Source: Planobacterium oryzisoli (GTDB taxonomy: Bacteria; Bacteroidota; Bacteroidia; Flavobacteriales; Weeksellaceae). From it: a stretch of DNA of 64,000 nucleotides. The stretch spans positions 124,001 through 188,000 of the forward strand of contig NZ_JADKYY010000001.1 of NCBI RefSeq assembly GCF_015354315.1, given 5' to 3'. Positions 1-64,000 of this stretch are shown here, one piece after another (position 1 is the first letter of the stretch; every line of letters starts with the position of its first letter). The translations under genes and the position numbers were made by a program. The notes under the pieces were generated by a model. That model was not told the DNA's origin. It saw only the letters and a program-made list of their open reading frames with translations, and searched no databases.

Positions 1-916
1 GCAAATCGATAATGCCATGATATGTGCCATTCTTGGTGACGACAAGCTGGCCTATGTTGAACTTTCGGAGGGTTTGCATTGCTTCTTTAGCCAGGGCGTT
101 GTACTCAATAGTCTTAGGGTTTTTACTCATTATATCTTCCGCTTTGAGATCGGAGATGTCTTGTGTGTTTAGTAACATGCGTCGGATGTCGCCATCGGTT
201 ATGATACCAAGTATCTTATCACCGCTTTGCACAACACTCACACCATGCTTGGAGCCACTCACGGAGATAATGACCTCGCGCGCGGAGGATTCTGGCAGCA
301 CACTAGGTTTTTGCTCAGAGAGAAACTGTTCCACTTTTGCTGTTAGATTTTTACCCAAGCTACCACCTGGATGAAAGCGCGCAAAATCATGTTCTTTAAA
401 ACCTTTTCGCTCCATAAGGCACACTGCAAGTGCATCGCCTAAAGCCATCTGAACGGTAGTGGAGCTAGTGGGTGCTAATTTATTGGGACATGCTTCCTTT
501 TCCACAGAAGTATCAAGGACCACATCACTGCCAAGGGCCAACTTGCTCCTTATATTTCCTGTCATAGCTACTACAGCACTTGAATATTCTTTTAAATAAG
601 GAATTAAGTTTACTATTTCCGGAGAGTTGCCTGAATTGGAAATACAAAGTACCACATCCTGTTTTTGGATTAAACCCAAATCACCATGAATGGCTTCTGC
701 AGCATGGAGAAATTGGGAAGGGGTACCAGTGGAGTTTAATGTGGCTACGATTTTATTTGCGACATGTGCGGATTTTCCTATACCCACAACAATCAACTTG
801 CCCTGGGCCTGTAAGATTAACTCCAAGGCATGTACAAAATTCGTGTCAATCCGTTCCTTGAGATTTTCCAGCTCCTGTATTTCGATTGCAATTGAATTCT
901 TTGCTAAATCGATCAT
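1..916 (-). CDS. kdsD: Arabinose-5-phosphate isomerase (KdsD/KpsF family), C-terminus cut by window edge
   Basis: The gene reads leftwards from an ATG at 916-914 and stays open to position 1, giving about 305 residues. An N-terminal SIS domain contains a GIGKSAHVANKI-like sugar-phosphate loop followed by TLNSTGTPSQF and HAAEAIHGDLG, all typical of KdsD. The rest is the paired CBS region, ending in view with NGTYHGIID. Family members are about 320 residues, so only some 10-15 residues lie outside. The enzyme converts ribulose-5-phosphate to arabinose-5-phosphate for Kdo synthesis, hence LPS core assembly in the cytoplasm. It is divergent from recQ. Confidence 0.93.
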   Translation of the reverse strand, partial: MIDLAKNSIAIEIQELENLKERIDTNFVHALELILQAQGKLIVVGIGKSAHVANKIVATLNSTGTPSQFLHAAEAIHGDLGLIQKQDVVLCISNSGNSPEIVNLIPYLKEYSSAVVAMTGNIRSKLALGSDVVLDTSVEKEACPNKLAPTSSTTVQMALGDALAVCLMERKGFKEHDFARFHPGGSLGKNLTAKVEQFLSEQKPSVLPESSAREVIISVSGSKHGVSVVQSGDKILGIITDGDIRRMLLNTQDISDLKAEDIMSKNPKTIEYNALAKEAMQTLRKFNIGQLVVTKNGTYHGIIDL

Positions 917-971
917 TGTTTGCGTGTCCAAATGCGACTTGTTTACAATAGATTATTAAGCTATATTATGA

Positions 972-1002
972 TTGATTTGTACCATAATATTTAGTAACTT
1001 TG
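972..1002 (+). promoter_or_regulatory. Bacteroidota-type promoter of recQ
   Basis: TTG at 972-974 and TAACTTTG at 995-1002 are separated by 20 bases, matching the Bacteroidota TTG-N19/20-TAnnTTTG pattern. The recQ ATG follows 31 bases after the -7 box. The assignment rests on motif match only. Confidence 0.65.
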
Positions 1003-1033
1003 ATTAATATGCAAATTTAGCAAACAAAATCAG

Positions 1034-3238
1034 ATGAGTAGTAAAAACGCCGATTTATCCAAAGAATTAAAGAAATATTTCGGTTTTTCCACCTTTAAAG
1101 GTCCTCAAAAAGAGGTAATGGAAACATTGCTTGAGGGTAAGGATGTATTTGTACTCATGCCTACCGGTGGAGGAAAGTCCCTCTGCTACCAATTGCCGGC
1201 ACTCATTTCGGAAGGTACGGCAATCGTGGTTTCTCCCTTAATAGCTTTGATGAAAAACCAGGTGGATGCGGTAAATAGCCTTGCATCGGGTCATGGCATT
1301 GCGCATGTACTTAATTCTTCCTTAAATAAATCGCAGACAAATCAGGTATTCACGGACATTAAAAGCGGCAAGACTAAATTGCTTTATGTGGCACCTGAAT
1401 CTTTGATCAAGGAGGATTATGTAGATTTTTTGAAAGATGTCACGATTTCCTTTGTAGCCATTGACGAAGCCCATTGTATTTCCGAGTGGGGGCATGATTT
1501 CCGGCCAGAGTACAGAAACTTAAAACTGATCATAGACAAAATAGCCGATGTGCCGATTATTGCCTTGACTGCTACAGCTACGCCTAAAGTCCAGGACGAT
1601 ATACAAAAAACTTTAGGTATGCAGGATGCGCAGGTTTTTAAGTCTAGTTTTAATCGACCCAACCTGTATTACGAGGTTCGTCCTAAGGTTAATGTGGATA
1701 AGGAAATTGTGAGATTTATTAACCAGCGTAAAGGGAAATCGGGAATTGTATACTGTCTTAGTCGTAGGAAAGTGGAAGAATTTGCCCAGCTTCTTCAAGT
1801 AAATGGTATCAATGCTTTGCCATACCATGCGGGATTGGACCAAAAGACACGGGTATCTAATCAAGATAAGTTCCTAATGGAAGAATGCGATGTTATTGTT
1901 GCTACAATTGCATTTGGAATGGGAATCGACAAGCCTGATGTTCGTTTTGTGATTCATTACGATTTTCCCAAGTCATTGGAAAGTTACTATCAGGAAACAG
2001 GCCGTGCTGGCCGTGATGGAGGGGAAGGGTATTGTTTGGCCTTTTACGACCCTAAAGATATTGAAAAACTGGAGAAATTTTTAGCGCAGAAGCCAGTTTC
2101 TGAAAGGGAGATTGGTCTGCAACTGCTTAATGAAATAGTAGGATACGCAGAGACCTCCATGAGTAGGAGACAGTATTTGCTATACTACTTTGGAGAAGAG
2201 TTTGATCCGGTCCATGGGTTAGGTGCCAAGATGGATGATAATGCGCAGCATCCCCCTGTTCTTAAGGATGCAGGGAATGATTTATTATCGGTTATTCAGA
2301 TGGTAAGTACCCTTGAGGAAAAATTCAAAACAAAGGATCTTATCAGTTTAATAATGGGTAAGGAGAATTCAGTTACCAAATCGTATAAATTAGAAACAAC
2401 AGAATTCTTTGGTATCGGAACCCAGCAGACTGAGAATTATTGGAAATCTATTATTCGGCAGGCAACAGTGCAAGATTATTTGACCAAAGATATTGAAACG
2501 TACGGCGTGTTGAAGGTTTCATTGAAAGGTAAAGAAGCTCTTGTAAAGGGAAGAGTTGAGAATTTCTTTATTTCGGAGGATAAAGAATATAATCTGGAAG
2601 AACTACGAAGTGTCGCAGAGAAAAATGAACTGCAGGCAGCAGGTGGATTGGATCAGGTGCTTTATTCACAACTTAAGGAACTTCGCAAAACACTTGCAAA
2701 AAAACATGGAATTCCACCCTACACCGTTTTCATGGATCCCAGTTTGGAAGATATGACCGTACAATATCCAACAACGGTCGAGGAAATTTCTAAGATTTAT
2801 GGAGTAGGTGAAGGTAAGGCGCGTAAATTTGGGAAAGAGTTCTCAGATTTTATAGCCCGTTATGTTGAAGAAAACCAAATTGAGCGTACGCAGGATATGG
2901 TTCTCAAGCAAGTGGCAAAAAAATCCAGCCACAAGGTCTTTATAATCCAGACAACAGATAAGAAAATGGATTTAGAAGACATTGCCAAAGCCAAACATCT
3001 TTCCATGGACGAGCTGCTCAAAGAAATGGAACGGATCGTATACCAAGGAACCAAGTTAAATATTGACTATTATATTGATGAAAATATTGATGAAGACTTG
3101 GTTGAAGATTTCATGGAATTTATGAACGAGAGCGAAAGCGATAGCATGAAAGTACTTACCGCAGAATTCGGCGATGAACTCAGTGATGAAGAATTACGGA
3201 TGTTAAGGATCAAATTCATATCTGATGTAGCAAATTAA
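1034..3238 (+). CDS. recQ: ATP-dependent DNA helicase RecQ
   Basis: A 734-residue 3'-5' DNA helicase for recombination and fork repair. The Walker A motif [14 protein letters not shown] is near residue 43 and the [17 protein letters not shown] motif near 143; the ETGRAGRDG motif VI is also intact. A winged-helix RQC region and an HRDC domain (about 545-620) follow, then an extra C-terminal segment of about 110 residues resembling a helix-turn-helix tail. E. coli RecQ is 609 residues. The zinc-binding cysteines normally found after the helicase core are absent: no cysteine lies beyond about residue 343. Transcription probably ends at the hairpin at 3263. Confidence 0.96.
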
Positions 3239-3262
3239 TAAAAATTTCAATTCTTAAAATTC

Positions 3263-3292
3263 AAAGTTTGCAATTATTTGCAAACTTTTTAT
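3263..3292 (+). terminator. Intrinsic terminator of recQ
   Basis: An 11-bp perfect stem AAAGTTTGCAA / TTGCAAACTTT encloses a TTAT loop and runs straight into a T tract, 25 bases after the recQ stop. Confidence 0.8.
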
Positions 3293-3354
3293 ATATGTGG
3301 AAAACTTAATTAATTGATATAATAGCATTTAGGTTTAAAAAGTTGTTTACTTAT

Positions 3355-3404
3355 TGTGCGGTTAATTATTTTTTATAACTTTAAATTTGAAAAATAACCG
3401 CACA
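3355..3404. promoter_or_regulatory. Perfect 10-bp inverted repeat framing the nrdJ promoter and start
   Basis: TGTGCGGTTA at 3355-3364 is the exact reverse complement of TAACCGCACA at 3395-3404. The arms are 30 bases apart, enclose a -7 element (TAAATTTG, 3382-3389), and the right arm reaches the A of the ATG. If the -7 box is used, transcription would begin near 3395, so the left arm would lie outside the mRNA. A DNA operator is therefore likelier than an RNA hairpin. The regulator is unknown. Confidence 0.55.
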
Positions 3405-5965
3405 TGGAAAGCTCGACAATTGCAGAAAAAAGAAAGGAAATTTCGTATGAAGAAGCTAATAGATATACCCTTGAGTATTTTAAAGGGGACGATTTAGCCA
3501 CAAGAGTTTGGGTAAATAAATACGCCTTAAAGGATTCTCAAGGCAAAATTTACGAGCGTACCCCTGATGATATGCACTGGCGTATCGCATCAGAAATTGC
3601 TAGAGTAGAAGCAAAATATCCTGATGCATTGTCCAAGCAGCAAATTTTCGACCTTATTAAGAATTTCCAATATATAATTCCCCAGGGCAGTCCTATGACT
3701 GGGATCGGCAACGATTTTCAGATTGCTTCACTTTCCAATTGTTTTGTGATAGGAAATGGTACGCAGAGTGACTCCTACGGGAGTATCATGAAAATTGACG
3801 AAGAACAAGTGCAGCTAATGAAGCGCCGGGGAGGAGTAGGGCATGATTTGTCCCATATAAGGCCTAAAGGTTCTGCTGTGAAAAATTCAGCCCTCACCTC
3901 CACAGGACTTGTTCCTTTCATGGAACGTTATTCCAATTCCACAAGAGAGGTTGCTCAGGACGGCAGAAGAGGAGCTTTAATGCTTTCGGTATCCATCAAC
4001 CACCCTGATGCTGAGGATTTTATTGATGCAAAACTTGAGCAAGGTAAGATTACAGGGGCGAACATATCGGTTAGGATAGACGACGCTTTTATGGAAGCTG
4101 TCCGTCAAGACAAAGAGTATACGCAGAAGTATCCTGTGTTTAGTTCCAATCCGAAATTCTCAAAAACAATTAAAGCGCGTGAGCTATGGAATAAAATAGT
4201 TCATAACGCTTGGAAAAGTGCAGAGCCTGGAATTTTATTCTGGGATACTATCCAAAAAGAATCCGTGCCTGACTGCTATGCAGATCTCGGATTTGAAACT
4301 GTGTCGACAAACCCTTGTGGAGAAATTCCATTATGTCCGTACGATTCTTGTCGCCTGTTAGCAATCAATCTCTATTCCTATGTTAAGAATCCATTTACCC
4401 CTGAGGCAGAATTTGATTTTGAATTATTTAAAGAGCACGTGGGTTATGCGCAGAGGATGATGGATGATATAATCGATCTTGAAACTGAAAAAATTCAGAC
4501 AATTTTAGAAAAAATCGATTCCGATCCGGAAGGGGATTCCATTAAATCCACTGAGAGAACACTATGGGAGAAAATTCAAGCCAAAACTTTAGAAGGTAGA
4601 CGTACTGGAGTTGGCATTACTGCTGAAGGCGATATGCTTGCTGCACTAAATCTCAAGTATGGCAGTGAAGAAGCCGTGAAATTTTCAACTTTGGTGCATA
4701 AAACGCTTGCCCTTGCAGCATACCGCTCCTCAGTAGAAATGGCAAAACAACGGGGGGCTTTCCCTGTTTATGATGCAACCAAAGAAATGAGTAATCCTTT
4801 TATTCAGCGCCTTCGCCAAAGTGACCCGGCACTTTATGAGGAAATGGTTCAGCACGGTCGTAGAAATATAGCGCTCTTAACTATTGCGCCTACTGGCAGT
4901 ACTTCGCTCATGTCGCAGACTACTTCAGGCATTGAGCCAGTATTTTTGCCGGTATATAAGCGCCGGAGAAAAGTCAACCCCAACGATAAAGATGTACGGG
5001 TGGATTTTGTGGATGAAGTAGGCGACTCTTGGGAAGAATATATTGTGTTTCACCACCATTTTAAAACGTGGATGAAGGTCAATGGAATCGATACTGATAA
5101 GAACTACTCTCAAGATGAAATTAATGAACTAATAGAAAAATCACCGTACCACCAAGCAACTTCCAATGATGTGGATTGGTTAAGTAAGGTAAAAATGCAA
5201 GGTGCGATTCAAAAATGGGTGGATCACTCCATTTCAGTCACTATTAATGTACCTCATGATGCTACTGAAAAACTAGTGGATGAACTCTATCTCAAAGCTT
5301 GGGAGGTTGGTTGTAAAGGAGTTACCGTTTATAGAGATGGATCGCGCTCGGGTGTACTAGTATCTACGCAAGAAAAGAAAGCAGCTTCAGAACAGACGGT
5401 AGAAATGGCTCCCTCATTTCCTACAAAACGTCCTCAGATTTTGCAGGCAGACGTAGTGCGTTTTCAGAATAATAAAGAGAAATGGATTGCTTTCGTAGGG
5501 TTAATTGATGGAAGACCGTACGAGATATTTACTGGACTTGCCGACGATGAAGAAGGTATAATGATTCCGCGATGGGTTAATGAGGGAGTGATAATTAAAA
5601 ACAGAGATGAAGACGGAACTTCGCGGTATGATTTCCAATTTAAAAATCTACGCGGTTATAAAACCACTATCGAAGGGCTCTCTCATAAGTTTAATCCGGA
5701 ATTCTGGAATTATGCAAAACTTATTTCCGGTACATTAAGACATGGAATGCCCTTAGAGAGCGTAGTTGAACTTATTAACCGGATGGAGCTTAATCTAGAA
5801 TCGATCAATAACTGGAAAGCAGGTGTAGCGCGCGCCTTGAAGCGTTATATACCTGATGGTACGCAAGTCTCTGGACAGAAATGTACCAATTGCGGTTCTG
5901 GAGAGGTCATGTACCAAGAAGGATGTTTAACGTGTAAGAGTTGTGGAAGCTCTAAATGCGGTTAA
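3404..5965 (+). CDS. nrdJ: Adenosylcobalamin-dependent (class II) ribonucleotide reductase
   Basis: An 853-residue single-chain reductase that makes deoxyribonucleotides using coenzyme B12. Seen motifs include LSNCFVIGN (substrate-site cysteine), NPCGEIPL near residue 304 (catalytic cysteine and glutamate), TIAPTGSTSLMSQTTSG, and a cysteine-rich tail (CTNC, CLTC, CGSSKCG) in the last 28 residues that serves as shuttle thiols and/or zinc ribbon. No N-terminal ATP-cone is evident, so activity regulation may be transcriptional. No nrdAB partner is in the window. The chosen ATG lies inside the right arm of the inverted repeat at 3355-3404. A strong terminator follows. Confidence 0.95.
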   Translation: MESSTIAEKRKEISYEEANRYTLEYFKGDDLATRVWVNKYALKDSQGKIYERTPDDMHWRIASEIARVEAKYPDALSKQQIFDLIKNFQYIIPQGSPMTGIGNDFQIASLSNCFVIGNGTQSDSYGSIMKIDEEQVQLMKRRGGVGHDLSHIRPKGSAVKNSALTSTGLVPFMERYSNSTREVAQDGRRGALMLSVSINHPDAEDFIDAKLEQGKITGANISVRIDDAFMEAVRQDKEYTQKYPVFSSNPKFSKTIKARELWNKIVHNAWKSAEPGILFWDTIQKESVPDCYADLGFETVSTNPCGEIPLCPYDSCRLLAINLYSYVKNPFTPEAEFDFELFKEHVGYAQRMMDDIIDLETEKIQTILEKIDSDPEGDSIKSTERTLWEKIQAKTLEGRRTGVGITAEGDMLAALNLKYGSEEAVKFSTLVHKTLALAAYRSSVEMAKQRGAFPVYDATKEMSNPFIQRLRQSDPALYEEMVQHGRRNIALLTIAPTGSTSLMSQTTSGIEPVFLPVYKRRRKVNPNDKDVRVDFVDEVGDSWEEYIVFHHHFKTWMKVNGIDTDKNYSQDEINELIEKSPYHQATSNDVDWLSKVKMQGAIQKWVDHSISVTINVPHDATEKLVDELYLKAWEVGCKGVTVYRDGSRSGVLVSTQEKKAASEQTVEMAPSFPTKRPQILQADVVRFQNNKEKWIAFVGLIDGRPYEIFTGLADDEEGIMIPRWVNEGVIIKNRDEDGTSRYDFQFKNLRGYKTTIEGLSHKFNPEFWNYAKLISGTLRHGMPLESVVELINRMELNLESINNWKAGVARALKRYIPDGTQVSGQKCTNCGSGEVMYQEGCLTCKSCGSSKCG

Positions 5966-5989
5966 AGTCATCCAATATAAATAGATAGG

Positions 5990-6024
5990 AGTTCACTGGG
6001 GCATGCTTCCAGTGAACTTTTAAT
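5990..6024 (+). terminator. Terminator after nrdJ
   Basis: A 10-bp stem AGTTCACTGG / CCAGTGAACT is followed by TTTTAATTT, about 25 bases after the nrdJ stop. Confidence 0.75.
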
Positions 6025-6097
6025 TTATAGTTGAGAAGCAGACAATTTTTGTATTTTTGTACTAGTACTATAAACTTTGAATCAAACAATAAAAGAA

Positions 6098-7501
6098 ATG
6101 AGTCAATTTGATGTAGCCATCATAGGTTCCGGCCCTGGTGGATATGTTGCAGCCATCCGTGCTGCACAACTGGGTTTTAAAACCGCAATCATTGAGAAAT
6201 ATTCAGTAATGGGTGGCACTTGCCTGAATGTAGGTTGTATACCTTCAAAAGCTCTGCTGGATAGTTCCGAACATTTTCATAATGCGGTGCATAATTTTGA
6301 CTCGCACGGAATTAAAATACAAAGCCCTGTTGCCGATATCGAGCGCATGGTCGCGCGTAAAAATGAGGTAGTGGAGCAGACTACCAAGGGAATTGAATTC
6401 CTTATGGATAAGAATAAAGTTACCGTGTATACTGGGATGGGCTCATTCAAGGATGCCAATACAATTCTCATTAGCAAGCAAGACGGTTCCACAGAGGAAA
6501 TTCAAGCTAAGTACAGCATCATTGCAACAGGATCTAAACCTTCCACACTACCATTTGCTCAGATAGACAAAGAGAGAATCATTACTTCCACAGAGGCGCT
6601 AAGCCTTAAAGAAATTCCTAAGCACTTGATTGTAATAGGAGGTGGAGTGATAGGTCTTGAGCTTGGCTCTGTTTACCGTAGGTTAGGTTCGGATGTAACC
6701 GTGGTGGAATATATGGATAAAATAATTCCAGGAATGGACGGCGCGCTTTCTAAAGAATTACAGAAAGTTCTAAAAAAGCAGGGAATCAAATTTATGCTTT
6801 CCACTGCTGTATCTGCAGTAGAAAGAAATGGAGAAGAAGTATTGGTAAAAGGAAAAGATAAGAAAGACCAAGAAATTGAAGTTAAAGGCGACTACGTACT
6901 TGTGTCAGTAGGAAGAAAACCGTACACGGATCAATTGGGGCTTGATAATGCAGGAGTTGAACTGGATGAGCGGGGAAGAGTAAAAGTCAATACCCAACTC
7001 CAGACCAATATTTCCAACATATACGCCATTGGTGATGTGGTAGCTGGACCAATGCTTGCGCACAAGGCTTCTGAAGAGGGAGTTTTTGTGGCAGAAGTAC
7101 TGGCAGGACAAAAGCCGCATATTAATTATGATCTTATCCCTGGTGTAGTGTACACTTGGCCAGAAGTTGCAGGAGTTGGTAAAACCCAAGAGCAGCTTAC
7201 CGCAGAAGGAAGAGCTATCAAAGTGGGTAGTTTTCCAATGCGTGCACTAGGTCGTTCCAGAGCTTCAGGGGATCTGGACGGTTTTGTAAAAATAATTGCA
7301 GACGAGAAAACCGATGAAGTATTAGGTGTTCATATGATAGGCGCGCGCGCAGCGGATATGATTGCGGCAGCGGTAACAGCCATGGAATTCCGTGCAAGTG
7401 CGGAAGACATTGCACGTATGAGTCATGCGCACCCTACATTTGCTGAAGCTATCAAGGAAGCGGCCTTGGATGCCACTGCTAAAATAGCAATACATATGTA
7501 G
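6098..7501 (+). CDS. lpd: Dihydrolipoyl dehydrogenase (E3)
   Basis: A 467-residue flavoprotein that reoxidises dihydrolipoyl groups of 2-oxoacid dehydrogenases or the glycine system with NAD+. It has an FAD-binding AIIGSGPGG near residue 8, redox-active cysteines C42 and C47 in GGTCLNVGC, a second dinucleotide fold VIGGGVIGLELG, and the dimer-interface HAHPTFAEA with its catalytic histidine near the end. The open frame extends 7 codons upstream to a TTG, but the ATG at 6098 matches the usual N-terminus. It is monocistronic, with a terminator on each side. The E2 at 55241 is a plausible partner elsewhere in the window. Confidence 0.96.
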   Translation: MSQFDVAIIGSGPGGYVAAIRAAQLGFKTAIIEKYSVMGGTCLNVGCIPSKALLDSSEHFHNAVHNFDSHGIKIQSPVADIERMVARKNEVVEQTTKGIEFLMDKNKVTVYTGMGSFKDANTILISKQDGSTEEIQAKYSIIATGSKPSTLPFAQIDKERIITSTEALSLKEIPKHLIVIGGGVIGLELGSVYRRLGSDVTVVEYMDKIIPGMDGALSKELQKVLKKQGIKFMLSTAVSAVERNGEEVLVKGKDKKDQEIEVKGDYVLVSVGRKPYTDQLGLDNAGVELDERGRVKVNTQLQTNISNIYAIGDVVAGPMLAHKASEEGVFVAEVLAGQKPHINYDLIPGVVYTWPEVAGVGKTQEQLTAEGRAIKVGSFPMRALGRSRASGDLDGFVKIIADEKTDEVLGVHMIGARAADMIAAAVTAMEFRASAEDIARMSHAHPTFAEAIKEAALDATAKIAIHM

Positions 7502-7522
7502 AACATACTATTGATAGAAGTT

Positions 7523-7553
7523 AGCTGCTCTTTACAAGGGCAGCTTTTTTTTT
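7523..7553 (+). terminator. Terminator after lpd
   Basis: AGCTGCTCTT pairs with AAGGGCAGCT (one G-T) around a short loop and is followed by nine or more T. Confidence 0.85.
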
Positions 7554-7615
7554 ACATGGTAGCAATGAAGTCGTTTGTAATGGTATTTGACCTAGTACTT
7601 TTATTTATTAAAATG

Positions 7616-7623
7616 TAACTTTG
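7616..7623 (+). promoter_or_regulatory. -7 promoter element of the S1-domain gene
   Basis: TAACTTTG matches TAnnTTTG exactly. Its last bases overlap a TTG that would otherwise be the first possible start codon, which argues for the ATG at 7642. A TTG at 7587-7589 lies 26 bases upstream, longer than the usual spacing. Confidence 0.6.
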
Positions 7624-7641
7624 CAGCAAAGCGAATTTTTT

Positions 7642-8466
7642 ATGTTTCCAGGAAAAACCCAAACACTTACTGTCTCTGAAATGAATTCATCTGGTTACAT
7701 GCTGACCGATGAACATGAGTGGAAAGCATTCCTACCAAAAGTTTTTATAAAGGAGGATCGTTTGATTGGCGATCAAATGGAAGTGTTTGTTTATCAAGAT
7801 GATGGAAAGTTAAAAGCTACTACAGAGATCCCTTTGGCTGAAGTGGGTGAATTTGCCGTAATGACTTGCGTGGAAAGTTTGCCTAGCGGCGCGTTCATGG
7901 ATTGGGGTATAATAAAGGACCTTTTCATACCCTATAAGCAACAAAAATCAAAAATAGTAGAAGGGAAACGTTACATGGTCTATATTTATATAGATGAGGC
8001 TACGGGATTGATTACTGGAACAACTAAATTCAAACGGAACCCGCAGTACTCTTCACTACCTTTTACCGAAGGTGAGGAGGTGGATTTACTCGTGATGGGA
8101 GAGAGTGAATTAGGCTGGAACGTAGTCGTAAACAAAAAGTATATTGGGCTTATTTATGCCTCTGATGTGTACAAGAAACTTTATCCGCTCTCGCAGGAGA
8201 AGGGATATATTAAATCCCTGCGCGAGGATGGAAAAATTGACATTTCCTTACAGCCGCATGGATACGACCAAATCGATGTTTTCCAAAAAATGATACTGGA
8301 TAAACTTGAAGAAAATTACGGTCTTTTACACTTAAGCGATAGCTCTAGCCCGGAGGAGATCAAAATGCAACTTGAAATGAGCAAGAAAAATTTCAAAAAA
8401 GCAATTGGAGGACTCTACAGGAATAAGGTTATCGAAATATTGGAAGACCGTATTCGTCTGCTTTAA
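7642..8466 (+). CDS. S1-like RNA-binding protein of the CvfB family
   Basis: A protein of 274 residues resembling CvfB/YitL: repeated S1-like OB-fold modules (for example VFVYQDDGKL, EVDLLVMGESELGWNVVVN, GLIYASDVYKKL, GYIKSLREDGKIDISLQP) and a C-terminal winged-helix-like part. CvfB proteins bind RNA and affect virulence genes in Staphylococcus; the role here is unknown. The frame is open from a TTG at 7621, but that codon sits in the -7 promoter box, so I take ATG 7642 (MFPGKTQTLTV). It converges with the zinc-ribbon gene. Confidence 0.85.
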   Translation: MFPGKTQTLTVSEMNSSGYMLTDEHEWKAFLPKVFIKEDRLIGDQMEVFVYQDDGKLKATTEIPLAEVGEFAVMTCVESLPSGAFMDWGIIKDLFIPYKQQKSKIVEGKRYMVYIYIDEATGLITGTTKFKRNPQYSSLPFTEGEEVDLLVMGESELGWNVVVNKKYIGLIYASDVYKKLYPLSQEKGYIKSLREDGKIDISLQPHGYDQIDVFQKMILDKLEENYGLLHLSDSSSPEEIKMQLEMSKKNFKKAIGGLYRNKVIEILEDRIRLL

Positions 8467-8502
8467 AGTGCTTTATACTTCGATGTGGCTCAAAAGTCTT
8501 TT

Positions 8503-8841
8503 TTAACTATTGCGACGGATGAATACTTGGTTAAAAGGACCAATTTCGTAAACCAGATCGTACACGATATGTTTCGGCTGTCCATCTTTTTCCTTATGCA
8601 TAGATGTACAGTAACCAAATTCAAATCCAAGACCCGCCAGTTCCGAGACGCTCAGGTTATTTTCCTTTAGTAGTGTGTTCATCAGTATGCGGTGGTTTCT
8701 CCTTAAGGTGTTGTGCGTAGTGCGCATCAGATTACTATAGTCCCGGTTTTGACGGTTATTAAAAGTGTTGCGGCAAAAATCATCACAGAATTTTTTGTCT
8801 GAGCGACCTACCATTTTTGCATTACATTCTTTGCAGTTCAT
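8503..8841 (-). CDS. Small zinc-ribbon protein of unknown function
   Basis: 112 residues. The N-terminus MNCKECNAKMVG and KKFCDDFCRNTFNNR form a C-x2-C-x12-C-x3-C treble-clef/zinc-ribbon site (C3, C6, C19, C23) resembling the DUF2116-type ribbons. The rest is basic and helical (NLMRTTHNTLRRNHRILMN), then a beta-rich tail (GFEFGYCTSMHKEKDG). It could bind nucleic acid, but nothing in the sequence proves that. The gene is monocistronic, converging with the S1-domain gene and divergent from ssb over a 241-base gap that holds no other convincing gene. Confidence 0.75.
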   Translation of the reverse strand: MNCKECNAKMVGRSDKKFCDDFCRNTFNNRQNRDYSNLMRTTHNTLRRNHRILMNTLLKENNLSVSELAGLGFEFGYCTSMHKEKDGQPKHIVYDLVYEIGPFNQVFIRRNS

Positions 8842-9082
8842 ATCTATTAGTTTTTTGTAAAGCTAAAGTTAAACTTGTTACTAAACAGCATCTTTTTCTG
8901 TTCTGGACTGTAAACTTTAATTCTGGACTCAGCTGGACGTTTTGGGGCTCTATTTTGTCCATTATAGTTTTTTTCATCTGAAAAGTGAATACAAATAATT
9001 AGCGTACGACTATCCGTTATTATTCTATCAATCTTTGCTGAAGCTGTCAAGGAGACAGAACTAATAATTTAAAAACAATATT

Positions 9083-9451
9083 ATGGCAATGAGAAACAGT
9101 GTAAGTTTAATTGGAAGGGCTGGTAGCAAAGCAGAAATTATAACTTTCGAGAAAGGAGGAACTAAAGCAAGTGTAGCGCTAGCGACCCATGATTATTACA
9201 TTAATGCTTTGGGAGATCGAGTAGATGAGACCCAGTGGCACAATTTGGTGGCTTTTGGAAGAAATGCCAATTATATGCAAACAGCAGTTAACAAAGGATC
9301 GCAGATGGCGGTGGAAGGGAAGTTGATACATCGCAGTTACGAGACTGCCTCCGGAGAGATCCGCTACGTGACGGAAATCCGAGTCAACGATGTTGTGGTC
9401 TTTGATGTGGAGCATGATGACCAAAAGCAAAACGCCAAAGTAGCACAGTAA
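9083..9451 (+). CDS. ssb: Single-stranded DNA-binding protein, short form
   Basis: A 122-residue OB-fold SSB: NSVSLIGRAGSKAEI, VALATHDYYIN, TQWHNLVAFGRNANY, GSQMAVEGKLIHRSYE and the closing VNDVVVFD are classical. After the fold only about 12 residues remain (DDQKQNAKVAQ), without the acidic DDDIPF-like tip that recruits partner proteins. It may therefore be an accessory SSB rather than the replicative one. It is also not in the rpsF-rpsR operon (52.5-53.2 kb), where many bacteria carry ssb. It sits 80 bases before the hisS start with no terminator between. Confidence 0.92.
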   Translation: MAMRNSVSLIGRAGSKAEIITFEKGGTKASVALATHDYYINALGDRVDETQWHNLVAFGRNANYMQTAVNKGSQMAVEGKLIHRSYETASGEIRYVTEIRVNDVVVFDVEHDDQKQNAKVAQ

Positions 9452-9481
9452 GGAGGATTAGTGATTCATACTAATTTTGTT

Positions 9482-9489
9482 TATTTTTG
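9482..9489 (+). promoter_or_regulatory. -7 promoter element of hisS
   Basis: TATTTTTG matches TAnnTTTG. It includes the TTG at 9487 that opens the longest frame, so that TTG is unlikely to be the translation start. No good -33 TTG is seen. Confidence 0.5.
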
Positions 9490-9531
9490 CAACCGGCTGC
9501 ACCACAAAACTATGTGCAGCAACTCGATTCT

Positions 9532-10875
9532 ATGAAGCCATCCTTAGCAAAAGGTACGCGAGATTTTGTTTCGCTTGATGTTCTTAAGCGCCGAAGTGTA
9601 ATTTCGGTTCTTCAGAGAAATTTTGAATTGTTCGGTTACCAACCGCTGGAAACACCAAGTTTTGAGAATTTAAGTACGCTTACTGGAAAGTACGGTGAAG
9701 AAGGGGACCGATTGATTTTCAAAATATTGAACTCGGGGGACTATCTAGCTAAAGTGAACGACCAGGATCTAAATAGCAGAAGCTCTCAGAAACTTACCAA
9801 TCAAATTTCTGATAAAGCATTGCGGTATGACCTTACAGTACCTTTTGCCCGGTTTGTAGCTATGAATCACGGTAAACTCTCCTTTCCTTTCAAGAGGTAT
9901 CAAATTCAGCCGGTTTGGAGAGCCGACAGACCGCAAAAAGGTAGATTTAGAGAATTCTACCAGTGTGATGCAGATGTTGTAGGAAGTACTAGTTTGTTTC
10001 AAGAAATTGAGCTTTTACGATTGTATTTTAAGACATTCCGTGAACTAGGCATTAAGATCCAGGTGCATATGAACAACCGGAAGATCCTTTCCGCTCTCGC
10101 TCAATATGCAGAAATTTCCGATCAGTTGATTGATTTTACTGTCGCTCTGGATAAACTTGATAAAATTGGTGAGGGAGGCGTTCGTGAAGAACTTAAAACT
10201 AAGGGAATTTCGGATGAAGCGATTGCTAAATTGGAATTTTTATTCGATAGCAACAGCACACATGAGAAGATAGTCCAAAAACTACGCGAGATATTCGAGG
10301 GGATACCTATAGGCCTTGAAGGAGTAGAGGAACTGGATTTTGTATTTTCAGCGTTTGCCGATTCCTCTGATTTGGTTTTTAACATTACTCTAGCCCGTGG
10401 ACTTGATTATTATACAGGAGCAATCTTCGAGGTGAAGGCCCAAGAGGTAGAGATGGGCTCTGTTGGTGGTGGCGGCAGGTATAACAATCTTACAGAAGTA
10501 TTTGGTGTAAAAGATGTGCCAGGAGTAGGAATTTCCTTTGGTTTGGACCGAATAGTCTTGGTGATGGAAGAATTGGGGCTTTTTGAAACAATTACGGCAC
10601 CACCAGTACAATACCTTTTTGTTAATTACGGCTCAGAGGAAGCCCTTAAAAGCCTTACAATAATAGATAAGTTGCGGGAACATGGAATTTCCTCTGAACT
10701 CTATCCTGAGGCTTCAAAACTTAAAAAACAATTTGCATACGTTGAGAAGAAAGCCATTCCTTATATGGTATTTTATGGTTCCAATGAAATTGAGAATAAG
10801 GAACTAACTATCAAAGACATGGTAGTTGGATCGCAACACACAATTCCAATCGAAACTTTTTTCTCCACCTTATAA
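9532..10875 (+). CDS. hisS: Histidyl-tRNA synthetase
   Basis: A 447-residue class II synthetase charging tRNA-His. Recognisable motifs are KGTRDF at the start, [13 protein letters not shown], the motif 2 region [14 protein letters not shown], the histidine-specific [13 protein letters not shown], and GGGGRYNNL with [11 protein letters not shown] (motif 3). A C-terminal anticodon-binding domain begins near [10 protein letters not shown] start at ATG 9532 ([12 protein letters not shown]) because the longer TTG start at 9487 lies in the -7 box and adds 15 residues without family similarity. Confidence 0.95.
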
Positions 10876-10880
10876 CTAAA

Positions 10881-10905
10881 AACAGCCCTTATGTGGGCTG
10901 TTCTA
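10881..10905. terminator. Hairpin between convergent hisS and the YtxH-like gene
   Basis: AACAGCCC (10881-10888) pairs perfectly with GGGCTGTT (10895-10902). The T tract is weak, so termination efficiency is uncertain. Confidence 0.6.
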
Positions 10906-10945
10906 GTATAATATAATATTAAGTATGAATGTGATTTGGTGAATG

Positions 10946-11245
10946 CTACATATGTTGATTTACATCACTACGTACTTCACTTGCTTTTGTTTCCGCTTTT
11001 GCGCTAAATTCTTCTGCTTTTGACTTCGCTTGAGCAGTCAAATCTCCCGCTTTACTTTGGACTTGAGAAGCTAAATCGTTTGCTTTCGTTTTCAGATCAC
11101 CTCCCCACTTATTAAAATTGTCTTTAGCATTGCTTAACTGATCTTTTACTTTTTGCTGCTGCTCAGGAGTGGAATTTTTGTATTTCCAAAAAGCAAATGC
11201 TCCTAAACCTAGTAGTGCCAAAAGGCCGTTTCTTTTATTTCCCAT
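10946..11245 (-). CDS. YtxH/LEA-like helical repeat protein, membrane-anchored
   Basis: 99 residues. A short hydrophobic segment near the N-terminus (LLALLGLGAFAFW) could anchor it. The remainder is a charged, alanine-rich amphipathic helix with repeated units resembling KSKAGDLTAQA, KSKAEEFSAKA and ETKASEV, as in YtxH-type or LEA-like stress proteins. Such proteins are often general-stress induced; no function can be assigned from sequence. It is co-oriented with iaaA and cphB but lies 102 bases downstream of iaaA, so its membership in that operon is uncertain. Confidence 0.72.
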   Translation of the reverse strand: MGNKRNGLLALLGLGAFAFWKYKNSTPEQQQKVKDQLSNAKDNFNKWGGDLKTKANDLASQVQSKAGDLTAQAKSKAEEFSAKAETKASEVRSDVNQHM

Positions 11246-11347
11246 AATTCAAATTTTTAAAGATTTAATGTTACCACTATGTATGTAAATTACGTGCCAA
11301 TAACTATATCATCTTATTAAAATTTTGTTAAAATAAAAGCTGTAGTA

Positions 11348-12196
11348 TCAAGAAAATATTTCAAGAGCATCGCCATCGAAACAAGCAAAAACCATTTTAG
11401 GGTGTGAATCTTTGTAGTAATGTTTTCCAGTGGAATCAAGTACTATTGCGCCGGCAAAACCATTAAATTGCTCTAGTTCTCTAAATGTTCTCTCCACCGC
11501 TTGTTCCACCGAGTTCCCGTCTGTGACCCGGGTCACAATTTTCACTGCTGTAGCATTGCTAACAATATCTTCTCCTACCCCAGTGCAGCTTACTGCGGCA
11601 TGTTGGTTGGCGTAATTGCCGGCAACAGTTGCTGAGTCCGAGACGCGTCCTGGGATTTCGAAACCTTTTCCACCGGTAGAAGTTCCTGCGGCCAACTTGC
11701 CCTCATGGTCTAGTACCACACACCCTACAGTGCCTCTTCCCAATGATTTCTTTTTATCTAAGTATTCCATCTCGCGCTGTGGAGTCTTGGGATTGTAATA
11801 ACCGTAGCCTGCCTCGCGGGCAAAATCGTTGGCCCCAGCACCACTTAAGATTCGATCGTCTAGTTTTTCATTCATTATGCTTTGGGCAACGAGGATAGGA
11901 TTTCTAACATTCTCTATATTGATTACCCCGGTCATCATTTGATTTGACCCGTCCATCAATGCTGCGCTCATGCGTACTGTTCCGTCGCTTTGTATTTGGG
12001 AACCAGTACCTGCGTTAAAGAGGGGGTCGTCTTCGAGTTGGCCAACTGCATAAGCAGCCGTTTCTAAGGCAGAGTGAGTCTGAAGATAGTTCCACGAGGT
12101 ACGGATAATATGTTCCAGAGCGCTTTGTTTTAACAGTTTGGTTTCTGTGCTCTGGTCACTTTCAGAGAAAAAGCCACCGTGTATAAGTAGTTTCAT
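11348..12196 (-). CDS. iaaA: Isoaspartyl peptidase / plant-type asparaginase (Ntn hydrolase)
   Basis: 282 residues. These enzymes are made as a proenzyme that cleaves itself before a threonine; here the motif is GRGTVG with T156 as predicted nucleophile, followed by GTSTGGKGFEIPGRVSDS and CTGVGEDI (substrate loop). It hydrolyses beta-aspartyl dipeptides. Its start overlaps the cphB stop by 4 bases (ATGA), so the two are translationally coupled. In this setting the likely substrate is beta-Asp-Arg released from cyanophycin by CphB. At 282 residues it is slightly shorter than E. coli IaaA (about 320). No signal peptide is seen, so it is probably cytoplasmic. Confidence 0.92.
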   Translation of the reverse strand: MKLLIHGGFFSESDQSTETKLLKQSALEHIIRTSWNYLQTHSALETAAYAVGQLEDDPLFNAGTGSQIQSDGTVRMSAALMDGSNQMMTGVINIENVRNPILVAQSIMNEKLDDRILSGAGANDFAREAGYGYYNPKTPQREMEYLDKKKSLGRGTVGCVVLDHEGKLAAGTSTGGKGFEIPGRVSDSATVAGNYANQHAAVSCTGVGEDIVSNATAVKIVTRVTDGNSVEQAVERTFRELEQFNGFAGAIVLDSTGKHYYKDSHPKMVFACFDGDALEIFS

Positions 12197-13089
12197 AAAG
12201 GATGGGGGTTAGTGAGTTGGGGCTGGTATTGAGAGTTCACAATATGCATTTCCTTGGTAGTTAAGTCAAAGAAATCATTTTGAGACATTACATGAACTGT
12301 GAGGTTGTCTATTGAGATGGGTTCTCCGATATTTATATTAGTAAGGTTTGTATCTTTAATAAACCTGCCGTCCACAAGAATCACGAGACCTGAACCTACT
12401 GCAGTCATTCTGTTTTGGTATATAAAAAGACCTGTATCCTCGCCCAAACCAATGCCTAGCGTTCTAGGATTGTTTACAACGGCTTGAAAAAGCCTTCCTA
12501 TTCTTCCTCTTTGTACAAAGTGGGTGTCAATGAGCACATTGTCAATGAAACCTAAACCCTGAGTAGTTTTAATTTCGCCTTTAAGGAGTGCTTCACTACT
12601 AGATCCTTGGTAAATCATGTTTTCCGATGCCGCCGCTGCACCAGCGCTGGTACCTGCGTACACAAAGTTTTCATTAATATATTTATCCAAGATAATGTCA
12701 TGAAAACGTGTCCCCCCTAGAATGGAAGTGAGTCGTAGCTGATCTCCTCCGGTAAACATTACCACATCTGCCTCACGGGCTCGTTTCATGAACTCTTCAC
12801 TATTAGCTTCCTCTCGTCGTGTAAGATCCATAATGTGTACATCTTTTGCACCTAAGAACTCGAACGCTCTCTTGTATTCAGGACCTACGATTTGTGGAAT
12901 TTGCGAAGCGGTTGGTATGACCTCAATACGCGATTCTATTCCTTTACAAGATTCATCTATGATCTTGCGCATTATACCTTTTTCAAAGAAATTAAGGTTT
13001 TGCTCGATATTAGCATCGTAATCGGTCTCTGCGAAGCTGCCTTTATTAACAGCACCACCTATAACTATTAGTTTTCCTGCTGGCGTCAT
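12193..13089 (-). CDS. cphB: Cyanophycinase (peptidase S51)
   Basis: 298 residues, close to the family's usual length. The serine protease fold of S51 is marked by IVIGGAVNKG at the N-terminus, MFTGGDQLRL (114-117 GGDQ), the nucleophile elbow AGTSAGA with S148, and DTHFVQRGRIGRL (188-200), which supplies the catalytic histidine region. It is an exo-type enzyme that releases beta-Asp-Arg dipeptides from cyanophycin. There is no signal peptide, so it acts on intracellular polymer. It is the first gene of a two-gene operon with iaaA and divergent from cphA, sharing a 183-base regulatory region. Confidence 0.93.
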   Translation of the reverse strand: MTPAGKLIVIGGAVNKGSFAETDYDANIEQNLNFFEKGIMRKIIDESCKGIESRIEVIPTASQIPQIVGPEYKRAFEFLGAKDVHIMDLTRREEANSEEFMKRAREADVVMFTGGDQLRLTSILGGTRFHDIILDKYINENFVYAGTSAGAAAASENMIYQGSSSEALLKGEIKTTQGLGFIDNVLIDTHFVQRGRIGRLFQAVVNNPRTLGIGLGEDTGLFIYQNRMTAVGSGLVILVDGRFIKDTNLTNINIGEPISIDNLTVHVMSQNDFFDLTTKEMHIVNSQYQPQLTNPHPL

Positions 13090-13109
13090 ACTTTAATATT
13101 AAAACAATT

Positions 13110-13141
13110 TTGCGCAACAAAATTCGCTCCGAATCTGCGAA
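13110..13141. promoter_or_regulatory. Palindromic sequences between cphB and cphA
   Basis: TTGCGCAA (13110-13117) is a perfect palindrome. Just beside it, TTCGC (13123-13127) and GCGAA (13137-13141) form an inverted repeat with a 9-base spacer. Both lie 20-50 bases upstream of the cphB start. They could be an operator for the divergent cluster, but short repeats like these also occur by chance. Confidence 0.3.
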
Positions 13142-13232
13142 CTTTGTAGTAATTAGCAGTTCTAATATAATATTTTCCTTTGAAGGTTACACTATTTTCA
13201 CGCTTGAAAATAATATGGGAAGAGATTTACTA

Positions 13233-13240
13233 TATCTTTG
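13233..13240 (+). promoter_or_regulatory. -7 promoter element of cphA
   Basis: TATCTTTG fits TAnnTTTG, 32 bases before the cphA ATG. The nearest upstream TTG (13204-13206) is 26 bases away, longer than ideal. Confidence 0.5.
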
Positions 13241-13272
13241 GTACCAAGAAAGCTAATAACATTAAGAAATAA

Positions 13273-15903
13273 ATGAAAATAGAGAAAATACAGGTTTTAC
13301 GAGGTCCCAACATCTGGAGTATTCGTCGTAAGAAACTAATCCAAATGCGTCTGGACCTTGAGGAGATGGAACAGTCTCCGACAAATAAAATTCCTGGCTT
13401 TCGGGAGCGTTTGGAAAACATAATGCCCAGTCTTTACTCACACCGTTGTTCTGAGGGCAAACCTGGTGGGCTTTTTCAACGCATTGAGATGGGAACTTGG
13501 ATGGGCCACGTAATTGAACATATTGCTTTAGAGCTTCAAACTCTAGCTGGTATGGATACGGGATTTGGACGTACCCGCGAAACCAAGACACCAGGGGTAT
13601 ACAATGTTGTATTTAGCTATATAGAGGAAAATGCAGGAGTTATGGCGGCTAAGGAAGCTGTAAAATTAGCTGAATGCGTCATAGACGATAGAGATTATGA
13701 TCTACAGGAATGCATTTTTAGGTTAAAACAAACTCGAGAACGAGAACGGCTTGGGCCTTCGACCGGGAGCATTGTGGAAGAGGCGGAATCTCGTAATATT
13801 CCATGGATACGCTTGGGCAAAAACTCTCTGGTCCAATTGGGTTATGGGATTCATCAGCAGCGTTTTCAAGCAACAATAACTGGTAATACAAGCTCCATTG
13901 CAGTGGATATAGCTTGCAATAAAGAGCTGACTAAGAAGATGCTAGATGAAGCCGCTATTCCTGTACCCAAAGGGGGACTGGTATACTCTATTGACGAACT
14001 TGAATCGACCATTACTAAAATTGGATATCCTATAGTACTAAAACCACTCGACGGAAACCACGGTCGTGGCCAATCCATCAACGTGAATGACTGGGATACG
14101 GCAGTAAAGGGTTTTGAACTTGCCCAGCAAATCAGTAGTAGGGTAATTGTGGAGCGCTTTATAACAGGATATGATTTTAGGGTTCTTGTAGTGAATCACA
14201 AAATGGTTGCTGCAGCCAGAAGAATGCCTGCAAATGTGGTGGGTGACGGTGAAAGAACCATTTCTCAGCTCATTGACATTGAGAATAAAGATCCCCGGCG
14301 GGGCTACGGGCATGAAAATATGCTTACTGAAATAGTAGTGGATTCCTCGACGTTGGATCTTCTGGAAAAGAACGGCTTTCATTTGGAGTCCGTACCTCAA
14401 AAAGGAGAGATTGTTTTTCTCAAATCCACCGCAAACTTGTCCACCGGGGGGACTTCAAGTGATGTAACGGACATGATTCACCCGGACAATATTACTATGT
14501 GCGAACGTATTTCTAAGATTATTGGTCTGGACGTATGCGGAATTGATATTATGGCTGAAAATCTAACTCAGCCACTTAAGGAGACTGGAGGATGTATCCT
14601 TGAAGTAAATGCCGCGCCAGGCTTTAGGATGCATTTATCTCCAAGTGATGGTCTGCCGAGAAATGTTGCTGCCCCAGTGGTGGATATGCTTTATCCCCCG
14701 GGTAAGCCTTACCGCATTCCGATCATTGCAGTAACTGGAACCAATGGAAAGACAACTACCACACGGCTGATTTCACATATTGTAAAAAACAATGGATACC
14801 GCGTGGGTTTCACTACCTCAGACGGGATTTACATTCAAAACACCTTACTAACGAAAGGAGATACTACCGGTCCGGTCTCTGCCGAGTTTATACTAAAGGA
14901 CCCTACGGTCGAGTTTGCCGTGCTGGAAACAGCAAGAGGAGGAATCCTTCGCTCTGGTCTTGGCTTTGGAACTTGTGATATAGGAGTATTAACCAACATT
15001 AAGGAAGACCATTTGGGTATGAACGACATCCATTCCCTACGGGATCTTACTAGAGTAAAGCGGGTAGTACTTGACAGCGTTAAGAAAAGTGGTTGGTGCA
15101 TACTCAATGCGGATGATGAATATTCGATGAGACTATCGGGTGATTTGGATGCAAAGGTAGCGTTGTTCAGCTTGGACGAAAATAACCCCCACATTGTAAA
15201 ATTATCCAGGGAAGGTAAGACTACCTGTGTCTACGAGGAAGGTTTCGTCACCATAAAGAAAGGAGACTGGAAAATAAGAATTACTAAAGTTCAGAACATT
15301 CCTATCACCATGGAAGGAAAAGCCAAATTTATGATTTCCAATGTTCTGGCGGCCAGTTTGGCAACCTACCTGTACGGATTTGCAATAGAAGATATAGCAA
15401 TGGCTCTTCGAACTTTTATTCCCAGTGCCCAACTTACACCCGGACGACTCAACGTCTTTAAATTCAAGAACTTCAAAGTAATGATTGATTTCGCACATAA
15501 TCCTGCAGGTTACGAGGCCATTGCGGAATACTTAAGCAATGTTGAGGCAACCAAGAAAATTGGTATTATTTCTGGGGTGGGCGATCGTAGGGACGAAGAT
15601 ATTCGGAAATGTGGACAGATTGCAGGTCAAATGTTTGACTACATTATCATAAGAAACGAAAAACATCTGCGTGGTCGTACAGAAGACGAAATAAACGGTC
15701 TTATTATCGATGGAATCAATTCCTCGGGTCGTAATGTAAGTTATGAGTGTATACCCAAAGAAATCGAAGCATTAAAGCATGCGATGGGAATGGCTGAAGA
15801 AGGTACTTTTATCACCGCATTAAGTGATGTAGTAGACAATGCCATAGATTTAGTGCAGGATTACCAACACCGAGAAAGTCAAGAAGAAAACAATCCAAAT
15901 TAG
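13273..15903 (+). CDS. cphA: Cyanophycin synthetase
   Basis: An 876-residue enzyme, typical length for CphA1, that builds multi-L-arginyl-poly-L-aspartate from Asp, Arg and ATP. Three regions are seen. The N domain includes a GHVIEH segment (H79, E82, H83). The ATP-grasp domain (about 215-480) has KPLDGNHGRGQS and ends in VNAAPGFRMHLSPSDG. The Mur-ligase-like domain has P-loop GTNGKTTTTRL near 489, LETARGGILRSGLGF, NIKEDHLG, and HNPAGYEA. All look intact, so both Asp- and Arg-adding activities are expected. It is divergent from cphB-iaaA and followed by a large stem-loop. Confidence 0.96.
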   Translation: MKIEKIQVLRGPNIWSIRRKKLIQMRLDLEEMEQSPTNKIPGFRERLENIMPSLYSHRCSEGKPGGLFQRIEMGTWMGHVIEHIALELQTLAGMDTGFGRTRETKTPGVYNVVFSYIEENAGVMAAKEAVKLAECVIDDRDYDLQECIFRLKQTRERERLGPSTGSIVEEAESRNIPWIRLGKNSLVQLGYGIHQQRFQATITGNTSSIAVDIACNKELTKKMLDEAAIPVPKGGLVYSIDELESTITKIGYPIVLKPLDGNHGRGQSINVNDWDTAVKGFELAQQISSRVIVERFITGYDFRVLVVNHKMVAAARRMPANVVGDGERTISQLIDIENKDPRRGYGHENMLTEIVVDSSTLDLLEKNGFHLESVPQKGEIVFLKSTANLSTGGTSSDVTDMIHPDNITMCERISKIIGLDVCGIDIMAENLTQPLKETGGCILEVNAAPGFRMHLSPSDGLPRNVAAPVVDMLYPPGKPYRIPIIAVTGTNGKTTTTRLISHIVKNNGYRVGFTTSDGIYIQNTLLTKGDTTGPVSAEFILKDPTVEFAVLETARGGILRSGLGFGTCDIGVLTNIKEDHLGMNDIHSLRDLTRVKRVVLDSVKKSGWCILNADDEYSMRLSGDLDAKVALFSLDENNPHIVKLSREGKTTCVYEEGFVTIKKGDWKIRITKVQNIPITMEGKAKFMISNVLAASLATYLYGFAIEDIAMALRTFIPSAQLTPGRLNVFKFKNFKVMIDFAHNPAGYEAIAEYLSNVEATKKIGIISGVGDRRDEDIRKCGQIAGQMFDYIIIRNEKHLRGRTEDEINGLIIDGINSSGRNVSYECIPKEIEALKHAMGMAEEGTFITALSDVVDNAIDLVQDYQHRESQEENNPN

Positions 15904-15912
15904 GTATAAGAG

Positions 15913-15990
15913 AAACTGCTCTATATTGGACAGCCCTTGGATAGTATATTATCTTAGGTCCAGTCCGGAATAGAGCAGTTTTGTTTTAAT
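15913..15990. terminator. Long stem-loop after cphA, likely bidirectional terminator
   Basis: A 12-bp perfect stem, AAACTGCTCTAT (15913-15924) with ATAGAGCAGTTT (15970-15981), encloses 45 bases containing a nested TGGAC/GTCCA pair and is followed by TTGTTTT. It separates cphA from the convergent 66-residue gene. The loop is unusually large for an intrinsic terminator. Confidence 0.6.
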
Positions 15991-16186
15991 CTTCAGTGTT
16001 GTCTGTTTTTCCACTGTCTGCAGTATCGGACGAATCACTCACGTCTTCTTTGGTAATATCCGGAGGACTTTGGTTTTCAGAGGCCGGGGGGATGTTAGGA
16101 AAATCTTGATTTTGCTTCTTGCGCTCGGACTCATTAGTATGTTCAAAGTCGGTGTTATCCTTAGGATGTGAATCATGGTGTATCAT
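15986..16186 (-). CDS. Small acidic low-complexity protein, unknown
   Basis: 66 residues, rich in Asp, Glu, Ser, Asn and Pro (for example DVSDSSDTADSGKTDNTED at the C-terminus), with no hydrophobic segment or known motif; probably disordered. It starts 5 bases after the DUF4230 gene stop, in the same direction, so it may be translated from the same mRNA. Its coding status rests only on this spacing and on the open frame, and no function can be given. Confidence 0.45.
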   Translation of the reverse strand: MIHHDSHPKDNTDFEHTNESERKKQNQDFPNIPPASENQSPPDITKEDVSDSSDTADSGKTDNTED

Positions 16187-16191
16187 AATGT

Positions 16192-16812
16192 CTATAATTT
16201 AGTGGTGTCGATTTTACCGGTTTTATCAACAATTTTATAATCCAGAGCTTTGGCTAAAACAAAGATCTGATCAAGATTCTGCATTAACTGTCTTCGCCCA
16301 TCACTTAGTAGCTGTTCACGATTAACCCTCTTTACGGCTGCATCTTTGGCGGATTTTTGAATTTTCTGAATGTCACTCTCGTCAAATCGGTTGAAAAAAG
16401 AGTCGTTTAGAGAGCTGATTTCCACACTCGGTGTTATTTTGAGTTCTGGTGAGGGTAACTCTTCGATTATCAGTTGCCTGTTTACGCTGTCTACATCCAG
16501 TCTCATTTTATTTAAGTCGTAGGAAACCTGCGCATTAGTCTTTGTAAATGTCATTATTTCTTTATCCATGGCTGGAAGTAATCCTCCGCCTAAAATTTCT
16601 GTACTCATTTTAGTTCGCTGCATGGTTGAGAAGTCCTGTTCCATTACCACCATTTTATTCATCTTGCGGATTTGATTGGTGATTATGTAGTGGTCATTTG
16701 AAATTTCAGGCTCTTTGGTGCTTAATAGAGCGCGAAAAACTAATCCCAGCAGTAGCATGGTTATTAGTCCTAAGATAAAAGCAGCTAGAAAGCGCTGTTT
16801 GTTTATATTCAT
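16192..16812 (-). CDS. DUF4230 membrane-anchored protein
   Basis: 206 residues. One N-terminal transmembrane helix (FILGLITMLLLGLVFRALL) is followed by a soluble domain matching the DUF4230 pattern: IRKMNKMVVMEQDF, an ILGG segment, AQVSYDLNKMRLDVD, and a helical C-terminus AAVKRVNREQLL. The domain probably faces the periplasm. Function is unknown for the family. The 66-residue acidic gene follows 5 bases later. Upstream lies the acyl-CoA dehydrogenase, separated by a terminator. Confidence 0.8.
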   Translation of the reverse strand: MNINKQRFLAAFILGLITMLLLGLVFRALLSTKEPEISNDHYIITNQIRKMNKMVVMEQDFSTMQRTKMSTEILGGGLLPAMDKEIMTFTKTNAQVSYDLNKMRLDVDSVNRQLIIEELPSPELKITPSVEISSLNDSFFNRFDESDIQKIQKSAKDAAVKRVNREQLLSDGRRQLMQNLDQIFVLAKALDYKIVDKTGKIDTTKL

Positions 16813-16881
16813 AAAAGGTTACTGTCTTTTGTAGTTCTTCTTCAATAAGTTTGCCATTTGGTCACTTTGCACAAAAGAATC

Positions 16882-16919
16882 AAAAATGCCCAGAAAAGTA
16901 AACTTTTGTGGGCATTTTT
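16882..16919 (-). terminator. Terminator of the acyl-CoA dehydrogenase gene
   Basis: AAAAATGCCC (16882-16891) pairs with GGGCATTTTT (16910-16919), with a nested AAAAG/CTTTT stem. Read leftwards from the gene ending at 16939 it gives a hairpin followed by T residues. Confidence 0.8.
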
Positions 16920-16938
16920 ATAATACTTAAGAAAATGA

Positions 16939-18078
16939 TTATTTGGAGATGTCACGTCCTATTACCAGTCGTTGGATTTCAGAAGTACCTTCTCCAATGG
17001 TACAAAGCTTGGAATCACGGTAGAATTTTTCTACTGGAAAATCTTTGGTATAACCATATCCTCCGAAGATCTGGACGGCATTGTTGGAGATCCTTACACA
17101 CGCTTCTGAAGCATATAATTTAGCCATAGCGCCCTCACGGGTCATTTTAACTCCGTTATTTTTTAGTGTGGATGCGCGACGGATCAATAACTCGGACGCA
17201 TCTATTTCCGTTGCCATGTCGGCCAGCATAAAATTAACAGCTTGGAATTCATTAATGGCTTTACCGAATTGATGGCGCTCTAAAGAGTATTTCAGGGCTG
17301 CTAGGTATGCGCCACGTGCTATTCCTAAAGAAAGTGCCGCGATGGAAATTCTTCCTCCATCCAGTATTTTCATTGCTTGTTTAAAGCCAGATCCTACCTC
17401 GCCGAGCCGGTGACTGTCAGGAACGCGAACGTTATCAAATATCAGTTCGGCTGTCTCCGAGGCGCGCATTCCCAATTTGTTTTCTTTCTTTCCAGAGGTA
17501 AATCCTTCCATGCCTTTTTCCAAAACAAAGGCTGTCGAGTTATTCTTAGCGCCCTTTTCTCCTGTGCGGGTCATCACTACAGCAATATCGCCGGAAATGG
17601 CATGAGTGATGAAGTTTTTAGCACCGCTGATTATCCAGCTATCGCCGTCTTTTACTGCAGTTGTACTCATTCCTCCCGAGTCGGAACCGGTATTATGTTC
17701 GGTTAGACCCCATGCCCCTATGGTTTTTCCAGAGGCTAATTGTGGAAGCCAGCGCTGGCGCTGCTCTTCGTTTCCGAATTCATAAATATGGTTGGTGCAG
17801 AGAGAGTTATGTGCGGCAACCGAGAGTCCTATAGAAGGATCAACTTGTGAAATTTCGTCAAGTATCGTGACGTATTCATGGTATCCTAACCCAGATCCAC
17901 CGTACTTCTCAGGGATTACTATTCCCATAAAACCCATTTCTCCAAGTTCATGAAATAGTTCCACAGGAAACGTCTGGGATTCGTCCCAGTCCATAATGTG
18001 GGGCCTAATTTTTTTTTCAGCAAATTCACGGGCCGTTTTGGCGATCATCTCTAGGTTATCAGTAGTTTCCGTATGCAT
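16939..18078 (-). CDS. Acyl-CoA dehydrogenase
   Basis: 379 residues, the standard length for short/medium-chain acyl-CoA dehydrogenases. Motifs seen: GIVIPEKYGGSGLGY, the FAD/substrate segment WGLTEHNTGSDSGGM, WIISGAKNFITHA, MRASETAELIFDNVRVP, and the C-terminal FGGYGYTKDFPVEKFYRD followed by IGEGTSEIQR, in which E363 is the expected catalytic base. It introduces the alpha-beta double bond in fatty or branched-chain acyl-CoA degradation. Chain length cannot be deduced here. The gene stands alone, divergent from satD. Confidence 0.93.
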   Translation of the reverse strand: MHTETTDNLEMIAKTAREFAEKKIRPHIMDWDESQTFPVELFHELGEMGFMGIVIPEKYGGSGLGYHEYVTILDEISQVDPSIGLSVAAHNSLCTNHIYEFGNEEQRQRWLPQLASGKTIGAWGLTEHNTGSDSGGMSTTAVKDGDSWIISGAKNFITHAISGDIAVVMTRTGEKGAKNNSTAFVLEKGMEGFTSGKKENKLGMRASETAELIFDNVRVPDSHRLGEVGSGFKQAMKILDGGRISIAALSLGIARGAYLAALKYSLERHQFGKAINEFQAVNFMLADMATEIDASELLIRRASTLKNNGVKMTREGAMAKLYASEACVRISNNAVQIFGGYGYTKDFPVEKFYRDSKLCTIGEGTSEIQRLVIGRDISK

Positions 18079-18123
18079 AAATTTTCTTTGCTCAAATATA
18101 CTTAAAATCTCGTTTCAGCAAAT

Positions 18124-18161
18124 GTGCTAATAGTAGCAATTTATTAGGTTAAGTGCTAATA
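18124..18161. promoter_or_regulatory. Direct repeat of GTGCTAATA upstream of satD
   Basis: GTGCTAATA occurs at 18124-18132 and 18153-18161, 29 bases apart (nearly three helical turns), in the 117-base region between the acyl-CoA dehydrogenase and satD starts. Two identical 9-mers on one face of the helix suggest an operator. The adjacent SatD-like protein carries a C-terminal HTH and is a candidate binder; this is inference. Confidence 0.4.
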
Positions 18162-18195
18162 TTTTTTAATTATAAGAATATTTGCTTATTTTTAC

Positions 18196-18807
18196 ATGGT
18201 GATAGCAGTTATAACAGGAGACATCATAAATTCCCAGCATACCGATCCAGAGCTTTGGGTACCTGCACTAAAGCAGCTTTTTGAAGGATGGGGTAGATCT
18301 TCTGTGGATTGGGAACTGTACCGAGGAGATGAATTTCAAGTACGCACAGAGCCTACCAATGTATTTTGGAATTTTTTAGCTATTAAATCCCTGGTTAAAA
18401 AAAACGAGAATCTGGACGTACGTATAAGTATGGGAATTGGCGATCAGAGTTATGTGGCTACAAAAATCACACAGTGCCAAGGCAGTGCTTTTACTTATTC
18501 TGGTCGTGGACTAGAAACGATTAAAAAAGAAGGTTCAACCTTCCATATTACTACTCCAAATGAAAAACTCTCTCGGGAACTTATGCTTACACTTAAATGG
18601 GCAAGCCTGGAGTTTGATAGATGGACCCCCGCACTTGCCGAAGTGATTTACGAGCTGGTACACCATACGGAGATAACACAGGACGAACTGGCAAAAAAAC
18701 TGCAGGTGACACAATCTTCCATCAGCCAAAGGATCAAGAGAGCAAATTTTGATTTACTTAAGGAAACCGACGGATTTTTTCGAGAAAAAATGGATAATTT
18801 AGCATGA
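18196..18807 (+). CDS. SatD-family protein with C-terminal HTH
   Basis: 203 residues. The N-terminal two thirds resemble the SatD family (VIAVITGDIINSQ, DWELYRGDEFQV, RISMGIGD, GSAFTYSGRGLE), whose fold resembles a nucleotidyl-cyclase-type palm. The C-terminal third is a helix-turn-helix (ITQDELAKKLQVTQSSISQRIKRAN). SatD was named from an acid-tolerance locus in Streptococcus; its biochemical role is not established. The stop overlaps the next start by 4 bases (ATGA), coupling it to the DUF3307 membrane protein, an association recurring in other genomes as far as I recall. Confidence 0.8.
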   Translation: MVIAVITGDIINSQHTDPELWVPALKQLFEGWGRSSVDWELYRGDEFQVRTEPTNVFWNFLAIKSLVKKNENLDVRISMGIGDQSYVATKITQCQGSAFTYSGRGLETIKKEGSTFHITTPNEKLSRELMLTLKWASLEFDRWTPALAEVIYELVHHTEITQDELAKKLQVTQSSISQRIKRANFDLLKETDGFFREKMDNLA

Positions 18808-19508
18808 TTTTGATAAAACTCATATTGGCGCATTTACTGGGAGATTTCGTCTTTCAGCCAGCCAAATGGGTTGCTCATAAAGAAAAGAATAAGGTTAGAT
18901 CTAAATATTTATATTGGCACCTTGCCGTGCATGGTTTAGTACTTTTTGTATTATTTCCAGCCGCCGAGTACCTGTCATTAGTTTTAATTACCATTGTAAT
19001 TCATGGAATTATAGATCTGGTAAAACTTTATTTTCAAGATTCAAGCACCAAACTGCAGTGGTTCTTTACCGACCAAATCTTGCATCTGGTTTCATTGGTT
19101 GCTCTTGCATTGCTGTTCTCCAAGGACATTGTCATGATTGAAATACCGCCTCAGTGGTGGTATGTCGTCACGGGACTTGTATTCGTAACGGTCCCGTCAT
19201 CTATTTTAATACGTCAGACCCTACGTACATTCCATTTGGATGTGCCTCAAGTGCACCAATTGGAAAGCGCTTCCCTTACTAAAGCAGGTACGTACATCGG
19301 AATGTTAGAACGTTTCTTAGTTGTAGTTTTTATAGTATCTGGCCACTTGGAAGCAGTAGGGTTTGTACTAGCAGCTAAATCTATTTTTCGGTATAATGAT
19401 CTGGCCCAGGCTAAACAAAGAAAACTCACTGAATATGTACTTATAGGTACATTTCTAAGTTTTACCATTGCAGTTCTAACCGGTATAATAGTCCAATATT
19501 TAATGTAA
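18804..19508 (+). CDS. DUF3307 integral membrane protein
   Basis: 234 residues with several hydrophobic helices. The N-terminal LAHLLGDFVFQPAKWVAHK with HLAVHGLVLF and HGIIDLVKLYF is the DUF3307 signature (conserved His, Asp and Gln in the membrane). A C-terminal part follows, with more helices and the VLAAKSIFRYNDL segment. Function is unknown. It is translationally coupled to the SatD-like gene, so the pair probably forms a regulator/membrane unit. The purC promoter lies immediately after its stop. Confidence 0.83.
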   Translation: MILIKLILAHLLGDFVFQPAKWVAHKEKNKVRSKYLYWHLAVHGLVLFVLFPAAEYLSLVLITIVIHGIIDLVKLYFQDSSTKLQWFFTDQILHLVSLVALALLFSKDIVMIEIPPQWWYVVTGLVFVTVPSSILIRQTLRTFHLDVPQVHQLESASLTKAGTYIGMLERFLVVVFIVSGHLEAVGFVLAAKSIFRYNDLAQAKQRKLTEYVLIGTFLSFTIAVLTGIIVQYLM

Positions 19509-19513
19509 TTTTG
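19506..19513 (+). promoter_or_regulatory. -7 promoter element of purC-purF
   Basis: TAATTTTG matches TAnnTTTG, 40 bases before the purC ATG and overlapping the DUF3307 stop. No well-placed upstream TTG is visible. Confidence 0.45.
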
Positions 19514-19553
19514 TAGAACATCTCTCATTTAAATAACAACCAACAGTTTAATT

Positions 19554-20282
19554 ATGCACACTAAAGGCGAAATGCTCTATGAGGGCAAGGCAAAACAAAT
19601 TTTTCTAACTGAAGATCCCAATGTGGTTCTAGTTCGCTACAAAGACGACGCTACTGCATTCAACGCGCAAAAAAGAGGGTCGTTTTCTCGCAAAGGAGAA
19701 CTTAATAACGCCATTACCACCCTTATTTTTAAATATCTTGAAGGTAAGGGGGTAGAAACGCACCTTCTGGAAAAACTCTCGGATCGTGAGCAGTTAGTGA
19801 AAAAAGTGGAGATCATTCCATTGGAAATGGTGGTGCGAAATTATGCTGCCGGGAGCATGGCACAGCGATTAGGTGTTGAAGAGGGAACAAAATCACCTGT
19901 TACTATTGTGGATATCTGTTATAAGAAAGACGAGCTTGGAGACCCGTTGATAAATGACTACCATGTGCTCTTCCTTGGAGTTGCCACAAGGGAAGAACTT
20001 GATACCATGTATGCTTTGACCTTAAAGATTAATTCCTACTTGCAGGAGTTATTTGAAAAGATGAATATTATCTTGGTCGATTTTAAAATAGAACTAGGAA
20101 GACTCTCCGACGGAACCATAATTCTAGCGGACGAAATTTCTCCAGACACCTGCAGGCTTTGGGATAAAGACACTATGAAAAAACTTGATAAAGACCGTTT
20201 CCGTAGAGATTTGGGTGAGGTGACTGAGGCATATGAGGAAATATATAACCGTCTAACTGCAGTGTTAGAGAATCAGATATAA
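19554..20282 (+). CDS. purC: Phosphoribosylaminoimidazole-succinocarboxamide synthase
   Basis: 242 residues. SAICAR synthetase joins aspartate to CAIR in purine synthesis. Motifs: [21 protein letters not shown], the [13 protein letters not shown] segment, [29 protein letters not shown] and [14 protein letters not shown]. Length and motifs match the bacterial single-domain enzyme. purF follows after 20 bases, so they share a transcript, though purC and purF act at different steps. Confidence 0.96.
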
Positions 20283-20302
20283 GCAGAATAGTTTCCCAAG
20301 GA

Positions 20303-21793
20303 ATGAAAGAAAAAAATAGTATACAGAATAACTGGTTAGCTAGGGACCAAGAAAGTTACGGAAGAAATCTGTTTCGGTTGCCTGAAGAGGAGCTGATGGA
20401 CAGTATGAAGGAGGAGTGTGGAATCTTTGGTATGTACTCCGAGCACGACACCGACACGTTTTCACTTTCCCAGTTTGGCCTTTTTGCTCTGCAGCATCGC
20501 GGGCAGGAGGCCTGCGGGATATCCGTAATGAACCAAGGCAAAATTTTTAACGTAAAGGATGAAGGACTTGTACTCGATGTATACAAAGAGATAAAGGAAC
20601 CCGAAAATTTTATGGGCAATGGGGTTATCGGGCATACGCGCTATACAACTGCCGGTGATAAGAAAAAATACAATTTCCAGCCATTCTTTGCAAAAAATGA
20701 ATACGACCAAACTATTCTCTCCATCGCCCATAATGGAAATCTAACCAATGCAAGGGAGCTAAAAGAAGAATTAGAACAGGAAGGCGTAGTGTTTAAGGCG
20801 ACTTCGGATTCAGAAGTGATCCTTCGATTGATCCAAAAAAATTTGGATTTGGGATTACGAGGTGCTATTAAAGCAACTATGGAAAAAATTGAAGGAGCTT
20901 ATTCGGTAGTAGGTATCACACGAAATAAATTCTTTGCTTTCCGAGATTTCCATGGTATTCGGCCTCTTGTTCTTGGGGCGATCGATGAAAAGACCTATGT
21001 GGCAGCCTCTGAGAGTGCTGCTTTGGATGCGGTAGGGGCGCAATATGTGAGAGATATATTGCCGGGAGAGATAGTCTATACTTCAGAAAACGAACGTGGT
21101 CTGCATTCGTTCCTTGTACGCGAGAACTGTCAGAGAAAGCTATGTGCTTTCGAATATATTTACTTTGCCCGTCCGGATTCAAGTCTGGAAGGGATTAGTG
21201 TACATGAAATAAGAGAAAAATCTGGCGAGAAGATTTGGCAGCAAGCGCCTGTGGAGGCGGACATTGTAATCGGAGTACCTGACTCGGGCGTACCTGCAGC
21301 CATCGGTTTTTCCAAAGTGTCAGGCATACCATTTCGTCCGGTACTTATTAAAAACAGATATGTAGGGCGAAGCTTTATTATTCCCACCCAAGAAATGCGG
21401 GAGCGTATCGTTAATTTGAAACTCAATCCTATCGTAAGTGAAATAAAAGGAAAGAGAGTAGTAATTATCGATGATTCTATAGTTCGTGGTACTACCTCAA
21501 AACGCCTTGTCAAAATACTAAAGGATTCGGGCGTAAGAGAAATACATTTTAGAAGTGTATCCCCTCCAATTATTGCACCGTGTTTCCTGGGAATAGATAC
21601 GCCTTCCAAGGACGATTTAATATCGGCCAATATGACAACAGAAGAACTGCGAGAATATTTAGGCGTAGACTCATTGGAATTCCTAAGCATGGATAATCTC
21701 ATTGAAATCTTAGGTTCGAGCGATCACTGTTTTGGATGCTTTACTGAAAAATACCCCGTAGGCAAAGGAGAGCAAGCCGAACTCTTCACATAA
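20303..21793 (+). CDS. purF: Amidophosphoribosyltransferase
   Basis: 496 residues, the first committed enzyme of purine synthesis. The Ntn glutaminase nucleophile is the cysteine of EECGIFGMY (C39), which implies cleavage of a 38-residue propeptide, long compared with 11 residues in Bacillus subtilis. The PRPP loop is VVIIDDSIVRGTTSKR. Cysteines in LCAFEYIYFARPDS, APCFLGIDTP and HCFGCF match the [4Fe-4S] ligands of the B. subtilis-type enzyme, so it is the oxygen-sensitive form. Internal ATGs near residues 32 and 35 are alternative starts that would give a short propeptide. Confidence 0.95.
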   Translation: MKEKNSIQNNWLARDQESYGRNLFRLPEEELMDSMKEECGIFGMYSEHDTDTFSLSQFGLFALQHRGQEACGISVMNQGKIFNVKDEGLVLDVYKEIKEPENFMGNGVIGHTRYTTAGDKKKYNFQPFFAKNEYDQTILSIAHNGNLTNARELKEELEQEGVVFKATSDSEVILRLIQKNLDLGLRGAIKATMEKIEGAYSVVGITRNKFFAFRDFHGIRPLVLGAIDEKTYVAASESAALDAVGAQYVRDILPGEIVYTSENERGLHSFLVRENCQRKLCAFEYIYFARPDSSLEGISVHEIREKSGEKIWQQAPVEADIVIGVPDSGVPAAIGFSKVSGIPFRPVLIKNRYVGRSFIIPTQEMRERIVNLKLNPIVSEIKGKRVVIIDDSIVRGTTSKRLVKILKDSGVREIHFRSVSPPIIAPCFLGIDTPSKDDLISANMTTEELREYLGVDSLEFLSMDNLIEILGSSDHCFGCFTEKYPVGKGEQAELFT

Positions 21794-21828
21794 AAATAGC
21801 CGTCCATGTGGACGGCTATTTTTTTTTC
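21792..21828. terminator. Bidirectional terminator after purF
   Basis: A perfect 14-bp stem AAAAATAGCCGTCC / GGACGGCTATTTTT with an ATGT loop is flanked by A and T tracts, and lies between purF and the convergent beta-barrel gene. Confidence 0.9.
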
Positions 21829-21840
21829 ATTCAAATTAGA

Positions 21841-22434
21841 TTAGAACTTGAATGTTAAACCTGCTTGGAATACGTTGTTTTTGTTATTAGCATCACTTCC
21901 AAACTGTTGGTTGTTTTCATCCGTAGCATCTGTAAAACCAGCTACATATCTAGCATTGATACCGATGTTATTGGTAAGATTGAATCCTGCACCAAGACCT
22001 ACTCCAAAGTTGAATGGATTAAAATTATCCTTGTCAAGCTCTGCTGTTCCACTCCATGATCCTGATTCAATTTTTTGCTTGGCGTTAACCAAGAAACCGA
22101 ATTCTGGTCCTGCCTCTAAGTAAAACTGAGGAACTACGTTATACTGAAACATAACTGGAACAGTGATATAGTCCAAAGTTAATGTAGAGGTACCTACCGT
22201 TCCATAAGTGTATTCCGTTCCAACACTGTTGTAAAGAACTTCAGGCTGAATGGAGAAATTCTCCGCTAGTGGAGCGTTCATCATAAGACCTGCATAAAAT
22301 CCAGTCTTAGTATTGGTGTCAAGACTGTTATCAGAAGAAATATTGGAAACGTTCACACCAGCTTTTGCACCAAACTGTTGCGCGAATGTAAGTGAACTCA
22401 CTGCTAGGGCAGCACCTAATAATAGCTTTTTCAT
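21841..22434 (-). CDS. Outer membrane beta-barrel protein (PorT/OmpX-like)
   Basis: 197 residues. A signal peptide (MKKLLLGAALAVSSLTFAQ) precedes alternating beta strands: FGAKAGVNVSNIS, GFYAGLMMNAPLA, FSIQPEVLYNSVG, LDYITVPVMFQYN, FYLEAGPEFGFLV, and a terminal NVFQAGLTFKF ending in phenylalanine, the usual signal for BAM insertion. This is the widespread Bacteroidota porin-like family PF13568-type. No specific substrate can be stated. It is monocistronic, and the long AT-rich upstream region (22435-22607) shows no other gene. Confidence 0.88.
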   Translation of the reverse strand: MKKLLLGAALAVSSLTFAQQFGAKAGVNVSNISSDNSLDTNTKTGFYAGLMMNAPLAENFSIQPEVLYNSVGTEYTYGTVGTSTLTLDYITVPVMFQYNVVPQFYLEAGPEFGFLVNAKQKIESGSWSGTAELDKDNFNPFNFGVGLGAGFNLTNNIGINARYVAGFTDATDENNQQFGSDANNKNNVFQAGLTFKF

Positions 22435-22607
22435 AATTTTTAATTTAGATTACTTTTTTAATTTCTCTTGTCCCATCAACACAATTTTGATGCCAAAAAA
22501 TTAATTTTTAAGTCCTATAAATATCTACGAGTAATATAAATTACTGATTAATAATAAGTTAGTTAATTGTATTTGTCAAATAGTTGTTTAATAAATGCCT
22601 TTTTTAA

Positions 22608-23645
22608 TTACAGATATTTATAGTAATTCAGTGCTTTGCGCACCAAATCCTCTTTAATTTCAATATCGTAGCGCCCAGTTCCAATTTCATTTAAGAGAGT
22701 GAATCGCAAAGTTCCGTTCACATTCTTTTTATCAGAATACATTAGTGTTATAAGAGAGGATAGGTCAATTTCATGCAAATCAATAGTAGGAAAAAACCGT
22801 TGTACGGTAGAGGTTATCTTTTCAAATTGTTCATGATGAAGCATTCCCATTTCCATACTAATAAACGATTCACACACAATGCCAAGAGCCACAGCCTCAC
22901 CATGGGGAATAGGACGCGCCTTCTCAAGAAGGTAACTTTCCACTGCGTGTCCAATAGTATGTCCAAAATTCAGAAGCTTCCTTTCGCCACTCTCTGTAAA
23001 ATCTTTTTCAACAACCGCTGTCTTTAATAGTGCCGAGGACTGAATATATGGTGTAAGCTTTTCCACGGTTAGTTCTTCAAGGGAACTCAGCTCATGGAAA
23101 TGCGCCTCGTCTAGAATGAGTCCGTGCTTCAACATTTCTGCGAAGCCACTGCGCAGTTCGATGTAAGGTAGGGTGGTAAGAAACTCTGTGTAAAGGAATA
23201 TGGCTTTAGGTTTTTGAAATGTGCCTATCGCATTTTTTATATGATGTAAATCAATGCCGGTCTTTCCCCCAATCGCTGCATCACACATGGATAGTAGTGT
23301 AGTAGGTACATAAATACAGGGAATTCCTCGTTTGTAGGTGGAGGCAACAAACCCTCCCAAGTCGCAGATCACACCACCCCCCACGCAAACTAATAATGCT
23401 CTGCGGTCGGCTCCGAATTCCAGAAGGATATCCCAAAGCTGGCTAGCAGTGGTGAGGGTCTTCATCTCTTCTCCTGGTTCGATCTCCAATATTTCGTAAG
23501 GAATAGAAGTCTCCGTATTGGATAATACAGTTGTCAAGCAGTAGCTGTGTGTATTCTCATCACACAAAAAGAAGAGTCTGCTTGGATTTATCTCAGAAAT
23601 TAGTGCGGATAGTGCTTCCATTTCCTTATCAAGTATCTTTAACAT
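22608..23645 (-). CDS. aroB: 3-dehydroquinate synthase
   Basis: 345 residues. It catalyses the second step of the shikimate pathway. NAD-binding GGGVICDLGGFVASTYKRGI-like segment, PTTLLSMCDAAIGGKTGID, GFAEMLKHG, FGHTIGHAVES and HGEAVALGIVCE (metal and substrate residues) are all present. The frame is open to 23687, but that extension contains a TATTTTTG promoter box on the same strand, so the ATG at 23645 (MLKILDKE) is preferred. Its products feed chorismate, and hence the trp operon at the right of the window. Confidence 0.94.
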   Translation of the reverse strand: MLKILDKEMEALSALISEINPSRLFFLCDENTHSYCLTTVLSNTETSIPYEILEIEPGEEMKTLTTASQLWDILLEFGADRRALLVCVGGGVICDLGGFVASTYKRGIPCIYVPTTLLSMCDAAIGGKTGIDLHHIKNAIGTFQKPKAIFLYTEFLTTLPYIELRSGFAEMLKHGLILDEAHFHELSSLEELTVEKLTPYIQSSALLKTAVVEKDFTESGERKLLNFGHTIGHAVESYLLEKARPIPHGEAVALGIVCESFISMEMGMLHHEQFEKITSTVQRFFPTIDLHEIDLSSLITLMYSDKKNVNGTLRFTLLNEIGTGRYDIEIKEDLVRKALNYYKYL

Positions 23646-23662
23646 AAAACAGTAGTTTGATA

Positions 23663-23670
23663 CAAAAATA
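23663..23670 (-). promoter_or_regulatory. -7 promoter element of aroB
   Basis: Reading leftwards, TATTTTTG fits TAnnTTTG, 17 bases before the chosen aroB ATG. It lies inside the longer open frame and argues against the upstream start. Confidence 0.5.
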
Positions 23671-23710
23671 CATATGATTTTTTTCATTTTATCAATCCGC
23701 TAAGTATTAT

Positions 23711-23718
23711 TAAATTTG
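23711..23718 (+). promoter_or_regulatory. -7 promoter element of the proline dehydrogenase gene
   Basis: TAAATTTG fits TAnnTTTG, 17 bases before the ATG. It is back to back with the aroB promoter. Confidence 0.45.
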
Positions 23719-23735
23719 GGCGAAATAATGCACCT

Positions 23736-24899
23736 ATGTCTATTTTTAACGATACAAAGATTGCCTTTCAAGATAAATCAACATCACAGCTTAAGAAAGC
23801 CTATTGGATGTTTAAAATGATTGAAAATCCTACACTAACTAACTTGGGAATTGATGTCCTGAATTTTGCCGTAAAGAAGGATTTTCCTTTTGTAGAAGGA
23901 ATCGTACGTCGCACACTCTTTGAACAGTTTGCCGGTGGGGAAACCAGGGAAAAAAGCAAACAAGTTGTCTCCGATCTTCACAGGCATCATATAGGAAGTA
24001 TTTTTGACTATGCCATCGAAGGTAAGGAGGATGAAGAAACCTTTGATCGGACATGTGCAGAGATAAAACATAATATATCGTTTGCAAAAGGCAACCCTGC
24101 AGTTCCCTTTGTGGTTTTCAAACCTACAGGGTTTGGGAGACTGGATCTCTATTCACAAGTACAGGCGGGTTCGCAGCTCACCAATAGTGAAAAACAAGAA
24201 TGGGAGCGTATACGTACCCGTTACGAACAGGTCTGTCAGATGGCCTTCGATAATGACGTGGTGCTAATGATCGATGCCGAGGAAACACAGATGCAGGATG
24301 CAGTGGATTCCTTGGTAAATGAAATGATGGAACGGTTTAATAAAGAAAAAGCTATAATCTGGAACACCATTCAAATGTACCGAACCGGGCGTCTCGAGTA
24401 TTTGCAAAGTGATTTGGATAGGGCAAAAGAAAAAGGCTACTATCTAGGATATAAGTTTGTAAGGGGAGCATATATGGAAAAGGAAAGGGAACGTGCGGAA
24501 AAATACGGCTATCCTGATCCTATCCAGCCTACTAAACAGGCGACCGATGATAACTACAATGCTGCAATTGAATTTGTAATAAACAATTTAGACCGGGTGT
24601 CAGGCTATTTTGGAACGCATAATGAAAAATCCACAGAGCTTACCATGGATAAGATGAAAGAAAGGGGTATGCAGAATGACCATCCACAGATTTTCTTCGG
24701 GCAGCTTTATGGCATGAGTGATAACATCACTTACTATTTAGGAGAAAACAAATACAACGCATCAAAGTATCTACCGTACGGACCAGTGAAAGATGTGGTT
24801 CCCTACCTTACCCGTCGTGCTCAGGAAAATACATCCGTCGCAGGGCAAACGGGACGCGAACTAGGTTTGATTGAAAAAGAACTTAAGAGAAGAGGATAG
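23736..24899 (+). CDS. Proline dehydrogenase
   Basis: 387 residues, a monofunctional FAD enzyme oxidising proline to pyrroline-5-carboxylate. The barrel motifs are visible: FVVFKPTGFGRLDL, VVLMIDAEETQMQDA, NTIQMYRTGRLEYL, the substrate segment KFVRGAYMEKERERA with YGYPDPIQPTK, GTHNEKS and QLYGMSDNITYYL, and YLTRRAQENTSV near the C-terminus. The second enzyme (P5C dehydrogenase) is not fused and not next to it. Electrons probably enter the quinone pool. A terminator follows directly. Confidence 0.92.
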   Translation: MSIFNDTKIAFQDKSTSQLKKAYWMFKMIENPTLTNLGIDVLNFAVKKDFPFVEGIVRRTLFEQFAGGETREKSKQVVSDLHRHHIGSIFDYAIEGKEDEETFDRTCAEIKHNISFAKGNPAVPFVVFKPTGFGRLDLYSQVQAGSQLTNSEKQEWERIRTRYEQVCQMAFDNDVVLMIDAEETQMQDAVDSLVNEMMERFNKEKAIIWNTIQMYRTGRLEYLQSDLDRAKEKGYYLGYKFVRGAYMEKERERAEKYGYPDPIQPTKQATDDNYNAAIEFVINNLDRVSGYFGTHNEKSTELTMDKMKERGMQNDHPQIFFGQLYGMSDNITYYLGENKYNASKYLPYGPVKDVVPYLTRRAQENTSVAGQTGRELGLIEKELKRRG

Positions 24900-24920
24900 A
24901 GTTTCACAACACAGATATAT

Positions 24921-24946
24921 AAAGGCAGGATTACTGCCTTTTTTTA
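24921..24946 (+). terminator. Terminator after the proline dehydrogenase gene
   Basis: AAAGGCAG (24921-24928) pairs with CTGCCTTT (24934-24941) around GATTA and is followed by T residues. Confidence 0.8.
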
Positions 24947-24992
24947 TGGCTATAATAGTACATTTGTTCTAAGCTGATTGATCCTCGGTAAT

Positions 24993-27440
24993 ATGTCTTT
25001 TATGTATGCACACGTAATTCTTCCCCTAAATTTAAAAGGTACCTTCACGTACGAGATTCCTGAGGAATTTCGTGCCAGTGTGTTTGAGGGTTGTAGAGTT
25101 CTTGTGGCTTTTGGTGGAACTAAGATATATACTGGGTTGGTTTTTGGGCTTAGTAGTACCCTTAAAGAGGATCTTTGCCCTAAGCCCATCGTGTCGGTAC
25201 TTGATAAAGAACCGCTACTTGGGACTGCACATATTCAATTTTATAAATGGCTGAGTGCATACTATCAATTTTCTTTAGGTGAATTGTATCGGTTCGCATT
25301 TCCCAGCTCGCTGAAACTGGAAAGTGAAACGATAGTGAGACCCTACGCCGGTGCTCAAATAGACTGGAAAATTTTGGACTCTAACGAGGTGTATTTAATG
25401 CAGGCCCTCTCGGTCCAGTCGCATATATCCCTAAAGGAAATTCAGGCCTTTATTCCTAAAAAACACCTAATTCAGACAATTCGCTCCCTGATCGAGTTAC
25501 ATTATATTGAGATTGATGAAAAAATTGGAGAGAGGTATGTGCCTAAAGAGGTTGTGTACTTGGAAGTAAATTCAGGTATAAAGGAAAACTTAGCCCACGT
25601 GCTGTTAAATCTGAAAAGAGCACCCAAGCAACAGCAGCTACTGCTTCATATACTCCAACTCCTAGAGGAAACACGTGCAACCCGTTTAAAAAAGTCCCAT
25701 GTCTTTAAGAATAATGACTTTGGTCAGAGCCATCTAAAGGGCCTTGTGGAAAAAGGTTATATACAGGAACTGCTTGTACAAATTGACCGCATTGAAACCT
25801 ACGACAAGGAACTGCAGCAGACTCCTGAATTAAGTCCCCAGCAGCAAAATGCCTTGGCGTCCATCACTGAAGGTTTGGCCTCTAAAATGCCTGTGTTATT
25901 GGACGGCGTCACTGGATCGGGGAAAACCCATATTTATATGGAACTTATTCTCGACGCACTCCATCAAGATGAAAATGTTCTTTTTTTAGTGCCTGAAATA
26001 GCACTGGCTAAACAAATTACTCAACGATTGGAGAAAATAGTGGGAAGTGTTCTAGGATTCTACCATTCCAAACTTACTGATTTTGAAAAAGTGGAGGTTT
26101 GGAAGAAACTTCGCCTAAATGAAATTAAGGTCTTAATTGGTACAAGACAAGCACTCTTACTTCCTTTTCCTTCATTAAAATTAATTATTGTGGACGAGGA
26201 GCACGACCAGGCCTATCGGCCGCGTGAACATGCAGTGAATTACAATACGCGTGATGCAGCGCTAATGATGGGGCACATGTATAATGCTGCGGTCGTGCTG
26301 GGTTCAGCCACACCTTCTTTGGAATCGTACTATCTGGCGCAGAAAGGTAAGATACACTATGTGGAACTTGCAGTCCGCTATGGACAAGGTGCTTTGCCTT
26401 CCTACAAAGTTCATGATTACAAGAAAGCTTTGGAGGAAAAGACCACGCAAGGGGAATTCTCAAACCAAACTTTAAAGGAAATGGAACATGTGGTAGAGCA
26501 AGATAATCAGGTGCTGGTACTTCATAACCGTAGAGGTTTCGCCAATGTAGTGGAATGTGGTGCATGTGGCCATGTCACATACTGTAGTAACTGCGATGTG
26601 GTGATGACGTATCATAAAGCCAGCAATGATTTGAAATGCCATTACTGTGGTAATAAATCGGCAGTCCCTGTTAAATGTCCTAAATGCTCCAGTGTTCAAC
26701 TGATTACTAAGGGAATAGGAGTGGAACAAATATACGAACAGGTTAATCAATTATTTCCTCAGGTAGAAGTTCGAAGAATGGATGTGGATGCAATGCGAAG
26801 TAAGTTTGCATATGAAGCCTTGTTTGAGTCGCTTGCCCAGAAGGAAACACAGATTCTGGTTGGCACGCAGATGATAAGTAAAGGATTGGACTTTGATCAT
26901 ATTGAGCTAGTGGTAGTTCCAAGGGCAGACCAACTATTGTATGTGCAAGATTTCAGGGCGGAAGAAAGAGCCTATCAGCTCCTTACCCAAGTAGGCGGTC
27001 GTGCCGGAAGGGTCTCGGGAAAGGGAAAAGTAATTATACAAACCTTCAATCCTACCAATCCCTTTTTTGAATTGCTTCAAAAGCAGAAGCAGCATGCAAT
27101 TTACCAGTACTTGCTAGCCGAAAGAAGAAAATTCCATTATCCACCATTTACGAAAATAGTTTTTATTGAGCTGCGACATCGTCGTGAGGATAAGGTTCAA
27201 CGAGCTTCCCAATATTTGGGTTCTCTCTTACAGCAGTTTTTTCATCCAGCAACCATTTTGGGCCCAGAGAAATCGCCCATAGGAAGAATAAATCTGCTGT
27301 ACCAATACCAAATCATGCTTAAATTCCCGCGTGGAAAAAGTTATAAAAAACATAAAGAGCTTTTGGAAAATGCCATCGATGCATTTGCGCAAGTGGAGGC
27401 CTATCGAAGTATAAAGACAAAAATCATAGTTGATTTTTAA
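24993..27440 (+). CDS. priA: Primosomal replication helicase PriA
   Basis: 815 residues from ATG 24993. PriA reloads the replisome at stalled forks. The 3'-DNA-binding domain (ILPLNLKGTFTYEIP) comes first. The helicase follows, with Walker A GVTGSGKTHIY, DEEHDQAYRPREH and GSATPSLESYY. A zinc module retains all eight cysteines (CGACG, CSNC, CHYCG, CPKC), then GTQMISKGLDFD and QVGGRAGR. The frame opens 5 codons earlier at TTG 24978, and an ATG at 25002 is also possible. The stop lies in a short tandem repeat. Confidence 0.94.
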   Translation: MSFMYAHVILPLNLKGTFTYEIPEEFRASVFEGCRVLVAFGGTKIYTGLVFGLSSTLKEDLCPKPIVSVLDKEPLLGTAHIQFYKWLSAYYQFSLGELYRFAFPSSLKLESETIVRPYAGAQIDWKILDSNEVYLMQALSVQSHISLKEIQAFIPKKHLIQTIRSLIELHYIEIDEKIGERYVPKEVVYLEVNSGIKENLAHVLLNLKRAPKQQQLLLHILQLLEETRATRLKKSHVFKNNDFGQSHLKGLVEKGYIQELLVQIDRIETYDKELQQTPELSPQQQNALASITEGLASKMPVLLDGVTGSGKTHIYMELILDALHQDENVLFLVPEIALAKQITQRLEKIVGSVLGFYHSKLTDFEKVEVWKKLRLNEIKVLIGTRQALLLPFPSLKLIIVDEEHDQAYRPREHAVNYNTRDAALMMGHMYNAAVVLGSATPSLESYYLAQKGKIHYVELAVRYGQGALPSYKVHDYKKALEEKTTQGEFSNQTLKEMEHVVEQDNQVLVLHNRRGFANVVECGACGHVTYCSNCDVVMTYHKASNDLKCHYCGNKSAVPVKCPKCSSVQLITKGIGVEQIYEQVNQLFPQVEVRRMDVDAMRSKFAYEALFESLAQKETQILVGTQMISKGLDFDHIELVVVPRADQLLYVQDFRAEERAYQLLTQVGGRAGRVSGKGKVIIQTFNPTNPFFELLQKQKQHAIYQYLLAERRKFHYPPFTKIVFIELRHRREDKVQRASQYLGSLLQQFFHPATILGPEKSPIGRINLLYQYQIMLKFPRGKSYKKHKELLENAIDAFAQVEAYRSIKTKIIVDF

Positions 27441-27504
27441 CAGTTTTTAACAGTTTTTAGCCTTAATTAGGATATGTAATCCTTTGATTATCACCATAAT
27501 TTTC

Positions 27505-27512
27505 TACATTTG
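27505..27512 (+). promoter_or_regulatory. Promoter of the PBP4-type gene
   Basis: TACATTTG fits TAnnTTTG, with a TTG at 27484-27486 placed 18 bases upstream. The ATG follows 47 bases later. Confidence 0.6.
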
Positions 27513-27559
27513 ACTGTTTGTAATTTCAGTTTACTGAAACCACAGATAAAAGATAATGA

Positions 27560-29014
27560 ATGAGAAGAGTTAAAAACGTGTTTTCAACACTGGCAGTAGT
27601 TGCATCCCTCGCACTTTCTGCCCAGAGTTCCAATATCCCCTCCCATTATACTACCATGTATGAAAATCAGATGGGCTCCAAGAGTGCATCGGTTGAAGCG
27701 GTAGTACTCTCTGCAAAAGAGAAGGTGGAAATAAATTTAAACGAAATGCTAACTGATCCCGTGCTGAGAAACGCATCATGGGGTTTTGTTGTTTATGATC
27801 CTGCCACCCGTAAGATCGTAAACTCTTATAATGAGAATCAAGCATTGGTTCCAGCATCTACTACTAAACTATTGACAACAGATACTGCAATGGGTTTACT
27901 AGGGAGTGCTTTTCAGTGGATTACACAATTAGAGTATTCTGGAGAAATCACCTCCGACGGAACATTAGAAGGGAATTTACATATTGTGGGCAGTGGCGAC
28001 CCCTCGTTGGGAACAGGAAAAGCAGGTGCTTCAAGCTATTCCGCCATTGTCAGTGATTTTGTATTCCGGATATCAGAACTTGGTATAAAAAAAATTCAAG
28101 GAGATATTGTTATACAAACCGGTGTGTTTAAGGAAAATAAGGTGCCTACATTACCAAAGAATATAGTTTGGCTGGAGCACAACAATTATTACCTTCCGGC
28201 AGGCACTACCCTAAATATAGATCCTACTAAGGAAAAATTAACGATTTCCAAGAAAAGTCCATTTGAAGAAAATAAGCAGTATTTTTATATTTCTCCCTAT
28301 GTGAATAAATTGGTTTTTGCAAACGAATATTCTGCGCAGCCTCTTTCTACCAGACTACCGGATGCGCCCCATTATCTTGCCAATACTTTACGCACTAGTC
28401 TGATAAAAAACGGTATCTCGGTGTTAGGAAAGGTTAGCGCAAGAAGCACCGATCCCAATCCGGAGCCCCGTGTAGCCATCACTTCCTATCGATCTCCAAA
28501 GTTGAAGGATATTGTATACGACACGAACCAGCGAAGCGACAATGCGCTGGCAGAAGCACTGCTACGGATGGTAGGCTTTCAAAAGGATGGTGATCAAACC
28601 CTGGATTCAGGTAGGAATGTCGTGAGAGCGTATCTGGAGTCAAAAAATTTCGATACTTCACAGCTTTCTTTCATCGATGGCAGCGGACTCTCCAGGAGCC
28701 ATCGGGTGACGCCAATATCGCAGGTGAAGTTCTTAGCGGATCAAATGGATGAGAAGTACTTTAGAGATTTCTTTGATTCTCTACCCATTGCCGGCCAAAC
28801 CGGGACGTTAAAGAATTCTTTTGACGGAGAGGGCTACGGCCAAATCTTTGCAAAAACAGGAACTTTACGAGGAGTGAAAACGCTTGCTGGATACATAAAG
28901 ACCCGAACAGGTAAAACATTAGCATTTTCACTTTTAATCAATAATTATTCGGGTTCGGTGGATCAGGTTAAAAACAGGATGGAACGCATACTTGCCCCCA
29001 CATTGAATTTATAA
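27560..29014 (+). CDS. dacB: D-alanyl-D-alanine carboxypeptidase/endopeptidase (PBP4 family)
   Basis: 484 residues. A signal peptide (VFSTLAVVASLALSAQ) exports it to the periplasm. The three penicillin-binding motifs are intact: S100-T-T-K103, SDN in QRSDNALAEALL, and KTG in AKTGTLRGVKTLAGY. Between the first two lies the PBP4 insertion (GDPSLGTG onward). It trims or cleaves peptidoglycan cross-links. A hairpin with a T tract follows the stop. Confidence 0.94.
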   Translation: MRRVKNVFSTLAVVASLALSAQSSNIPSHYTTMYENQMGSKSASVEAVVLSAKEKVEINLNEMLTDPVLRNASWGFVVYDPATRKIVNSYNENQALVPASTTKLLTTDTAMGLLGSAFQWITQLEYSGEITSDGTLEGNLHIVGSGDPSLGTGKAGASSYSAIVSDFVFRISELGIKKIQGDIVIQTGVFKENKVPTLPKNIVWLEHNNYYLPAGTTLNIDPTKEKLTISKKSPFEENKQYFYISPYVNKLVFANEYSAQPLSTRLPDAPHYLANTLRTSLIKNGISVLGKVSARSTDPNPEPRVAITSYRSPKLKDIVYDTNQRSDNALAEALLRMVGFQKDGDQTLDSGRNVVRAYLESKNFDTSQLSFIDGSGLSRSHRVTPISQVKFLADQMDEKYFRDFFDSLPIAGQTGTLKNSFDGEGYGQIFAKTGTLRGVKTLAGYIKTRTGKTLAFSLLINNYSGSVDQVKNRMERILAPTLNL

Positions 29015-29035
29015 CGTTTTATATAGCACAAATAG

Positions 29036-29060
29036 CCCTGACGACAGTCGGGGTTTTTTT
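29036..29060 (+). terminator. Terminator after dacB
   Basis: CCCTGAC / GTCGGGG (one G-T pair) with a GACA loop and seven T. Confidence 0.8.
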
Positions 29061-29097
29061 ATACCTTAGCATAACCTAACAATTTTAAATATAAACT

Positions 29098-30294
29098 ATG
29101 CTTTCTACTCAGTTTTTGGAGAACTTACAAAAGGAATTACAGCAGATTAAACAGGACGGTTTGTATAAAGCCGAACGTATTATAACCTCAGAACAGTATT
29201 CGGAAATTGAAGCTAACGGAAAACAGCTTCTTAATTTCTGTGCTAACAATTATCTTGGCCTTTCCAATAACTTGGAGGTAAAGAATGCTTCCAAGGCTAT
29301 GATAGATAGGAGAGGTTACGGCATGTCTTCTGTCCGGTTCATCTGTGGTACCCAAGATATTCATAAAGAACTGGAAGAAAAAATATCGGCATTTCTAGGA
29401 ATGGAGGACACCATTCTGTATGCAGCATGCTTTGATGCGAACGGAGGCGTATTTGAACCTCTCTTTACGCAGGAAGATGCCATTATTTCTGATGAGCTCA
29501 ACCATGCATCTATCATTGATGGAGTGCGCTTATGCAAAGCCGCCCGATACCGCTATAAAAACAACGACATGGCGGATTTGGAAAAGCAGCTAATTGAAGC
29601 TTCCAAGCAAAACCATCGTTTTACCATCATCGTTACGGACGGGGTATTTTCCATGGATGGAATAGTGGCCAATCTAAAAGGGGTTTGTGATTTAGCGGAT
29701 AAGTACGGGGCTCTTGTGATGGTTGATGATTCACATGCTACAGGTTTCATTGGGAAGACAGGTCGAGGCACGCACGAAGCCCAAGAGGTGATGGGGCGAG
29801 TGGATATCATCACATCTACATTAGGAAAAGCATTAGGAGGAGCTTTGGGAGGTTTTACATCTGGTAAAAAAGAAATTATAGATATGCTTCGACAGCGCTC
29901 TAGACCTTATTTGTTTTCCAACTCACTTGCTCCCGGAATTGTGGGAGCTGCCCTCAAAGTGCTGGAAATGATTTCAGAAAGTACCACGCTTAGAGATCGT
30001 GTAATGGACAATGCACAGTATTTTAGAGAAAAGATGCTTGAAAAAGGTTTTGATATTCCCCAGGGGGATGCTGCTATTGTACCAGTCATGCTTTACGATG
30101 CTCCTTTGGCGCAAAAGATGGCGGAGAAAATGATGGACGAAGGGATTTATGTGATAGGTTTCTTTTATCCTGTGGTACCTAAAGGTAAAGCACGTATTCG
30201 GGTGCAGCTTTCTGCTGCCCACACCAAAGAGCAGCTAGACAAGGCCGTTGCGGCATTCGAAAAGGTCGGAAGGGAATTGGGAGTTATTAAATAG
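29098..30294 (+). CDS. kbl: Glycine C-acetyltransferase (2-amino-3-ketobutyrate CoA ligase)
   Basis: 398 residues, a PLP enzyme of the alpha-oxoamine synthase family. Seen: [66 protein letters not shown], and the PLP lysine in [14 protein letters not shown]. The sequence is closest to KBL rather than BioF or serine palmitoyltransferase, judged by [11 protein letters not shown] and the intact length. It cleaves 2-amino-3-oxobutyrate to glycine and acetyl-CoA. The threonine dehydrogenase partner is not in the window. Confidence 0.92.
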
Positions 30295-30317
30295 CGTTTT
30301 CAGCTGTAGAAAGATTG

Positions 30318-30346
30318 ATAGCCGTACCTGACTCAGGTACGGCTAT
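30318..30346. terminator. Palindromic bidirectional terminator between kbl and the TSUP fusion
   Basis: ATAGCCGTACCTGA (30318-30331) and TCAGGTACGGCTAT (30333-30346) are perfect reverse complements with one central C. It sits between convergent genes. Confidence 0.7.
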
Positions 30347-30351
30347 TTGCT

Positions 30352-31875
30352 TTATAATAAAGCCCTACCAATGGTAATGCAGCTCATCACAATTACCGTG
30401 ATCCCAATAAAACGAAACATCATACGTACGGGTAGCCGCGACGTAAGAAGAGCTGAGAAGGGTGCAGTGACAATGCCGCCAATTAGTAAACCTAATACAA
30501 TATTCCAATGTTCAATGCCCATAGTAATGATGAAGGTTATGGCCGAAGTCAGAGTGAGCAGAAATTTGGAAACCGTAGAAGAACCCACAACGTATCGTGG
30601 TGTTCTACCGTCTTTCATCAGTGTTCCAGTAACAAGAGGTCCCCAGCCTCCGCCCGCAAATGAATCAATAAAGCCTCCAACCAAACCCAGCCGCCCTAAT
30701 TTGGTGGTTCTTTGTTGGTTGCGTTTTTGTGTTTTCTTTTTTGATGCATTACGTAAAATGTTGATACCTAGATACAGCGTATATAAAGATATTAAGGGCT
30801 TGACAATGGGAGCATAATGCTCGCCAAAGTAACTAAGTGCAAGTGCTCCTATGATAGCCCCTAGAATGGCGGGAGGTGCAAGGGCTTTGACAAGTTTGAG
30901 GTTGACATTTCGCAACTTGTAATGGCTGATACTTCCCGCAGCACTGGTAAAGGTTTCTGCCGAATGAATGCTGGCACTGACAACGGCGGGTGCTACATTC
31001 ATCAGTAGTAAAACCGTGGTACAAATTACCCCGTATCCCATACCCATACTACCTGCTACAATCTCTGCCAAGAAACCTATGGCCATCATCTTATAGAACA
31101 TATGCGCGTCTTTTGCTAGAAACGCCTGAAGATCTCCCGTTAAATTAAAATTAATCAGTATGAAGCCAAGCACTGCAGTAATAAGAAATACGCCGATGAT
31201 TCCCAAGTATATGTTTGCTCTTTTTTGTACGGCCTTTTTGACCTTACGCATATTTTCAAACTCCGAATCCTTCAAGGCCTTGGGCTCTAGTTGCTGAAGG
31301 TACTGCATGGTGATGTGGTCTAATTCACGCAGTTCTTGCTCTTTATTTAAAAGAGGATGTTTGTATACAGTTTGCAGTTTTTCTATAAACTCATCCAAAT
31401 CTGGAGGCAGGTTTCTTTCCAGGAGGTGATTTAGCCGCCTTTGCACTTGATACGGGTAATCGTTTGAGGAAACCCCTAATTTTATTCTTCTGTTTCCAAT
31501 CACCGACACAAGGGAGAAATCACTAAGATGCCATTTTCCATACACGTGCACAAACATGCGGTGTTTCTTAGCCAGCTCAATGAACTTATCTTCGGTTTCT
31601 TCCTGAGGAAATGCTAAAATCAGCAAGGAGAAATCTAGTAAGTCCTCCTCTTTTAATTCCCGCTCATACAATACTATAGAAAGGTCTTTCGCAAGCAATT
31701 TTTTTAATTTCTGCGTCGGATCTGGGCAATATATTTTAAGGGAAAGTGTGGAGTTAGGGTTGATAAGAAGTGGAAGCAATTCCAAAAGGCGCGCCGCGCC
31801 CCCTGCAGCACATAGAGGTACCCTTTCAAGATTAATGAAAAAAGGGTGCATGGCGCTGCTATGTAGACCTTCCAT
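30352..31875 (-). CDS. Siroheme-synthase-like domain fused to a TSUP (TauE/SafE) transporter
   Basis: 507 residues. Residues 1-195 resemble the CysG/Met8 N-terminal domain (FFINLERVPLCAAGGAARL, IKLGVSSNDYPYQVQRRLNHLLERNLPPDL). The canonical NAD-binding GGG is weakened, and the catalytic-Asp segment NVVDxP appears as VHVYGKWH. After a helical linker, residues about 235-507 form a TauE/SafE exporter with about eight helices (AGSMGMGYGVICTT, SAETFTSAAGSISHY, GLVGGFIDSFAGGGWGPLVTG). It is separated from cysN by 2 bases and is last in the sulfate operon. Transport of sulfite, sulfate or another sulfur anion is likely; enzyme activity of the front domain is doubtful. Confidence 0.88.
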   Translation of the reverse strand: MEGLHSSAMHPFFINLERVPLCAAGGAARLLELLPLLINPNSTLSLKIYCPDPTQKLKKLLAKDLSIVLYERELKEEDLLDFSLLILAFPQEETEDKFIELAKKHRMFVHVYGKWHLSDFSLVSVIGNRRIKLGVSSNDYPYQVQRRLNHLLERNLPPDLDEFIEKLQTVYKHPLLNKEQELRELDHITMQYLQQLEPKALKDSEFENMRKVKKAVQKRANIYLGIIGVFLITAVLGFILINFNLTGDLQAFLAKDAHMFYKMMAIGFLAEIVAGSMGMGYGVICTTVLLLMNVAPAVVSASIHSAETFTSAAGSISHYKLRNVNLKLVKALAPPAILGAIIGALALSYFGEHYAPIVKPLISLYTLYLGINILRNASKKKTQKRNQQRTTKLGRLGLVGGFIDSFAGGGWGPLVTGTLMKDGRTPRYVVGSSTVSKFLLTLTSAITFIITMGIEHWNIVLGLLIGGIVTAPFSALLTSRLPVRMMFRFIGITVIVMSCITIGRALL

Positions 31876-31877
31876 TG

Positions 31878-33116
31878 TTAGATAAACATTACTGCACCTA
31901 CTGTTGAATTGCTTGTCTCATCAATCAATATGGCGCTGCCCGTGGTGGGATTATCCGAGAAATTGTCGTAAACAAACTCTTGCGCTGCTTTAAGCCGAAG
32001 ATGTACAATCTCGTTGAGATGTACACTCTGCGGCTGTGGCTTTCTTTCCAAGGTGTTTACATCAAGTAAATAATCCACTTCATGTACAGCTACTTTAATC
32101 ATTCTGCTTTTCTGTTGCAGCAGGTATTTTGCTCCTTTAGTAAGAGGTTTATTTCCTAGCCAGCATACCAAAGCATTGGCCTGCTTATCAGTCCTAGGGA
32201 GTTGGTCCTCTTTTACAAAAAAGTCTCCTCTGGAGATATCAATATCGTCCGCCAGATGCAGCACAGCAGGCTGTCCGCTATGTACTTTCTCTACCGATTC
32301 GCCGTGAATTTCTATGGCGGTTATTGCAGAGGTCATTCCTGAGGGTAATACCTGTACACGGTCTCCTTTCTCAAAGTGTCCGCTTAGTATCTGCCCCGCG
32401 TAGCCCCGGTAGTCATGATACTCCTTAGTTTGAGGCCGGAGTACATACTGCACTTGAAATCTTGGTTGGGTGCTGTCGGCCGAGGAAAGTTCAATGGATT
32501 CTAAGAATCCAAGGAGTGTAGGACCTTTATACCATTCCATGGAATCGGAAGTTTCCACAATATTGTCCCCATGAAATGCACTGATAGGGAAATAGCTTAC
32601 CTGTGAGAGTCCCAGTTGGCTTGCGACTGTTTTGTATTGTTGAACAATGGAATCAAAGACGGACTGCTCGTAATTGACTAAATCCATTTTATTTACCGCC
32701 ACCACAATGTGCTTCATATTAAGAAGTGAAGCGATGATAGAGTGTCTTTTAGTTTGCTCTATAACTCCTTGACGTGCATCAATTAGAACTACCATCACCT
32801 CAGAATTGGAGGCTCCCGTAATCATATTGCGAGTATACTGTACATGTCCCGGTGCATCTGCAATGATGAATTTCCTTACTGGAGTAGCAAAATACCGGTA
32901 TGCAACATCGATTGTAATGCCTTGCTCTCTTTCGGCACGTAGACCGTCGGTTAGAATGGCCAGATCAATGCCTTGGGCATTCTTATTCTTGGACTGTGCT
33001 TCGAGTGCTTCTAGCTGGTCCACGAGAATGCTCTTGCTGTCATAAAGCAGACGGCCAATTAAAGTGCTTTTTCCATCATCCACGCTTCCGGCGGTAATAA
33101 AACGTAATATATCCAT
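31878..33116 (-). CDS. cysN: Sulfate adenylyltransferase subunit 1 (GTPase)
   Basis: 412 residues, shorter than E. coli CysN (475) and without a fused APS kinase. The EF-Tu-like GTPase motifs are complete: AGSVDDGKSTLIGRLLYD, DAPGHVQYTRNM and NKMDLVNY. A beta-barrel region follows. With CysD it couples GTP hydrolysis to APS formation from sulfate and ATP. It is positioned 17 bases after cysD in a five-gene co-oriented block. No CysC is encoded here, in keeping with direct APS reduction. Confidence 0.95.
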   Translation of the reverse strand: MDILRFITAGSVDDGKSTLIGRLLYDSKSILVDQLEALEAQSKNKNAQGIDLAILTDGLRAEREQGITIDVAYRYFATPVRKFIIADAPGHVQYTRNMITGASNSEVMVVLIDARQGVIEQTKRHSIIASLLNMKHIVVAVNKMDLVNYEQSVFDSIVQQYKTVASQLGLSQVSYFPISAFHGDNIVETSDSMEWYKGPTLLGFLESIELSSADSTQPRFQVQYVLRPQTKEYHDYRGYAGQILSGHFEKGDRVQVLPSGMTSAITAIEIHGESVEKVHSGQPAVLHLADDIDISRGDFFVKEDQLPRTDKQANALVCWLGNKPLTKGAKYLLQQKSRMIKVAVHEVDYLLDVNTLERKPQPQSVHLNEIVHLRLKAAQEFVYDNFSDNPTTGSAILIDETSNSTVGAVMFI

Positions 33117-33133
33117 TGTTTGTCAGTGCTTTA

Positions 33134-34042
33134 TTAAAAATACCCTCCCTTTTTTCTATCTTCCATTGCTGCCTCCGTGACTTTGTCGTCAATCCGAGTC
33201 TCGCCACGTTCGGATATGCGTGATGCGGAGATTTCTTCAATAACTTGGTCCAGGGTAGTGGCATGACTTTCCACCGCGGCAGTACAGGTCATATCACCCA
33301 CCGTACGATAGCGCACTGTTTTTACCGAGACAGGGTCATGCGCATCGATCTGAATATGAGGAGAGACTGCAATAAGCTGCCCCTCGTACTCAAGAACTTC
33401 CCTCTGGTGCGCAAAATAGATCGAAGGAAGAGGGATGTTTTCACGGTTTATATAATTCCATACATCAAGTTCTGTCCAATTGGAGATAGGAAATACCCGT
33501 ACATTTTCCCCTTTGTGAATTCTTCCATTGTAGATGTTCCAGAGTTCTGGTCGTTGAAGCTTTGGATCCCATTGACCAAAGTCATCGCGGACGGAAAAAA
33601 AGCGTTCCTTAGCGCGCGCCTTTTCTTCGTCTCGGCGTGCACCGCCGATGCAGGCATCAAATCCAAACTCTTCGATGGTGTCCAGTAGTGTGTGGGTCTG
33701 TAGCCAGTTACGGGACGCAAATTTACCTTTAGGCTCCGTGAGTGCTTTGTCACGAATCGTATCCTCCACTTTACGTACGATAAGTTCCGCCCCCATTTCC
33801 CTAGCCAATCGGTCACGGAACTCCAGTGCCTCAGGGAAATTGTGTCCTGTATCTATATGTACAAGTGGGAATGGAAACTTCATCGGAGCAAATGCCTTAC
33901 GGGCCAGGTGGACTAACGTTATGGAGTCCTTTCCACCGCTGAAAAGAAGTGATGGTCTTTCAAACTGCGCGGCAACCTCGCGCATTATGTAAATGCTCTC
34001 GGCTTCCAGTTGGTCAAGATAATGGGATGTATTATTGTTCAT
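33134..34042 (-). CDS. cysD: Sulfate adenylyltransferase subunit 2
   Basis: 302 residues, the ATP-pyrophosphatase-fold subunit that adenylates sulfate. The PP-loop SGGKDSITLVHLARKAF, VHIDTGHNFPEALEFRD, GGARRDEEKARAKER, ISNWTELDVWNYI and the C-terminal SERGETRIDD are diagnostic. The length equals that of E. coli CysD. cysH ends 10 bases upstream of its start and cysN begins 17 bases downstream, so the three are one operon. Confidence 0.96.
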   Translation of the reverse strand: MNNNTSHYLDQLEAESIYIMREVAAQFERPSLLFSGGKDSITLVHLARKAFAPMKFPFPLVHIDTGHNFPEALEFRDRLAREMGAELIVRKVEDTIRDKALTEPKGKFASRNWLQTHTLLDTIEEFGFDACIGGARRDEEKARAKERFFSVRDDFGQWDPKLQRPELWNIYNGRIHKGENVRVFPISNWTELDVWNYINRENIPLPSIYFAHQREVLEYEGQLIAVSPHIQIDAHDPVSVKTVRYRTVGDMTCTAAVESHATTLDQVIEEISASRISERGETRIDDKVTEAAMEDRKKGGYF

Positions 34043-34052
34043 TTAGTGAGTT

Positions 34053-34745
34053 TTAATTGCTATGCAGTCCACATTCTTTATGGGATTCTTCCCACCACCA
34101 GCGACCTGCTCTTGGGTTCTCGCCTTCCACAATAGGACGAGTACAAGGCTGGCAGCCTACGCTGATGTAGCCTTTACTGTGGAGGGATAATTCCTGGACA
34201 TTTTGTTGCTTAAGATAATCCAAAACCTCTTGGTAGCTCCAGTGGAGCAGAGGATTGTACTTGTACAGTTGTTTCTGCTCGTCGTATTCGATAACAGAGA
34301 GCTGCTCTCTACTCTCGGACTGCTCAGAGCGAAGTCCTGTGATCCAAACCTTTGCCCCTTTCAGTGCACGGTTTAGAGGTTCTACCTTACGGATATAACA
34401 GCAACGCTTGCGGTTCTCTAGGGAGTGGTAAAAGCCATTTATTCCATGCGTGTTTACATAGTCCTCAGTCTGAGTCTGATCAGGAAAGTAGACATGGATT
34501 TTACGTTTGTAACGCGCCTGATTATTTGCAAGTAATGTATAATGTTCTGGAAACAGCCTCCCTGTGTCCAGGGTAAAGATGTTGATGGGTAAATTTTCCG
34601 TACACACCATATCGGTAAGTACCTGATCTTCCTGTCCCAAGGAAGTGGAAAAAACAACCCCTTGAGGAAAAAAGGAGGAAACGAGTCTAAGTCCTTCCAT
34701 AGGCGAAGATTCTGAAATTTCCTTGATTTGATGCATCTCTAACAT
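34053..34745 (-). CDS. cysH: Assimilatory APS reductase (CysH family)
   Basis: 230 residues. The PAPS-reductase fold has SSFFPQGVVFSTSLGQEDQVL, FTLDTGRLFPEHY, and WITGLRSEQSESR. The CC pair in KRCCYIRKVEPL and CQPC in SVGCQPCTRPI form the CC...CxxC set that binds a [4Fe-4S] cluster in APS reductases. This fits the absence of an APS kinase. The C-terminal ECGLHS motif carries the nucleophilic cysteine. The start is taken at ATG 34745, because the longer TTG at 34766 overlaps the -7 promoter box. It is the first structural gene of the sulfate operon. Confidence 0.93.
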   Translation of the reverse strand: MLEMHQIKEISESSPMEGLRLVSSFFPQGVVFSTSLGQEDQVLTDMVCTENLPINIFTLDTGRLFPEHYTLLANNQARYKRKIHVYFPDQTQTEDYVNTHGINGFYHSLENRKRCCYIRKVEPLNRALKGAKVWITGLRSEQSESREQLSVIEYDEQKQLYKYNPLLHWSYQEVLDYLKQQNVQELSLHSKGYISVGCQPCTRPIVEGENPRAGRWWWEESHKECGLHSN

Positions 34746-34763
34746 AGGCCGTTTTTGATGCAG

Positions 34764-34802
34764 CAAATGTACTTATTATTTAAAAACCTACAAAATTGGT
34801 AG
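34764..34802 (-). promoter_or_regulatory. cysH promoter with overlapping candidate operator
   Basis: Reading leftwards, TTG (34793-34791), 19 bases, then TACATTTG (34771-34764) make a consensus Bacteroidota promoter. The inverted repeat CTAC-N7-GTAG at 34788-34802 covers the TTG element. An Rrf2-family gene ends 5 bases away at 34807, so repression by that protein is a natural hypothesis. Confidence 0.6.
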
Positions 34803-34806
34803 ACTA

Positions 34807-35223
34807 TTAAGCACTTGTTGCAACTAGGTCTGCCAGGGTCTTTTTTTCAAGGATGGAAAGGGTAGCGTCTCGTACTTCAATCATGGTTTCATGCAGTCCG
34901 CAGTGTGTAGGTGTGCAGTTGATGCAGGTCTGATGAAAGTTCAGACTAACGCAGGGTAGTAGTGCTATGGGTCCGTTTACCAAGCGGATAATCTGGGCAA
35001 GACTGACTTCTTCCGGACGCTGTTTAAAGAAATAGCCACCTCCCTTTCCTTTTTTACTGCAAAGTATATCTGCTTTCTTAAGTTCCAATAGAATATTTTC
35101 TAGAAATTTTAAAGGAATGTTCTGACTTAGGGAAATTTTGGAAATTAGCACCGGTCCATTTCTCTCTTCTCTGATCAGGTAAGCCAGCGCACGAAATGCA
35201 TATTGAGATTTTTTGGATAGCAT
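34807..35223 (-). CDS. Rrf2-family transcriptional regulator
   Basis: 138 residues. It has the winged-helix N-terminus of Rrf2 proteins (MLSKKSQYAFRALAYLIRE, ISLSQNIPLKFLENILLELKKA, GKGGGYFFKQRPEEVSL). Cysteines C-x9-C-x2-C-x4-C (PCVSLNFHQTCINCTPTHCG) in the effector region could bind an Fe-S cluster or sense thiols, as in IscR or CymR. It stands just upstream of cysH in the same direction, which suggests control of sulfate assimilation in response to cysteine or Fe-S status. The ligand is inferred, not shown. Confidence 0.88.
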   Translation of the reverse strand: MLSKKSQYAFRALAYLIREERNGPVLISKISLSQNIPLKFLENILLELKKADILCSKKGKGGGYFFKQRPEEVSLAQIIRLVNGPIALLPCVSLNFHQTCINCTPTHCGLHETMIEVRDATLSILEKKTLADLVATSA

Positions 35224-35284
35224 GAGTTAAAGGTAGAAAAAAAATGCAGCCTTTCAAAGCATGAGGAATGGTTAGCTAAATTCG

Positions 35285-35292
35285 TATTTTTG
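35285..35292 (+). promoter_or_regulatory. -7 promoter element of the DUF4268 gene
   Basis: TATTTTTG fits TAnnTTTG, 16 bases before the ATG at 35309. Confidence 0.5.
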
Positions 35293-35308
35293 CGACAAAA
35301 CCCATGCT

Positions 35309-35743
35309 ATGTTTTCAAAACAGCAAGCCCAGGAGATAAAAACCGAATTTTGGACTGCCTTTGGAAAATCGTTTCCAAGAAAGTGGATACTTTACGATAC
35401 TAAAATTAAGGATTTTGCATTTAAATTTGATGCAGGCCCAAAGAGTGCCGCAGTAGCCTTGGAACTGCATATGAAAGACTTTGGGCTAAGAGAGACCTAC
35501 TTTAATAAGATTTGGTCCCTGGAAGATATACTCAAAGAGTATATTGGGGACTACAGCAGGGATCTGAATTTCACTCTCGAATCTGGTAAAACTATTGCGC
35601 GGGTATGGGTGGAGCTACCGGATGTATCGGTATACAATAAAGCGTCCTGGAGAGATATATTTGAGTTTTTTGTGGGAAAAATGGACGGTTTTGAGCGGTT
35701 TTTCCACGATTATGAAGATTTCATTCGTGCTATCGAAGAATAA
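35309..35743 (+). CDS. DUF4268 protein
   Basis: 144 residues, soluble. The pattern FSKQQAQEIKTEFWTAFGK, WILYDTKIKDFAFKFDA, KSAAVALELHMKD, a central LEDILKE and the C-terminal WRDIFEFFVGKMDGFERFF match the DUF4268 family, common in Flavobacteriia. The fold resembles restriction-associated or nuclease-like domains in some members, but no catalytic motif is clear here. The function is unknown. It ends 8 bases before the convergent hemJ gene. Confidence 0.82.
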   Translation: MFSKQQAQEIKTEFWTAFGKSFPRKWILYDTKIKDFAFKFDAGPKSAAVALELHMKDFGLRETYFNKIWSLEDILKEYIGDYSRDLNFTLESGKTIARVWVELPDVSVYNKASWRDIFEFFVGKMDGFERFFHDYEDFIRAIEE

Positions 35744-35751
35744 GGTGGATA

Positions 35752-36318
35752 TCAGGACTTTTTGCGGCGGTTTACGAGCTTCACAATAGTGGTAATGGTA
35801 AGCACCAAAATAGCGAAGCCGATAATGAGTTCCAGATAGTAGGTGAGTACAGCGGTTTTCAGCAGTACAGTAAAGACAATAAGAAAAAGCAAGAATGTTG
35901 CGATTTCGTTACTTTGACGTAATTTAATATTGGCGATATTAAGTGATGCGCCCTTTAGAGCAGCCATTTTATTAAGAGTTTTCCAAGACCAGTAATGGTA
36001 CAAAAACAAAAACAACAGAAAGAAGATCTTGATATAGAACCACGAGATTGGGTCTGTCGTTAATAGTGGGAAAGATGGATAATAATAAAATATCAGCCAC
36101 AAACCCGAGAGAAGCATTATTACAAAGGCAGGTACTGTAATAATATTCCATAGCCTACGTGCCATATATACATACTGCGCGCGCAAAACTTCTTTTTTCG
36201 TCTGTTCAAACTCATCGGTATCCTTGTAGTAAACATAGAGGCGTACCAGGTAAAAAAGTCCTGCAAAATAGCTTACCATAAATACCACATGGACTGCCTT
36301 TAGAATTAAATAAAGCAT
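35752..36318 (-). CDS. hemJ: HemJ-type protoporphyrinogen IX oxidase (UPF0093)
   Basis: 188 residues with four or five membrane helices. The N-terminal LKAVHVVFMVSYFAGLFYLVRLYVYY holds the conserved histidine and arginine of HemJ. KIFFLLFLFLYHYWSW and RQSNEIATFLLFLIVF are the other family segments. It oxidises protoporphyrinogen IX during heme synthesis. The C-terminus has an extra hydrophobic helix and a basic tail (VNRRKKS). It starts 24 bases after the SAM-hydroxide adenosyltransferase stop, so they are probably cotranscribed. A CopD-like role cannot be fully excluded. Confidence 0.8.
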   Translation of the reverse strand: MLYLILKAVHVVFMVSYFAGLFYLVRLYVYYKDTDEFEQTKKEVLRAQYVYMARRLWNIITVPAFVIMLLSGLWLIFYYYPSFPLLTTDPISWFYIKIFFLLFLFLYHYWSWKTLNKMAALKGASLNIANIKLRQSNEIATFLLFLIVFTVLLKTAVLTYYLELIIGFAILVLTITTIVKLVNRRKKS

Positions 36319-36342
36319 ACGATGGATTTTAAATGTGAAATG

Positions 36343-37173
36343 TTAATCAAAAAACTCTACATATACTTTTTCTCCAACTTTCAGCCCAAAGAGCGTTTTA
36401 GCGCCGTTGGCTTTACTGCTTTTGTATATGCTTAATTCCAGTAATTCACTTTCATTGAATACTGCAACTCCTTTTCCATGGTATTCCCTTTCCTCAGACC
36501 AATCTTTTACAAAATCAGTATGTCTGTTGTACACGCTTGAAAGGGCCAGATTGCGGAACCTAATCAGAAAATTCGAATGGTTGAGACGTATTTTTTCAAA
36601 AAATTTCTTACTGATGTTAGAAACGACATTGCCGTAATTGTCAATATACATCACTTCGCCAATAATCATTTTTTCACTTTCACTATGTACCGCTCTAGGA
36701 AAGGACATTTGCTTTGGATGCTTAAATTTGCGTCCTATGACCTCTGGCACTCCTCCATTAAGCAAATGCACCGCAGAGGGAACAAATATATCGTTTGTGG
36801 TGGAACACACCTGATCGTCAAACCGGTTGTTTAGTGTAATTTCATAGATGGCCTCAGGTTTAATATCGAAAAAGATTAAGTCCAGGACTCCGTTATCCGC
36901 CGAAATAAAATAATGACCGTCGGCTTTATACAATACAGATTTTACATGCTTGGAATAAAAGCTGTCCACCGATATAATATGAATGCTGCCGGCCGGAAAG
37001 TATTTGTAGGCGTTACGAACTATGTAAGCCGTCTGAAGCAGGTTGTACGCTTCAATCTCGTGCGAAATATCAACAATGATTGCGTCCCGTTTTTGAGAGA
37101 GAATGCTCCCCTTGATAGAGGATACCCTATAGTCAACTAATCCAAAATCGGAAGTAAGCGTAATAACCGGCAT
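36343..37173 (-). CDS. SAM hydroxide adenosyltransferase (DUF62 family)
   Basis: 276 residues, relative of fluorinase and chlorinase. The N-terminal ITLTSDFGLVDYRVSSIKGSI, IVDISHEIEAYNLLQTAYIVRNAYKYFP, and YFISADNGVLDLIF are typical, and a C-terminal beta-barrel follows (VMYIDNYGNVVSNI, FNESELLELSIY). Family members hydrolyse SAM to adenosine and methionine with a hydroxide nucleophile. Halogenase activity is not indicated. It is upstream of hemJ in the same operon. Confidence 0.87.
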   Translation of the reverse strand: MPVITLTSDFGLVDYRVSSIKGSILSQKRDAIIVDISHEIEAYNLLQTAYIVRNAYKYFPAGSIHIISVDSFYSKHVKSVLYKADGHYFISADNGVLDLIFFDIKPEAIYEITLNNRFDDQVCSTTNDIFVPSAVHLLNGGVPEVIGRKFKHPKQMSFPRAVHSESEKMIIGEVMYIDNYGNVVSNISKKFFEKIRLNHSNFLIRFRNLALSSVYNRHTDFVKDWSEEREYHGKGVAVFNESELLELSIYKSSKANGAKTLFGLKVGEKVYVEFFD

Positions 37174-37288
37174 GAGGCAAAATTAGCAATAAATAGTGTG
37201 AGGGAAAAATGTGCAATGGGGTATTTAAGTCTAATTTCCAGCAATATTTTTCTTACATTTAAATCCAATAAATATTATCTGCTTATAT

Positions 37289-38248
37289 ATGTTTGAACTT
37301 TCGTATGATCTTTCAGGAATAGACACAAAAGTATTCTATGGTGTACAGAATCAGAATTTCAATCTGCTAAAATCTAGTTTTCCCACCCTTAAAATCACGG
37401 GAAGAGACAATTATATTTTTGCAATGGGCAATCAGGAGGCTCTGGATATACTAAAGACCAGGTTGGACGATTTGCGTAGTTTTATATCCGACCACCATTC
37501 CATTACCATTAAGGATGTGGAAAACATTCTTGCAATCAAGAACGAGGACGAAAAGAGGCTTGTATTTGACCAGGACATCATCGTAAAAGGTGTGAACGGA
37601 AAGACCATTAAGGCCAAGACCACCAACCTTAAAAAACTGGTAAGAGAAAGTGAAGTGAAAGATATGGTGTTTGCTATAGGTCCTGCAGGTACGGGTAAGA
37701 CCTACACTAGTGTAGCTCTGGCAGCGCGCGCATTAAGGGATAAAGAGGTCAAGCGCATTATCCTTACCCGACCAGCAGTGGAAGCGGGGGAGAGCCTGGG
37801 TTTTCTGCCTGGTGATCTTAAAGAAAAGCTTGATCCCTATTTACAGCCGCTTTACGATGCGCTACGGGATATGTTTCCCCATGAAAAACTCGAGGGATAT
37901 ATTGAGAAGAAGGTTATCGAAGTAGCGCCGCTGGCATTTATGCGTGGAAGAACCCTGGACGAAGCTTTTGTGATTTTGGACGAGGCGCAGAATACCACCC
38001 ACTCGCAAATGAAGATGTTTTTGACCCGAATGGGGCTTAATGCAAAATTTATTATCACTGGAGATCCCAGTCAGGTCGATCTACCCTTACGACAGAAATC
38101 GGGGCTTAAGGAAGCCATGCGGATCTTAAAAGATGTAAAAGAAATAGGATTTGTGCACTTGACAGAAGAAGACGTCGTTCGCCACCCTGTAGTACGCAAG
38201 ATTATTAATGCGTACAATAGTGAGGAAAAACGCATGCGCGACGATTGA
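37289..38248 (+). CDS. PhoH family ATPase
   Basis: 319 residues. The Walker A AIGPAGTGKTYTSVALAARAL is near residue 130 and Walker B FVILDEAQNTTHSQMKMFLTR near 230. RPAVEAGESLGFLPGDLKEKLDPY and FIITGDPSQVDLP are strict PhoH-family signatures. An N-terminal region of about 110 residues precedes the ATPase, as in PhoL/YbeZ types. It is thought to act in RNA metabolism or ribosome assembly with YbeY, which is not in the window. It is monocistronic, with a bidirectional terminator shared with ffh. Confidence 0.93.
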   Translation: MFELSYDLSGIDTKVFYGVQNQNFNLLKSSFPTLKITGRDNYIFAMGNQEALDILKTRLDDLRSFISDHHSITIKDVENILAIKNEDEKRLVFDQDIIVKGVNGKTIKAKTTNLKKLVRESEVKDMVFAIGPAGTGKTYTSVALAARALRDKEVKRIILTRPAVEAGESLGFLPGDLKEKLDPYLQPLYDALRDMFPHEKLEGYIEKKVIEVAPLAFMRGRTLDEAFVILDEAQNTTHSQMKMFLTRMGLNAKFIITGDPSQVDLPLRQKSGLKEAMRILKDVKEIGFVHLTEEDVVRHPVVRKIINAYNSEEKRMRDD

Positions 38249-38260
38249 TCTTATTTAAAA

Positions 38261-38293
38261 AAAATACCTGAGTGCAAAACTCAGGTATTTTTC
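38261..38293. terminator. Bidirectional terminator between phoH and ffh
   Basis: A perfect 13-bp stem AAAATACCTGAGT / ACTCAGGTATTTT with a GCAAA loop is flanked by A and T tracts. Confidence 0.88.
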
Positions 38294-38311
38294 TATAATA
38301 AAGCGTACGTA

Positions 38312-39685
38312 TTATTTTCCGAAAAGCTTTCCTCCCATTCCGGGAATCCCTTGTCCACCGCCCATCTTGCTCATCATCTGCATCATTTGCTTGCCTTGAG
38401 GACCTTGCATCATCTTCATCATTTTACCCATCTGTTCGAACTGTTTCATCAATTGGTTCACATCTTCGAGTTTTCTTCCCGCGCCGCGCGCAATACGTTT
38501 CTTGCGGTTCATATCGATAATTGAAGGTCTTCTTCTTTCTTCGGGTGTCATGGAATGTATGATTGCTTCGATGTGTTTGAATGCATCGTCAGAAATTTCC
38601 ACATCTTTGATCGCTTTGCCGACTCCTGGAATCATTCCCATTAGGTCTTTCATGTTACCCATTTTTTTGATTTGGTTGATTTGCTTAAGGAAGTCATCGA
38701 AACCAAACTCATTCTTCGCAATCTTTTTGTGGAGTTTCTTAGCCTCTTCCTCATCAAATTGCTCTTGGGCTCTCTCCACAAGAGAAACTACATCCCCCAT
38801 TCCTAAGATACGGTCTGCCATTCGCTCTGGATAGAAAAGGTCCAGAGCTTCCATTTTTTCTCCAGTGGAGATGAATTTAATTGGCTTTTCAACAACGGAG
38901 CGTATGGTAAGGGCAGCTCCTCCTCGCGTGTCACCGTCTAATTTGGTTAATACAACACCATCAAAATTAAGTGCCTCATTAAATGCCTTGGCGGTGTTAA
39001 CCGCATCCTGGCCTGTCATGGAGTCAACTACAAATAGAGTTTCCTGCGGTTTTATGAAGTAATGAACGGATTTAATCTCATTCATCATTTGCTCGTCAAT
39101 AGCAAGTCGACCGGCCGTATCGACGATAACCACGTCGTATTTAGACTCATTAGCATACTTAATGGCATTCTCAGCAATCAAGGACGGGTTGGTGGCTCCA
39201 GGCTCGGAGTACACCTCCACACCAATCTGAGATCCCAGTACTTTTAATTGGTCTACCGCGGCAGGTCGGTATACGTCGCACGCCACTAAAAGTGGGTTTT
39301 TCCCCCTTTTGGACTTAAGGTAATTGGCAAGCTTTCCAGAAAATGTGGTCTTTCCCGATCCCTGTAATCCCGCGATCAGTATGACGGTGGGCTTTCCCGC
39401 AAGACTGATTCCTTCTTGGCTTCCCCCCATTAGGGTCACAAGTTCGTCATGGACAATTTTAGTCATAAGCTGTCCCGGTGTAAGACTTGTCAAAACGTTT
39501 TGACCCATTGCCTTATCCTGCACGCGTTTGGTAAGGTCTTTGGCTACCTTGTAGTTTACGTCCGCATCCACCAGCGCTCTTCGGATCTCCTTGACGGTCT
39601 CCGCCACATTGATTTCAGTTATTTTCCCCCGACCCTGTATATTGTGAAGGGCTTTATCTAACTTATCCTGTAAACTCTGAAACAT
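38312..39685 (-). CDS. ffh: Signal recognition particle protein Ffh (SRP54)
   Basis: 457 residues. The N domain precedes the GTPase with AGLQGSGKTTFSGKLANYL, DVYRPAAVDQL, VDTAGRLAID and TKLDGDTRGGAAL. The C-terminal M domain has the ALGM-type RNA- and signal-peptide-binding part (KKRIARGAGRKLEDVNQLMKQF) and ends in a methionine- and glycine-rich tail (MMQMMSKMGGGQGIPGMGG). It targets ribosome-nascent chains to the membrane together with 4.5S RNA and FtsY, neither of which is in view. Confidence 0.97.
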   Translation of the reverse strand: MFQSLQDKLDKALHNIQGRGKITEINVAETVKEIRRALVDADVNYKVAKDLTKRVQDKAMGQNVLTSLTPGQLMTKIVHDELVTLMGGSQEGISLAGKPTVILIAGLQGSGKTTFSGKLANYLKSKRGKNPLLVACDVYRPAAVDQLKVLGSQIGVEVYSEPGATNPSLIAENAIKYANESKYDVVIVDTAGRLAIDEQMMNEIKSVHYFIKPQETLFVVDSMTGQDAVNTAKAFNEALNFDGVVLTKLDGDTRGGAALTIRSVVEKPIKFISTGEKMEALDLFYPERMADRILGMGDVVSLVERAQEQFDEEEAKKLHKKIAKNEFGFDDFLKQINQIKKMGNMKDLMGMIPGVGKAIKDVEISDDAFKHIEAIIHSMTPEERRRPSIIDMNRKKRIARGAGRKLEDVNQLMKQFEQMGKMMKMMQGPQGKQMMQMMSKMGGGQGIPGMGGKLFGK

Positions 39686-39753
39686 ATTTTTTATTTAAGC
39701 GTGGCAAAAATACGCATTTTAAATAATTTTTAAAAGTTGTTTACCTTTACCAA

Positions 39754-40023
39754 ATGAATTTCATTCCCCTTGTGCTGCTTTCAGTTACGTTGGTTGCGGC
39801 AAATGTATTGGTTTACCAGGTTTTTATAAAGTACTTCCTTGCCGGCTCTAATGCGGCAATGAAGTTTTTGGTGCTGAATATGACTAAGGATGTGGTTTGG
39901 ATGGTCATCGCCCTTGTAGTTCTCCCAAAAGAAAAGTCCGTGTTTTTTATCCTTGTTGGGGTCTTTTTATTTGCCTCGTTTTTCCTTTATTATCACGTGA
40001 TTCGAAGGCTAAATAATTTATAA
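39754..40023 (+). CDS. Small membrane protein upstream of atpB
   Basis: 89 residues, mostly three hydrophobic helices (VLLSVTLVAANVLVYQVFIKYFL, DVVWMVIALVVLP, VFFILVGVFLFASFFLYY), with a conserved-looking FLAGSNAAMKFLVLNM loop. Its position immediately before atpB is that of AtpI-like assembly proteins, but no AtpI sequence motif is obvious, so this is a positional guess. The strong atp promoter lies between it and atpB, so it may be transcribed at a different level. Confidence 0.7.
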   Translation: MNFIPLVLLSVTLVAANVLVYQVFIKYFLAGSNAAMKFLVLNMTKDVVWMVIALVVLPKEKSVFFILVGVFLFASFFLYYHVIRRLNNL

Positions 40024-40042
40024 TAAAAATCATTTAGCGGTA

Positions 40043-40073
40043 TTGGCAGAATGTAATTTAATCAATATATTTG
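40043..40073 (+). promoter_or_regulatory. Promoter of the atp operon
   Basis: TTG at 40043-40045, 20 bases, and TATATTTG at 40066-40073 give one of the best consensus promoters in the window, 20 bases before the atpB ATG. Confidence 0.7.
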
Positions 40074-40093
40074 CAAACCGATAAAAATATATC

Positions 40094-41203
40094 ATGATTA
40101 AGAGATTTTCTTCGTTCTTTTTAGCTGTTTTATTTACATTATCAGGAGGTTTGGTGTCTGCGGCTCAGGATTCGGAAGGCCAGGAATTTAATGCGGTTGA
40201 TATGATTATGCACCATATTGGTGACAGTAATGAATGGCATGTACTGACTCTTAATGAAGGTACGGCGGACGAGAAGCATATCTCCATACCTCTTCCAATT
40301 ATCCTAAAGGATGCCTCCGGGTGGCATACATTTATGAGCAGCAGCGTGGCTCATGGAGAGGAAATCGAAGGGTATACCATGGACCACGGTATTATCAAAT
40401 CTACCAAAGGTATAGAAAGGGCTGCAATGTTTAGCCTGATCGGAGGTTCGCAAGACTCCTCTAGTGTGTTTTACGATTTCTCAATTACCAAGAACGTGGC
40501 GGCTATGCTGGTTTCTGTGTTTATAATGCTTTTGGTATTTATAGGTATTGCCCGCAGCTACAAGAATGGAGTGCCTACAGGCATTGGACGTTTCCTTGAA
40601 CCAATTATCGTGTTTATAAGAGATGAGGTGGCGATTCCAAACATTGGATCTGCTAAATACAAAAAGTACATGCCTTATCTTTTGACCGTGTTTTTCTTTA
40701 TCTGGTTTAATAACCTTTTTGGCTTGATTCCTTTTGCGCCATTTGGTTCCAACTTAACCGGAAACATTGCCGTTACAGCATTCCTTGCAATAGTTACTCT
40801 TGTCATTACTTTATTTAGTGCAAATAAGAGCTATTGGAAACATATCTTCATGCCACCAGTACCTCTTGCACTTTATCCTATCATGGTGCCTATTGAAATA
40901 GTTGGTGTGTTGACTAAGCCGTTCGCACTTATGATGCGTCTCTTTGCTAACGTAACTGCTGGGCATATCATGATCCTTGCCATTATATCTCTCATCTTTA
41001 TATTTAAAAATGCGTTCCTAGGTCTGGCCTCAGTACCACTTGCACTATTTGTTTCTGTGCTTGAATTGTTGGTTGCTGCGCTCCAGGCGTATATCTTTAC
41101 TGTATTGTCCGCCTTATATATTGGAATGGCAGTAGAGGACCACGACCACGACCATGCACACAACGACAGTGACAGTGCTGGAAAGGATACACTAGTAGCA
41201 TAA
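40094..41203 (+). CDS. atpB: ATP synthase F0 subunit a
   Basis: 369 residues, longer than the E. coli subunit (271), because of an exported N-terminal extension: signal peptide (FLAVLFTLSGGLVSA), then about 110 residues outside the membrane, as usual in Bacteroidota. The membrane part has WFNNLFGLIPFAPFG and PFALMMRLFANVTAGH, with the essential stator arginine in MMRLFAN. The C-terminus is histidine- and aspartate-rich (DHDHDHAHND). It forms the proton half-channels next to the c ring. Confidence 0.96.
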   Translation: MIKRFSSFFLAVLFTLSGGLVSAAQDSEGQEFNAVDMIMHHIGDSNEWHVLTLNEGTADEKHISIPLPIILKDASGWHTFMSSSVAHGEEIEGYTMDHGIIKSTKGIERAAMFSLIGGSQDSSSVFYDFSITKNVAAMLVSVFIMLLVFIGIARSYKNGVPTGIGRFLEPIIVFIRDEVAIPNIGSAKYKKYMPYLLTVFFFIWFNNLFGLIPFAPFGSNLTGNIAVTAFLAIVTLVITLFSANKSYWKHIFMPPVPLALYPIMVPIEIVGVLTKPFALMMRLFANVTAGHIMILAIISLIFIFKNAFLGLASVPLALFVSVLELLVAALQAYIFTVLSALYIGMAVEDHDHDHAHNDSDSAGKDTLVA

Positions 41204-41246
41204 CAACAACTAACGAATATATTTTTTTAACCTAAATATTTTAATT

Positions 41247-41465
41247 ATGGATTTAACAACTGGAGCTGGATTGATTTACGTAGGTATCGGTTTAGCAGTA
41301 TTAGGCGTAGGTCTTGGTATTGGTAAAATCGGTGGGCATGCAATGGATGCTATCGCAAGACAGCCAGAGCAAGCAGGTAAGATTCAAGCAGCTATGCTTA
41401 TTGCAGCTGGTCTTATTGAAGGTGCTGGTCTTATTGCGATTATCTTTGGTGCTTTCATCAAGTAA
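41247..41465 (+). CDS. atpE: ATP synthase F0 subunit c
   Basis: 72 residues in two helices joined by the polar loop AIARQPEQ. The ion-binding glutamate lies in LIEGAGLIAI of helix 2. The surroundings lack the additional polar residues (Gln in helix 1, Ser/Thr after the Glu) of sodium-type rings, so protons are the expected ion. A hairpin in the 102-base gap to atpF may affect relative expression. Confidence 0.97.
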   Translation: MDLTTGAGLIYVGIGLAVLGVGLGIGKIGGHAMDAIARQPEQAGKIQAAMLIAAGLIEGAGLIAIIFGAFIK

Positions 41466-41486
41466 TCACTCCACACAACAACAATT

Positions 41487-41520
41487 TTCCTGGCAGTGAG
41501 CGGTTGGCTGCTGCCTGGAA
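41487..41520 (+). other. Hairpin between atpE and atpF
   Basis: TTCCTGGCAG (41487-41496) and CTGCCTGGAA (41511-41520) pair over ten positions with one T-T mismatch; AGC/GCT can pair inside. There is no T tract, so it is more likely an RNA stability or processing element than a terminator. Confidence 0.5.
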
Positions 41521-41567
41521 TTTGTAAATGATTTCCATAATTTTTAACTGAATTAAAGAATAACATT

Positions 41568-42059
41568 ATGATAATTGAACCGGGTATAGGCTTATTGTTC
41601 TGGATGGGACTTACATTTTTGATCCTGTTGTTTTTACTAAGCAAGTTTGCTTGGAAACCTATTTTAAATATGGTTAACGACAGAGAAACCTCTATCATTG
41701 ATGCACTTAACCAGGCAAAGTTGGCCAAGAAGGAGATGGAGCAGCTTAAGTCGGACAATGAAAAAATTATCCGTGAAGCTAAAATCGAGCGCGACGCTAT
41801 TTTAAAAGAGGCACGTGAGATTAAGGACCGCATTGTAGGTGAAGCCAGAGAAGCTGCTAAAGTAGAAGGTGAAAAAATGATTGCCAGCGCTAAGCAATCT
41901 ATTGAATCCGAGAAGGCGGCTGCATTGAACGATATCAAGAATCAGATCGGTACCCTATCGGTTAGTATCGCAGAATCTATCCTTAAGCAAAAACTAGACG
42001 ATACGGCTGCGCAGAACACTTTAGTAGAAAACTATCTATCTAACAAAACCCTTAATTAA
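41568..42059 (+). CDS. atpF: ATP synthase F0 subunit b
   Basis: 163 residues. One N-terminal transmembrane helix (GLLFWMGLTFLILLFLLSKF) is followed by a long charged helix with repeated Ala, Glu and Lys (AREIKDRIVGEAREAAK, AKQSIESEKAAALND) forming the peripheral stalk dimer. Only a single b gene is present, so a homodimer is expected. It is followed after 5 bases by atpH. Confidence 0.96.
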   Translation: MIIEPGIGLLFWMGLTFLILLFLLSKFAWKPILNMVNDRETSIIDALNQAKLAKKEMEQLKSDNEKIIREAKIERDAILKEAREIKDRIVGEAREAAKVEGEKMIASAKQSIESEKAAALNDIKNQIGTLSVSIAESILKQKLDDTAAQNTLVENYLSNKTLN

Positions 42060-42064
42060 TAGGA

Positions 42065-42604
42065 ATGCTTACATCGAAAGTTGCCAAGCGCTACGCACAG
42101 GGATTGCTTGACTTTACAGAAGAGTCATCACAGACGCAGATGGTCAGAGGAGAAATGCAGGACGTGATCAATATAATGAACACTTCTAAGGACTTGAATA
42201 ATCTTTTTCTTTCTCCTGTGGTGGATTCCAAGAAAAAGCAATCCATTGCCAAAGAAATCTTCAAGGCTTTTTCTCCTGTTTCCCAGAACATCATTCAATT
42301 GGTAATCAAGCAGGGCAGAGAATCCCATTTAAAAGATATTGCAACCGAGTTTATAAATAGGGTTGAGGAAATGGAAGGACTTCAGAAAGTGGTACTTACT
42401 ACTGCAAGCCCTATTTCAGATTCTATCGTGGAACAGATAATCAGCCAGTCCAATTTAGTCAACACTTCGGGAAACTACCGTTTAGACAAAGTGGTCAATA
42501 AGGAACTTCTGGGAGGTTATGTACTGCGCGTGGGTGACCAACAGTTGGACGCTTCAGTGCGTTCTAAACTGAACCAGATCAAAAAAGATTTTCAATTAAA
42601 TTAA
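42065..42604 (+). CDS. atpH: ATP synthase F1 subunit delta
   Basis: 179 residues. The N-terminal helical domain begins [14 protein letters not shown], and the C-terminal portion holds [24 protein letters not shown], the classical OSCP/delta ending. It links the b stalk to the alpha subunits. It is 5 bases from atpF and 19 bases from atpA, inside one operon. Confidence 0.96.
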
Positions 42605-42623
42605 GATTAAAAACAACCATAAG

Positions 42624-44198
42624 ATGGCAGAAATAAATCCGGCTGAGGTTTCAGCAATTTTGAAACAACAATTAGCAAATTTCGACACCCAATCCAACGT
42701 AGAGGAAGTGGGTACCGTGCTACAGATTGGAGACGGTATTGCACGTGTATACGGTTTGGAGAATGTACAGTACGGGGAACTTGTCCGTTTTGAAAGCGGG
42801 GTAGAGGGTATCGTATTGAACCTTGAAGAAGATAATGTGGGGGTAGCTTTACTAGGAGAATCCAAAAGAGTAAAAGAAGGTGATACTGTACAGAGAACCC
42901 AACGTATTTCCTCTATTCGTGTAGGTGAAGGAATGCTTGGCCGTGTGGTTGATACGTTAGGTAATCCAATCGATGGAAAAGGACCGATCGCTGGAGAACT
43001 CTACGAGATGCCGCTTGAAAGAAAAGCTCCGGGAGTAATTTTCCGTCAGCCTGTAAACGAACCACTACAAACAGGTATCGTGGCAATCGACTCGATGATA
43101 CCTATTGGACGTGGTCAGAGAGAACTTATTATTGGCGACCGTCAGACAGGTAAAACCACTGTGGCAATTGACACCATCATAAACCAAAAGGAATTTTACG
43201 ATGCAGGTGAGCCTGTATTCTGTATCTATGTAGCTGTGGGACAAAAAGGATCCACCGTGGCACAGATTGTAAAAACCTTAGAGGACCGTGGAGCTATGGC
43301 GTATACTGTAGTAGTTGCCGCCAACGCATCCGATCCCGCACCAATGCAGGTGTATGCACCAATGGCTGGTGCTGCCATCGGGGAGTATTTCCGTGATACC
43401 GGAAGACCGGCTCTTATTATTTACGATGATCTATCCAAACAAGCAGTCGCATACCGTGAGCTTTCCCTACTACTAAGAAGACCACCGGGTCGTGAAGCTT
43501 ATCCTGGAGACGTATTTTACTTGCACTCAAGATTACTTGAAAGAGCTGCTAAAGTGATTAAAGACGATAAGATTGCAAGTCAAATGAACGATTTACCAGA
43601 AAGTTTGAGACCGATGGTAAAAGGCGGGGGATCTTTAACTGCGCTTCCAATCATTGAGACTCAGGCTGGTGACGTATCCGCCTATATCCCAACCAATGTT
43701 ATTTCAATTACCGACGGACAGATTTTCTTAGAATCGGATCTCTTTAATTCTGGGGTTCGTCCTGCGATCAACGTAGGTATTTCTGTATCGCGTGTTGGTG
43801 GTAATGCGCAGATTAAGTCCATGAAAAAAGTATCTGGAACATTGAAACTAGATCAGGCACAATACAAAGAACTTGAAGCCTTCGCTAAATTTGGATCTGA
43901 CCTGGATGCGGTAACGCAGGCGGTGATCTCAAAAGGAGAGAAGAACGTGGAAGTACTTAAGCAACCAGTGAATTCGCCACTGCCAGTGGAGAATCAAGTT
44001 GCAATGATTTATGCAGGTACTGAGAATCTTTTACGTAACGTTCCTGTAAACAAGGTAAAAGCCTTCATGGTGGAGTACGTAGACCTTTTAAAGTCTAAGC
44101 ATCCAGAAACTATGGCTGCTATTAAATCTGGTAAGATTGATGACTCCATTACTGGAGTGCTTAAGCAGGCTGCTGCAGATATTTCCTCCAAGTATTAA
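42624..44198 (+). CDS. atpA: ATP synthase F1 subunit alpha
   Basis: 524 residues. The Walker A is [15 protein letters not shown] near residue 172. The [29 protein letters not shown] stretch and the visible [11 protein letters not shown] segment are standard. Nucleotide is bound but not hydrolysed on this subunit. A hairpin stands between it and atpG. Confidence 0.97.
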
Positions 44199-44210
44199 TT
44201 AAAGAGAGCT

Positions 44211-44236
44211 CTGAAGGCCTTCGTGCCTTCAGATTT
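44211..44236 (+). other. Hairpin between atpA and atpG
   Basis: CTGAAGGC (44211-44218) pairs with GCCTTCAG (44225-44232), and a short T-rich stretch follows (ATTTTAAT). It could reduce readthrough or protect the upstream mRNA. Confidence 0.5.
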
Positions 44237-44260
44237 TAATATTAACCATTTAGAGAAAGA

Positions 44261-45124
44261 ATGGCAAATCTAAAAGAAATCAGAGGAAGAATTACCTCAA
44301 TCTCCTCCACGATGCAGATCACCAGTGCGATGAAAATGGTTTCGGCCTCGAAACTGAAACGCGCACAGGATGCAATCGTAATGCTTAGGCCGTACAGTGA
44401 AAAGCTACAGGAGATCATTCAAAATGTGAACTCCAGTTCTGATCCGGACCAGACTTCCGTATTCGCTCAAAAGAGGGATGTGAAGAGGGTTCTTTTCATT
44501 CCGGTTACTTCCAATAAAGGTCTTGCGGGTGCATTTAACTCCTCTATCGTAAAGGAACTAACTGCGCAGCTTTCCAGAAGAGGCGGGGTAGAAGTGGAAG
44601 TACTTACAGTAGGTAAAAAGGTATACGATGCTGTTAGACGCTCTGCCAACATTTACGATAACCAGAGCACCATTTTGGACCATATCAGTTTTGATGCGGT
44701 GGCAGCTACTGCGGAGACAGTGATGCGTGACTTTAGGGAAGGTAGATTCGATGAAGTGTATTTGATTTACAACCGCTTTGTCAACGCAGCGACACAAATC
44801 GTACAGACGGAAAAGCTTCTTCCAATTTCGCTACCTGAAACGGATAAAAAGGAAACCGAAACGGATTATATCTTCGAACCTGATCGTAATGAGATTATAG
44901 AAAACCTAATACCAAAGTCCATTAAGACCCAAGTGTATAAAGCACTGTTGGATTCTATAGCCTCTGAGCACGGAGCCCGAATGACTGCAATGCATAAGGC
45001 TACCGACAATGCCCAGGCACTCAAAAACGAATTGGTAATCTACTATAATAAAGCCCGTCAGGCAGCAATCACCAATGAGATTTTGGAAATTGTATCCGGA
45101 GCGGAAGCATTGAAGAACTCTTAA
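44261..45124 (+). CDS. atpG: ATP synthase F1 subunit gamma
   Basis: 287 residues. The N-terminal helix LKEIRGRITSISSTMQITSAMKMV and the C-terminal helix (SIASEHGARMTAMHKATDNAQ ... ARQAAITNEILEIVSGAEAL) form the rotary shaft; the middle contains LFIPVTSNKGLAGAFNSSI. A strong terminator follows, so the beta and epsilon genes (atpD, atpC) are encoded elsewhere. Confidence 0.97.
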   Translation: MANLKEIRGRITSISSTMQITSAMKMVSASKLKRAQDAIVMLRPYSEKLQEIIQNVNSSSDPDQTSVFAQKRDVKRVLFIPVTSNKGLAGAFNSSIVKELTAQLSRRGGVEVEVLTVGKKVYDAVRRSANIYDNQSTILDHISFDAVAATAETVMRDFREGRFDEVYLIYNRFVNAATQIVQTEKLLPISLPETDKKETETDYIFEPDRNEIIENLIPKSIKTQVYKALLDSIASEHGARMTAMHKATDNAQALKNELVIYYNKARQAAITNEILEIVSGAEALKNS

Positions 45125-45143
45125 AAGTATTTACAACCGTAAT

Positions 45144-45185
45144 AAAAAGCATGGAGCAGCCAAACTGCATCCATGCTTTTTTTTT
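45144..45185 (+). terminator. Terminator of the atp operon
   Basis: AAAAAGCATGGA-GCAG pairs with CTGC-(A)-TCCATGCTTTTT, with one bulged A, and is followed by T residues. Confidence 0.9.
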
Positions 45186-45228
45186 ATCCTAATAGGTAAA
45201 CAAAAGCGTGGAATCAGAGTGTAAATTG

Positions 45229-45236
45229 TATTTTTG
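45229..45236 (+). promoter_or_regulatory. -7 promoter element of murF
   Basis: TATTTTTG fits TAnnTTTG and ends only 4 bases before the ATG at 45241, so the transcript may be leaderless. Confidence 0.5.
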
Positions 45237-45240
45237 TTGT

Positions 45241-46512
45241 ATGAATGTGGAATTGTTTTATCCTATACTACTGGAAAGTAGTGGTGTGTGTATAGACAGC
45301 AGAGAGGTGGTAGAAGGCTCTGTTTTTTTTGCCTTTACGGGCTCTAGTTTTAATGCAGCGCAAAATGCGCGGCAGGCTATTGATAGGGGGGCAATTGCCG
45401 TTATTGTGGAAGATGCTGCGTTTGCAGCACCTCAGGACAAGATCTTTCGAGTAGATTCCACTCTGGTATTTCTTCAGCAACTGGCTCGATTCCACCGAAA
45501 ACACCTTAACATCCCTGTCATTGGACTTACAGGAAGCAATGGGAAAACTACCAGCAAGGAACTTATTCATGCGGTTTTATCCCAGCATTTTCGCACTCAG
45601 TATACCAAAGGTAATTTTAATAACCATATAGGCGTTCCGCTTTCTCTGCTCTCCGTGCGTGCAGAACATCAGATCGCTGTAATAGAAATGGGTGCGAACC
45701 ATCAGGGAGAAATTGCTTTCCTTTGCGAAATTGCAAGACCTACCTTCGGTTATATTACAAACTTTGGCAAAGCGCATCTGGAAGGTTTTGGGGGATTGGA
45801 AGGAGTAATTAAAGGGAAGTCCGAACTTTATGATTATCTTAAATCAGAGGGAGCAACCGCTCTAGTAAACCAAGAAGATACCCTTCAGGTAGCGAAAATG
45901 GAAGGCTATCAGCCTGCAATACGTTTTGGAGTCCATAGTGGTCAGTATCTTTTCACTCCCTTGGAAGAGGACCGATATATAGGGATTTCTTTTGAAGGGC
46001 AGAAGGCGATCTCTAATTTGACCGGAGCCTACAATTTCTCTAACCTCTCGGCTGCCGTAGCCTTAGGGCTGCATTTCGGTGTACCCCTTCAGAAAATTAA
46101 AGAAGGTATTGAACAGTATGTTCCAAGCAATATGCGTTCCCAAGTTGTGACGAAGGACCACCATACACTAGTACTTGACACATACAATGCCAACCCATCC
46201 AGTATGAAGGAAGCACTAGCCAATTTTTCTCAGTTCCAGGGATCCAAATGTGCTGTGCTTGGTGCAATGAAAGAACTGGGTGAATACAGTATGCAGGAGC
46301 ATGCGGATATCTATGGACTGGCTCAAAAAAGTGGTTTGGAACGTATAATTACGGTAGGAGTGGAGTTTGCGCAGGTAGGTGCCCAAAACGAGAACTATAG
46401 CGATGTGTACGAGTTAATAGAAGGTCTTAACCGTAATCCAATCAAAGAGCAAAATATACTGATAAAGGGATCCAGAGGTACCGCTCTGGAAAAATGCCTA
46501 GAAAACTTATAA
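45241..46512 (+). CDS. murF: UDP-MurNAc-tripeptide:D-Ala-D-Ala ligase
   Basis: 423 residues. It adds D-Ala-D-Ala to the peptidoglycan precursor. Typical parts are the N-terminal DSREVVEGSVFFAFTG, P-loop IGLTGSNGKTTSKELI, GNFNNHIGVPLSLL, EMGANHQGEIAFL, ITNFGKAHLEGFG, and DTYNANPSSMKEAL. An upstream GTG at 45208 opens a longer frame, but the added 11 residues lie across the -7 promoter element and match nothing, so ATG 45241 is used. It stands alone between the atp terminator and a convergent Nudix gene. Confidence 0.95.
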   Translation: MNVELFYPILLESSGVCIDSREVVEGSVFFAFTGSSFNAAQNARQAIDRGAIAVIVEDAAFAAPQDKIFRVDSTLVFLQQLARFHRKHLNIPVIGLTGSNGKTTSKELIHAVLSQHFRTQYTKGNFNNHIGVPLSLLSVRAEHQIAVIEMGANHQGEIAFLCEIARPTFGYITNFGKAHLEGFGGLEGVIKGKSELYDYLKSEGATALVNQEDTLQVAKMEGYQPAIRFGVHSGQYLFTPLEEDRYIGISFEGQKAISNLTGAYNFSNLSAAVALGLHFGVPLQKIKEGIEQYVPSNMRSQVVTKDHHTLVLDTYNANPSSMKEALANFSQFQGSKCAVLGAMKELGEYSMQEHADIYGLAQKSGLERIITVGVEFAQVGAQNENYSDVYELIEGLNRNPIKEQNILIKGSRGTALEKCLENL

Positions 46513-46520
46513 ATACAACC

Positions 46521-47129
46521 CTAAGGGCATTCCCGTTCAGAAGTCTCAAGGATCAGAGCAATGTTTCTAAAGGTAGAGGAAAGTACTTGGTTTTTTATTG
46601 CATCTTCATTTTTCCATTCCACTGCAGTGATTCCCTCTTCTAATTGCGGTACAGGTACTTTTTCCCCATAGTACTTCATTCGGTACCAATGCGTGGTTTT
46701 TAATACACGTGTAGAATCGCGCTCGCTGTATGTGTGGTAGGTAGATCCAAGGGACTCTCCCAGTTCGAGTGGTTCCAAGGAGGTTTCCTCCTCTACCTCA
46801 CGTAAAGCTGCTTGGCTTAAGGATTCTCCTTTTTCGATTTTTCCTTTCGGTAGATCCCACCGTTGTAGCCTGTAAATGAATAGGATATCGCCCTCAGCGT
46901 TTTGTACCAGGCCTCCGGCTGCTTCCACTAACTTAAATTGAGAGCAAAACGCCTCCCAGAGTACATCGATATCTTTATGGTATAATGTTAAACAGCTACG
47001 CGATGTGTTCTCAAGCAAATCCAGTGCTACTTCAATACTTACAGTTCCTTCAAAATGTATGGATTTTTCACCTTCAGTAGGCATATTACTCAAGGTGAGT
47101 CTTTTCTCGTTGACGAAAACTTTATACAT
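46521..47129 (-). CDS. Nudix hydrolase
   Basis: 202 residues. The Nudix box is in GKIEKGESLSQAALREVEEE followed by TSLEP: it keeps the glycine, the glutamates and REVEEE, but the usual glycine near the end is a serine. About 90 residues precede it (MYKVFVNEKRLTLSN), an extension found in flavobacterial relatives. Family members hydrolyse nucleoside diphosphate derivatives; the substrate cannot be told. It is divergent from the SRPBCC gene with overlapping promoters. Confidence 0.85.
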   Translation of the reverse strand: MYKVFVNEKRLTLSNMPTEGEKSIHFEGTVSIEVALDLLENTSRSCLTLYHKDIDVLWEAFCSQFKLVEAAGGLVQNAEGDILFIYRLQRWDLPKGKIEKGESLSQAALREVEEETSLEPLELGESLGSTYHTYSERDSTRVLKTTHWYRMKYYGEKVPVPQLEEGITAVEWKNEDAIKNQVLSSTFRNIALILETSERECP

Positions 47130-47158
47130 TTGTAAGGATTAAGATACATGCAAAAATA
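47125..47158. promoter_or_regulatory. Overlapping divergent promoters
   Basis: On the minus strand TATTTTTG at 47158-47151 fits the Nudix gene. On the plus strand TACATTTG at 47125-47132 fits the SRPBCC gene and overlaps the Nudix start codon. Only 34 bases separate the two ATGs. Confidence 0.4.
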
Positions 47159-47163
47159 TAAAA

Positions 47164-47550
47164 ATGAATTTAGAAGGAAGAAAAGTCACTGTAAATAAAT
47201 CGGTTTCTCAACTACGCGAAATGCTAAAGAATCCACAAGACTACGAGCATTTAATGCCCGAAGGACTGCAAAAATTTGAAGCACGTGAGGACGGTTTTAA
47301 GTTTTCGCTCAAAGGAATGCCAGAGATTGCTCTTAAAATTGATCAGGTAAGCGAGGAAAAGATCACGCTGCGCTCTGCAAGTTCCAGCTTGGATTTTGCT
47401 CTAGAAGGACTTTTAAATCCTATAAGTGATACACAGACAGAAGTGCAGCTTCTGTTCGAAGGTAAATTCAATCCATTTATTAAGATGATGGTTGAAAAGC
47501 CACTTCAAAACTTCATCAATGCGTTAACCGATAAGATTGAGCAATTGTAA
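47164..47550 (+). CDS. SRPBCC (START-like) family protein
   Basis: 128 residues. The pattern is that of a polyketide-cyclase/START-like fold: an N-terminal strand and helix (GRKVTVNKSVSQLREMLKNPQDYEHLMPEG), the middle FSLKGMPEIALKIDQV, and a long C-terminal helix (FIKMMVEKPLQNFINALTDKIEQL). It has no catalytic residues that I can name. It probably binds a hydrophobic ligand. It is monocistronic with a bidirectional terminator shared with anmK. Confidence 0.8.
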   Translation: MNLEGRKVTVNKSVSQLREMLKNPQDYEHLMPEGLQKFEAREDGFKFSLKGMPEIALKIDQVSEEKITLRSASSSLDFALEGLLNPISDTQTEVQLLFEGKFNPFIKMMVEKPLQNFINALTDKIEQL

Positions 47551-47573
47551 CTTAGAGTTATTTAGAAAGTAAG

Positions 47574-47608
47574 AATCCACTTAGAGTAAAAGCCTAAGTG
47601 GATTTTTT
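47574..47608. terminator. Bidirectional terminator between the SRPBCC gene and anmK
   Basis: AATCCACTTAG (47574-47584) pairs perfectly with CTAAGTGGATT (47594-47604), followed by T residues that overlap the anmK end. Confidence 0.85.
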
Positions 47609-48689
47609 ATAAAAGTAGTCCGGTGGAGTGGTCTCGTTGCGCTCCGGTCGCACTGGCCAAGACATTATTGATATTGTGCATGCGAAGCACACCCATGAAC
47701 GCAAAAATTAGTGCTTCCTTATACTCTATTAGTTGCGCTTCAGGAACGAACAGATTACATCCAGAGTAGTCTTTTATAAGTTCTACAAGATAAGAATTGT
47801 AAGCGCCTCCCCCGGTGACTAGTACCGAATGTAGATCGTATTGGACTAGTGTTCGGGAAATAACCCCTGCACAGTGGTGTGTGAAGGTAGTGAGTGCTCC
47901 ATGAGGATCGGTAGTAGAAAGTAATGGAAATATGTGTTTTTCAACCCATTCCATACCGAGCGATTTGGGCGCTGGATACGTATAGAACTCCAGAGAATCA
48001 AGCCTTGCAAGTAATTCTGAGTCTAAATTACCCGTGCGCGCAAGTGTCCCATCTTTATCGTATGGATGTCCTAATTGAGATGCGTAATGGTTAAGGACTG
48101 TATTCACCGGCGAAATGTCAAAGGCTGTTCTTACATCGTTCCATTGGAACGAAATGTTGGAAAAACCACCTAAATTAAGACACGCTTGGTAGTTGGAGAA
48201 AAGATGTGCGTCGCCGATGGGAACCAAAGGAGCTCCATTTCCACCTAGAAGCACATCCTGCATCCTAAAATCGTATACTACCTGGCAATTAGGAAATTCC
48301 AGTTTTATTGCCCTGCCGTCACCAATTTGCAATGTATACCCCTTCTTAGGATTATGCAGTACCGTATGCCCGTGGGAGGCTACCACATCTATTTTAGATA
48401 TACTATGTTTCTGTACAAATTCCTTGACGTGTTGTGCCAGGTACCGGCCATAAAGGGTGTTAAGTTCTAGAAGCTCCTCCGCATTTAGAAGAGATGCACC
48501 GCGCAAGCTTTGTTCCCAGAAATCGCTGTAGGGTAGGGTAGCACATTGAAGGATCTCATAGTGCCAGTTAAGGTCTGGGTCTTGTACAAACGAAAAATAG
48601 CCGATGTCCAGACCGTCCAGGCTGGTTCCCGACATAAGCCCCAATGCATGGATTTGTTTACTGTAGGCTAGTGGGAAGGACTCCTGCAT
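47607..48689 (-). CDS. anmK: Anhydro-N-acetylmuramic acid kinase
   Basis: 360 residues. It phosphorylates and opens 1,6-anhydroMurNAc in cell-wall recycling. The phosphate-binding MSGTSLDGLDIGYFSF, VVASHGHTVLHNPKKGYTLQIGDG, CLNLGGFSNISF, and the C-terminal VTGGGAYNSYLVELI with VPEAQLIEYKEALIFAF are family signatures. It is third in a leftward operon with the beta-barrel protein and lptC (8 bases between lptC and anmK), an envelope-related grouping. Confidence 0.94.
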   Translation of the reverse strand: MQESFPLAYSKQIHALGLMSGTSLDGLDIGYFSFVQDPDLNWHYEILQCATLPYSDFWEQSLRGASLLNAEELLELNTLYGRYLAQHVKEFVQKHSISKIDVVASHGHTVLHNPKKGYTLQIGDGRAIKLEFPNCQVVYDFRMQDVLLGGNGAPLVPIGDAHLFSNYQACLNLGGFSNISFQWNDVRTAFDISPVNTVLNHYASQLGHPYDKDGTLARTGNLDSELLARLDSLEFYTYPAPKSLGMEWVEKHIFPLLSTTDPHGALTTFTHHCAGVISRTLVQYDLHSVLVTGGGAYNSYLVELIKDYSGCNLFVPEAQLIEYKEALIFAFMGVLRMHNINNVLASATGAQRDHSTGLLL

Positions 48690-48697
48690 GGTTATGG

Positions 48698-49288
48698 TTA
48701 TTTACCTGCGGCAGGGATTTCCTGGGAAGGAAAGCTACCAGAATTATTATAAAACGTATATTCTGAGAGGTCGTCTTTTGCTACCATTCCGTTGGCTCCC
48801 ACCAGGATAGATCCGTCTTTGTCCGTAACGTAGACCGTATCGCGGGTAAACATCTTTTTATTTCTGCGGTCCCAATAGATGGACTGCATGGCAAAGCTCT
48901 GCCCTTCGTTGGTGAGAATCTTTACATTTCCTTTTGCAGTATAGAAATTGCGCAGCTCATTGAATCGTGCGTAGTCCGACCAGATTTTACCCGGTTTTTG
49001 CGGTTTTTTCTTATCGAAGTATTCCAGATATACTCCTTTCTTAGCCTCCACGTAGGGCGAGTCAATGAGTTCGTACTTTTCTATTAGAGGAGCTTTAAAA
49101 ATGAGATTCACTATCCCGGAATCCTTGCGCGTGATTTGGGCATTGTAAATAATCTGCGAGGCAAAGTTGGAATTCTTACGGGATTCCACCTGCGCTAAGT
49201 TTTCTTCACAGGAAATAAAGGAAAAAACGATAGCCCCTCCCAAGGAAAAGGCTACCATTTTTTTGCTTATTTTGTGTTTCAAACGCAT
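48698..49288 (-). CDS. lptC: LPS export protein LptC
   Basis: 196 residues. A hydrophobic N-terminus (MVAFSLGGAIVFSFISCEE) has a lipobox-like end (FISC), suggesting a lipoprotein or signal-anchored form. The rest is the LptC/OstA beta-jellyroll (IIYNAQITRKDSGIVNLIFKAPLIEKYE, KIWSDYARFNELRNFYTAKGNVKILT, MFTRDTVYVTDKDGSI). It bridges LptFG and LptA in LPS transport. It lies 6 bases after the beta-barrel gene. Confidence 0.88.
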   Translation of the reverse strand: MRLKHKISKKMVAFSLGGAIVFSFISCEENLAQVESRKNSNFASQIIYNAQITRKDSGIVNLIFKAPLIEKYELIDSPYVEAKKGVYLEYFDKKKPQKPGKIWSDYARFNELRNFYTAKGNVKILTNEGQSFAMQSIYWDRRNKKMFTRDTVYVTDKDGSILVGANGMVAKDDLSEYTFYNNSGSFPSQEIPAAGK

Positions 49289-49294
49289 TGCAGA

Positions 49295-50587
49295 TTAATC
49301 GTATTGGCGTTTCTGGAACCAGCGGTCTGCAAAGTTCAATCCGATACGTAGATTTACAAAAGTCTGGTTGATAAGATTGTTCTCCAAAGTACCTCTTTTA
49401 CCCACTTCTAGGCCCACATCCATACCGTTGAGACGGTTTACGTTGGATTCGGAGAAAGGAAGAAAGACACCTCCTGTAAGGGCAAATTTATTGATATCTG
49501 AAGCGGAGGAAGCTCCGTTGGGTTGCAAACTTAAATGCCCCTTTTCATAATATGCTCCAAACCGGTAGGTAACTCGGTTAAAATAATTTCTAAAATCGTT
49601 GTAATTGGGAAGGATCCAACCTCCTGCCGCAACTCTGTAGGAATCTTGATATGCAAACGGCTGACCTAAATAGTTGATGGTTTCTCCCTTACGGTAGTTC
49701 ATCTGGGCAGAATAAAACCATTTGCCTTCACTTCCGTATCCAAGACCTAAAGAAGCCTCGGTAGGAATGAGGTTTTTATCGTTACTGGTCTTCTGCTCAA
49801 TTATCGATTCGTTCTGTGGAACCTCAGTTCCTAAATAGTAATAGGTGCTGTTTTTAAAAGACGTTTCCATTTCCCCGGTCGTTCCAAAAGTATAGGTAGC
49901 ACCTACAGTAAGCTTGCGGTCGTTTTCCAGACGTTTCTGATAGGTGGTTCCGGCAGTGAAATTAAAGGAACTTACTTTGTTTTTAGTTTCATACCCACTG
50001 ATTAGTTCGGCATTGGAATAAGTGAGTTCCTCCACGTCGTAGAGATTACCGAAATAGTAATTAGTCCTTAGACCAAGAGCAAATTCTTCCGTTAGATTTA
50101 CTCCAAGTGCTGCCTGAACGGTGGAAAGAGTTCCTTTTCCTTGGAAGCGGTTCGCTTGCACCGAATTATCTTCCAAAGTTTTCTGGCGTACCACATCATA
50201 CGATTTGGAACTGTACGGCTGATACCCAAGCCCAAACTTAACGCGCTTGCTTATTGGGAAGGCCAACGATATATTGGAAAGATAGGTGGAATGTTTTGTG
50301 GATTTGGTATCCTGAAAATCACTTTTGTAAAAGTTGTTCTCATTGGTGGCTTCCACACTAAAACTGGTTAATCCCAGATTGGAGTTGGCTGCCGGGTTAC
50401 TGAAATTGAACTTGTTGTTAAAATCGTTTATATACGCTGTAGATATGCCTCCCATCGAGGTGATATCTATTGTGTTATCGTATTTTACATCGCCAATACC
50501 AAAAGCTGCATAGGGGGAGTTTCCAATGCTTTGAGCTTCCATAGAGGCACCAAGAGCAATGAATGAGAGTACAAAGATTCTTTTCAT
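49295..50587 (-). CDS. Outer membrane beta-barrel protein, function unknown
   Basis: 430 residues. A signal peptide (IFVLSFIALGASMEAQ) precedes SIGNSPYAAFGIGDV and many amphipathic strands (LSNISLAFPISKRVKFGLGYQPYS, GTLSTVQAALGVNLTEEFALGLR, GGVFLPFSE), with a final VNLRIGLNF segment. The layout resembles FadL-like or related Bacteroidota OMPs often found beside lptC. It is the first gene of the OMP-lptC-anmK operon. Its role is not known. Confidence 0.78.
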   Translation of the reverse strand: MKRIFVLSFIALGASMEAQSIGNSPYAAFGIGDVKYDNTIDITSMGGISTAYINDFNNKFNFSNPAANSNLGLTSFSVEATNENNFYKSDFQDTKSTKHSTYLSNISLAFPISKRVKFGLGYQPYSSKSYDVVRQKTLEDNSVQANRFQGKGTLSTVQAALGVNLTEEFALGLRTNYYFGNLYDVEELTYSNAELISGYETKNKVSSFNFTAGTTYQKRLENDRKLTVGATYTFGTTGEMETSFKNSTYYYLGTEVPQNESIIEQKTSNDKNLIPTEASLGLGYGSEGKWFYSAQMNYRKGETINYLGQPFAYQDSYRVAAGGWILPNYNDFRNYFNRVTYRFGAYYEKGHLSLQPNGASSASDINKFALTGGVFLPFSESNVNRLNGMDVGLEVGKRGTLENNLINQTFVNLRIGLNFADRWFQKRQYD

Positions 50588-50767
50588 TCGTAGTTTATAA
50601 ATTCAAGAGGCAAATATCTTAATTATTAATGAATTCTAAAAATTATGTGCAGTTAAAGTTTGTTAAGTCCAAAACATTTGCTAGAGGCATTTTAGAGCGA
50701 TTTTTCTGTCTTTGTGAACTGTTAATTCTTAGGCAAAGAACTGTGTATTTTTTCTATATTTACATTT

Positions 50768-51886
50768 ATGAATTGGGATCAGATAATAGGCCAAAAGGCG
50801 CTCGTGCAGCAATTGAAAGATTCGGTGGAGATGGGTCGTATTAGCCACGCACAACTCTTTATAGGACAAGAGGGCTACGGAGTTCTTCCACTAGCCCTTG
50901 CGTATGCACAAGAGATCCTTTTACGAAGTAATCCACAAACCGGTGATAAAGTATCGCATTTGAATCATTTGGACCTTCACTTCTCCTTTCCTGTGTATAC
51001 CGAGAAGAAAGATTCTTTGAGCCAGCGTTTTTTTCCGACATTCCGGGAAATGGTACTTAGCAATCCGTACAGCTCATTTGACCAGTGGAGGGCAGAGCTT
51101 AATTCAGAGAACAAACAGCTTGCTATACACGCCGATGAAATTGAGGCCATTTTAAGTCGGTTCAGTCTTAAAAGCTTTGAGGGAGGAGCAAAAGTGCTTA
51201 TTGTCTGGAATGCACAAAAACTAAATACCGCAGCCTCCAATAAACTGCTGAAGTTTTTAGAAGAACCTCCAGAGAAGACTACCATTCTCTTATTGGCTCC
51301 TTCTACGCAGGATCTACTTCCCACAATTCTTTCCCGTACGCAGCTTATCAAAGTCCCACCCATTGAAGAAGAAGCCTTGCGCACTTCGCTCGGGCAGCAA
51401 TTCAGTATAGAGCGAGGTCCACTGGAGAAAATAGTATTTCAAGCACAAGGAGACTGGAACCGCGCGCAGGAACTGCTGGAAGTAGACCAGCAGACGGTTG
51501 AATTTGAATCCCTTTTTATACAATGGGTACGGGAGGCATTTCAAGTTAAGACTAAGCCACAGATGCTTAAAAACATCATTCTGTGGGCAAGGAAGATTGC
51601 GCAGTGGAACCGTGAAAAGCAACTTATGTTTTTATCCTACTGCAGCGAGACGTTCCGCCTGGCTTTGTTGGAAAACTACGGTAGTAGTAATCTTGTATAC
51701 AGTCGTTTAGAGCAGGGGAGTTTTCAGTGGGAGAAGTTTTCCCATTTTATCCACGGCGCCAACATTGAGGATATACTCGAGCAAATCAGTACGGCGGACT
51801 ACCATCTTACCCGTAATGCCAATGCTAAAATCGTCTGGACCGATCTGGGAATCAAGCTGTCGCGCTACATCCACAGGGCTGCCTAA
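50768..51886 (+). CDS. holB: DNA polymerase III subunit delta'
   Basis: 372 residues. It belongs to the clamp-loader AAA+ family: QIIGQKALVQQLKDSVEMGRISHAQLFIG at the start, a degenerate P-loop (IGQEGYGVLPL instead of GPxGxGK, as is normal for delta'), KVLIVWNAQKLNTAASNKLLKFLEEPPE and TILSRTQLI (SRC motif with Thr). The four zinc cysteines of the family are missing; the stretch RSNPQTGDKVSHLNHLDLHFSF is cysteine-free. It is divergent from the OMP operon. Confidence 0.93.
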   Translation: MNWDQIIGQKALVQQLKDSVEMGRISHAQLFIGQEGYGVLPLALAYAQEILLRSNPQTGDKVSHLNHLDLHFSFPVYTEKKDSLSQRFFPTFREMVLSNPYSSFDQWRAELNSENKQLAIHADEIEAILSRFSLKSFEGGAKVLIVWNAQKLNTAASNKLLKFLEEPPEKTTILLLAPSTQDLLPTILSRTQLIKVPPIEEEALRTSLGQQFSIERGPLEKIVFQAQGDWNRAQELLEVDQQTVEFESLFIQWVREAFQVKTKPQMLKNIILWARKIAQWNREKQLMFLSYCSETFRLALLENYGSSNLVYSRLEQGSFQWEKFSHFIHGANIEDILEQISTADYHLTRNANAKIVWTDLGIKLSRYIHRAA

Positions 51887-51891
51887 TAAAA

Positions 51892-51918
51892 ATACCGACC
51901 AATAATGGCCGGTATCTA
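51892..51918. terminator. Hairpin between convergent holB and rplI
   Basis: ATACCGACC (51892-51900) pairs with GGCCGGTAT (51907-51915) with one A-C mismatch, with an A-rich left flank and a weak T-rich right flank. Confidence 0.6.
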
Positions 51919-51944
51919 TTGTATTTTAGAAAAGTTCCGCGTAA

Positions 51945-52445
51945 TTACGCTTCGCTTTCTGGGCTTTGCGTCTTAGCTTCTGGTGCAGCCTCTACAGGCG
52001 CATCGGATACAACGTCAAATTCATAGTTGTATTCCACATCTCTGTGAAGTCTTATAAGAGCGGTAACTCTACCTGTTCTCTTGATGTTGTTTCCAGGAAT
52101 CTTGATGTATTTTCTATCGATCTGCACTCCTGCCTTAGCAAGTTCTTCAGAAAGGTTTGCGTTGTTGATAGAACCGAATAGTTTGTCACCTGAACCAACT
52201 TTGGTTGCAATAGTAAGCGGGGTGTTTTTCAACTGCTCCACTTTTGCTTTTGCATCGGCGATAAGTTTTGCTTCTTCTTCTTTTCTTTCTTCCAAAGTAG
52301 CTGCTAAAGCGGCTCTGTTCTTAGGAGTAGCAAGTACTGCATATCCTTGAGGAAGTAAAAAGTTTCTAGCGTATCCTGGTTTAACTGATACAGTATCGAA
52401 TTCCAGACCTAGGTTTTCGACGTCTTTTTTTAGAATGATATCCAT
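51945..52445 (-). CDS. rplI: Ribosomal protein L9
   Basis: 166 residues. The MDIILKKDVENLGLEFDTVSVKPGYARNFLLPQGYA start and the KLFGSINNANLSEEL segment are standard. The protein is longer than E. coli L9 (149) by a proline-, alanine- and glutamate-rich C-terminal tail (VEAAPEAKTQSPESEA), probably disordered. It is last in rpsF-rpsR-rplI. Confidence 0.96.
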   Translation of the reverse strand: MDIILKKDVENLGLEFDTVSVKPGYARNFLLPQGYAVLATPKNRAALAATLEERKEEEAKLIADAKAKVEQLKNTPLTIATKVGSGDKLFGSINNANLSEELAKAGVQIDRKYIKIPGNNIKRTGRVTALIRLHRDVEYNYEFDVVSDAPVEAAPEAKTQSPESEA

Positions 52446-52503
52446 TGTTGTCCTTTGGTTTTTAAAGTTAGGTGCATAGGTGCAACCAACAATTGTTTAG
52501 TAA

Positions 52504-52806
52504 TTATTTAAGCATGTCTGCCACATACGGCATCAAAGCAAGGTGTCTTGCTCTTTTGATCGCTGCAGATACTTTTCTTTGGTATTTTAAAGACGTTCCA
52601 GTATATCTTCTAGGAAGGATTTTCCCCTGCTCGTTTACGAACTGAAGTAGGAAATCTGCATCTTTATAATCTACATGCTTGATGCCGAATTTCTTAAAAC
52701 GACAGTATTTTTTTTCTGATTTTGTATTGATATCCAGTGGAGTTAGGAACTTAACTTCAGATTCCCCTCCAGCGGAAGCTTGTTTTGCCATTTCGTCTAT
52801 TGCCAT
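52504..52806 (-). CDS. rpsR: Ribosomal protein S18
   Basis: 100 residues. [53 protein letters not shown] is the conserved S18 core. An N-terminal extension ([24 protein letters not shown]) makes it longer than E. coli S18 (75). It lies between rpsF and rplI with no ssb in this operon. Confidence 0.97.
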
Positions 52807-52832
52807 GGTAATAAAATTTTAAGGATTAAAAA

Positions 52833-53174
52833 TTAAGCTTTTGCAGTTTTGTTCTTTGCACGTCTTGTAACGGCATACTCTACTGCGTGTTTGTCTAGTT
52901 TAGTAGTCAGGTAACGGATCACTCTCTCGTCACGCTTGTAAGCGATTTCAAGATCTGCAACCACATTTCCTTCCCCTTTAAACTCGATAAGTGTGTAAAA
53001 CCCATTCTTCTTAAGTTGGATAGGGTACGCTAGTTTTTTTAGTCCCCAGTTTTCTCTGGCAACGATTTCGCAATTGTGGGACTTTAAAAGGTCCTCAAAT
53101 TTTTTCACTGCTTCCTCCACCTGAGCGTCAGATAGAACGGGAGTTAAAATGAAAACAGTTTCGTAGTTGTTCAT
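52833..53174 (-). CDS. rpsF: Ribosomal protein S6
   Basis: 113 residues. [36 protein letters not shown] and the [17 protein letters not shown] segment are diagnostic. It is the first gene of the rpsF-rpsR-rplI operon, with a consensus promoter at 53208-53237. Confidence 0.97.
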
Positions 53175-53207
53175 AATGTTAATGAATTAGTTAATTATTT
53201 CGAGGTG

Positions 53208-53237
53208 CAAAAATATAAAAATATTATTATTCTACAA
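53208..53237 (-). promoter_or_regulatory. Promoter of rpsF-rpsR-rplI
   Basis: Read leftwards: TTG (53237-53235), 19 bases, TATTTTTG (53215-53208). This is a full consensus Bacteroidota promoter, 34 bases before the rpsF ATG. Confidence 0.7.
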
Positions 53238-53270
53238 AGCTCCATTGCATTTTAAATGAAAGAATTAGCC

Positions 53271-54635
53271 TTATGGCGCTTTTCTTTTCCTTAATTTTCC
53301 AAGTTCATGTAAGTAATTGTTTTTAAGGCTTTCATACAGTCCTTTTCTGCGCAGCACAAATGCGGATAGCGAGGCCACCATGGAGGCCATCATAAGGAAG
53401 AAGATAAGCGAGTGGCGGTCGGTCATTTCCAGAACAATTATGGCAGAAGTAAATGGAGCACGAGTGATGCCGGTGAGAAAGGCAACCATGCCGGCTAGGA
53501 TGAGCACGTTGGTGTGCTCGGCACTGTACTGAAAGATGCCTGCGAAGAAAGCTCCAAAGCTTGCGCCTGCACTTAAGGCCGGTGCAAAGATACCACCTGC
53601 TCCGCCCGAGGTAAAGGAAAGTGCAGGACCTACCATCCGGAAAAGTGGCATGTACCATGGTTCACTTTTATTTTCAGAAAAAAGTAAGCGTTCCATTAGG
53701 CTTTTTCCCGATCCCAGGATTTCGTAATTGACAAAATAGGCAAGAGACGCTATAATGAGGGCAGTAAGAATTAAAAATAGTATTTGGTGTGAGGATTTTC
53801 TAAGACGGGAGCGGAATCTGCTTATCCGTAGCATTGCGGCCGATAAATAACTCGATAGCAGTCCGCATATAATAGCTACGGCAAGTACTGGAACTACCAT
53901 GCCCATAGTTACACCATGCGTATTGGGGTATCCCAGAAATAAATAGGAGCCGGCCAATGTCTGCGCCGTCAGACCCGCAACAATTACCGCGGTGAAAAGG
54001 GCAGTCTTAAAATAATTGAAGTGGACCCTTGCAAGTTCCTCGACTGCAAATACAATTCCGCCTAAAGGCGTGTTAAAAGCAGCCGCAAGCCCTGCAGCCG
54101 CTCCGGTCATAATCATGTTTTGAATGGATATGCGTGGCCACCACCTAGGAAGCATTCGGTGCACGAAACGAAAAATACTTCCGGCTATTTGAATCGTAGG
54201 ACCCTCACGCCCCACCGCACCGCCACCAGATACAAGTACCATGCTGGAAAGTACCTTTATGCCGATGATCTTTAAATTTAAAAGTTGTTTTATTTTGAAA
54301 CGTTCCCGAGGAGTAGCAAGTTCAATGGATGCCATCACCTGGGGTATACCACTGCCCTTGGCATAAGGCGCATAGCGATCCACGAGCCACCAGGAAAGCA
54401 CAAATGCCACTGGGGTGAATACAAAAAGAAGCAGTGCATTATATTCTACTATCCATTGCAGAAGAGCCTCCGACCAGGCAAATAATTTAGCATATACCAC
54501 AGCTGCCAGACCCGTCAGTACGGAGCCTATCCAAAACGGGACAGCCTGTAAAATATTGCGTTTTATCTGTTCGTTTCCAATTCTATCAAACAGCATCTTG
54601 CCGCGCAAACGGAGAAATCGTAGGTACGTTCTCAT
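53271..54635 (-). CDS. ClC-type chloride channel/transporter
   Basis: 454 residues with about 12 hydrophobic segments. All three ion-path motifs are present: GSGIPQV, GREGPTIQIAG (with the gating glutamate of GREGP), and GGAGGIFAPALSAGASFGA. No CBS domains follow, so it is the short prokaryotic form. Whether it is a Cl-/H+ exchanger or channel cannot be told with certainty. Its start overlaps the GNAT stop by 4 bases (ATGA). Confidence 0.93.
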   Translation of the reverse strand: MRTYLRFLRLRGKMLFDRIGNEQIKRNILQAVPFWIGSVLTGLAAVVYAKLFAWSEALLQWIVEYNALLLFVFTPVAFVLSWWLVDRYAPYAKGSGIPQVMASIELATPRERFKIKQLLNLKIIGIKVLSSMVLVSGGGAVGREGPTIQIAGSIFRFVHRMLPRWWPRISIQNMIMTGAAAGLAAAFNTPLGGIVFAVEELARVHFNYFKTALFTAVIVAGLTAQTLAGSYLFLGYPNTHGVTMGMVVPVLAVAIICGLLSSYLSAAMLRISRFRSRLRKSSHQILFLILTALIIASLAYFVNYEILGSGKSLMERLLFSENKSEPWYMPLFRMVGPALSFTSGGAGGIFAPALSAGASFGAFFAGIFQYSAEHTNVLILAGMVAFLTGITRAPFTSAIIVLEMTDRHSLIFFLMMASMVASLSAFVLRRKGLYESLKNNYLHELGKLRKRKAP

Positions 54636-55120
54636 CCAAGTTGCGCTAATGATTTCAGTTCATCTTCTTCTAGACGGTATACACTCCATTCTTCCATTTC
54701 TTTGGCTCCAAGAGATTTGTAGAATTCAATAGATGGGGTATTCCATTTTAGTACGGACCATTCCATTCTCCCGCAATTTTTACTTTTTGCTATGCGGCTT
54801 AATTCAATAAGCAGGGCTTTGCCGTAACCCTTTCCTCTGTAGGCAGGGTCTACAAACAAATCCTCCAAATAAAGACCCGGTCGTCCTAAGAAGGTAGAAA
54901 AATTAAAAAAATACAGCGCAAATCCGACAGGTTTTGTCTCCTCCTCTGCGATAAGTACTTGTGCATATTGGTTTTCAAAAAGTGCTTTGGTGAGCTCCTC
55001 TGGACTGGTCTTTACATCGCTTTCCATCTTCTCATAGACAGCAAGTTGGTAGATGAAGTCAAAAATGAGTGTGGCGTCCTGCTTGCTCGCCTTTCGGATC
55101 TTAAAAGTGGAGGAGTACAT
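54632..55120 (-). CDS. GNAT N-acetyltransferase
   Basis: 162 residues. The acetyl-CoA site is in LYLEDLFVDPAYRGKGYGKALLIELSRIA (R/Q-x-x-G-x-G/A), with the later CGRMEWSVLKWNTPSIEFYKSLGA segment typical of the spermidine/spermine-type (SAT1-like) group. The substrate is unproven. It is translationally coupled to the ClC gene, an uncommon pairing. Confidence 0.88.
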   Translation of the reverse strand: MYSSTFKIRKASKQDATLIFDFIYQLAVYEKMESDVKTSPEELTKALFENQYAQVLIAEEETKPVGFALYFFNFSTFLGRPGLYLEDLFVDPAYRGKGYGKALLIELSRIAKSKNCGRMEWSVLKWNTPSIEFYKSLGAKEMEEWSVYRLEEDELKSLAQLG

Positions 55121-55203
55121 AGTAGTTCGGAATTTTACAGTTCAATAGAACAAAATCAAAATGTCTTCTTATGCGGTGGTGCGCAGTAAAAGTACACATA
55201 TAA

Positions 55204-55235
55204 TAAAAAAATACCGTTCCTTGAAAGAACGGTAT
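55204..55235 (-). terminator. Terminator of the lipoyl E2 gene
   Basis: Reading leftwards, ATACCGTTC (55235-55227) and GAACGGTAT (55219-55211) form a perfect 9-bp stem with a 7-base loop and a T tract (55210-55204). Confidence 0.88.
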
Positions 55236-55240
55236 CTGCG

Positions 55241-56569
55241 TTATATTTCTGTGCTCAGATCCCAGTTCTCAAGATAGTCATGCACGTGCTTAAGGAACAT
55301 TCCACCTAAAGAACCGTCCACAACCCTATGGTCGTACGAATGGGACATAAACATAAGTTGTCTGATACCTATTAAGTCACCTTCAGGGGTTTCCACAACC
55401 GCTGGTTTCTTTACAATAGCACCAATGGCAAGGATTGCTACCTGTGGTTGCGGGATAATAGGAGTGCCCATGAGGTTTCCGAAGCTGCCCACATTGGAAA
55501 TAGTGTAGGTGGCTCCCTGCGTGTCCTCAGGACGAAGTTTTTTATTACGGGCCCTGTAGGCAAGGTCGTTGATTGCCTTAGCAAGTCCAGAGAGTGAAAG
55601 CTGGTCGGCATTCTTTATCACAGGGACAATAAGGTTTCCGTCCGGCAGCGCGGTTGCCATTCCAATGTTAATATTTTTTTTCTTAATAATATTATCCCCG
55701 TCTACCGATATGTTAATTAAAGGGAAGTCTTGTATGGCCTTTACTACCGCCCTTACAAAGATCGGCATAAAAGTTAATTTTTCTCCTTCCCGCTTCTCAA
55801 AAGCATACTTGTGCGCAGCACGCCATTTTACCACATTGGTTACATCGGTCTCAATGAAGGAAGTCACGTGTGGAGAGATGCGTTTGGAATTAACCATTGC
55901 CTCAGCAATGATCTTCCGTACGCGGTCCATCGGGATGATCTCTTCTCCATCCTTAGCCGAAAGGGTAGTTGCACTACTGGCTACTGGAGCAGGAGCAGCC
56001 TTAGGAGTAGCTTCGGCTGTGCTCTTAACATCAGCGCTCGTGGAAGTGCTGCGGTTTTTTAAATATGCTAAAATATCTTCTTTGGTGATTCTCTGGTCCT
56101 GTCCACTGCCCTGAATTGTTTCCAGTTCCTTTTGGGAGATGTTTTCCTGCTGTACGATACTTTTAACCAATGGAGAGAGGTAGAGCTCCTTAGTGGAAGA
56201 CGTTGGCATTTTTTCCAAAGGTTTTTCCAATTCTTTGATCTCTTGCTCGGAAATGGTTGGAATTTGCGCTTGGACTTCTTCTGCATCCTTGGGTGCTTGC
56301 GTTTGCGCCTCTACAGGTGCGTTTTCCGCAGAAGTCTCTAAAATGGCTATTGCCTCACCCACCTTGGCAACTTCATCCTTGTTTTTTAGAATTTTTACGA
56401 TCTTACCAGATACAGGAGTTGGTACGTCCGAATCCACTTTATCCGTGGCAATTTCCACCACTGAGTCGTCCTCCTTTACCGAGTCTCCTTCACTATATAA
56501 CCAATTGATGATGGTTGCTTCCATCACCCCTTCACCCATGCTGGGTAGTAAGAGCTTATATTCTGCCAT
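55241..56569 (-). CDS. 2-oxoacid dehydrogenase E2 (dihydrolipoyl acyltransferase)
   Basis: 442 residues. Lipoyl domain with K44 in EIATDKVDSDVP, an E1/E3-binding domain (LSPLVKSIVQQENISQKELETI), and the catalytic trimer domain with H414 and D418 in DHRVVDG. Linkers are Ala-, Glu- and Pro-rich. The sequence fits branched-chain or 2-oxoglutarate type E2; the acyl group is not certain. Lipoate addition probably depends on LipB, encoded just upstream on the same strand, and E3 may be Lpd at 6.1 kb. An -7 element TATATTTG is at 56597-56590. Confidence 0.94.
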   Translation of the reverse strand: MAEYKLLLPSMGEGVMEATIINWLYSEGDSVKEDDSVVEIATDKVDSDVPTPVSGKIVKILKNKDEVAKVGEAIAILETSAENAPVEAQTQAPKDAEEVQAQIPTISEQEIKELEKPLEKMPTSSTKELYLSPLVKSIVQQENISQKELETIQGSGQDQRITKEDILAYLKNRSTSTSADVKSTAEATPKAAPAPVASSATTLSAKDGEEIIPMDRVRKIIAEAMVNSKRISPHVTSFIETDVTNVVKWRAAHKYAFEKREGEKLTFMPIFVRAVVKAIQDFPLINISVDGDNIIKKKNINIGMATALPDGNLIVPVIKNADQLSLSGLAKAINDLAYRARNKKLRPEDTQGATYTISNVGSFGNLMGTPIIPQPQVAILAIGAIVKKPAVVETPEGDLIGIRQLMFMSHSYDHRVVDGSLGGMFLKHVHDYLENWDLSTEI

Positions 56570-56589
56570 TTTATGAATTTTCGATTTTT

Positions 56590-56597
56590 ACAAATAT
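56590..56597 (-). promoter_or_regulatory. -7 promoter element of the E2 gene
   Basis: TATATTTG on the minus strand, 20 bases before the ATG. No well-spaced TTG is found upstream. Confidence 0.45.
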
Positions 56598-56752
56598 ATA
56601 AATTTTTAGCAATTAAAATTAGGAATTCAATAATGCGGATATTTTCTAGCATTTAGTAGCTCTATAGGGCGGTTTTGGTGCTTCTTAAGGTTCATTACAA
56701 GCGAAGTGCTCGTGCTGTTTTTTAGTGTTTGCCGCAAAAAAACTTGTTTTTA

Positions 56753-57511
56753 TCAAATAGACTCAGTTGCCGCTTTGATTTGCTGCTTAGGTACAAATTC
56801 CGCTTGAAAGACATCAGAGAAATGGTGCAGGATCTCTGTTTTTAATTGCTGCGTTTCCTCAATGGTAAAGTTCTTCTCTAGTTCCCGTGAAAGGGAGGTT
56901 ACCGCTTTGTCTTTAATACCGCACGGAATGATGTATTCAAAATACCGCAAATCCGTAGTGACATTGATAGCAAAACCATGCATGGTTACCCATTTGGAAG
57001 TTTTCACTCCCATCGCACAAATCTTTCGCGCGTAGGGTTTTCCCACATCCAGCCAAACCCCCGTTTCGCCTGCACTGCGCTCTCCTTTAAGCCCGTATTT
57101 TGCGATGACCCGGATAATAACCTCTTCCAAATTGCGCATATACAGGTGAATGTCGGATTTGAAATTATCCAGGTCCAAGATGGGATACCCTACAATCTGC
57201 CCAAAACCATGGTAGGTTATATCTCCGCCGCGGTTGGTCTGAACGAAAGATGCCTCGATTTTCTTTAATTTCTCCTCATCGATAAGCATATTGGCATTGT
57301 CTCCACTTTTGCCTAGGGTGTATACGTGCGGGTGTTCCACAAAAAGAAAGTAGTTGGATGTAGGTGTAAAGAGTCCGTCCTGGCGGTCCCTGTTGTGGAG
57401 CTTTTGTGCTATTACATGATCCATAAGGCTTTGCTGGTAATCAAAGGCCTTCATATACTCCATTAAGCCAAGTTCTTCAAATTCAATTTTGCGATTTTGA
57501 TCTCCGTTCAT
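56753..57511 (-). CDS. lipB: Octanoyltransferase LipB
   Basis: 252 residues. It moves octanoyl from acyl carrier protein to lipoyl domains. TPTSNYFLFVEHPHVYTLGKSGD, QTNRGGDITYHGFGQIVGYPILDL, ARKICAMGVKTSKWVTMHGFAINV and YIIPCGIKDKAVTSL contain the catalytic lysine (ARKICAMGV) and cysteine (IIPCGI). The protein acts in the cytoplasm on the E2 next door. The 184-base gap to E2 contains the E2 promoter, so the two are adjacent but may be separately transcribed. Confidence 0.95.
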   Translation of the reverse strand: MNGDQNRKIEFEELGLMEYMKAFDYQQSLMDHVIAQKLHNRDRQDGLFTPTSNYFLFVEHPHVYTLGKSGDNANMLIDEEKLKKIEASFVQTNRGGDITYHGFGQIVGYPILDLDNFKSDIHLYMRNLEEVIIRVIAKYGLKGERSAGETGVWLDVGKPYARKICAMGVKTSKWVTMHGFAINVTTDLRYFEYIIPCGIKDKAVTSLSRELEKNFTIEETQQLKTEILHHFSDVFQAEFVPKQQIKAATESI

Positions 57512-57648
57512 AGAAATGTATTAGCGTGCAATTTACAAAATAGTAAAGTTTCCACGCTACTTTAACAGTAGTGTCGTTTAAGTGGTTAGTACTTATAGGA
57601 GCAGATAGGAATCTATACGTTTATAAGCGGACCCACAGTTGAGAGCTT

Positions 57649-58419
57649 TTACAATGAGGTAGAGTCCGTTCCGCGAAGTTCGCATAAAAGCCTACGAAGT
57701 GGTTGTTCCCACTGGGGATGTTCCAAGAGTACTTTAACTACTGCGCTACCTACGATTGCGCCTTGTGTATGTTTTGTTACGCGCAGAAAATCCTCGCGGT
57801 CTTGTATTCCAAATCCAACGAATACCGGATTTTTAATCGGAAGGGTGGAAAGATTTTGCAGGTACTTATCTACACCCTCAGCAAACAATTTGGATCCTGT
57901 GGTAGAGGAGGAACTCACCGCATAGAGAAATCCACTGCTTAACCGATCCAGCTCCAAAATGCGCTCGTTGGGCGTTTCCGGAGTGATTAAAAAGCTAAAT
58001 CCAAGTCCGTACTTCTCAAGAAGCTCCTGGAAGCTTTGTTTAAATTCTTGAGGCGGAAGATCGGGGATAATCAGACCGGAGACGCCTGCCTGCTGGCAAC
58101 GTTTTACAAATCGCTCGGTGCCATAAAGCAGTATTGGATTGTAGTATCCCATTAAGACTATTGGTATAGTGCGTTTTGCGCGGTTTTCTGTAAGGGTATC
58201 AAAAAGCAAGTCAAGGGTCATTCCATTGGAAAGCGCTCTTTGGTGTGCCTTCTGAATGATTGGTCCGTCTGCTACCGGATCCGAGTAAGGAATTCCAAGT
58301 TCGATGCGGTCTGCGCCAGATTCCTCCAATAGGTCAATAATGCGGTGCGTATCTCCCAGCTCTGGAAATCCTGCGGTGAAATAGATGTTAAGCTGGGGTG
58401 AAGTAGTAGTAGTTTGCAT
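57649..58419 (-). CDS. trpA: Tryptophan synthase alpha chain
   Basis: 256 residues. It splits indole-3-glycerol phosphate. E40 and D51 in DRIELGIPYSDPVADGP are the catalytic pair. GLIIPDLPPQEFKQ, SGFLYAVSSSSTTGSK and FVGFGIQDREDF are conserved. It is the last gene of trpEGDCFBA, starting 1 base after trpB. The 137-base region downstream of it shows no clear hairpin. Confidence 0.96.
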   Translation of the reverse strand: MQTTTTSPQLNIYFTAGFPELGDTHRIIDLLEESGADRIELGIPYSDPVADGPIIQKAHQRALSNGMTLDLLFDTLTENRAKRTIPIVLMGYYNPILLYGTERFVKRCQQAGVSGLIIPDLPPQEFKQSFQELLEKYGLGFSFLITPETPNERILELDRLSSGFLYAVSSSSTTGSKLFAEGVDKYLQNLSTLPIKNPVFVGFGIQDREDFLRVTKHTQGAIVGSAVVKVLLEHPQWEQPLRRLLCELRGTDSTSL

Positions 58420-58420
58420 A

Positions 58421-59614
58421 TTAGTGTTTATTATTAAAATAAGAAAGATAGGTTTCCATATCCTTGTCGCCTCTTCCCGAAAGGCATACTACAACCACGT
58501 CTTCAGAGCAGAATTGCAGTTGATCTAGTGCGGCAAGCGCATGGGCGCTTTCCAGTGCGGGGATAATGCCTTCCTCCTGGGTTAGGGAAAATGCTGCCTC
58601 CACGGCCTGCTGGTCTGTAACGGCGATATATTGCGCTCTTTTCGTAGCAAATAGATGCGCGTGCATAGGTCCAATACCGGGGTAATCCAGACCCGCAGAA
58701 ATAGAGTGGGGCTCGATCACCTGTCCATGGAGATCCTGCATTACGATGCTTTTACTGCCGTGTAGGATTCCGGGAGTGCCAAGGGCCGTAGTAGCAGCGG
58801 ATTTCCCGCTTTCAATACCCTGCCCGGCTGCCTCCACTGCGATGAGTTGCACCTGGGGATCTTCTATGAAGTGATAAAATGCGCCCGCGGCATTACTTCC
58901 TCCTCCCACGCAGGCAATCACTGCCGCAGGAAGCGCTCCTGTTTTTTCTAAAACTTGCTGCTTGATCTCCTCGGAAATGACGCTCTGAAGCCTAGTGACA
59001 ATATCAGGAAAAGGATGCGGACCTACCACGCTTCCAATGATATAATGGGTGTCCGTAGGTCGTGAGATCCAGTCCCGTAGGGCCTCATTCACCGCATCTT
59101 TAAGCGTTTTACTTCCCGACTCTACTGCAATAACTTGGGCGCCCAGCATTTGCATCCTTCCTACGTTGGGTTGTTGTCTTTCAATATCCACGGCTCCCAT
59201 ATATACCGTACAGTCCAGACCCAACAGGGCGCATGCGGTAGCCGTGGCCACTCCGTGCTGTCCCGCTCCGGTTTCTGCAATAATACGCTTCTTACCTAGA
59301 CGCTTGGCAAGGAGTGCTTGTCCCAGTGCGTTGTTTATCTTATGTGCTCCCGTATGGTTAAGGTCTTCCCTTTTTAAATATACCTTGCATCCGTAGCGCG
59401 CACTTAGCGAAGAAGCAAAATAAAGCGGGGTGTCTCTTCCCACGTAATATTTAAGTAATTCTTCGAAAGTCTTTCTAAATTCGGTATCGTTTAAAATAGA
59501 GAGGTACTTGTTTTGAAGTTCCTGTATGTTGGGGTAGAGCATCTCGGGAACGAAGGCTCCTCCAAATTCTCCGTAGTATCCATTCTCATCAGGATTTTTA
59601 TAAATTTTCTCCAT
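58421..59614 (-). CDS. trpB: Tryptophan synthase beta chain
   Basis: 397 residues, TrpB1 type. Starts with [13 protein letters not shown]; the PLP lysine is K92 in [27 protein letters not shown] binds the cofactor phosphate. PHPFPDIV and [11 protein letters not shown] are also standard. It converts indole and serine to tryptophan. Its ATG at 59614 lies inside the end of trpF (17-base overlap). Confidence 0.97.
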
Positions 59615-60257
59615 GCGTTAATTTTTCTAATAGTGAATAAATTTTGTCGAGGTCTTTTACTCCCGGTGCTGTTTCAAATCGGGAGTTCACATCCAGGGCA
59701 TAGGGCCTAGGAGTAAGTAGCTGGGCGAGTGAAGAATTTTCAAGACTTACCCCCCCTGCCAGAAAGAACGGTTTTGCTAGGCAAATCCCCTCCAGGAGTT
59801 TCCAGTTAAACGATTGTCCACTTCCGCCTAGAGTAGGGGTGGCTGTGTCTAACAGTAGCATATCCCAAGGCGCCCCTGGGTCTTGCAAAGATTTGCGCTG
59901 ATTCTCAGTAAGACTATTTTCAATAGAAAGGACCTTTAGTATTGTACAAAGCGGCAGTTGCTGCTTTATTTCGCCTATGCAGCGCGCACTATATGCTCCA
60001 TGGAGTTGTACTCCCCAAAGCCCCACGGACTTGGCGATCTCTACGATCTGAGCTGCAGAATGGCTTGTGAACACACCGATCTTTTTTGGATGTCTTATGG
60101 AGGCTATTTCATCTAATGAAATACGCTCCAATGCAAAGCGTGGGGAAGCGGGATGGAAAATAAAACCAAGAAAGTCCACGCCCATTTCTTGCAGTGCCTG
60201 AGACTGTTCCACCGAGGTTATTCCGCATACTTTTACCAGAACTCGTTTCCCGCTCAT
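59598..60257 (-). CDS. trpF: Phosphoribosylanthranilate isomerase
   Basis: 219 residues. The catalytic cysteine C11 is in VKVCGIT, and the aspartate lies in [25 protein letters not shown] and LAGGV are also present. Its start overlaps the trpC stop by 4 bases and its end overlaps the trpB start by 17 bases, suggesting tight coupling. Confidence 0.95.
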
Positions 60258-61030
60258 AACGATTCGTTAAAATTTTTGAATGCCAGGCCAGGTTTTTCGT
60301 GTTTCATGAAGTACTCTCCCATGAGCACACCATTAAACCCTCTCTGAAGTAAGAATAAGCAGTCTTCTACACTGTGGATACCGCTCTCGGCTACACGAAC
60401 GGCTTCTGGCGGCAGTTTCGATGCAAGAGATGCAGAACGGCTCAGGTCTACCGAAAAACTGTGCAAATCGCGGTTGTTAATGCCTACCAGGTCAATTCCT
60501 GGGTTGTAGTGTCCCAATTCCTCCTGGGTGTGAAGTTCCAGCAGTGTTTCCATTCCTAGACTTTTTGCAAGACCGCTAAGCTGCTGGACTTGCAAGGGGC
60601 TAAGGCAGGCTGCTATAAGAAGTATTACGTCCGCACCATAGGCTTTGCTCTGATGTATTTGGTACTCACTGATAATGAAATCCTTTCGAAGAAGAGGTAT
60701 AGCCAGTACCTCTCTGGCTTGGGAAAAATCATAAAGATCTCCACCAAAGAACTTTTCATCGGTGAGCACGGAAATACCCGCTGCGCCGTACCCTGCGTAT
60801 TCTTGTACTGTGGGCTGCACCTTAGCGTTTACATTTATCTCTCCTTTGGAGGGCGATTTTCTTTTAAATTCTGCAATGATGCTCGCAGAGCCTCGGAGTC
60901 GATCGGAGAGGGAATGACCCTGCCGGTGGTAGAGCGGTTTTTCTTGCAGTCTTTGTACAGGCTCCATCCTTTGGGCAATAGCCACTTCCTTCTCTTTGTT
61001 TTCTATGATTTGGTTTAGTATTGTATTCAT
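60254..61030 (-). CDS. trpC: Indole-3-glycerol phosphate synthase
   Basis: 258 residues, unfused. ASIIAEFKRKSPSKGEIN, ISVLTDEKFFGGDLYDF, LLRKDFIISEYQIHQSKAYGADVILLIAA, and VGINNRDLHSF are the family signatures, including the catalytic lysines and glutamate. Its start shares one base with the trpD stop (TAATG) and its stop overlaps trpF by 4 bases. Confidence 0.96.
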   Translation of the reverse strand: MNTILNQIIENKEKEVAIAQRMEPVQRLQEKPLYHRQGHSLSDRLRGSASIIAEFKRKSPSKGEINVNAKVQPTVQEYAGYGAAGISVLTDEKFFGGDLYDFSQAREVLAIPLLRKDFIISEYQIHQSKAYGADVILLIAACLSPLQVQQLSGLAKSLGMETLLELHTQEELGHYNPGIDLVGINNRDLHSFSVDLSRSASLASKLPPEAVRVAESGIHSVEDCLFLLQRGFNGVLMGEYFMKHEKPGLAFKNFNESL

Positions 61031-62013
61031 TAGGCTGTAATTGACTTAAGTACGTTATATGCCCGCCCACTCTCCAGAGATTCCCTGGCGTGCGAAAGGC
61101 AAGACTCATAGTTGCCAAATTTCCCTGTATTCTCTAAAGCCAGCGCCGCATTGGCAAGTACCACATTTTTTTGCGCCTCGGAGCCCTCTCCCTGAAGAAT
61201 AGATACAAAAACCTTGGCAGCGTCCTGGGGGCTTTTTCCGGCAGTGAGTGCGTGCGCGGGTACTGGGGCAAAAAGCAGCTGCTTGGGAGAAAGTATGGCC
61301 TCACTCTCCCTACGAACCAGTTTGCTTTCGGAAGTTAACGTGACCTCGTCGTGACCGTCTAGACTATGTACCAGTAGAAACTCAGAACCGCGTTTTTGAA
61401 GTAGATACGTGTAGAGCCGCATAATCTCCTGTGTGGCTACTCCAATCATTGGAAAATCCACAGAAGCTGGATTGACCAATGGTCCTAAAAGATTGAAAAA
61501 AGTCCGCAGACCTAAGCTTCTGCGAAGAGGAGCCACTGCAGCAAGGGATTTATGGAATAGGGGTGCATGAAGGAAACAAAATCCACTACGCTCCAGTTCC
61601 CTTTGCAGTTGGTCCTGTGAATCCTTGAATTTGTATCCTAGCTGCTGCAGCACGTTGGAGGCTCCACTGATGGCACTCGCACCGTAATTTCCCTGCTTTG
61701 CTACGCCCTGCCCTGCACCGGCCACGATAAGGCTGGAAAGGGTGGAGATATTGAACGTATTCTTACCGTCCCCTCCGGTTCCAACAATATCCACCAGGTT
61801 TTCCCCTAGGTGTATAGGCGTGCTAAGCTGCAGCAGCGCCTGAGTAAACCCCTCCAATTCTTCTAATGTAATGCTGCGCATTAAAAAAACCGTGACAAAG
61901 GAAGTGACTTCGTATTCATTGAACTTCCCGGTGGCTATTTCACTTAGAATAGACTTAGCCTGTACTGCACTTAGGGTTTGGTGCTCAAATAGATACTGGA
62001 GTATTTCTTTCAT
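61030..62013 (-). CDS. trpD: Anthranilate phosphoribosyltransferase
   Basis: 327 residues. The phosphate-binding DIVGTGGDGKNTFNIST, KQGNYGASAISGASNVL, FLHAPLFHKSLAAVAPLRRSLGLRTFFNLLGPLVNP and LVHSLDGHDEVTL are diagnostic. It is not fused to trpG. The gap to trpG is 3 bases. Confidence 0.96.
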   Translation of the reverse strand: MKEILQYLFEHQTLSAVQAKSILSEIATGKFNEYEVTSFVTVFLMRSITLEELEGFTQALLQLSTPIHLGENLVDIVGTGGDGKNTFNISTLSSLIVAGAGQGVAKQGNYGASAISGASNVLQQLGYKFKDSQDQLQRELERSGFCFLHAPLFHKSLAAVAPLRRSLGLRTFFNLLGPLVNPASVDFPMIGVATQEIMRLYTYLLQKRGSEFLLVHSLDGHDEVTLTSESKLVRRESEAILSPKQLLFAPVPAHALTAGKSPQDAAKVFVSILQGEGSEAQKNVVLANAALALENTGKFGNYESCLSHARESLESGRAYNVLKSITA

Positions 62014-62016
62014 AGT

Positions 62017-62598
62017 TTAAATGCTTAGGAAGTTAGAGATGATTTGTTTGCCATGGGGTGTTAAGATGCTTTCCGGATGGTACTGCACGCCATGGACCTG
62101 GTAGGTAGTGTGCTCTAGTGACATAATCATCCCTTGGGAATCTACCGAGGTTATACGCAGCTGCTTTGGAAATCCTTCGCGGTTGACAGCCCAGGAATGG
62201 TATCTTCCAACCTCGATGCGCTCTGGAAGCCCTTGCAGTAGAGCTGCCTCAGGATAAGTCTGGAGGGCAGTAGTAGCCACGCCATGGTAAATTTGGCTCA
62301 AATTGGTAAGAGAGCCTCCAAAGGCCTCGGCAATAGCCTGTTGACCCAAACAGACTCCCAGGATTTTTTTACTTGGTGCATACCGGCGCACCAAGTCCAG
62401 AGTGATTCCAGCCTCACTCGGTATGCCGGGGCCTGGAGAGATCACTATACTGGAAAACGCTTCCACTTCGTCCAAAGCGATTTTATCGTTTTTATGCACC
62501 TGTACCTGAAAGGGGCAGGAGCGCTCAATCATTTGCACAAGATTGTAGGTAAAACTATCGTAATTATCTAGAACCAGTATTTTATCATTTGTTTTCAT
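62017..62598 (-). CDS. trpG: Anthranilate synthase glutamine amidotransferase subunit
   Basis: 193 residues. The class I glutaminase triad is present: C83 in LGVCLGQQAIAEAFGG, and His and Glu in VQYHPESILTP. ISPGPGIPSEAGI is also conserved. It supplies ammonia to TrpE. It is 9 bases from trpE and 3 bases from trpD. Confidence 0.96.
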   Translation of the reverse strand: MKTNDKILVLDNYDSFTYNLVQMIERSCPFQVQVHKNDKIALDEVEAFSSIVISPGPGIPSEAGITLDLVRRYAPSKKILGVCLGQQAIAEAFGGSLTNLSQIYHGVATTALQTYPEAALLQGLPERIEVGRYHSWAVNREGFPKQLRITSVDSQGMIMSLEHTTYQVHGVQYHPESILTPHGKQIISNFLSI

Positions 62599-62607
62599 AG
62601 AGGTACA

Positions 62608-64000
62608 TTATGCTATGGTTTGTGCTTTTATAAGTGCCTGCTTCAGTGCACCGAGTTTATGATCTACTTCTTTTAATTCGTTGTGGGGAACGGAACTTGC
62701 AACAATCCCGGCACCAGCCTGGTAGCTCAGGGTGTAGTTCTTACTTAAAAGAGTACGAATCATTATTGCCATATTACAAGTCCCGTCCAGACCCATAAAG
62801 CCAATGGCTCCACCGTAGTATTGTCGTGCGGTGGGCTCAAAGCTGTCGATCAGTTCCATGGCTCTGCGTTTGGGCGCTCCCGAGAGCGTACCTTGAGGAA
62901 AGGTGCTTGCCAGTACCGCAAAAGCGTTTGCTTCAGGCTCCAGGTCACTCTGTACCTCACTTACCATGTGAATAACATGGGAGAACAAATGGATCTCCTT
63001 GAATTTCGTTACGGTGGTGTTCTTGCCCATTATGCTTAAATCATTGCGCGCTAAATCCACCAGCATCGTGTGCTCGGAATTTTCTTTAGGATCGTCTTTA
63101 AGCGCCCGGGCCAGGTCTAGGTCTTTTTCCGCATCGTGTGTGCGGGAGAATGTGCCTGCAATAGGATGAATGGTGGCCTTGTTGTTTTCAATAAGAAGCT
63201 GGCTCTCTGGGCTTGACCCCATTAAGCGGTAGTCTCCAAAATCAAAATAGAAAAGGTAAGGTGAAGGGTTGATATGACGAAGGGCTCGGTACACGTTGAA
63301 ATCATCTCCCTCGAAGCCCTGGCTAAACTGCCGGGAGAGAACTATCTGAAAGACGTCCCCACGGAAAATATGCTTTTTAGCTGCTTCCACCAGACTGATA
63401 AATGCATCATTGGAGAGATTGGAGCGTTCCTCACCGCGCAACTTAAAGGGAAAAACAGGGGCGTTCTTTTCCTGGATCAACTGTTTGATGAAGTGGCTCT
63501 GGGAAACAAGGCCCGGAAGAGCGTTTTCCAGTAGGAACATCTCATCGTTATGGTGGTTGATTGCAATTACATATTGGTAGAGCCTAAATCGGACTAGTGG
63601 TAGTGCGTCTTTTTCCGCCTTGTCTGCAAACTTCAAACCCTGGAAATCTTGCACAGCATCGTAGGCGATGTACCCAAACAGTCCCTGCGCACGTTTTTCA
63701 ATGGAGCCTTTCTTTGCTTCACTTGGGAAGCACTGCGTAAAGTGGTGTAACAGGGAAGTTATTTCACCTGGTGGCAGTTCCAGTTGCTCAGGCTCCTGTA
63801 GTGGGAACTTGATTTCTGCAAGGCCTTCCGTGGAGATTTCGACCCCTGCGATGGGATTAATGGCAATAAAGGAAAAATTATTCTGTGCGTTCTGGTTTCC
63901 GGCACTTTCTAAAAGTACCGTATCGCGAAATTTATCCCGTATGCGCAGATAAATGCCAATAGGAGTGTACAGGTCGCTAAGTAGCGATGTACTGTGGGTT
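62608..64000 (-). CDS. trpE: Anthranilate synthase component I, N-terminus cut by window edge
   Basis: The frame stays open to the right edge in register (about 464 residues visible). Upstream of a GTG at 63654, the continuing sequence SDLYTPIGIYLRIRD and LFGYIAYDAVQDFQG is clearly TrpE, so 63654 is not the start. The core has RGDVFQIVLSRQFSQGF, PIAGTFSRTHDAE, ELVDLARNDLS-like EHTMLVDLARND, and GAPKRRAMELID. Only about 10-15 N-terminal residues are missing. It is the first gene of the operon, and any attenuator lies outside the window. Confidence 0.95.
   Translation of the reverse strand, partial: THSTSLLSDLYTPIGIYLRIRDKFRDTVLLESAGNQNAQNNFSFIAINPIAGVEISTEGLAEIKFPLQEPEQLELPPGEITSLLHHFTQCFPSEAKKGSIEKRAQGLFGYIAYDAVQDFQGLKFADKAEKDALPLVRFRLYQYVIAINHHNDEMFLLENALPGLVSQSHFIKQLIQEKNAPVFPFKLRGEERSNLSNDAFISLVEAAKKHIFRGDVFQIVLSRQFSQGFEGDDFNVYRALRHINPSPYLFYFDFGDYRLMGSSPESQLLIENNKATIHPIAGTFSRTHDAEKDLDLARALKDDPKENSEHTMLVDLARNDLSIMGKNTTVTKFKEIHLFSHVIHMVSEVQSDLEPEANAFAVLASTFPQGTLSGAPKRRAMELIDSFEPTARQYYGGAIGFMGLDGTCNMAIMIRTLLSKNYTLSYQAGAGIVASSVPHNELKEVDHKLGALKQALIKAQTIA

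Follow-up and report, generated by a model that had tools for sequence, protein, structure and literature searches.

A decayed siroheme-synthase domain retained on a TSUP permease in the sulfate operon of Planobacterium oryzisoli

The window, a 64,000-nucleotide stretch of Planobacterium oryzisoli DNA, contains a minus-strand gene (30352–31875) encoding a 507-residue protein, in which a decayed siroheme-synthase domain of the CysG-B/Met8 type is fused to a TSUP (TauE/SafE) transporter, as defined by the open reading frame, profile matches and relatives. That the N-terminal part is a non-enzyme domain is well supported by its residues, and in relatives without the siroheme pathway the dead domain is under purifying selection, as expected of a repurposed domain. 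We consider it reasonably probable that the protein is a sulfate-uptake permease carrying a pseudoenzyme domain, which has been retained for a structural or regulatory role in it, and that the sulfite-making operon around it feeds sulfonolipid synthesis.

Fusion protein and its lost active site

The plus strand across 30352–31875 is full of stops, and the 507-residue frame lies on the minus strand. The transporter domain occupies residues 264–498 (30382–31086, minus strand), where the Pfam TauE profile (PF01925) matches with an E-value of 5e-39 and 134.7 bits against a cut-off of 32.6. The pseudo-siroheme-synthase region spans residues 1–205 (31261–31875, minus strand) and consists of a Rossmann part (residues ~8–124) and a helical, dimerisation-like part (residues ~125–200), as delineated by NCBIfam CysG and fold model matches. 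The NCBIfam CysG model PRK10637 covers residues 10–181 (E 2.6e-11) and TIGR01470 covers residues 11–163 (E 1.2e-7), both far under their curated cut-offs, and the Pfam model NAD_binding_7 scores 19.8 bits on residues 46–122 in the search with the window protein and 22.6 bits in the whole-genome search, against a cut-off of 22.1. An initial annotation, made from the sequence alone, had aligned the front ~195 residues with CysG/Met8, and the two NCBIfam matches bear this out; judged by these profiles, the N-terminal part is a genuine but eroded homologue of siroheme synthase. A chance architecture is ruled out because the same fusion occurs in both Weeksellaceae and Chitinophagaceae (Niabella and MAGs). 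A phmmer search of the whole window protein against the PDB returned a single chance-like match, and the first contig scan with this single protein as the query returned 0 relatives.

The AlphaFold model of the fusion has a mean pLDDT of 64, with values mostly of 70–85 in the Rossmann part and below 50 for residues 124–182 and 184–210. CysG, SirC and Met8 are the first PDB matches of the fold model; the top match, CysG (E 5e-5), superimposes with a TM of 0.2 and an rmsd of 14.6 over 213 columns, because much of the model outside the Rossmann part is poorly modelled. The prediction supports a Rossmann fold for the N-terminal part, and nothing beyond it rests on the model.

To transfer the CysG numbering, an intact relative was aligned to PDB 1pjq. 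In the window protein, a remnant of the Rossmann glycine motif is present at G25-G26-A27 (31795–31803, minus strand). The catalytic loop is replaced by VHVYGKWH (residues 109–116; 31528–31551, minus strand), with G113 aligned at the position of CysG D104, and SSNDYPY (residues 136–142; 31450–31470, minus strand) corresponds in the alignment to CysG S127–P133, with a serine at the S128 position and P133 lost. Relative to CysG, the alignment thus gives D104 replaced by G113, K27 by L33, P133 by Y142, R140 by N149 and GGG by GGA, which confirms the weakened NAD-binding glycines and replaced catalytic aspartate segment described in the initial annotation. Substitution of D104 by Ala in CysG is reported to abolish both the dehydrogenase and the chelatase activity (PMC7018833).

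Relatives were sorted into class A (intact), class B (dead, full length), class C (truncated N-domain) and class D (N-domain absent). A total of 230 genomes match, and 44 sequences (24, 9, 9 and 2 in classes A to D), which comprise the window, 24 of the 30 best loci and the fetched neighbourhoods, were classified. The 24 intact fusions, all from sulfite-reductase-positive genomes, invariably keep GGG, K27, D104 and P133, and R140 is present in 23/24. GGG, K27 and D104 are found in 0/9 class B fusions (the window included) and R140 in 1/9, while P133 is kept in 8/9, the window being the sole exception. D119 and F120 are retained in 9/9 class B fusions, and the S128 position is occupied by Ser in 8/9, versus Thr in 24/24 intact fusions. 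Class C fusions have D104 and K27 in 0/9 and GGG in 6/9, and the S127–P133 stretch is deleted in 9/9.

Compared with CysG-B and Met8p, the domain has an alignable sequence and a predicted fold of the same kind (an intact fusion domain matches CysG at 2e-14). The differences are the lost residues (D104, K27, R140, P133 and the third glycine of GGG), a substrate pathway that was not found in the genome, and the fusion partner, which is a methyltransferase in CysG and a permease in the window.

Sulfate operon, siroheme pathway and relatives

The fusion gene ends a minus-strand row of Rrf2-cysH-cysD-cysN-fusion. The row is headed by a regulator gene of the Rrf2 family (34807–35223; 66–73% identity in six other reductase-less operons), followed by cysH (34053–34766), assigned by family to the APS/PAPS reductases, with CC..CxxC cysteines that we take to be of the APS type. 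Next are cysD (33134–34042), the small subunit of sulfate adenylyltransferase by family (75–88% identity in 12 other mapped reductase-less operons), and cysN (31878–33116), which encodes the 412-residue large subunit, a GTPase assigned by family and context; all four genes are on the minus strand. As originally annotated, although with no strand given, the fusion lies last, 2 bases after cysN. A terminator-like hairpin of 13–14 pairs with T-rich tails (30317–30347), which is a consensus match only, separates the operon from the convergent kbl gene; terminator-like sites in the region number 8 versus 5.5 in shuffles. The Rrf2-type regulator contains four closely spaced cysteines, and its relatives in reductase clusters are 42–50% identical; it might sense the sulfur or redox state. 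A gene of the SAM hydroxide adenosyltransferase family (PF01887, PF20257) is located near the operon at 36343–37173.

The window operon contains no sulfite reductase, flavoprotein of that reductase, uroporphyrinogen methyltransferase, cysE or cysK (names such as cysE, cysK, cysJ and RsmI were assigned from families and sequences). The search was extended to the whole genome, which is 2.1 Mb in 20 contigs and 99.98% complete. PF13241 (NAD_binding_7) has four matches, the fusion and three others that we interpret as S-adenosylhomocysteinase, a 3-hydroxybutyryl-CoA dehydrogenase and a protein of the KefB type, so that the genome contains no second siroheme-synthase domain. PF00590 has one match, which reads as RsmI, and a uroporphyrinogen methyltransferase was not found in the genome; PF01077, the siroheme sulfite reductase family, has 0 matches. 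With neither methyltransferase nor reductase found, the genome gives no sign of a substrate for the domain or of an enzyme that would need siroheme. The initial annotation had counted the lack of any other siroheme synthase as a point against a non-enzymatic domain. A separate cysG or sirC gene is indeed not found in the genome, but this does not rescue an enzymatic function, since the siroheme pathway seems to be absent altogether, and the proposal that the domain does not act as an enzyme holds. With its catalytic and cofactor residues replaced and its substrate pathway not found, an active siroheme synthase is out as a candidate and, by the residues and gene content, very unlikely.

The fusion is a widespread Bacteroidota architecture, of which the dead version is a variant; among the literature matches listed, judged by title and the start of the abstract, none concerns such a fusion. 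The term 'siroheme' is absent among the matches listed in a further search on the fusion, and the matches listed for Kaistella and sulfite reductase are unrelated by title. Intact fusions occur in Chryseobacterium, Elizabethkingia, Soonwooa, Cloacibacterium and Niabella and, among the best 80 of 245 relatives, are 43–52% identical to the window protein over nearly the full length. In six mapped neighbourhoods (G045, G023, G050, G059, G011 and G017), the fusion ends a cluster of cysH-D-N, methyltransferase, CysJ-like flavoprotein and sulfite reductase genes, with cysE in four and cysK in five; families were run on the G059 genes, and the genes of the other five were assigned by clustering. The row of the window, G001 and G027 is Rrf2-cysH-D-N-fusion only. 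The N-domain is cut to ~130 residues in the nine class C genomes (one of them, G033, is without cysHDN in the fetched stretch), and in G021 and G043 the cysHDN operon has a TSUP-only version (class D). By whole-genome search PF01077 is present in 113/320 family genomes, with 24/24 in class A, 0/9 in class B, 0/9 in class C and 0/2 in class D. For absence of the methyltransferase, the genome-wide check covered 99 genomes, a set to which the six Kaistella-type genomes of class B do not belong.

The set of named genomes comprises the best 80 of the 245 relatives; 79 gave a fusion ORF, 77 with a readable enzyme domain (L243, where a 524-residue fusion lies beside CysI- and SUMT-like ORFs, was left out by the position filter). 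The aspartate is kept together with a reductase and a methyltransferase in the fetched stretch in 71/79; the intact fusions thus have the architecture of the window protein, and differ from it in keeping the active-site residues, with both genes nearby in 71/71. Two of the 79 are TSUP-only ORFs adjoining a reductase. The remaining six lack D104, and reductase and methyltransferase are absent from the fetched stretch. The D104 site is Gly in three Kaistella and in MAG UBA1694, Asn in Halpernia frigidisoli and Tyr in a Chitinophagaceae MAG. The whole-genome reductase search agrees for the genomes taken as Kaistella (g26), UBA1694 (G001) and Halpernia (G007), while for the Chitinophagaceae MAG absence of both genes refers to the fetched stretch only. 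There (L255:3714–9530), a shortened CysJ-like ORF (368 residues) and then the Tyr-bearing fusion come after cysH-D-N, apparently an independent case outside Weeksellaceae. As in the window, kbl and a DacB-like gene flank the operon in the three Kaistella, UBA1694 and Halpernia loci, and because of these common flanks the operons probably stand at one ancestral place.

Genus g26, taken as Kaistella, has both a full-length dead fusion (L183–L185) and a truncated one whose permease belongs to another subtype (L088, L089; G047, G026). Both kinds are flanked by kbl and the DacB-like gene, and these shared surroundings suggest gene replacement in place. Many g21 (Chryseobacterium-type) genomes contain, besides the intact fusion, an extra TSUP-only gene of ~298 residues (for example G059:C1:2403627–2404523), which is ~58–65% identical to the window permease part among the matches listed. 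In Chryseobacterium ureilyticum and a Sphingobacteriales MAG (L258:8001–8978, L249), the two halves are separate ORFs beside the reductase cluster, either by a natural split or by a sequencing error.

A tree built from the permease part (37 rows; the outgroup used as root is assumed) groups the dead full-length fusions of class B in one clade with support of 99/96, and truncated class C requires at least three changes of state; the long branches of G008, G011, G003, G017 and G033 make some placements unsure. These changes of state, together with the Chitinophagaceae case, indicate several independent losses. The sequences point to an active site lost several times, each in a lineage in which no reductase was detected, although the tree alone cannot separate gain from loss.

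The permease and the outlet for sulfite

The permease most likely imports sulfate, by analogy with CysZ of Corynebacterium glutamicum, a TSUP sulfate importer that is likewise encoded with sulfate-assimilation genes in a cys operon (PMC5840216). The two systems differ in that the consulted part of that source mentions no siroheme-domain fusion, and in that the window operon stops at sulfite. Instead of sulfate import, the permease could export sulfite as a TauE/SafE-like safety valve, in line with the anion export proposed in the initial annotation; the Pfam family is named TauE/SafE, and no sulfite reductase was found in the genome. We regard export as rather unlikely, since making sulfite merely to discard it would be costly, CysZ sets a precedent for import in a cys operon (PMC5840216), and the same kind of permease is also present in complete operons with a reductase.

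If sulfate is imported, the sulfite made from it requires an outlet. The sulfur donor for CapA, a cysteate synthase, is sulfite. Outside the window, at about 100033–102450 of contig 17 of the same genome (G000:C17; L180:4034–6451), genes for a CapA-like cysteate synthase and a cysteate fatty acyltransferase adjoin each other. The CapA-like gene, a PALP enzyme, is 55–100 bp upstream of the acyltransferase gene (the range reflects two possible starts), and its best NCBIfam model is NF053679 (CapA cysteate synthase) with 546 bits against a cut-off of 600, compared with 452 for a paralogue. The acyltransferase matches PDB 28eh at 2e-189 and 7u7h, which by its name and match we read as the Alistipes SulA structure, at 4e-170. 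Its FAKSL aligns with the AKSL of the SulA type and keeps the Lys281 equivalent, where the serine palmitoyltransferase 3a2b has Ala; this diagnostic Lys is reported to separate SulA from serine palmitoyltransferase (PMC9304779), and CapA to produce cysteate from phosphoserine by sulfonation (PMC10191378).

Given this CapA-like and CapB/SulA-like pair, an outlet for sulfite exists in the genome, and the organism probably makes sulfonolipids, to which the cysHDN operon would most likely supply the sulfite. The genome resembles those with CapA/CapB (Capnocytophaga) and SulA (Alistipes) in having the two genes adjacent; it differs in that the pair lies apart from the cysHDN operon on the chromosome, and the supply of sulfite is deduced. 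The acyltransferase is matched in 320/320 family genomes, including all 85 without CysD (E ≤ 1e-100 in 319, these 85 among them, and only 2.9e-49 in G014). Because it is near-universal with or without CysD, co-occurrence does not tie it to the operon, and a link by this route was set aside as uninformative. CysK is present in the genome with a score over its cut-off, so that cysteine synthesis probably draws on sulfide obtained in some other way.

CysD is matched in 235/320 family genomes, among which are 112 of the 113 with PF01077; this leaves 123 by hand count, with G016, G033 and G238 weak. A sulfate route ending at sulfite therefore looks common, with roughly 120/320 family genomes by their gene content. 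Among the matches listed, the literature on sulfonolipids together with sulfate assimilation consists of a review only. Sulfonolipids have been associated with gliding (PMC12927429) and with proinflammatory activity (PMC11211663).

Selection on the retained domain and its possible role

A neutral domain is expected to have a dN/dS near 1. The ratio was estimated by the NG86 count method; pairs share branches and are not independent, and saturated or very small dS values were dropped from the medians. In class B Kaistella (6 genomes, 15 pairs), the median is 0.103 (range 0.075–0.293) for the Rossmann part, 0.068 for the helical part (14 usable pairs) and 0.046 for the permease. In 14/15 pairs dS exceeds dN at p<0.01 for the Rossmann and helical parts alike; the fifteenth and closest pair is nearly identical (p 0.05 for the Rossmann part and 1 for the identical mid region). 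The active fusions of Chryseobacterium give medians of 0.104 (31 usable of 45 pairs), 0.083 (40) and 0.046 (43) for the Rossmann part, helical part and permease, respectively, and those of Elizabethkingia (g23, 6 pairs) give 0.042, 0.018 and 0.023. The truncated domains are also constrained: the Rossmann median is 0.034 (range 0.026–0.045, 3 pairs) against 0.017 for the permease in class C genus g9, and the single truncated Kaistella pair gives 0.105 and 0.035. Dividing the Rossmann median by the permease median gives 2.2 for dead Kaistella, 2.3 for Chryseobacterium and 1.8 for Elizabethkingia, so the dead domain is constrained to a degree that is also seen in active domains. Purifying selection is thus observed for Kaistella and genus g9; the rate on the window's own branch is not measurable because the sole congener is saturated at silent sites.

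The domain could nevertheless be a neutral relic, which persists by its in-frame fusion to a needed permease and is worn down by substitutions and in-frame deletions before it finally disappears. The graded series from intact through dead full length and truncated to absent fits such decay, as does the divergence between lineages: across 21 class B pairs with a permease identity of ~70–80% the Rossmann part is only 26–43% identical, whereas it is 56–71% identical in 17 class A pairs with a permease identity of 75–80%. We find a relic unlikely and reject it as the sole explanation on the dN/dS values, which in dead Kaistella are like those of active Chryseobacterium and are low in the truncated domains as well; the retention of D119 and F120 throughout class B also argues against it. 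Low identity between class B lineages combined with low dN/dS within genera suggests to us that constraint was first loosened and later restored.

Retention under constraint suggests that the domain has a different job for the transporter, and regulation of the permease is a plausible candidate. The initial annotation had proposed sensing of a tetrapyrrole or a nucleotide. Tetrapyrrole sensing finds no backing and is unlikely because no uroporphyrinogen methyltransferase was found and the CysG tetrapyrrole-contact residues are replaced. Nucleotide sensing is weakened in class B by the loss of GGG, although the motif persists in six of the nine class C fusions.

A dead domain with a retained ligand site is another candidate, in which the S128 region would sense sulfate, sulfite or APS and gate the permease. 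Met8p of yeast is reported to have a tightly bound sulfate at the place matching S128 (PMC7018833). The serine typical of class B at this position, the purifying selection and the role of sulfate as the starting substrate of the operon are in favor of this proposal, but truncated relatives have deleted the S128 stretch, so an oxyanion sensor cannot be the mechanism common to all, and the helical part is modelled with pLDDT below 50; we view it as distinctly improbable. The same low standing applies to its widest form, a Bacteroidota permease class whose pseudo-siroheme-synthase has become an allosteric oxyanion (sulfate, sulfite, APS) sensor at the Met8p sulfate site and would gate sulfate entry into a shortened route that ends in sulfite for sulfonolipids, not sulfide for cysteine, with the change from enzyme to regulator made several times independently, each after reductase loss. 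Finally, residual activity in siroheme synthesis, perhaps just as a dehydrogenase like SirC while chelation takes place elsewhere, is hardly credible: the homologous SirC also lacks the D104 equivalent and is reported to be active (PMC7018833), but the window domain has in addition lost GGG, K27 and the CysG tetrapyrrole-contact residues, and neither a methyltransferase for precorrin-2 nor a siroheme sulfite reductase as user was found.

Our preferred reading remains a pseudoenzyme domain on a sulfate-uptake permease. The ancestral gene would have closed a complete operon leading from sulfate to sulfide (cysteine) and joined a precorrin-2 dehydrogenase/ferrochelatase domain to a TSUP anion permease; this fusion probably supplied siroheme for the sulfite reductase. 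In the window, the reductase, flavoprotein, methyltransferase, cysE and cysK are absent from the operon; the domain lost its catalytic and cofactor residues and stayed fused, and in relatives without the pathway it is held by selection. The permease most likely brings in sulfate, which CysDN and CysH would convert to sulfite by their family assignments, and the sulfite most likely passes through the CapA-like cysteate synthase and the CapB/SulA acyltransferase into sulfonolipids. What is left of the domain most likely acts on the cytosolic side as a module of the permease, for structure, oligomerisation or response to a ligand. Several points count against this reading: the domain is dispensable in some lineages (the TSUP-only operons of G021 and G043); the active Elizabethkingia fusion is more constrained than that of dead Kaistella in the Rossmann part (0.042 versus 0.103), as is its permease (0.023 versus 0.046); the low Rossmann identity between class B lineages speaks for a relaxed phase; selection is not measurable on the window's own branch, and the closest Kaistella pair is uninformative; the CapA-like score falls under the curated cut-off, with an acyltransferase that is near-universal in the family; and the CysK makes use of sulfide from elsewhere probable.

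The fusions form a natural series from active to dead, truncated and absent, repeated in Weeksellaceae and probably in Chitinophagaceae, which illustrates how a transporter-fused enzyme can change its role once its pathway disappears. A shortened route from sulfate that goes no further than sulfite would also give a testable link to sulfonolipids.
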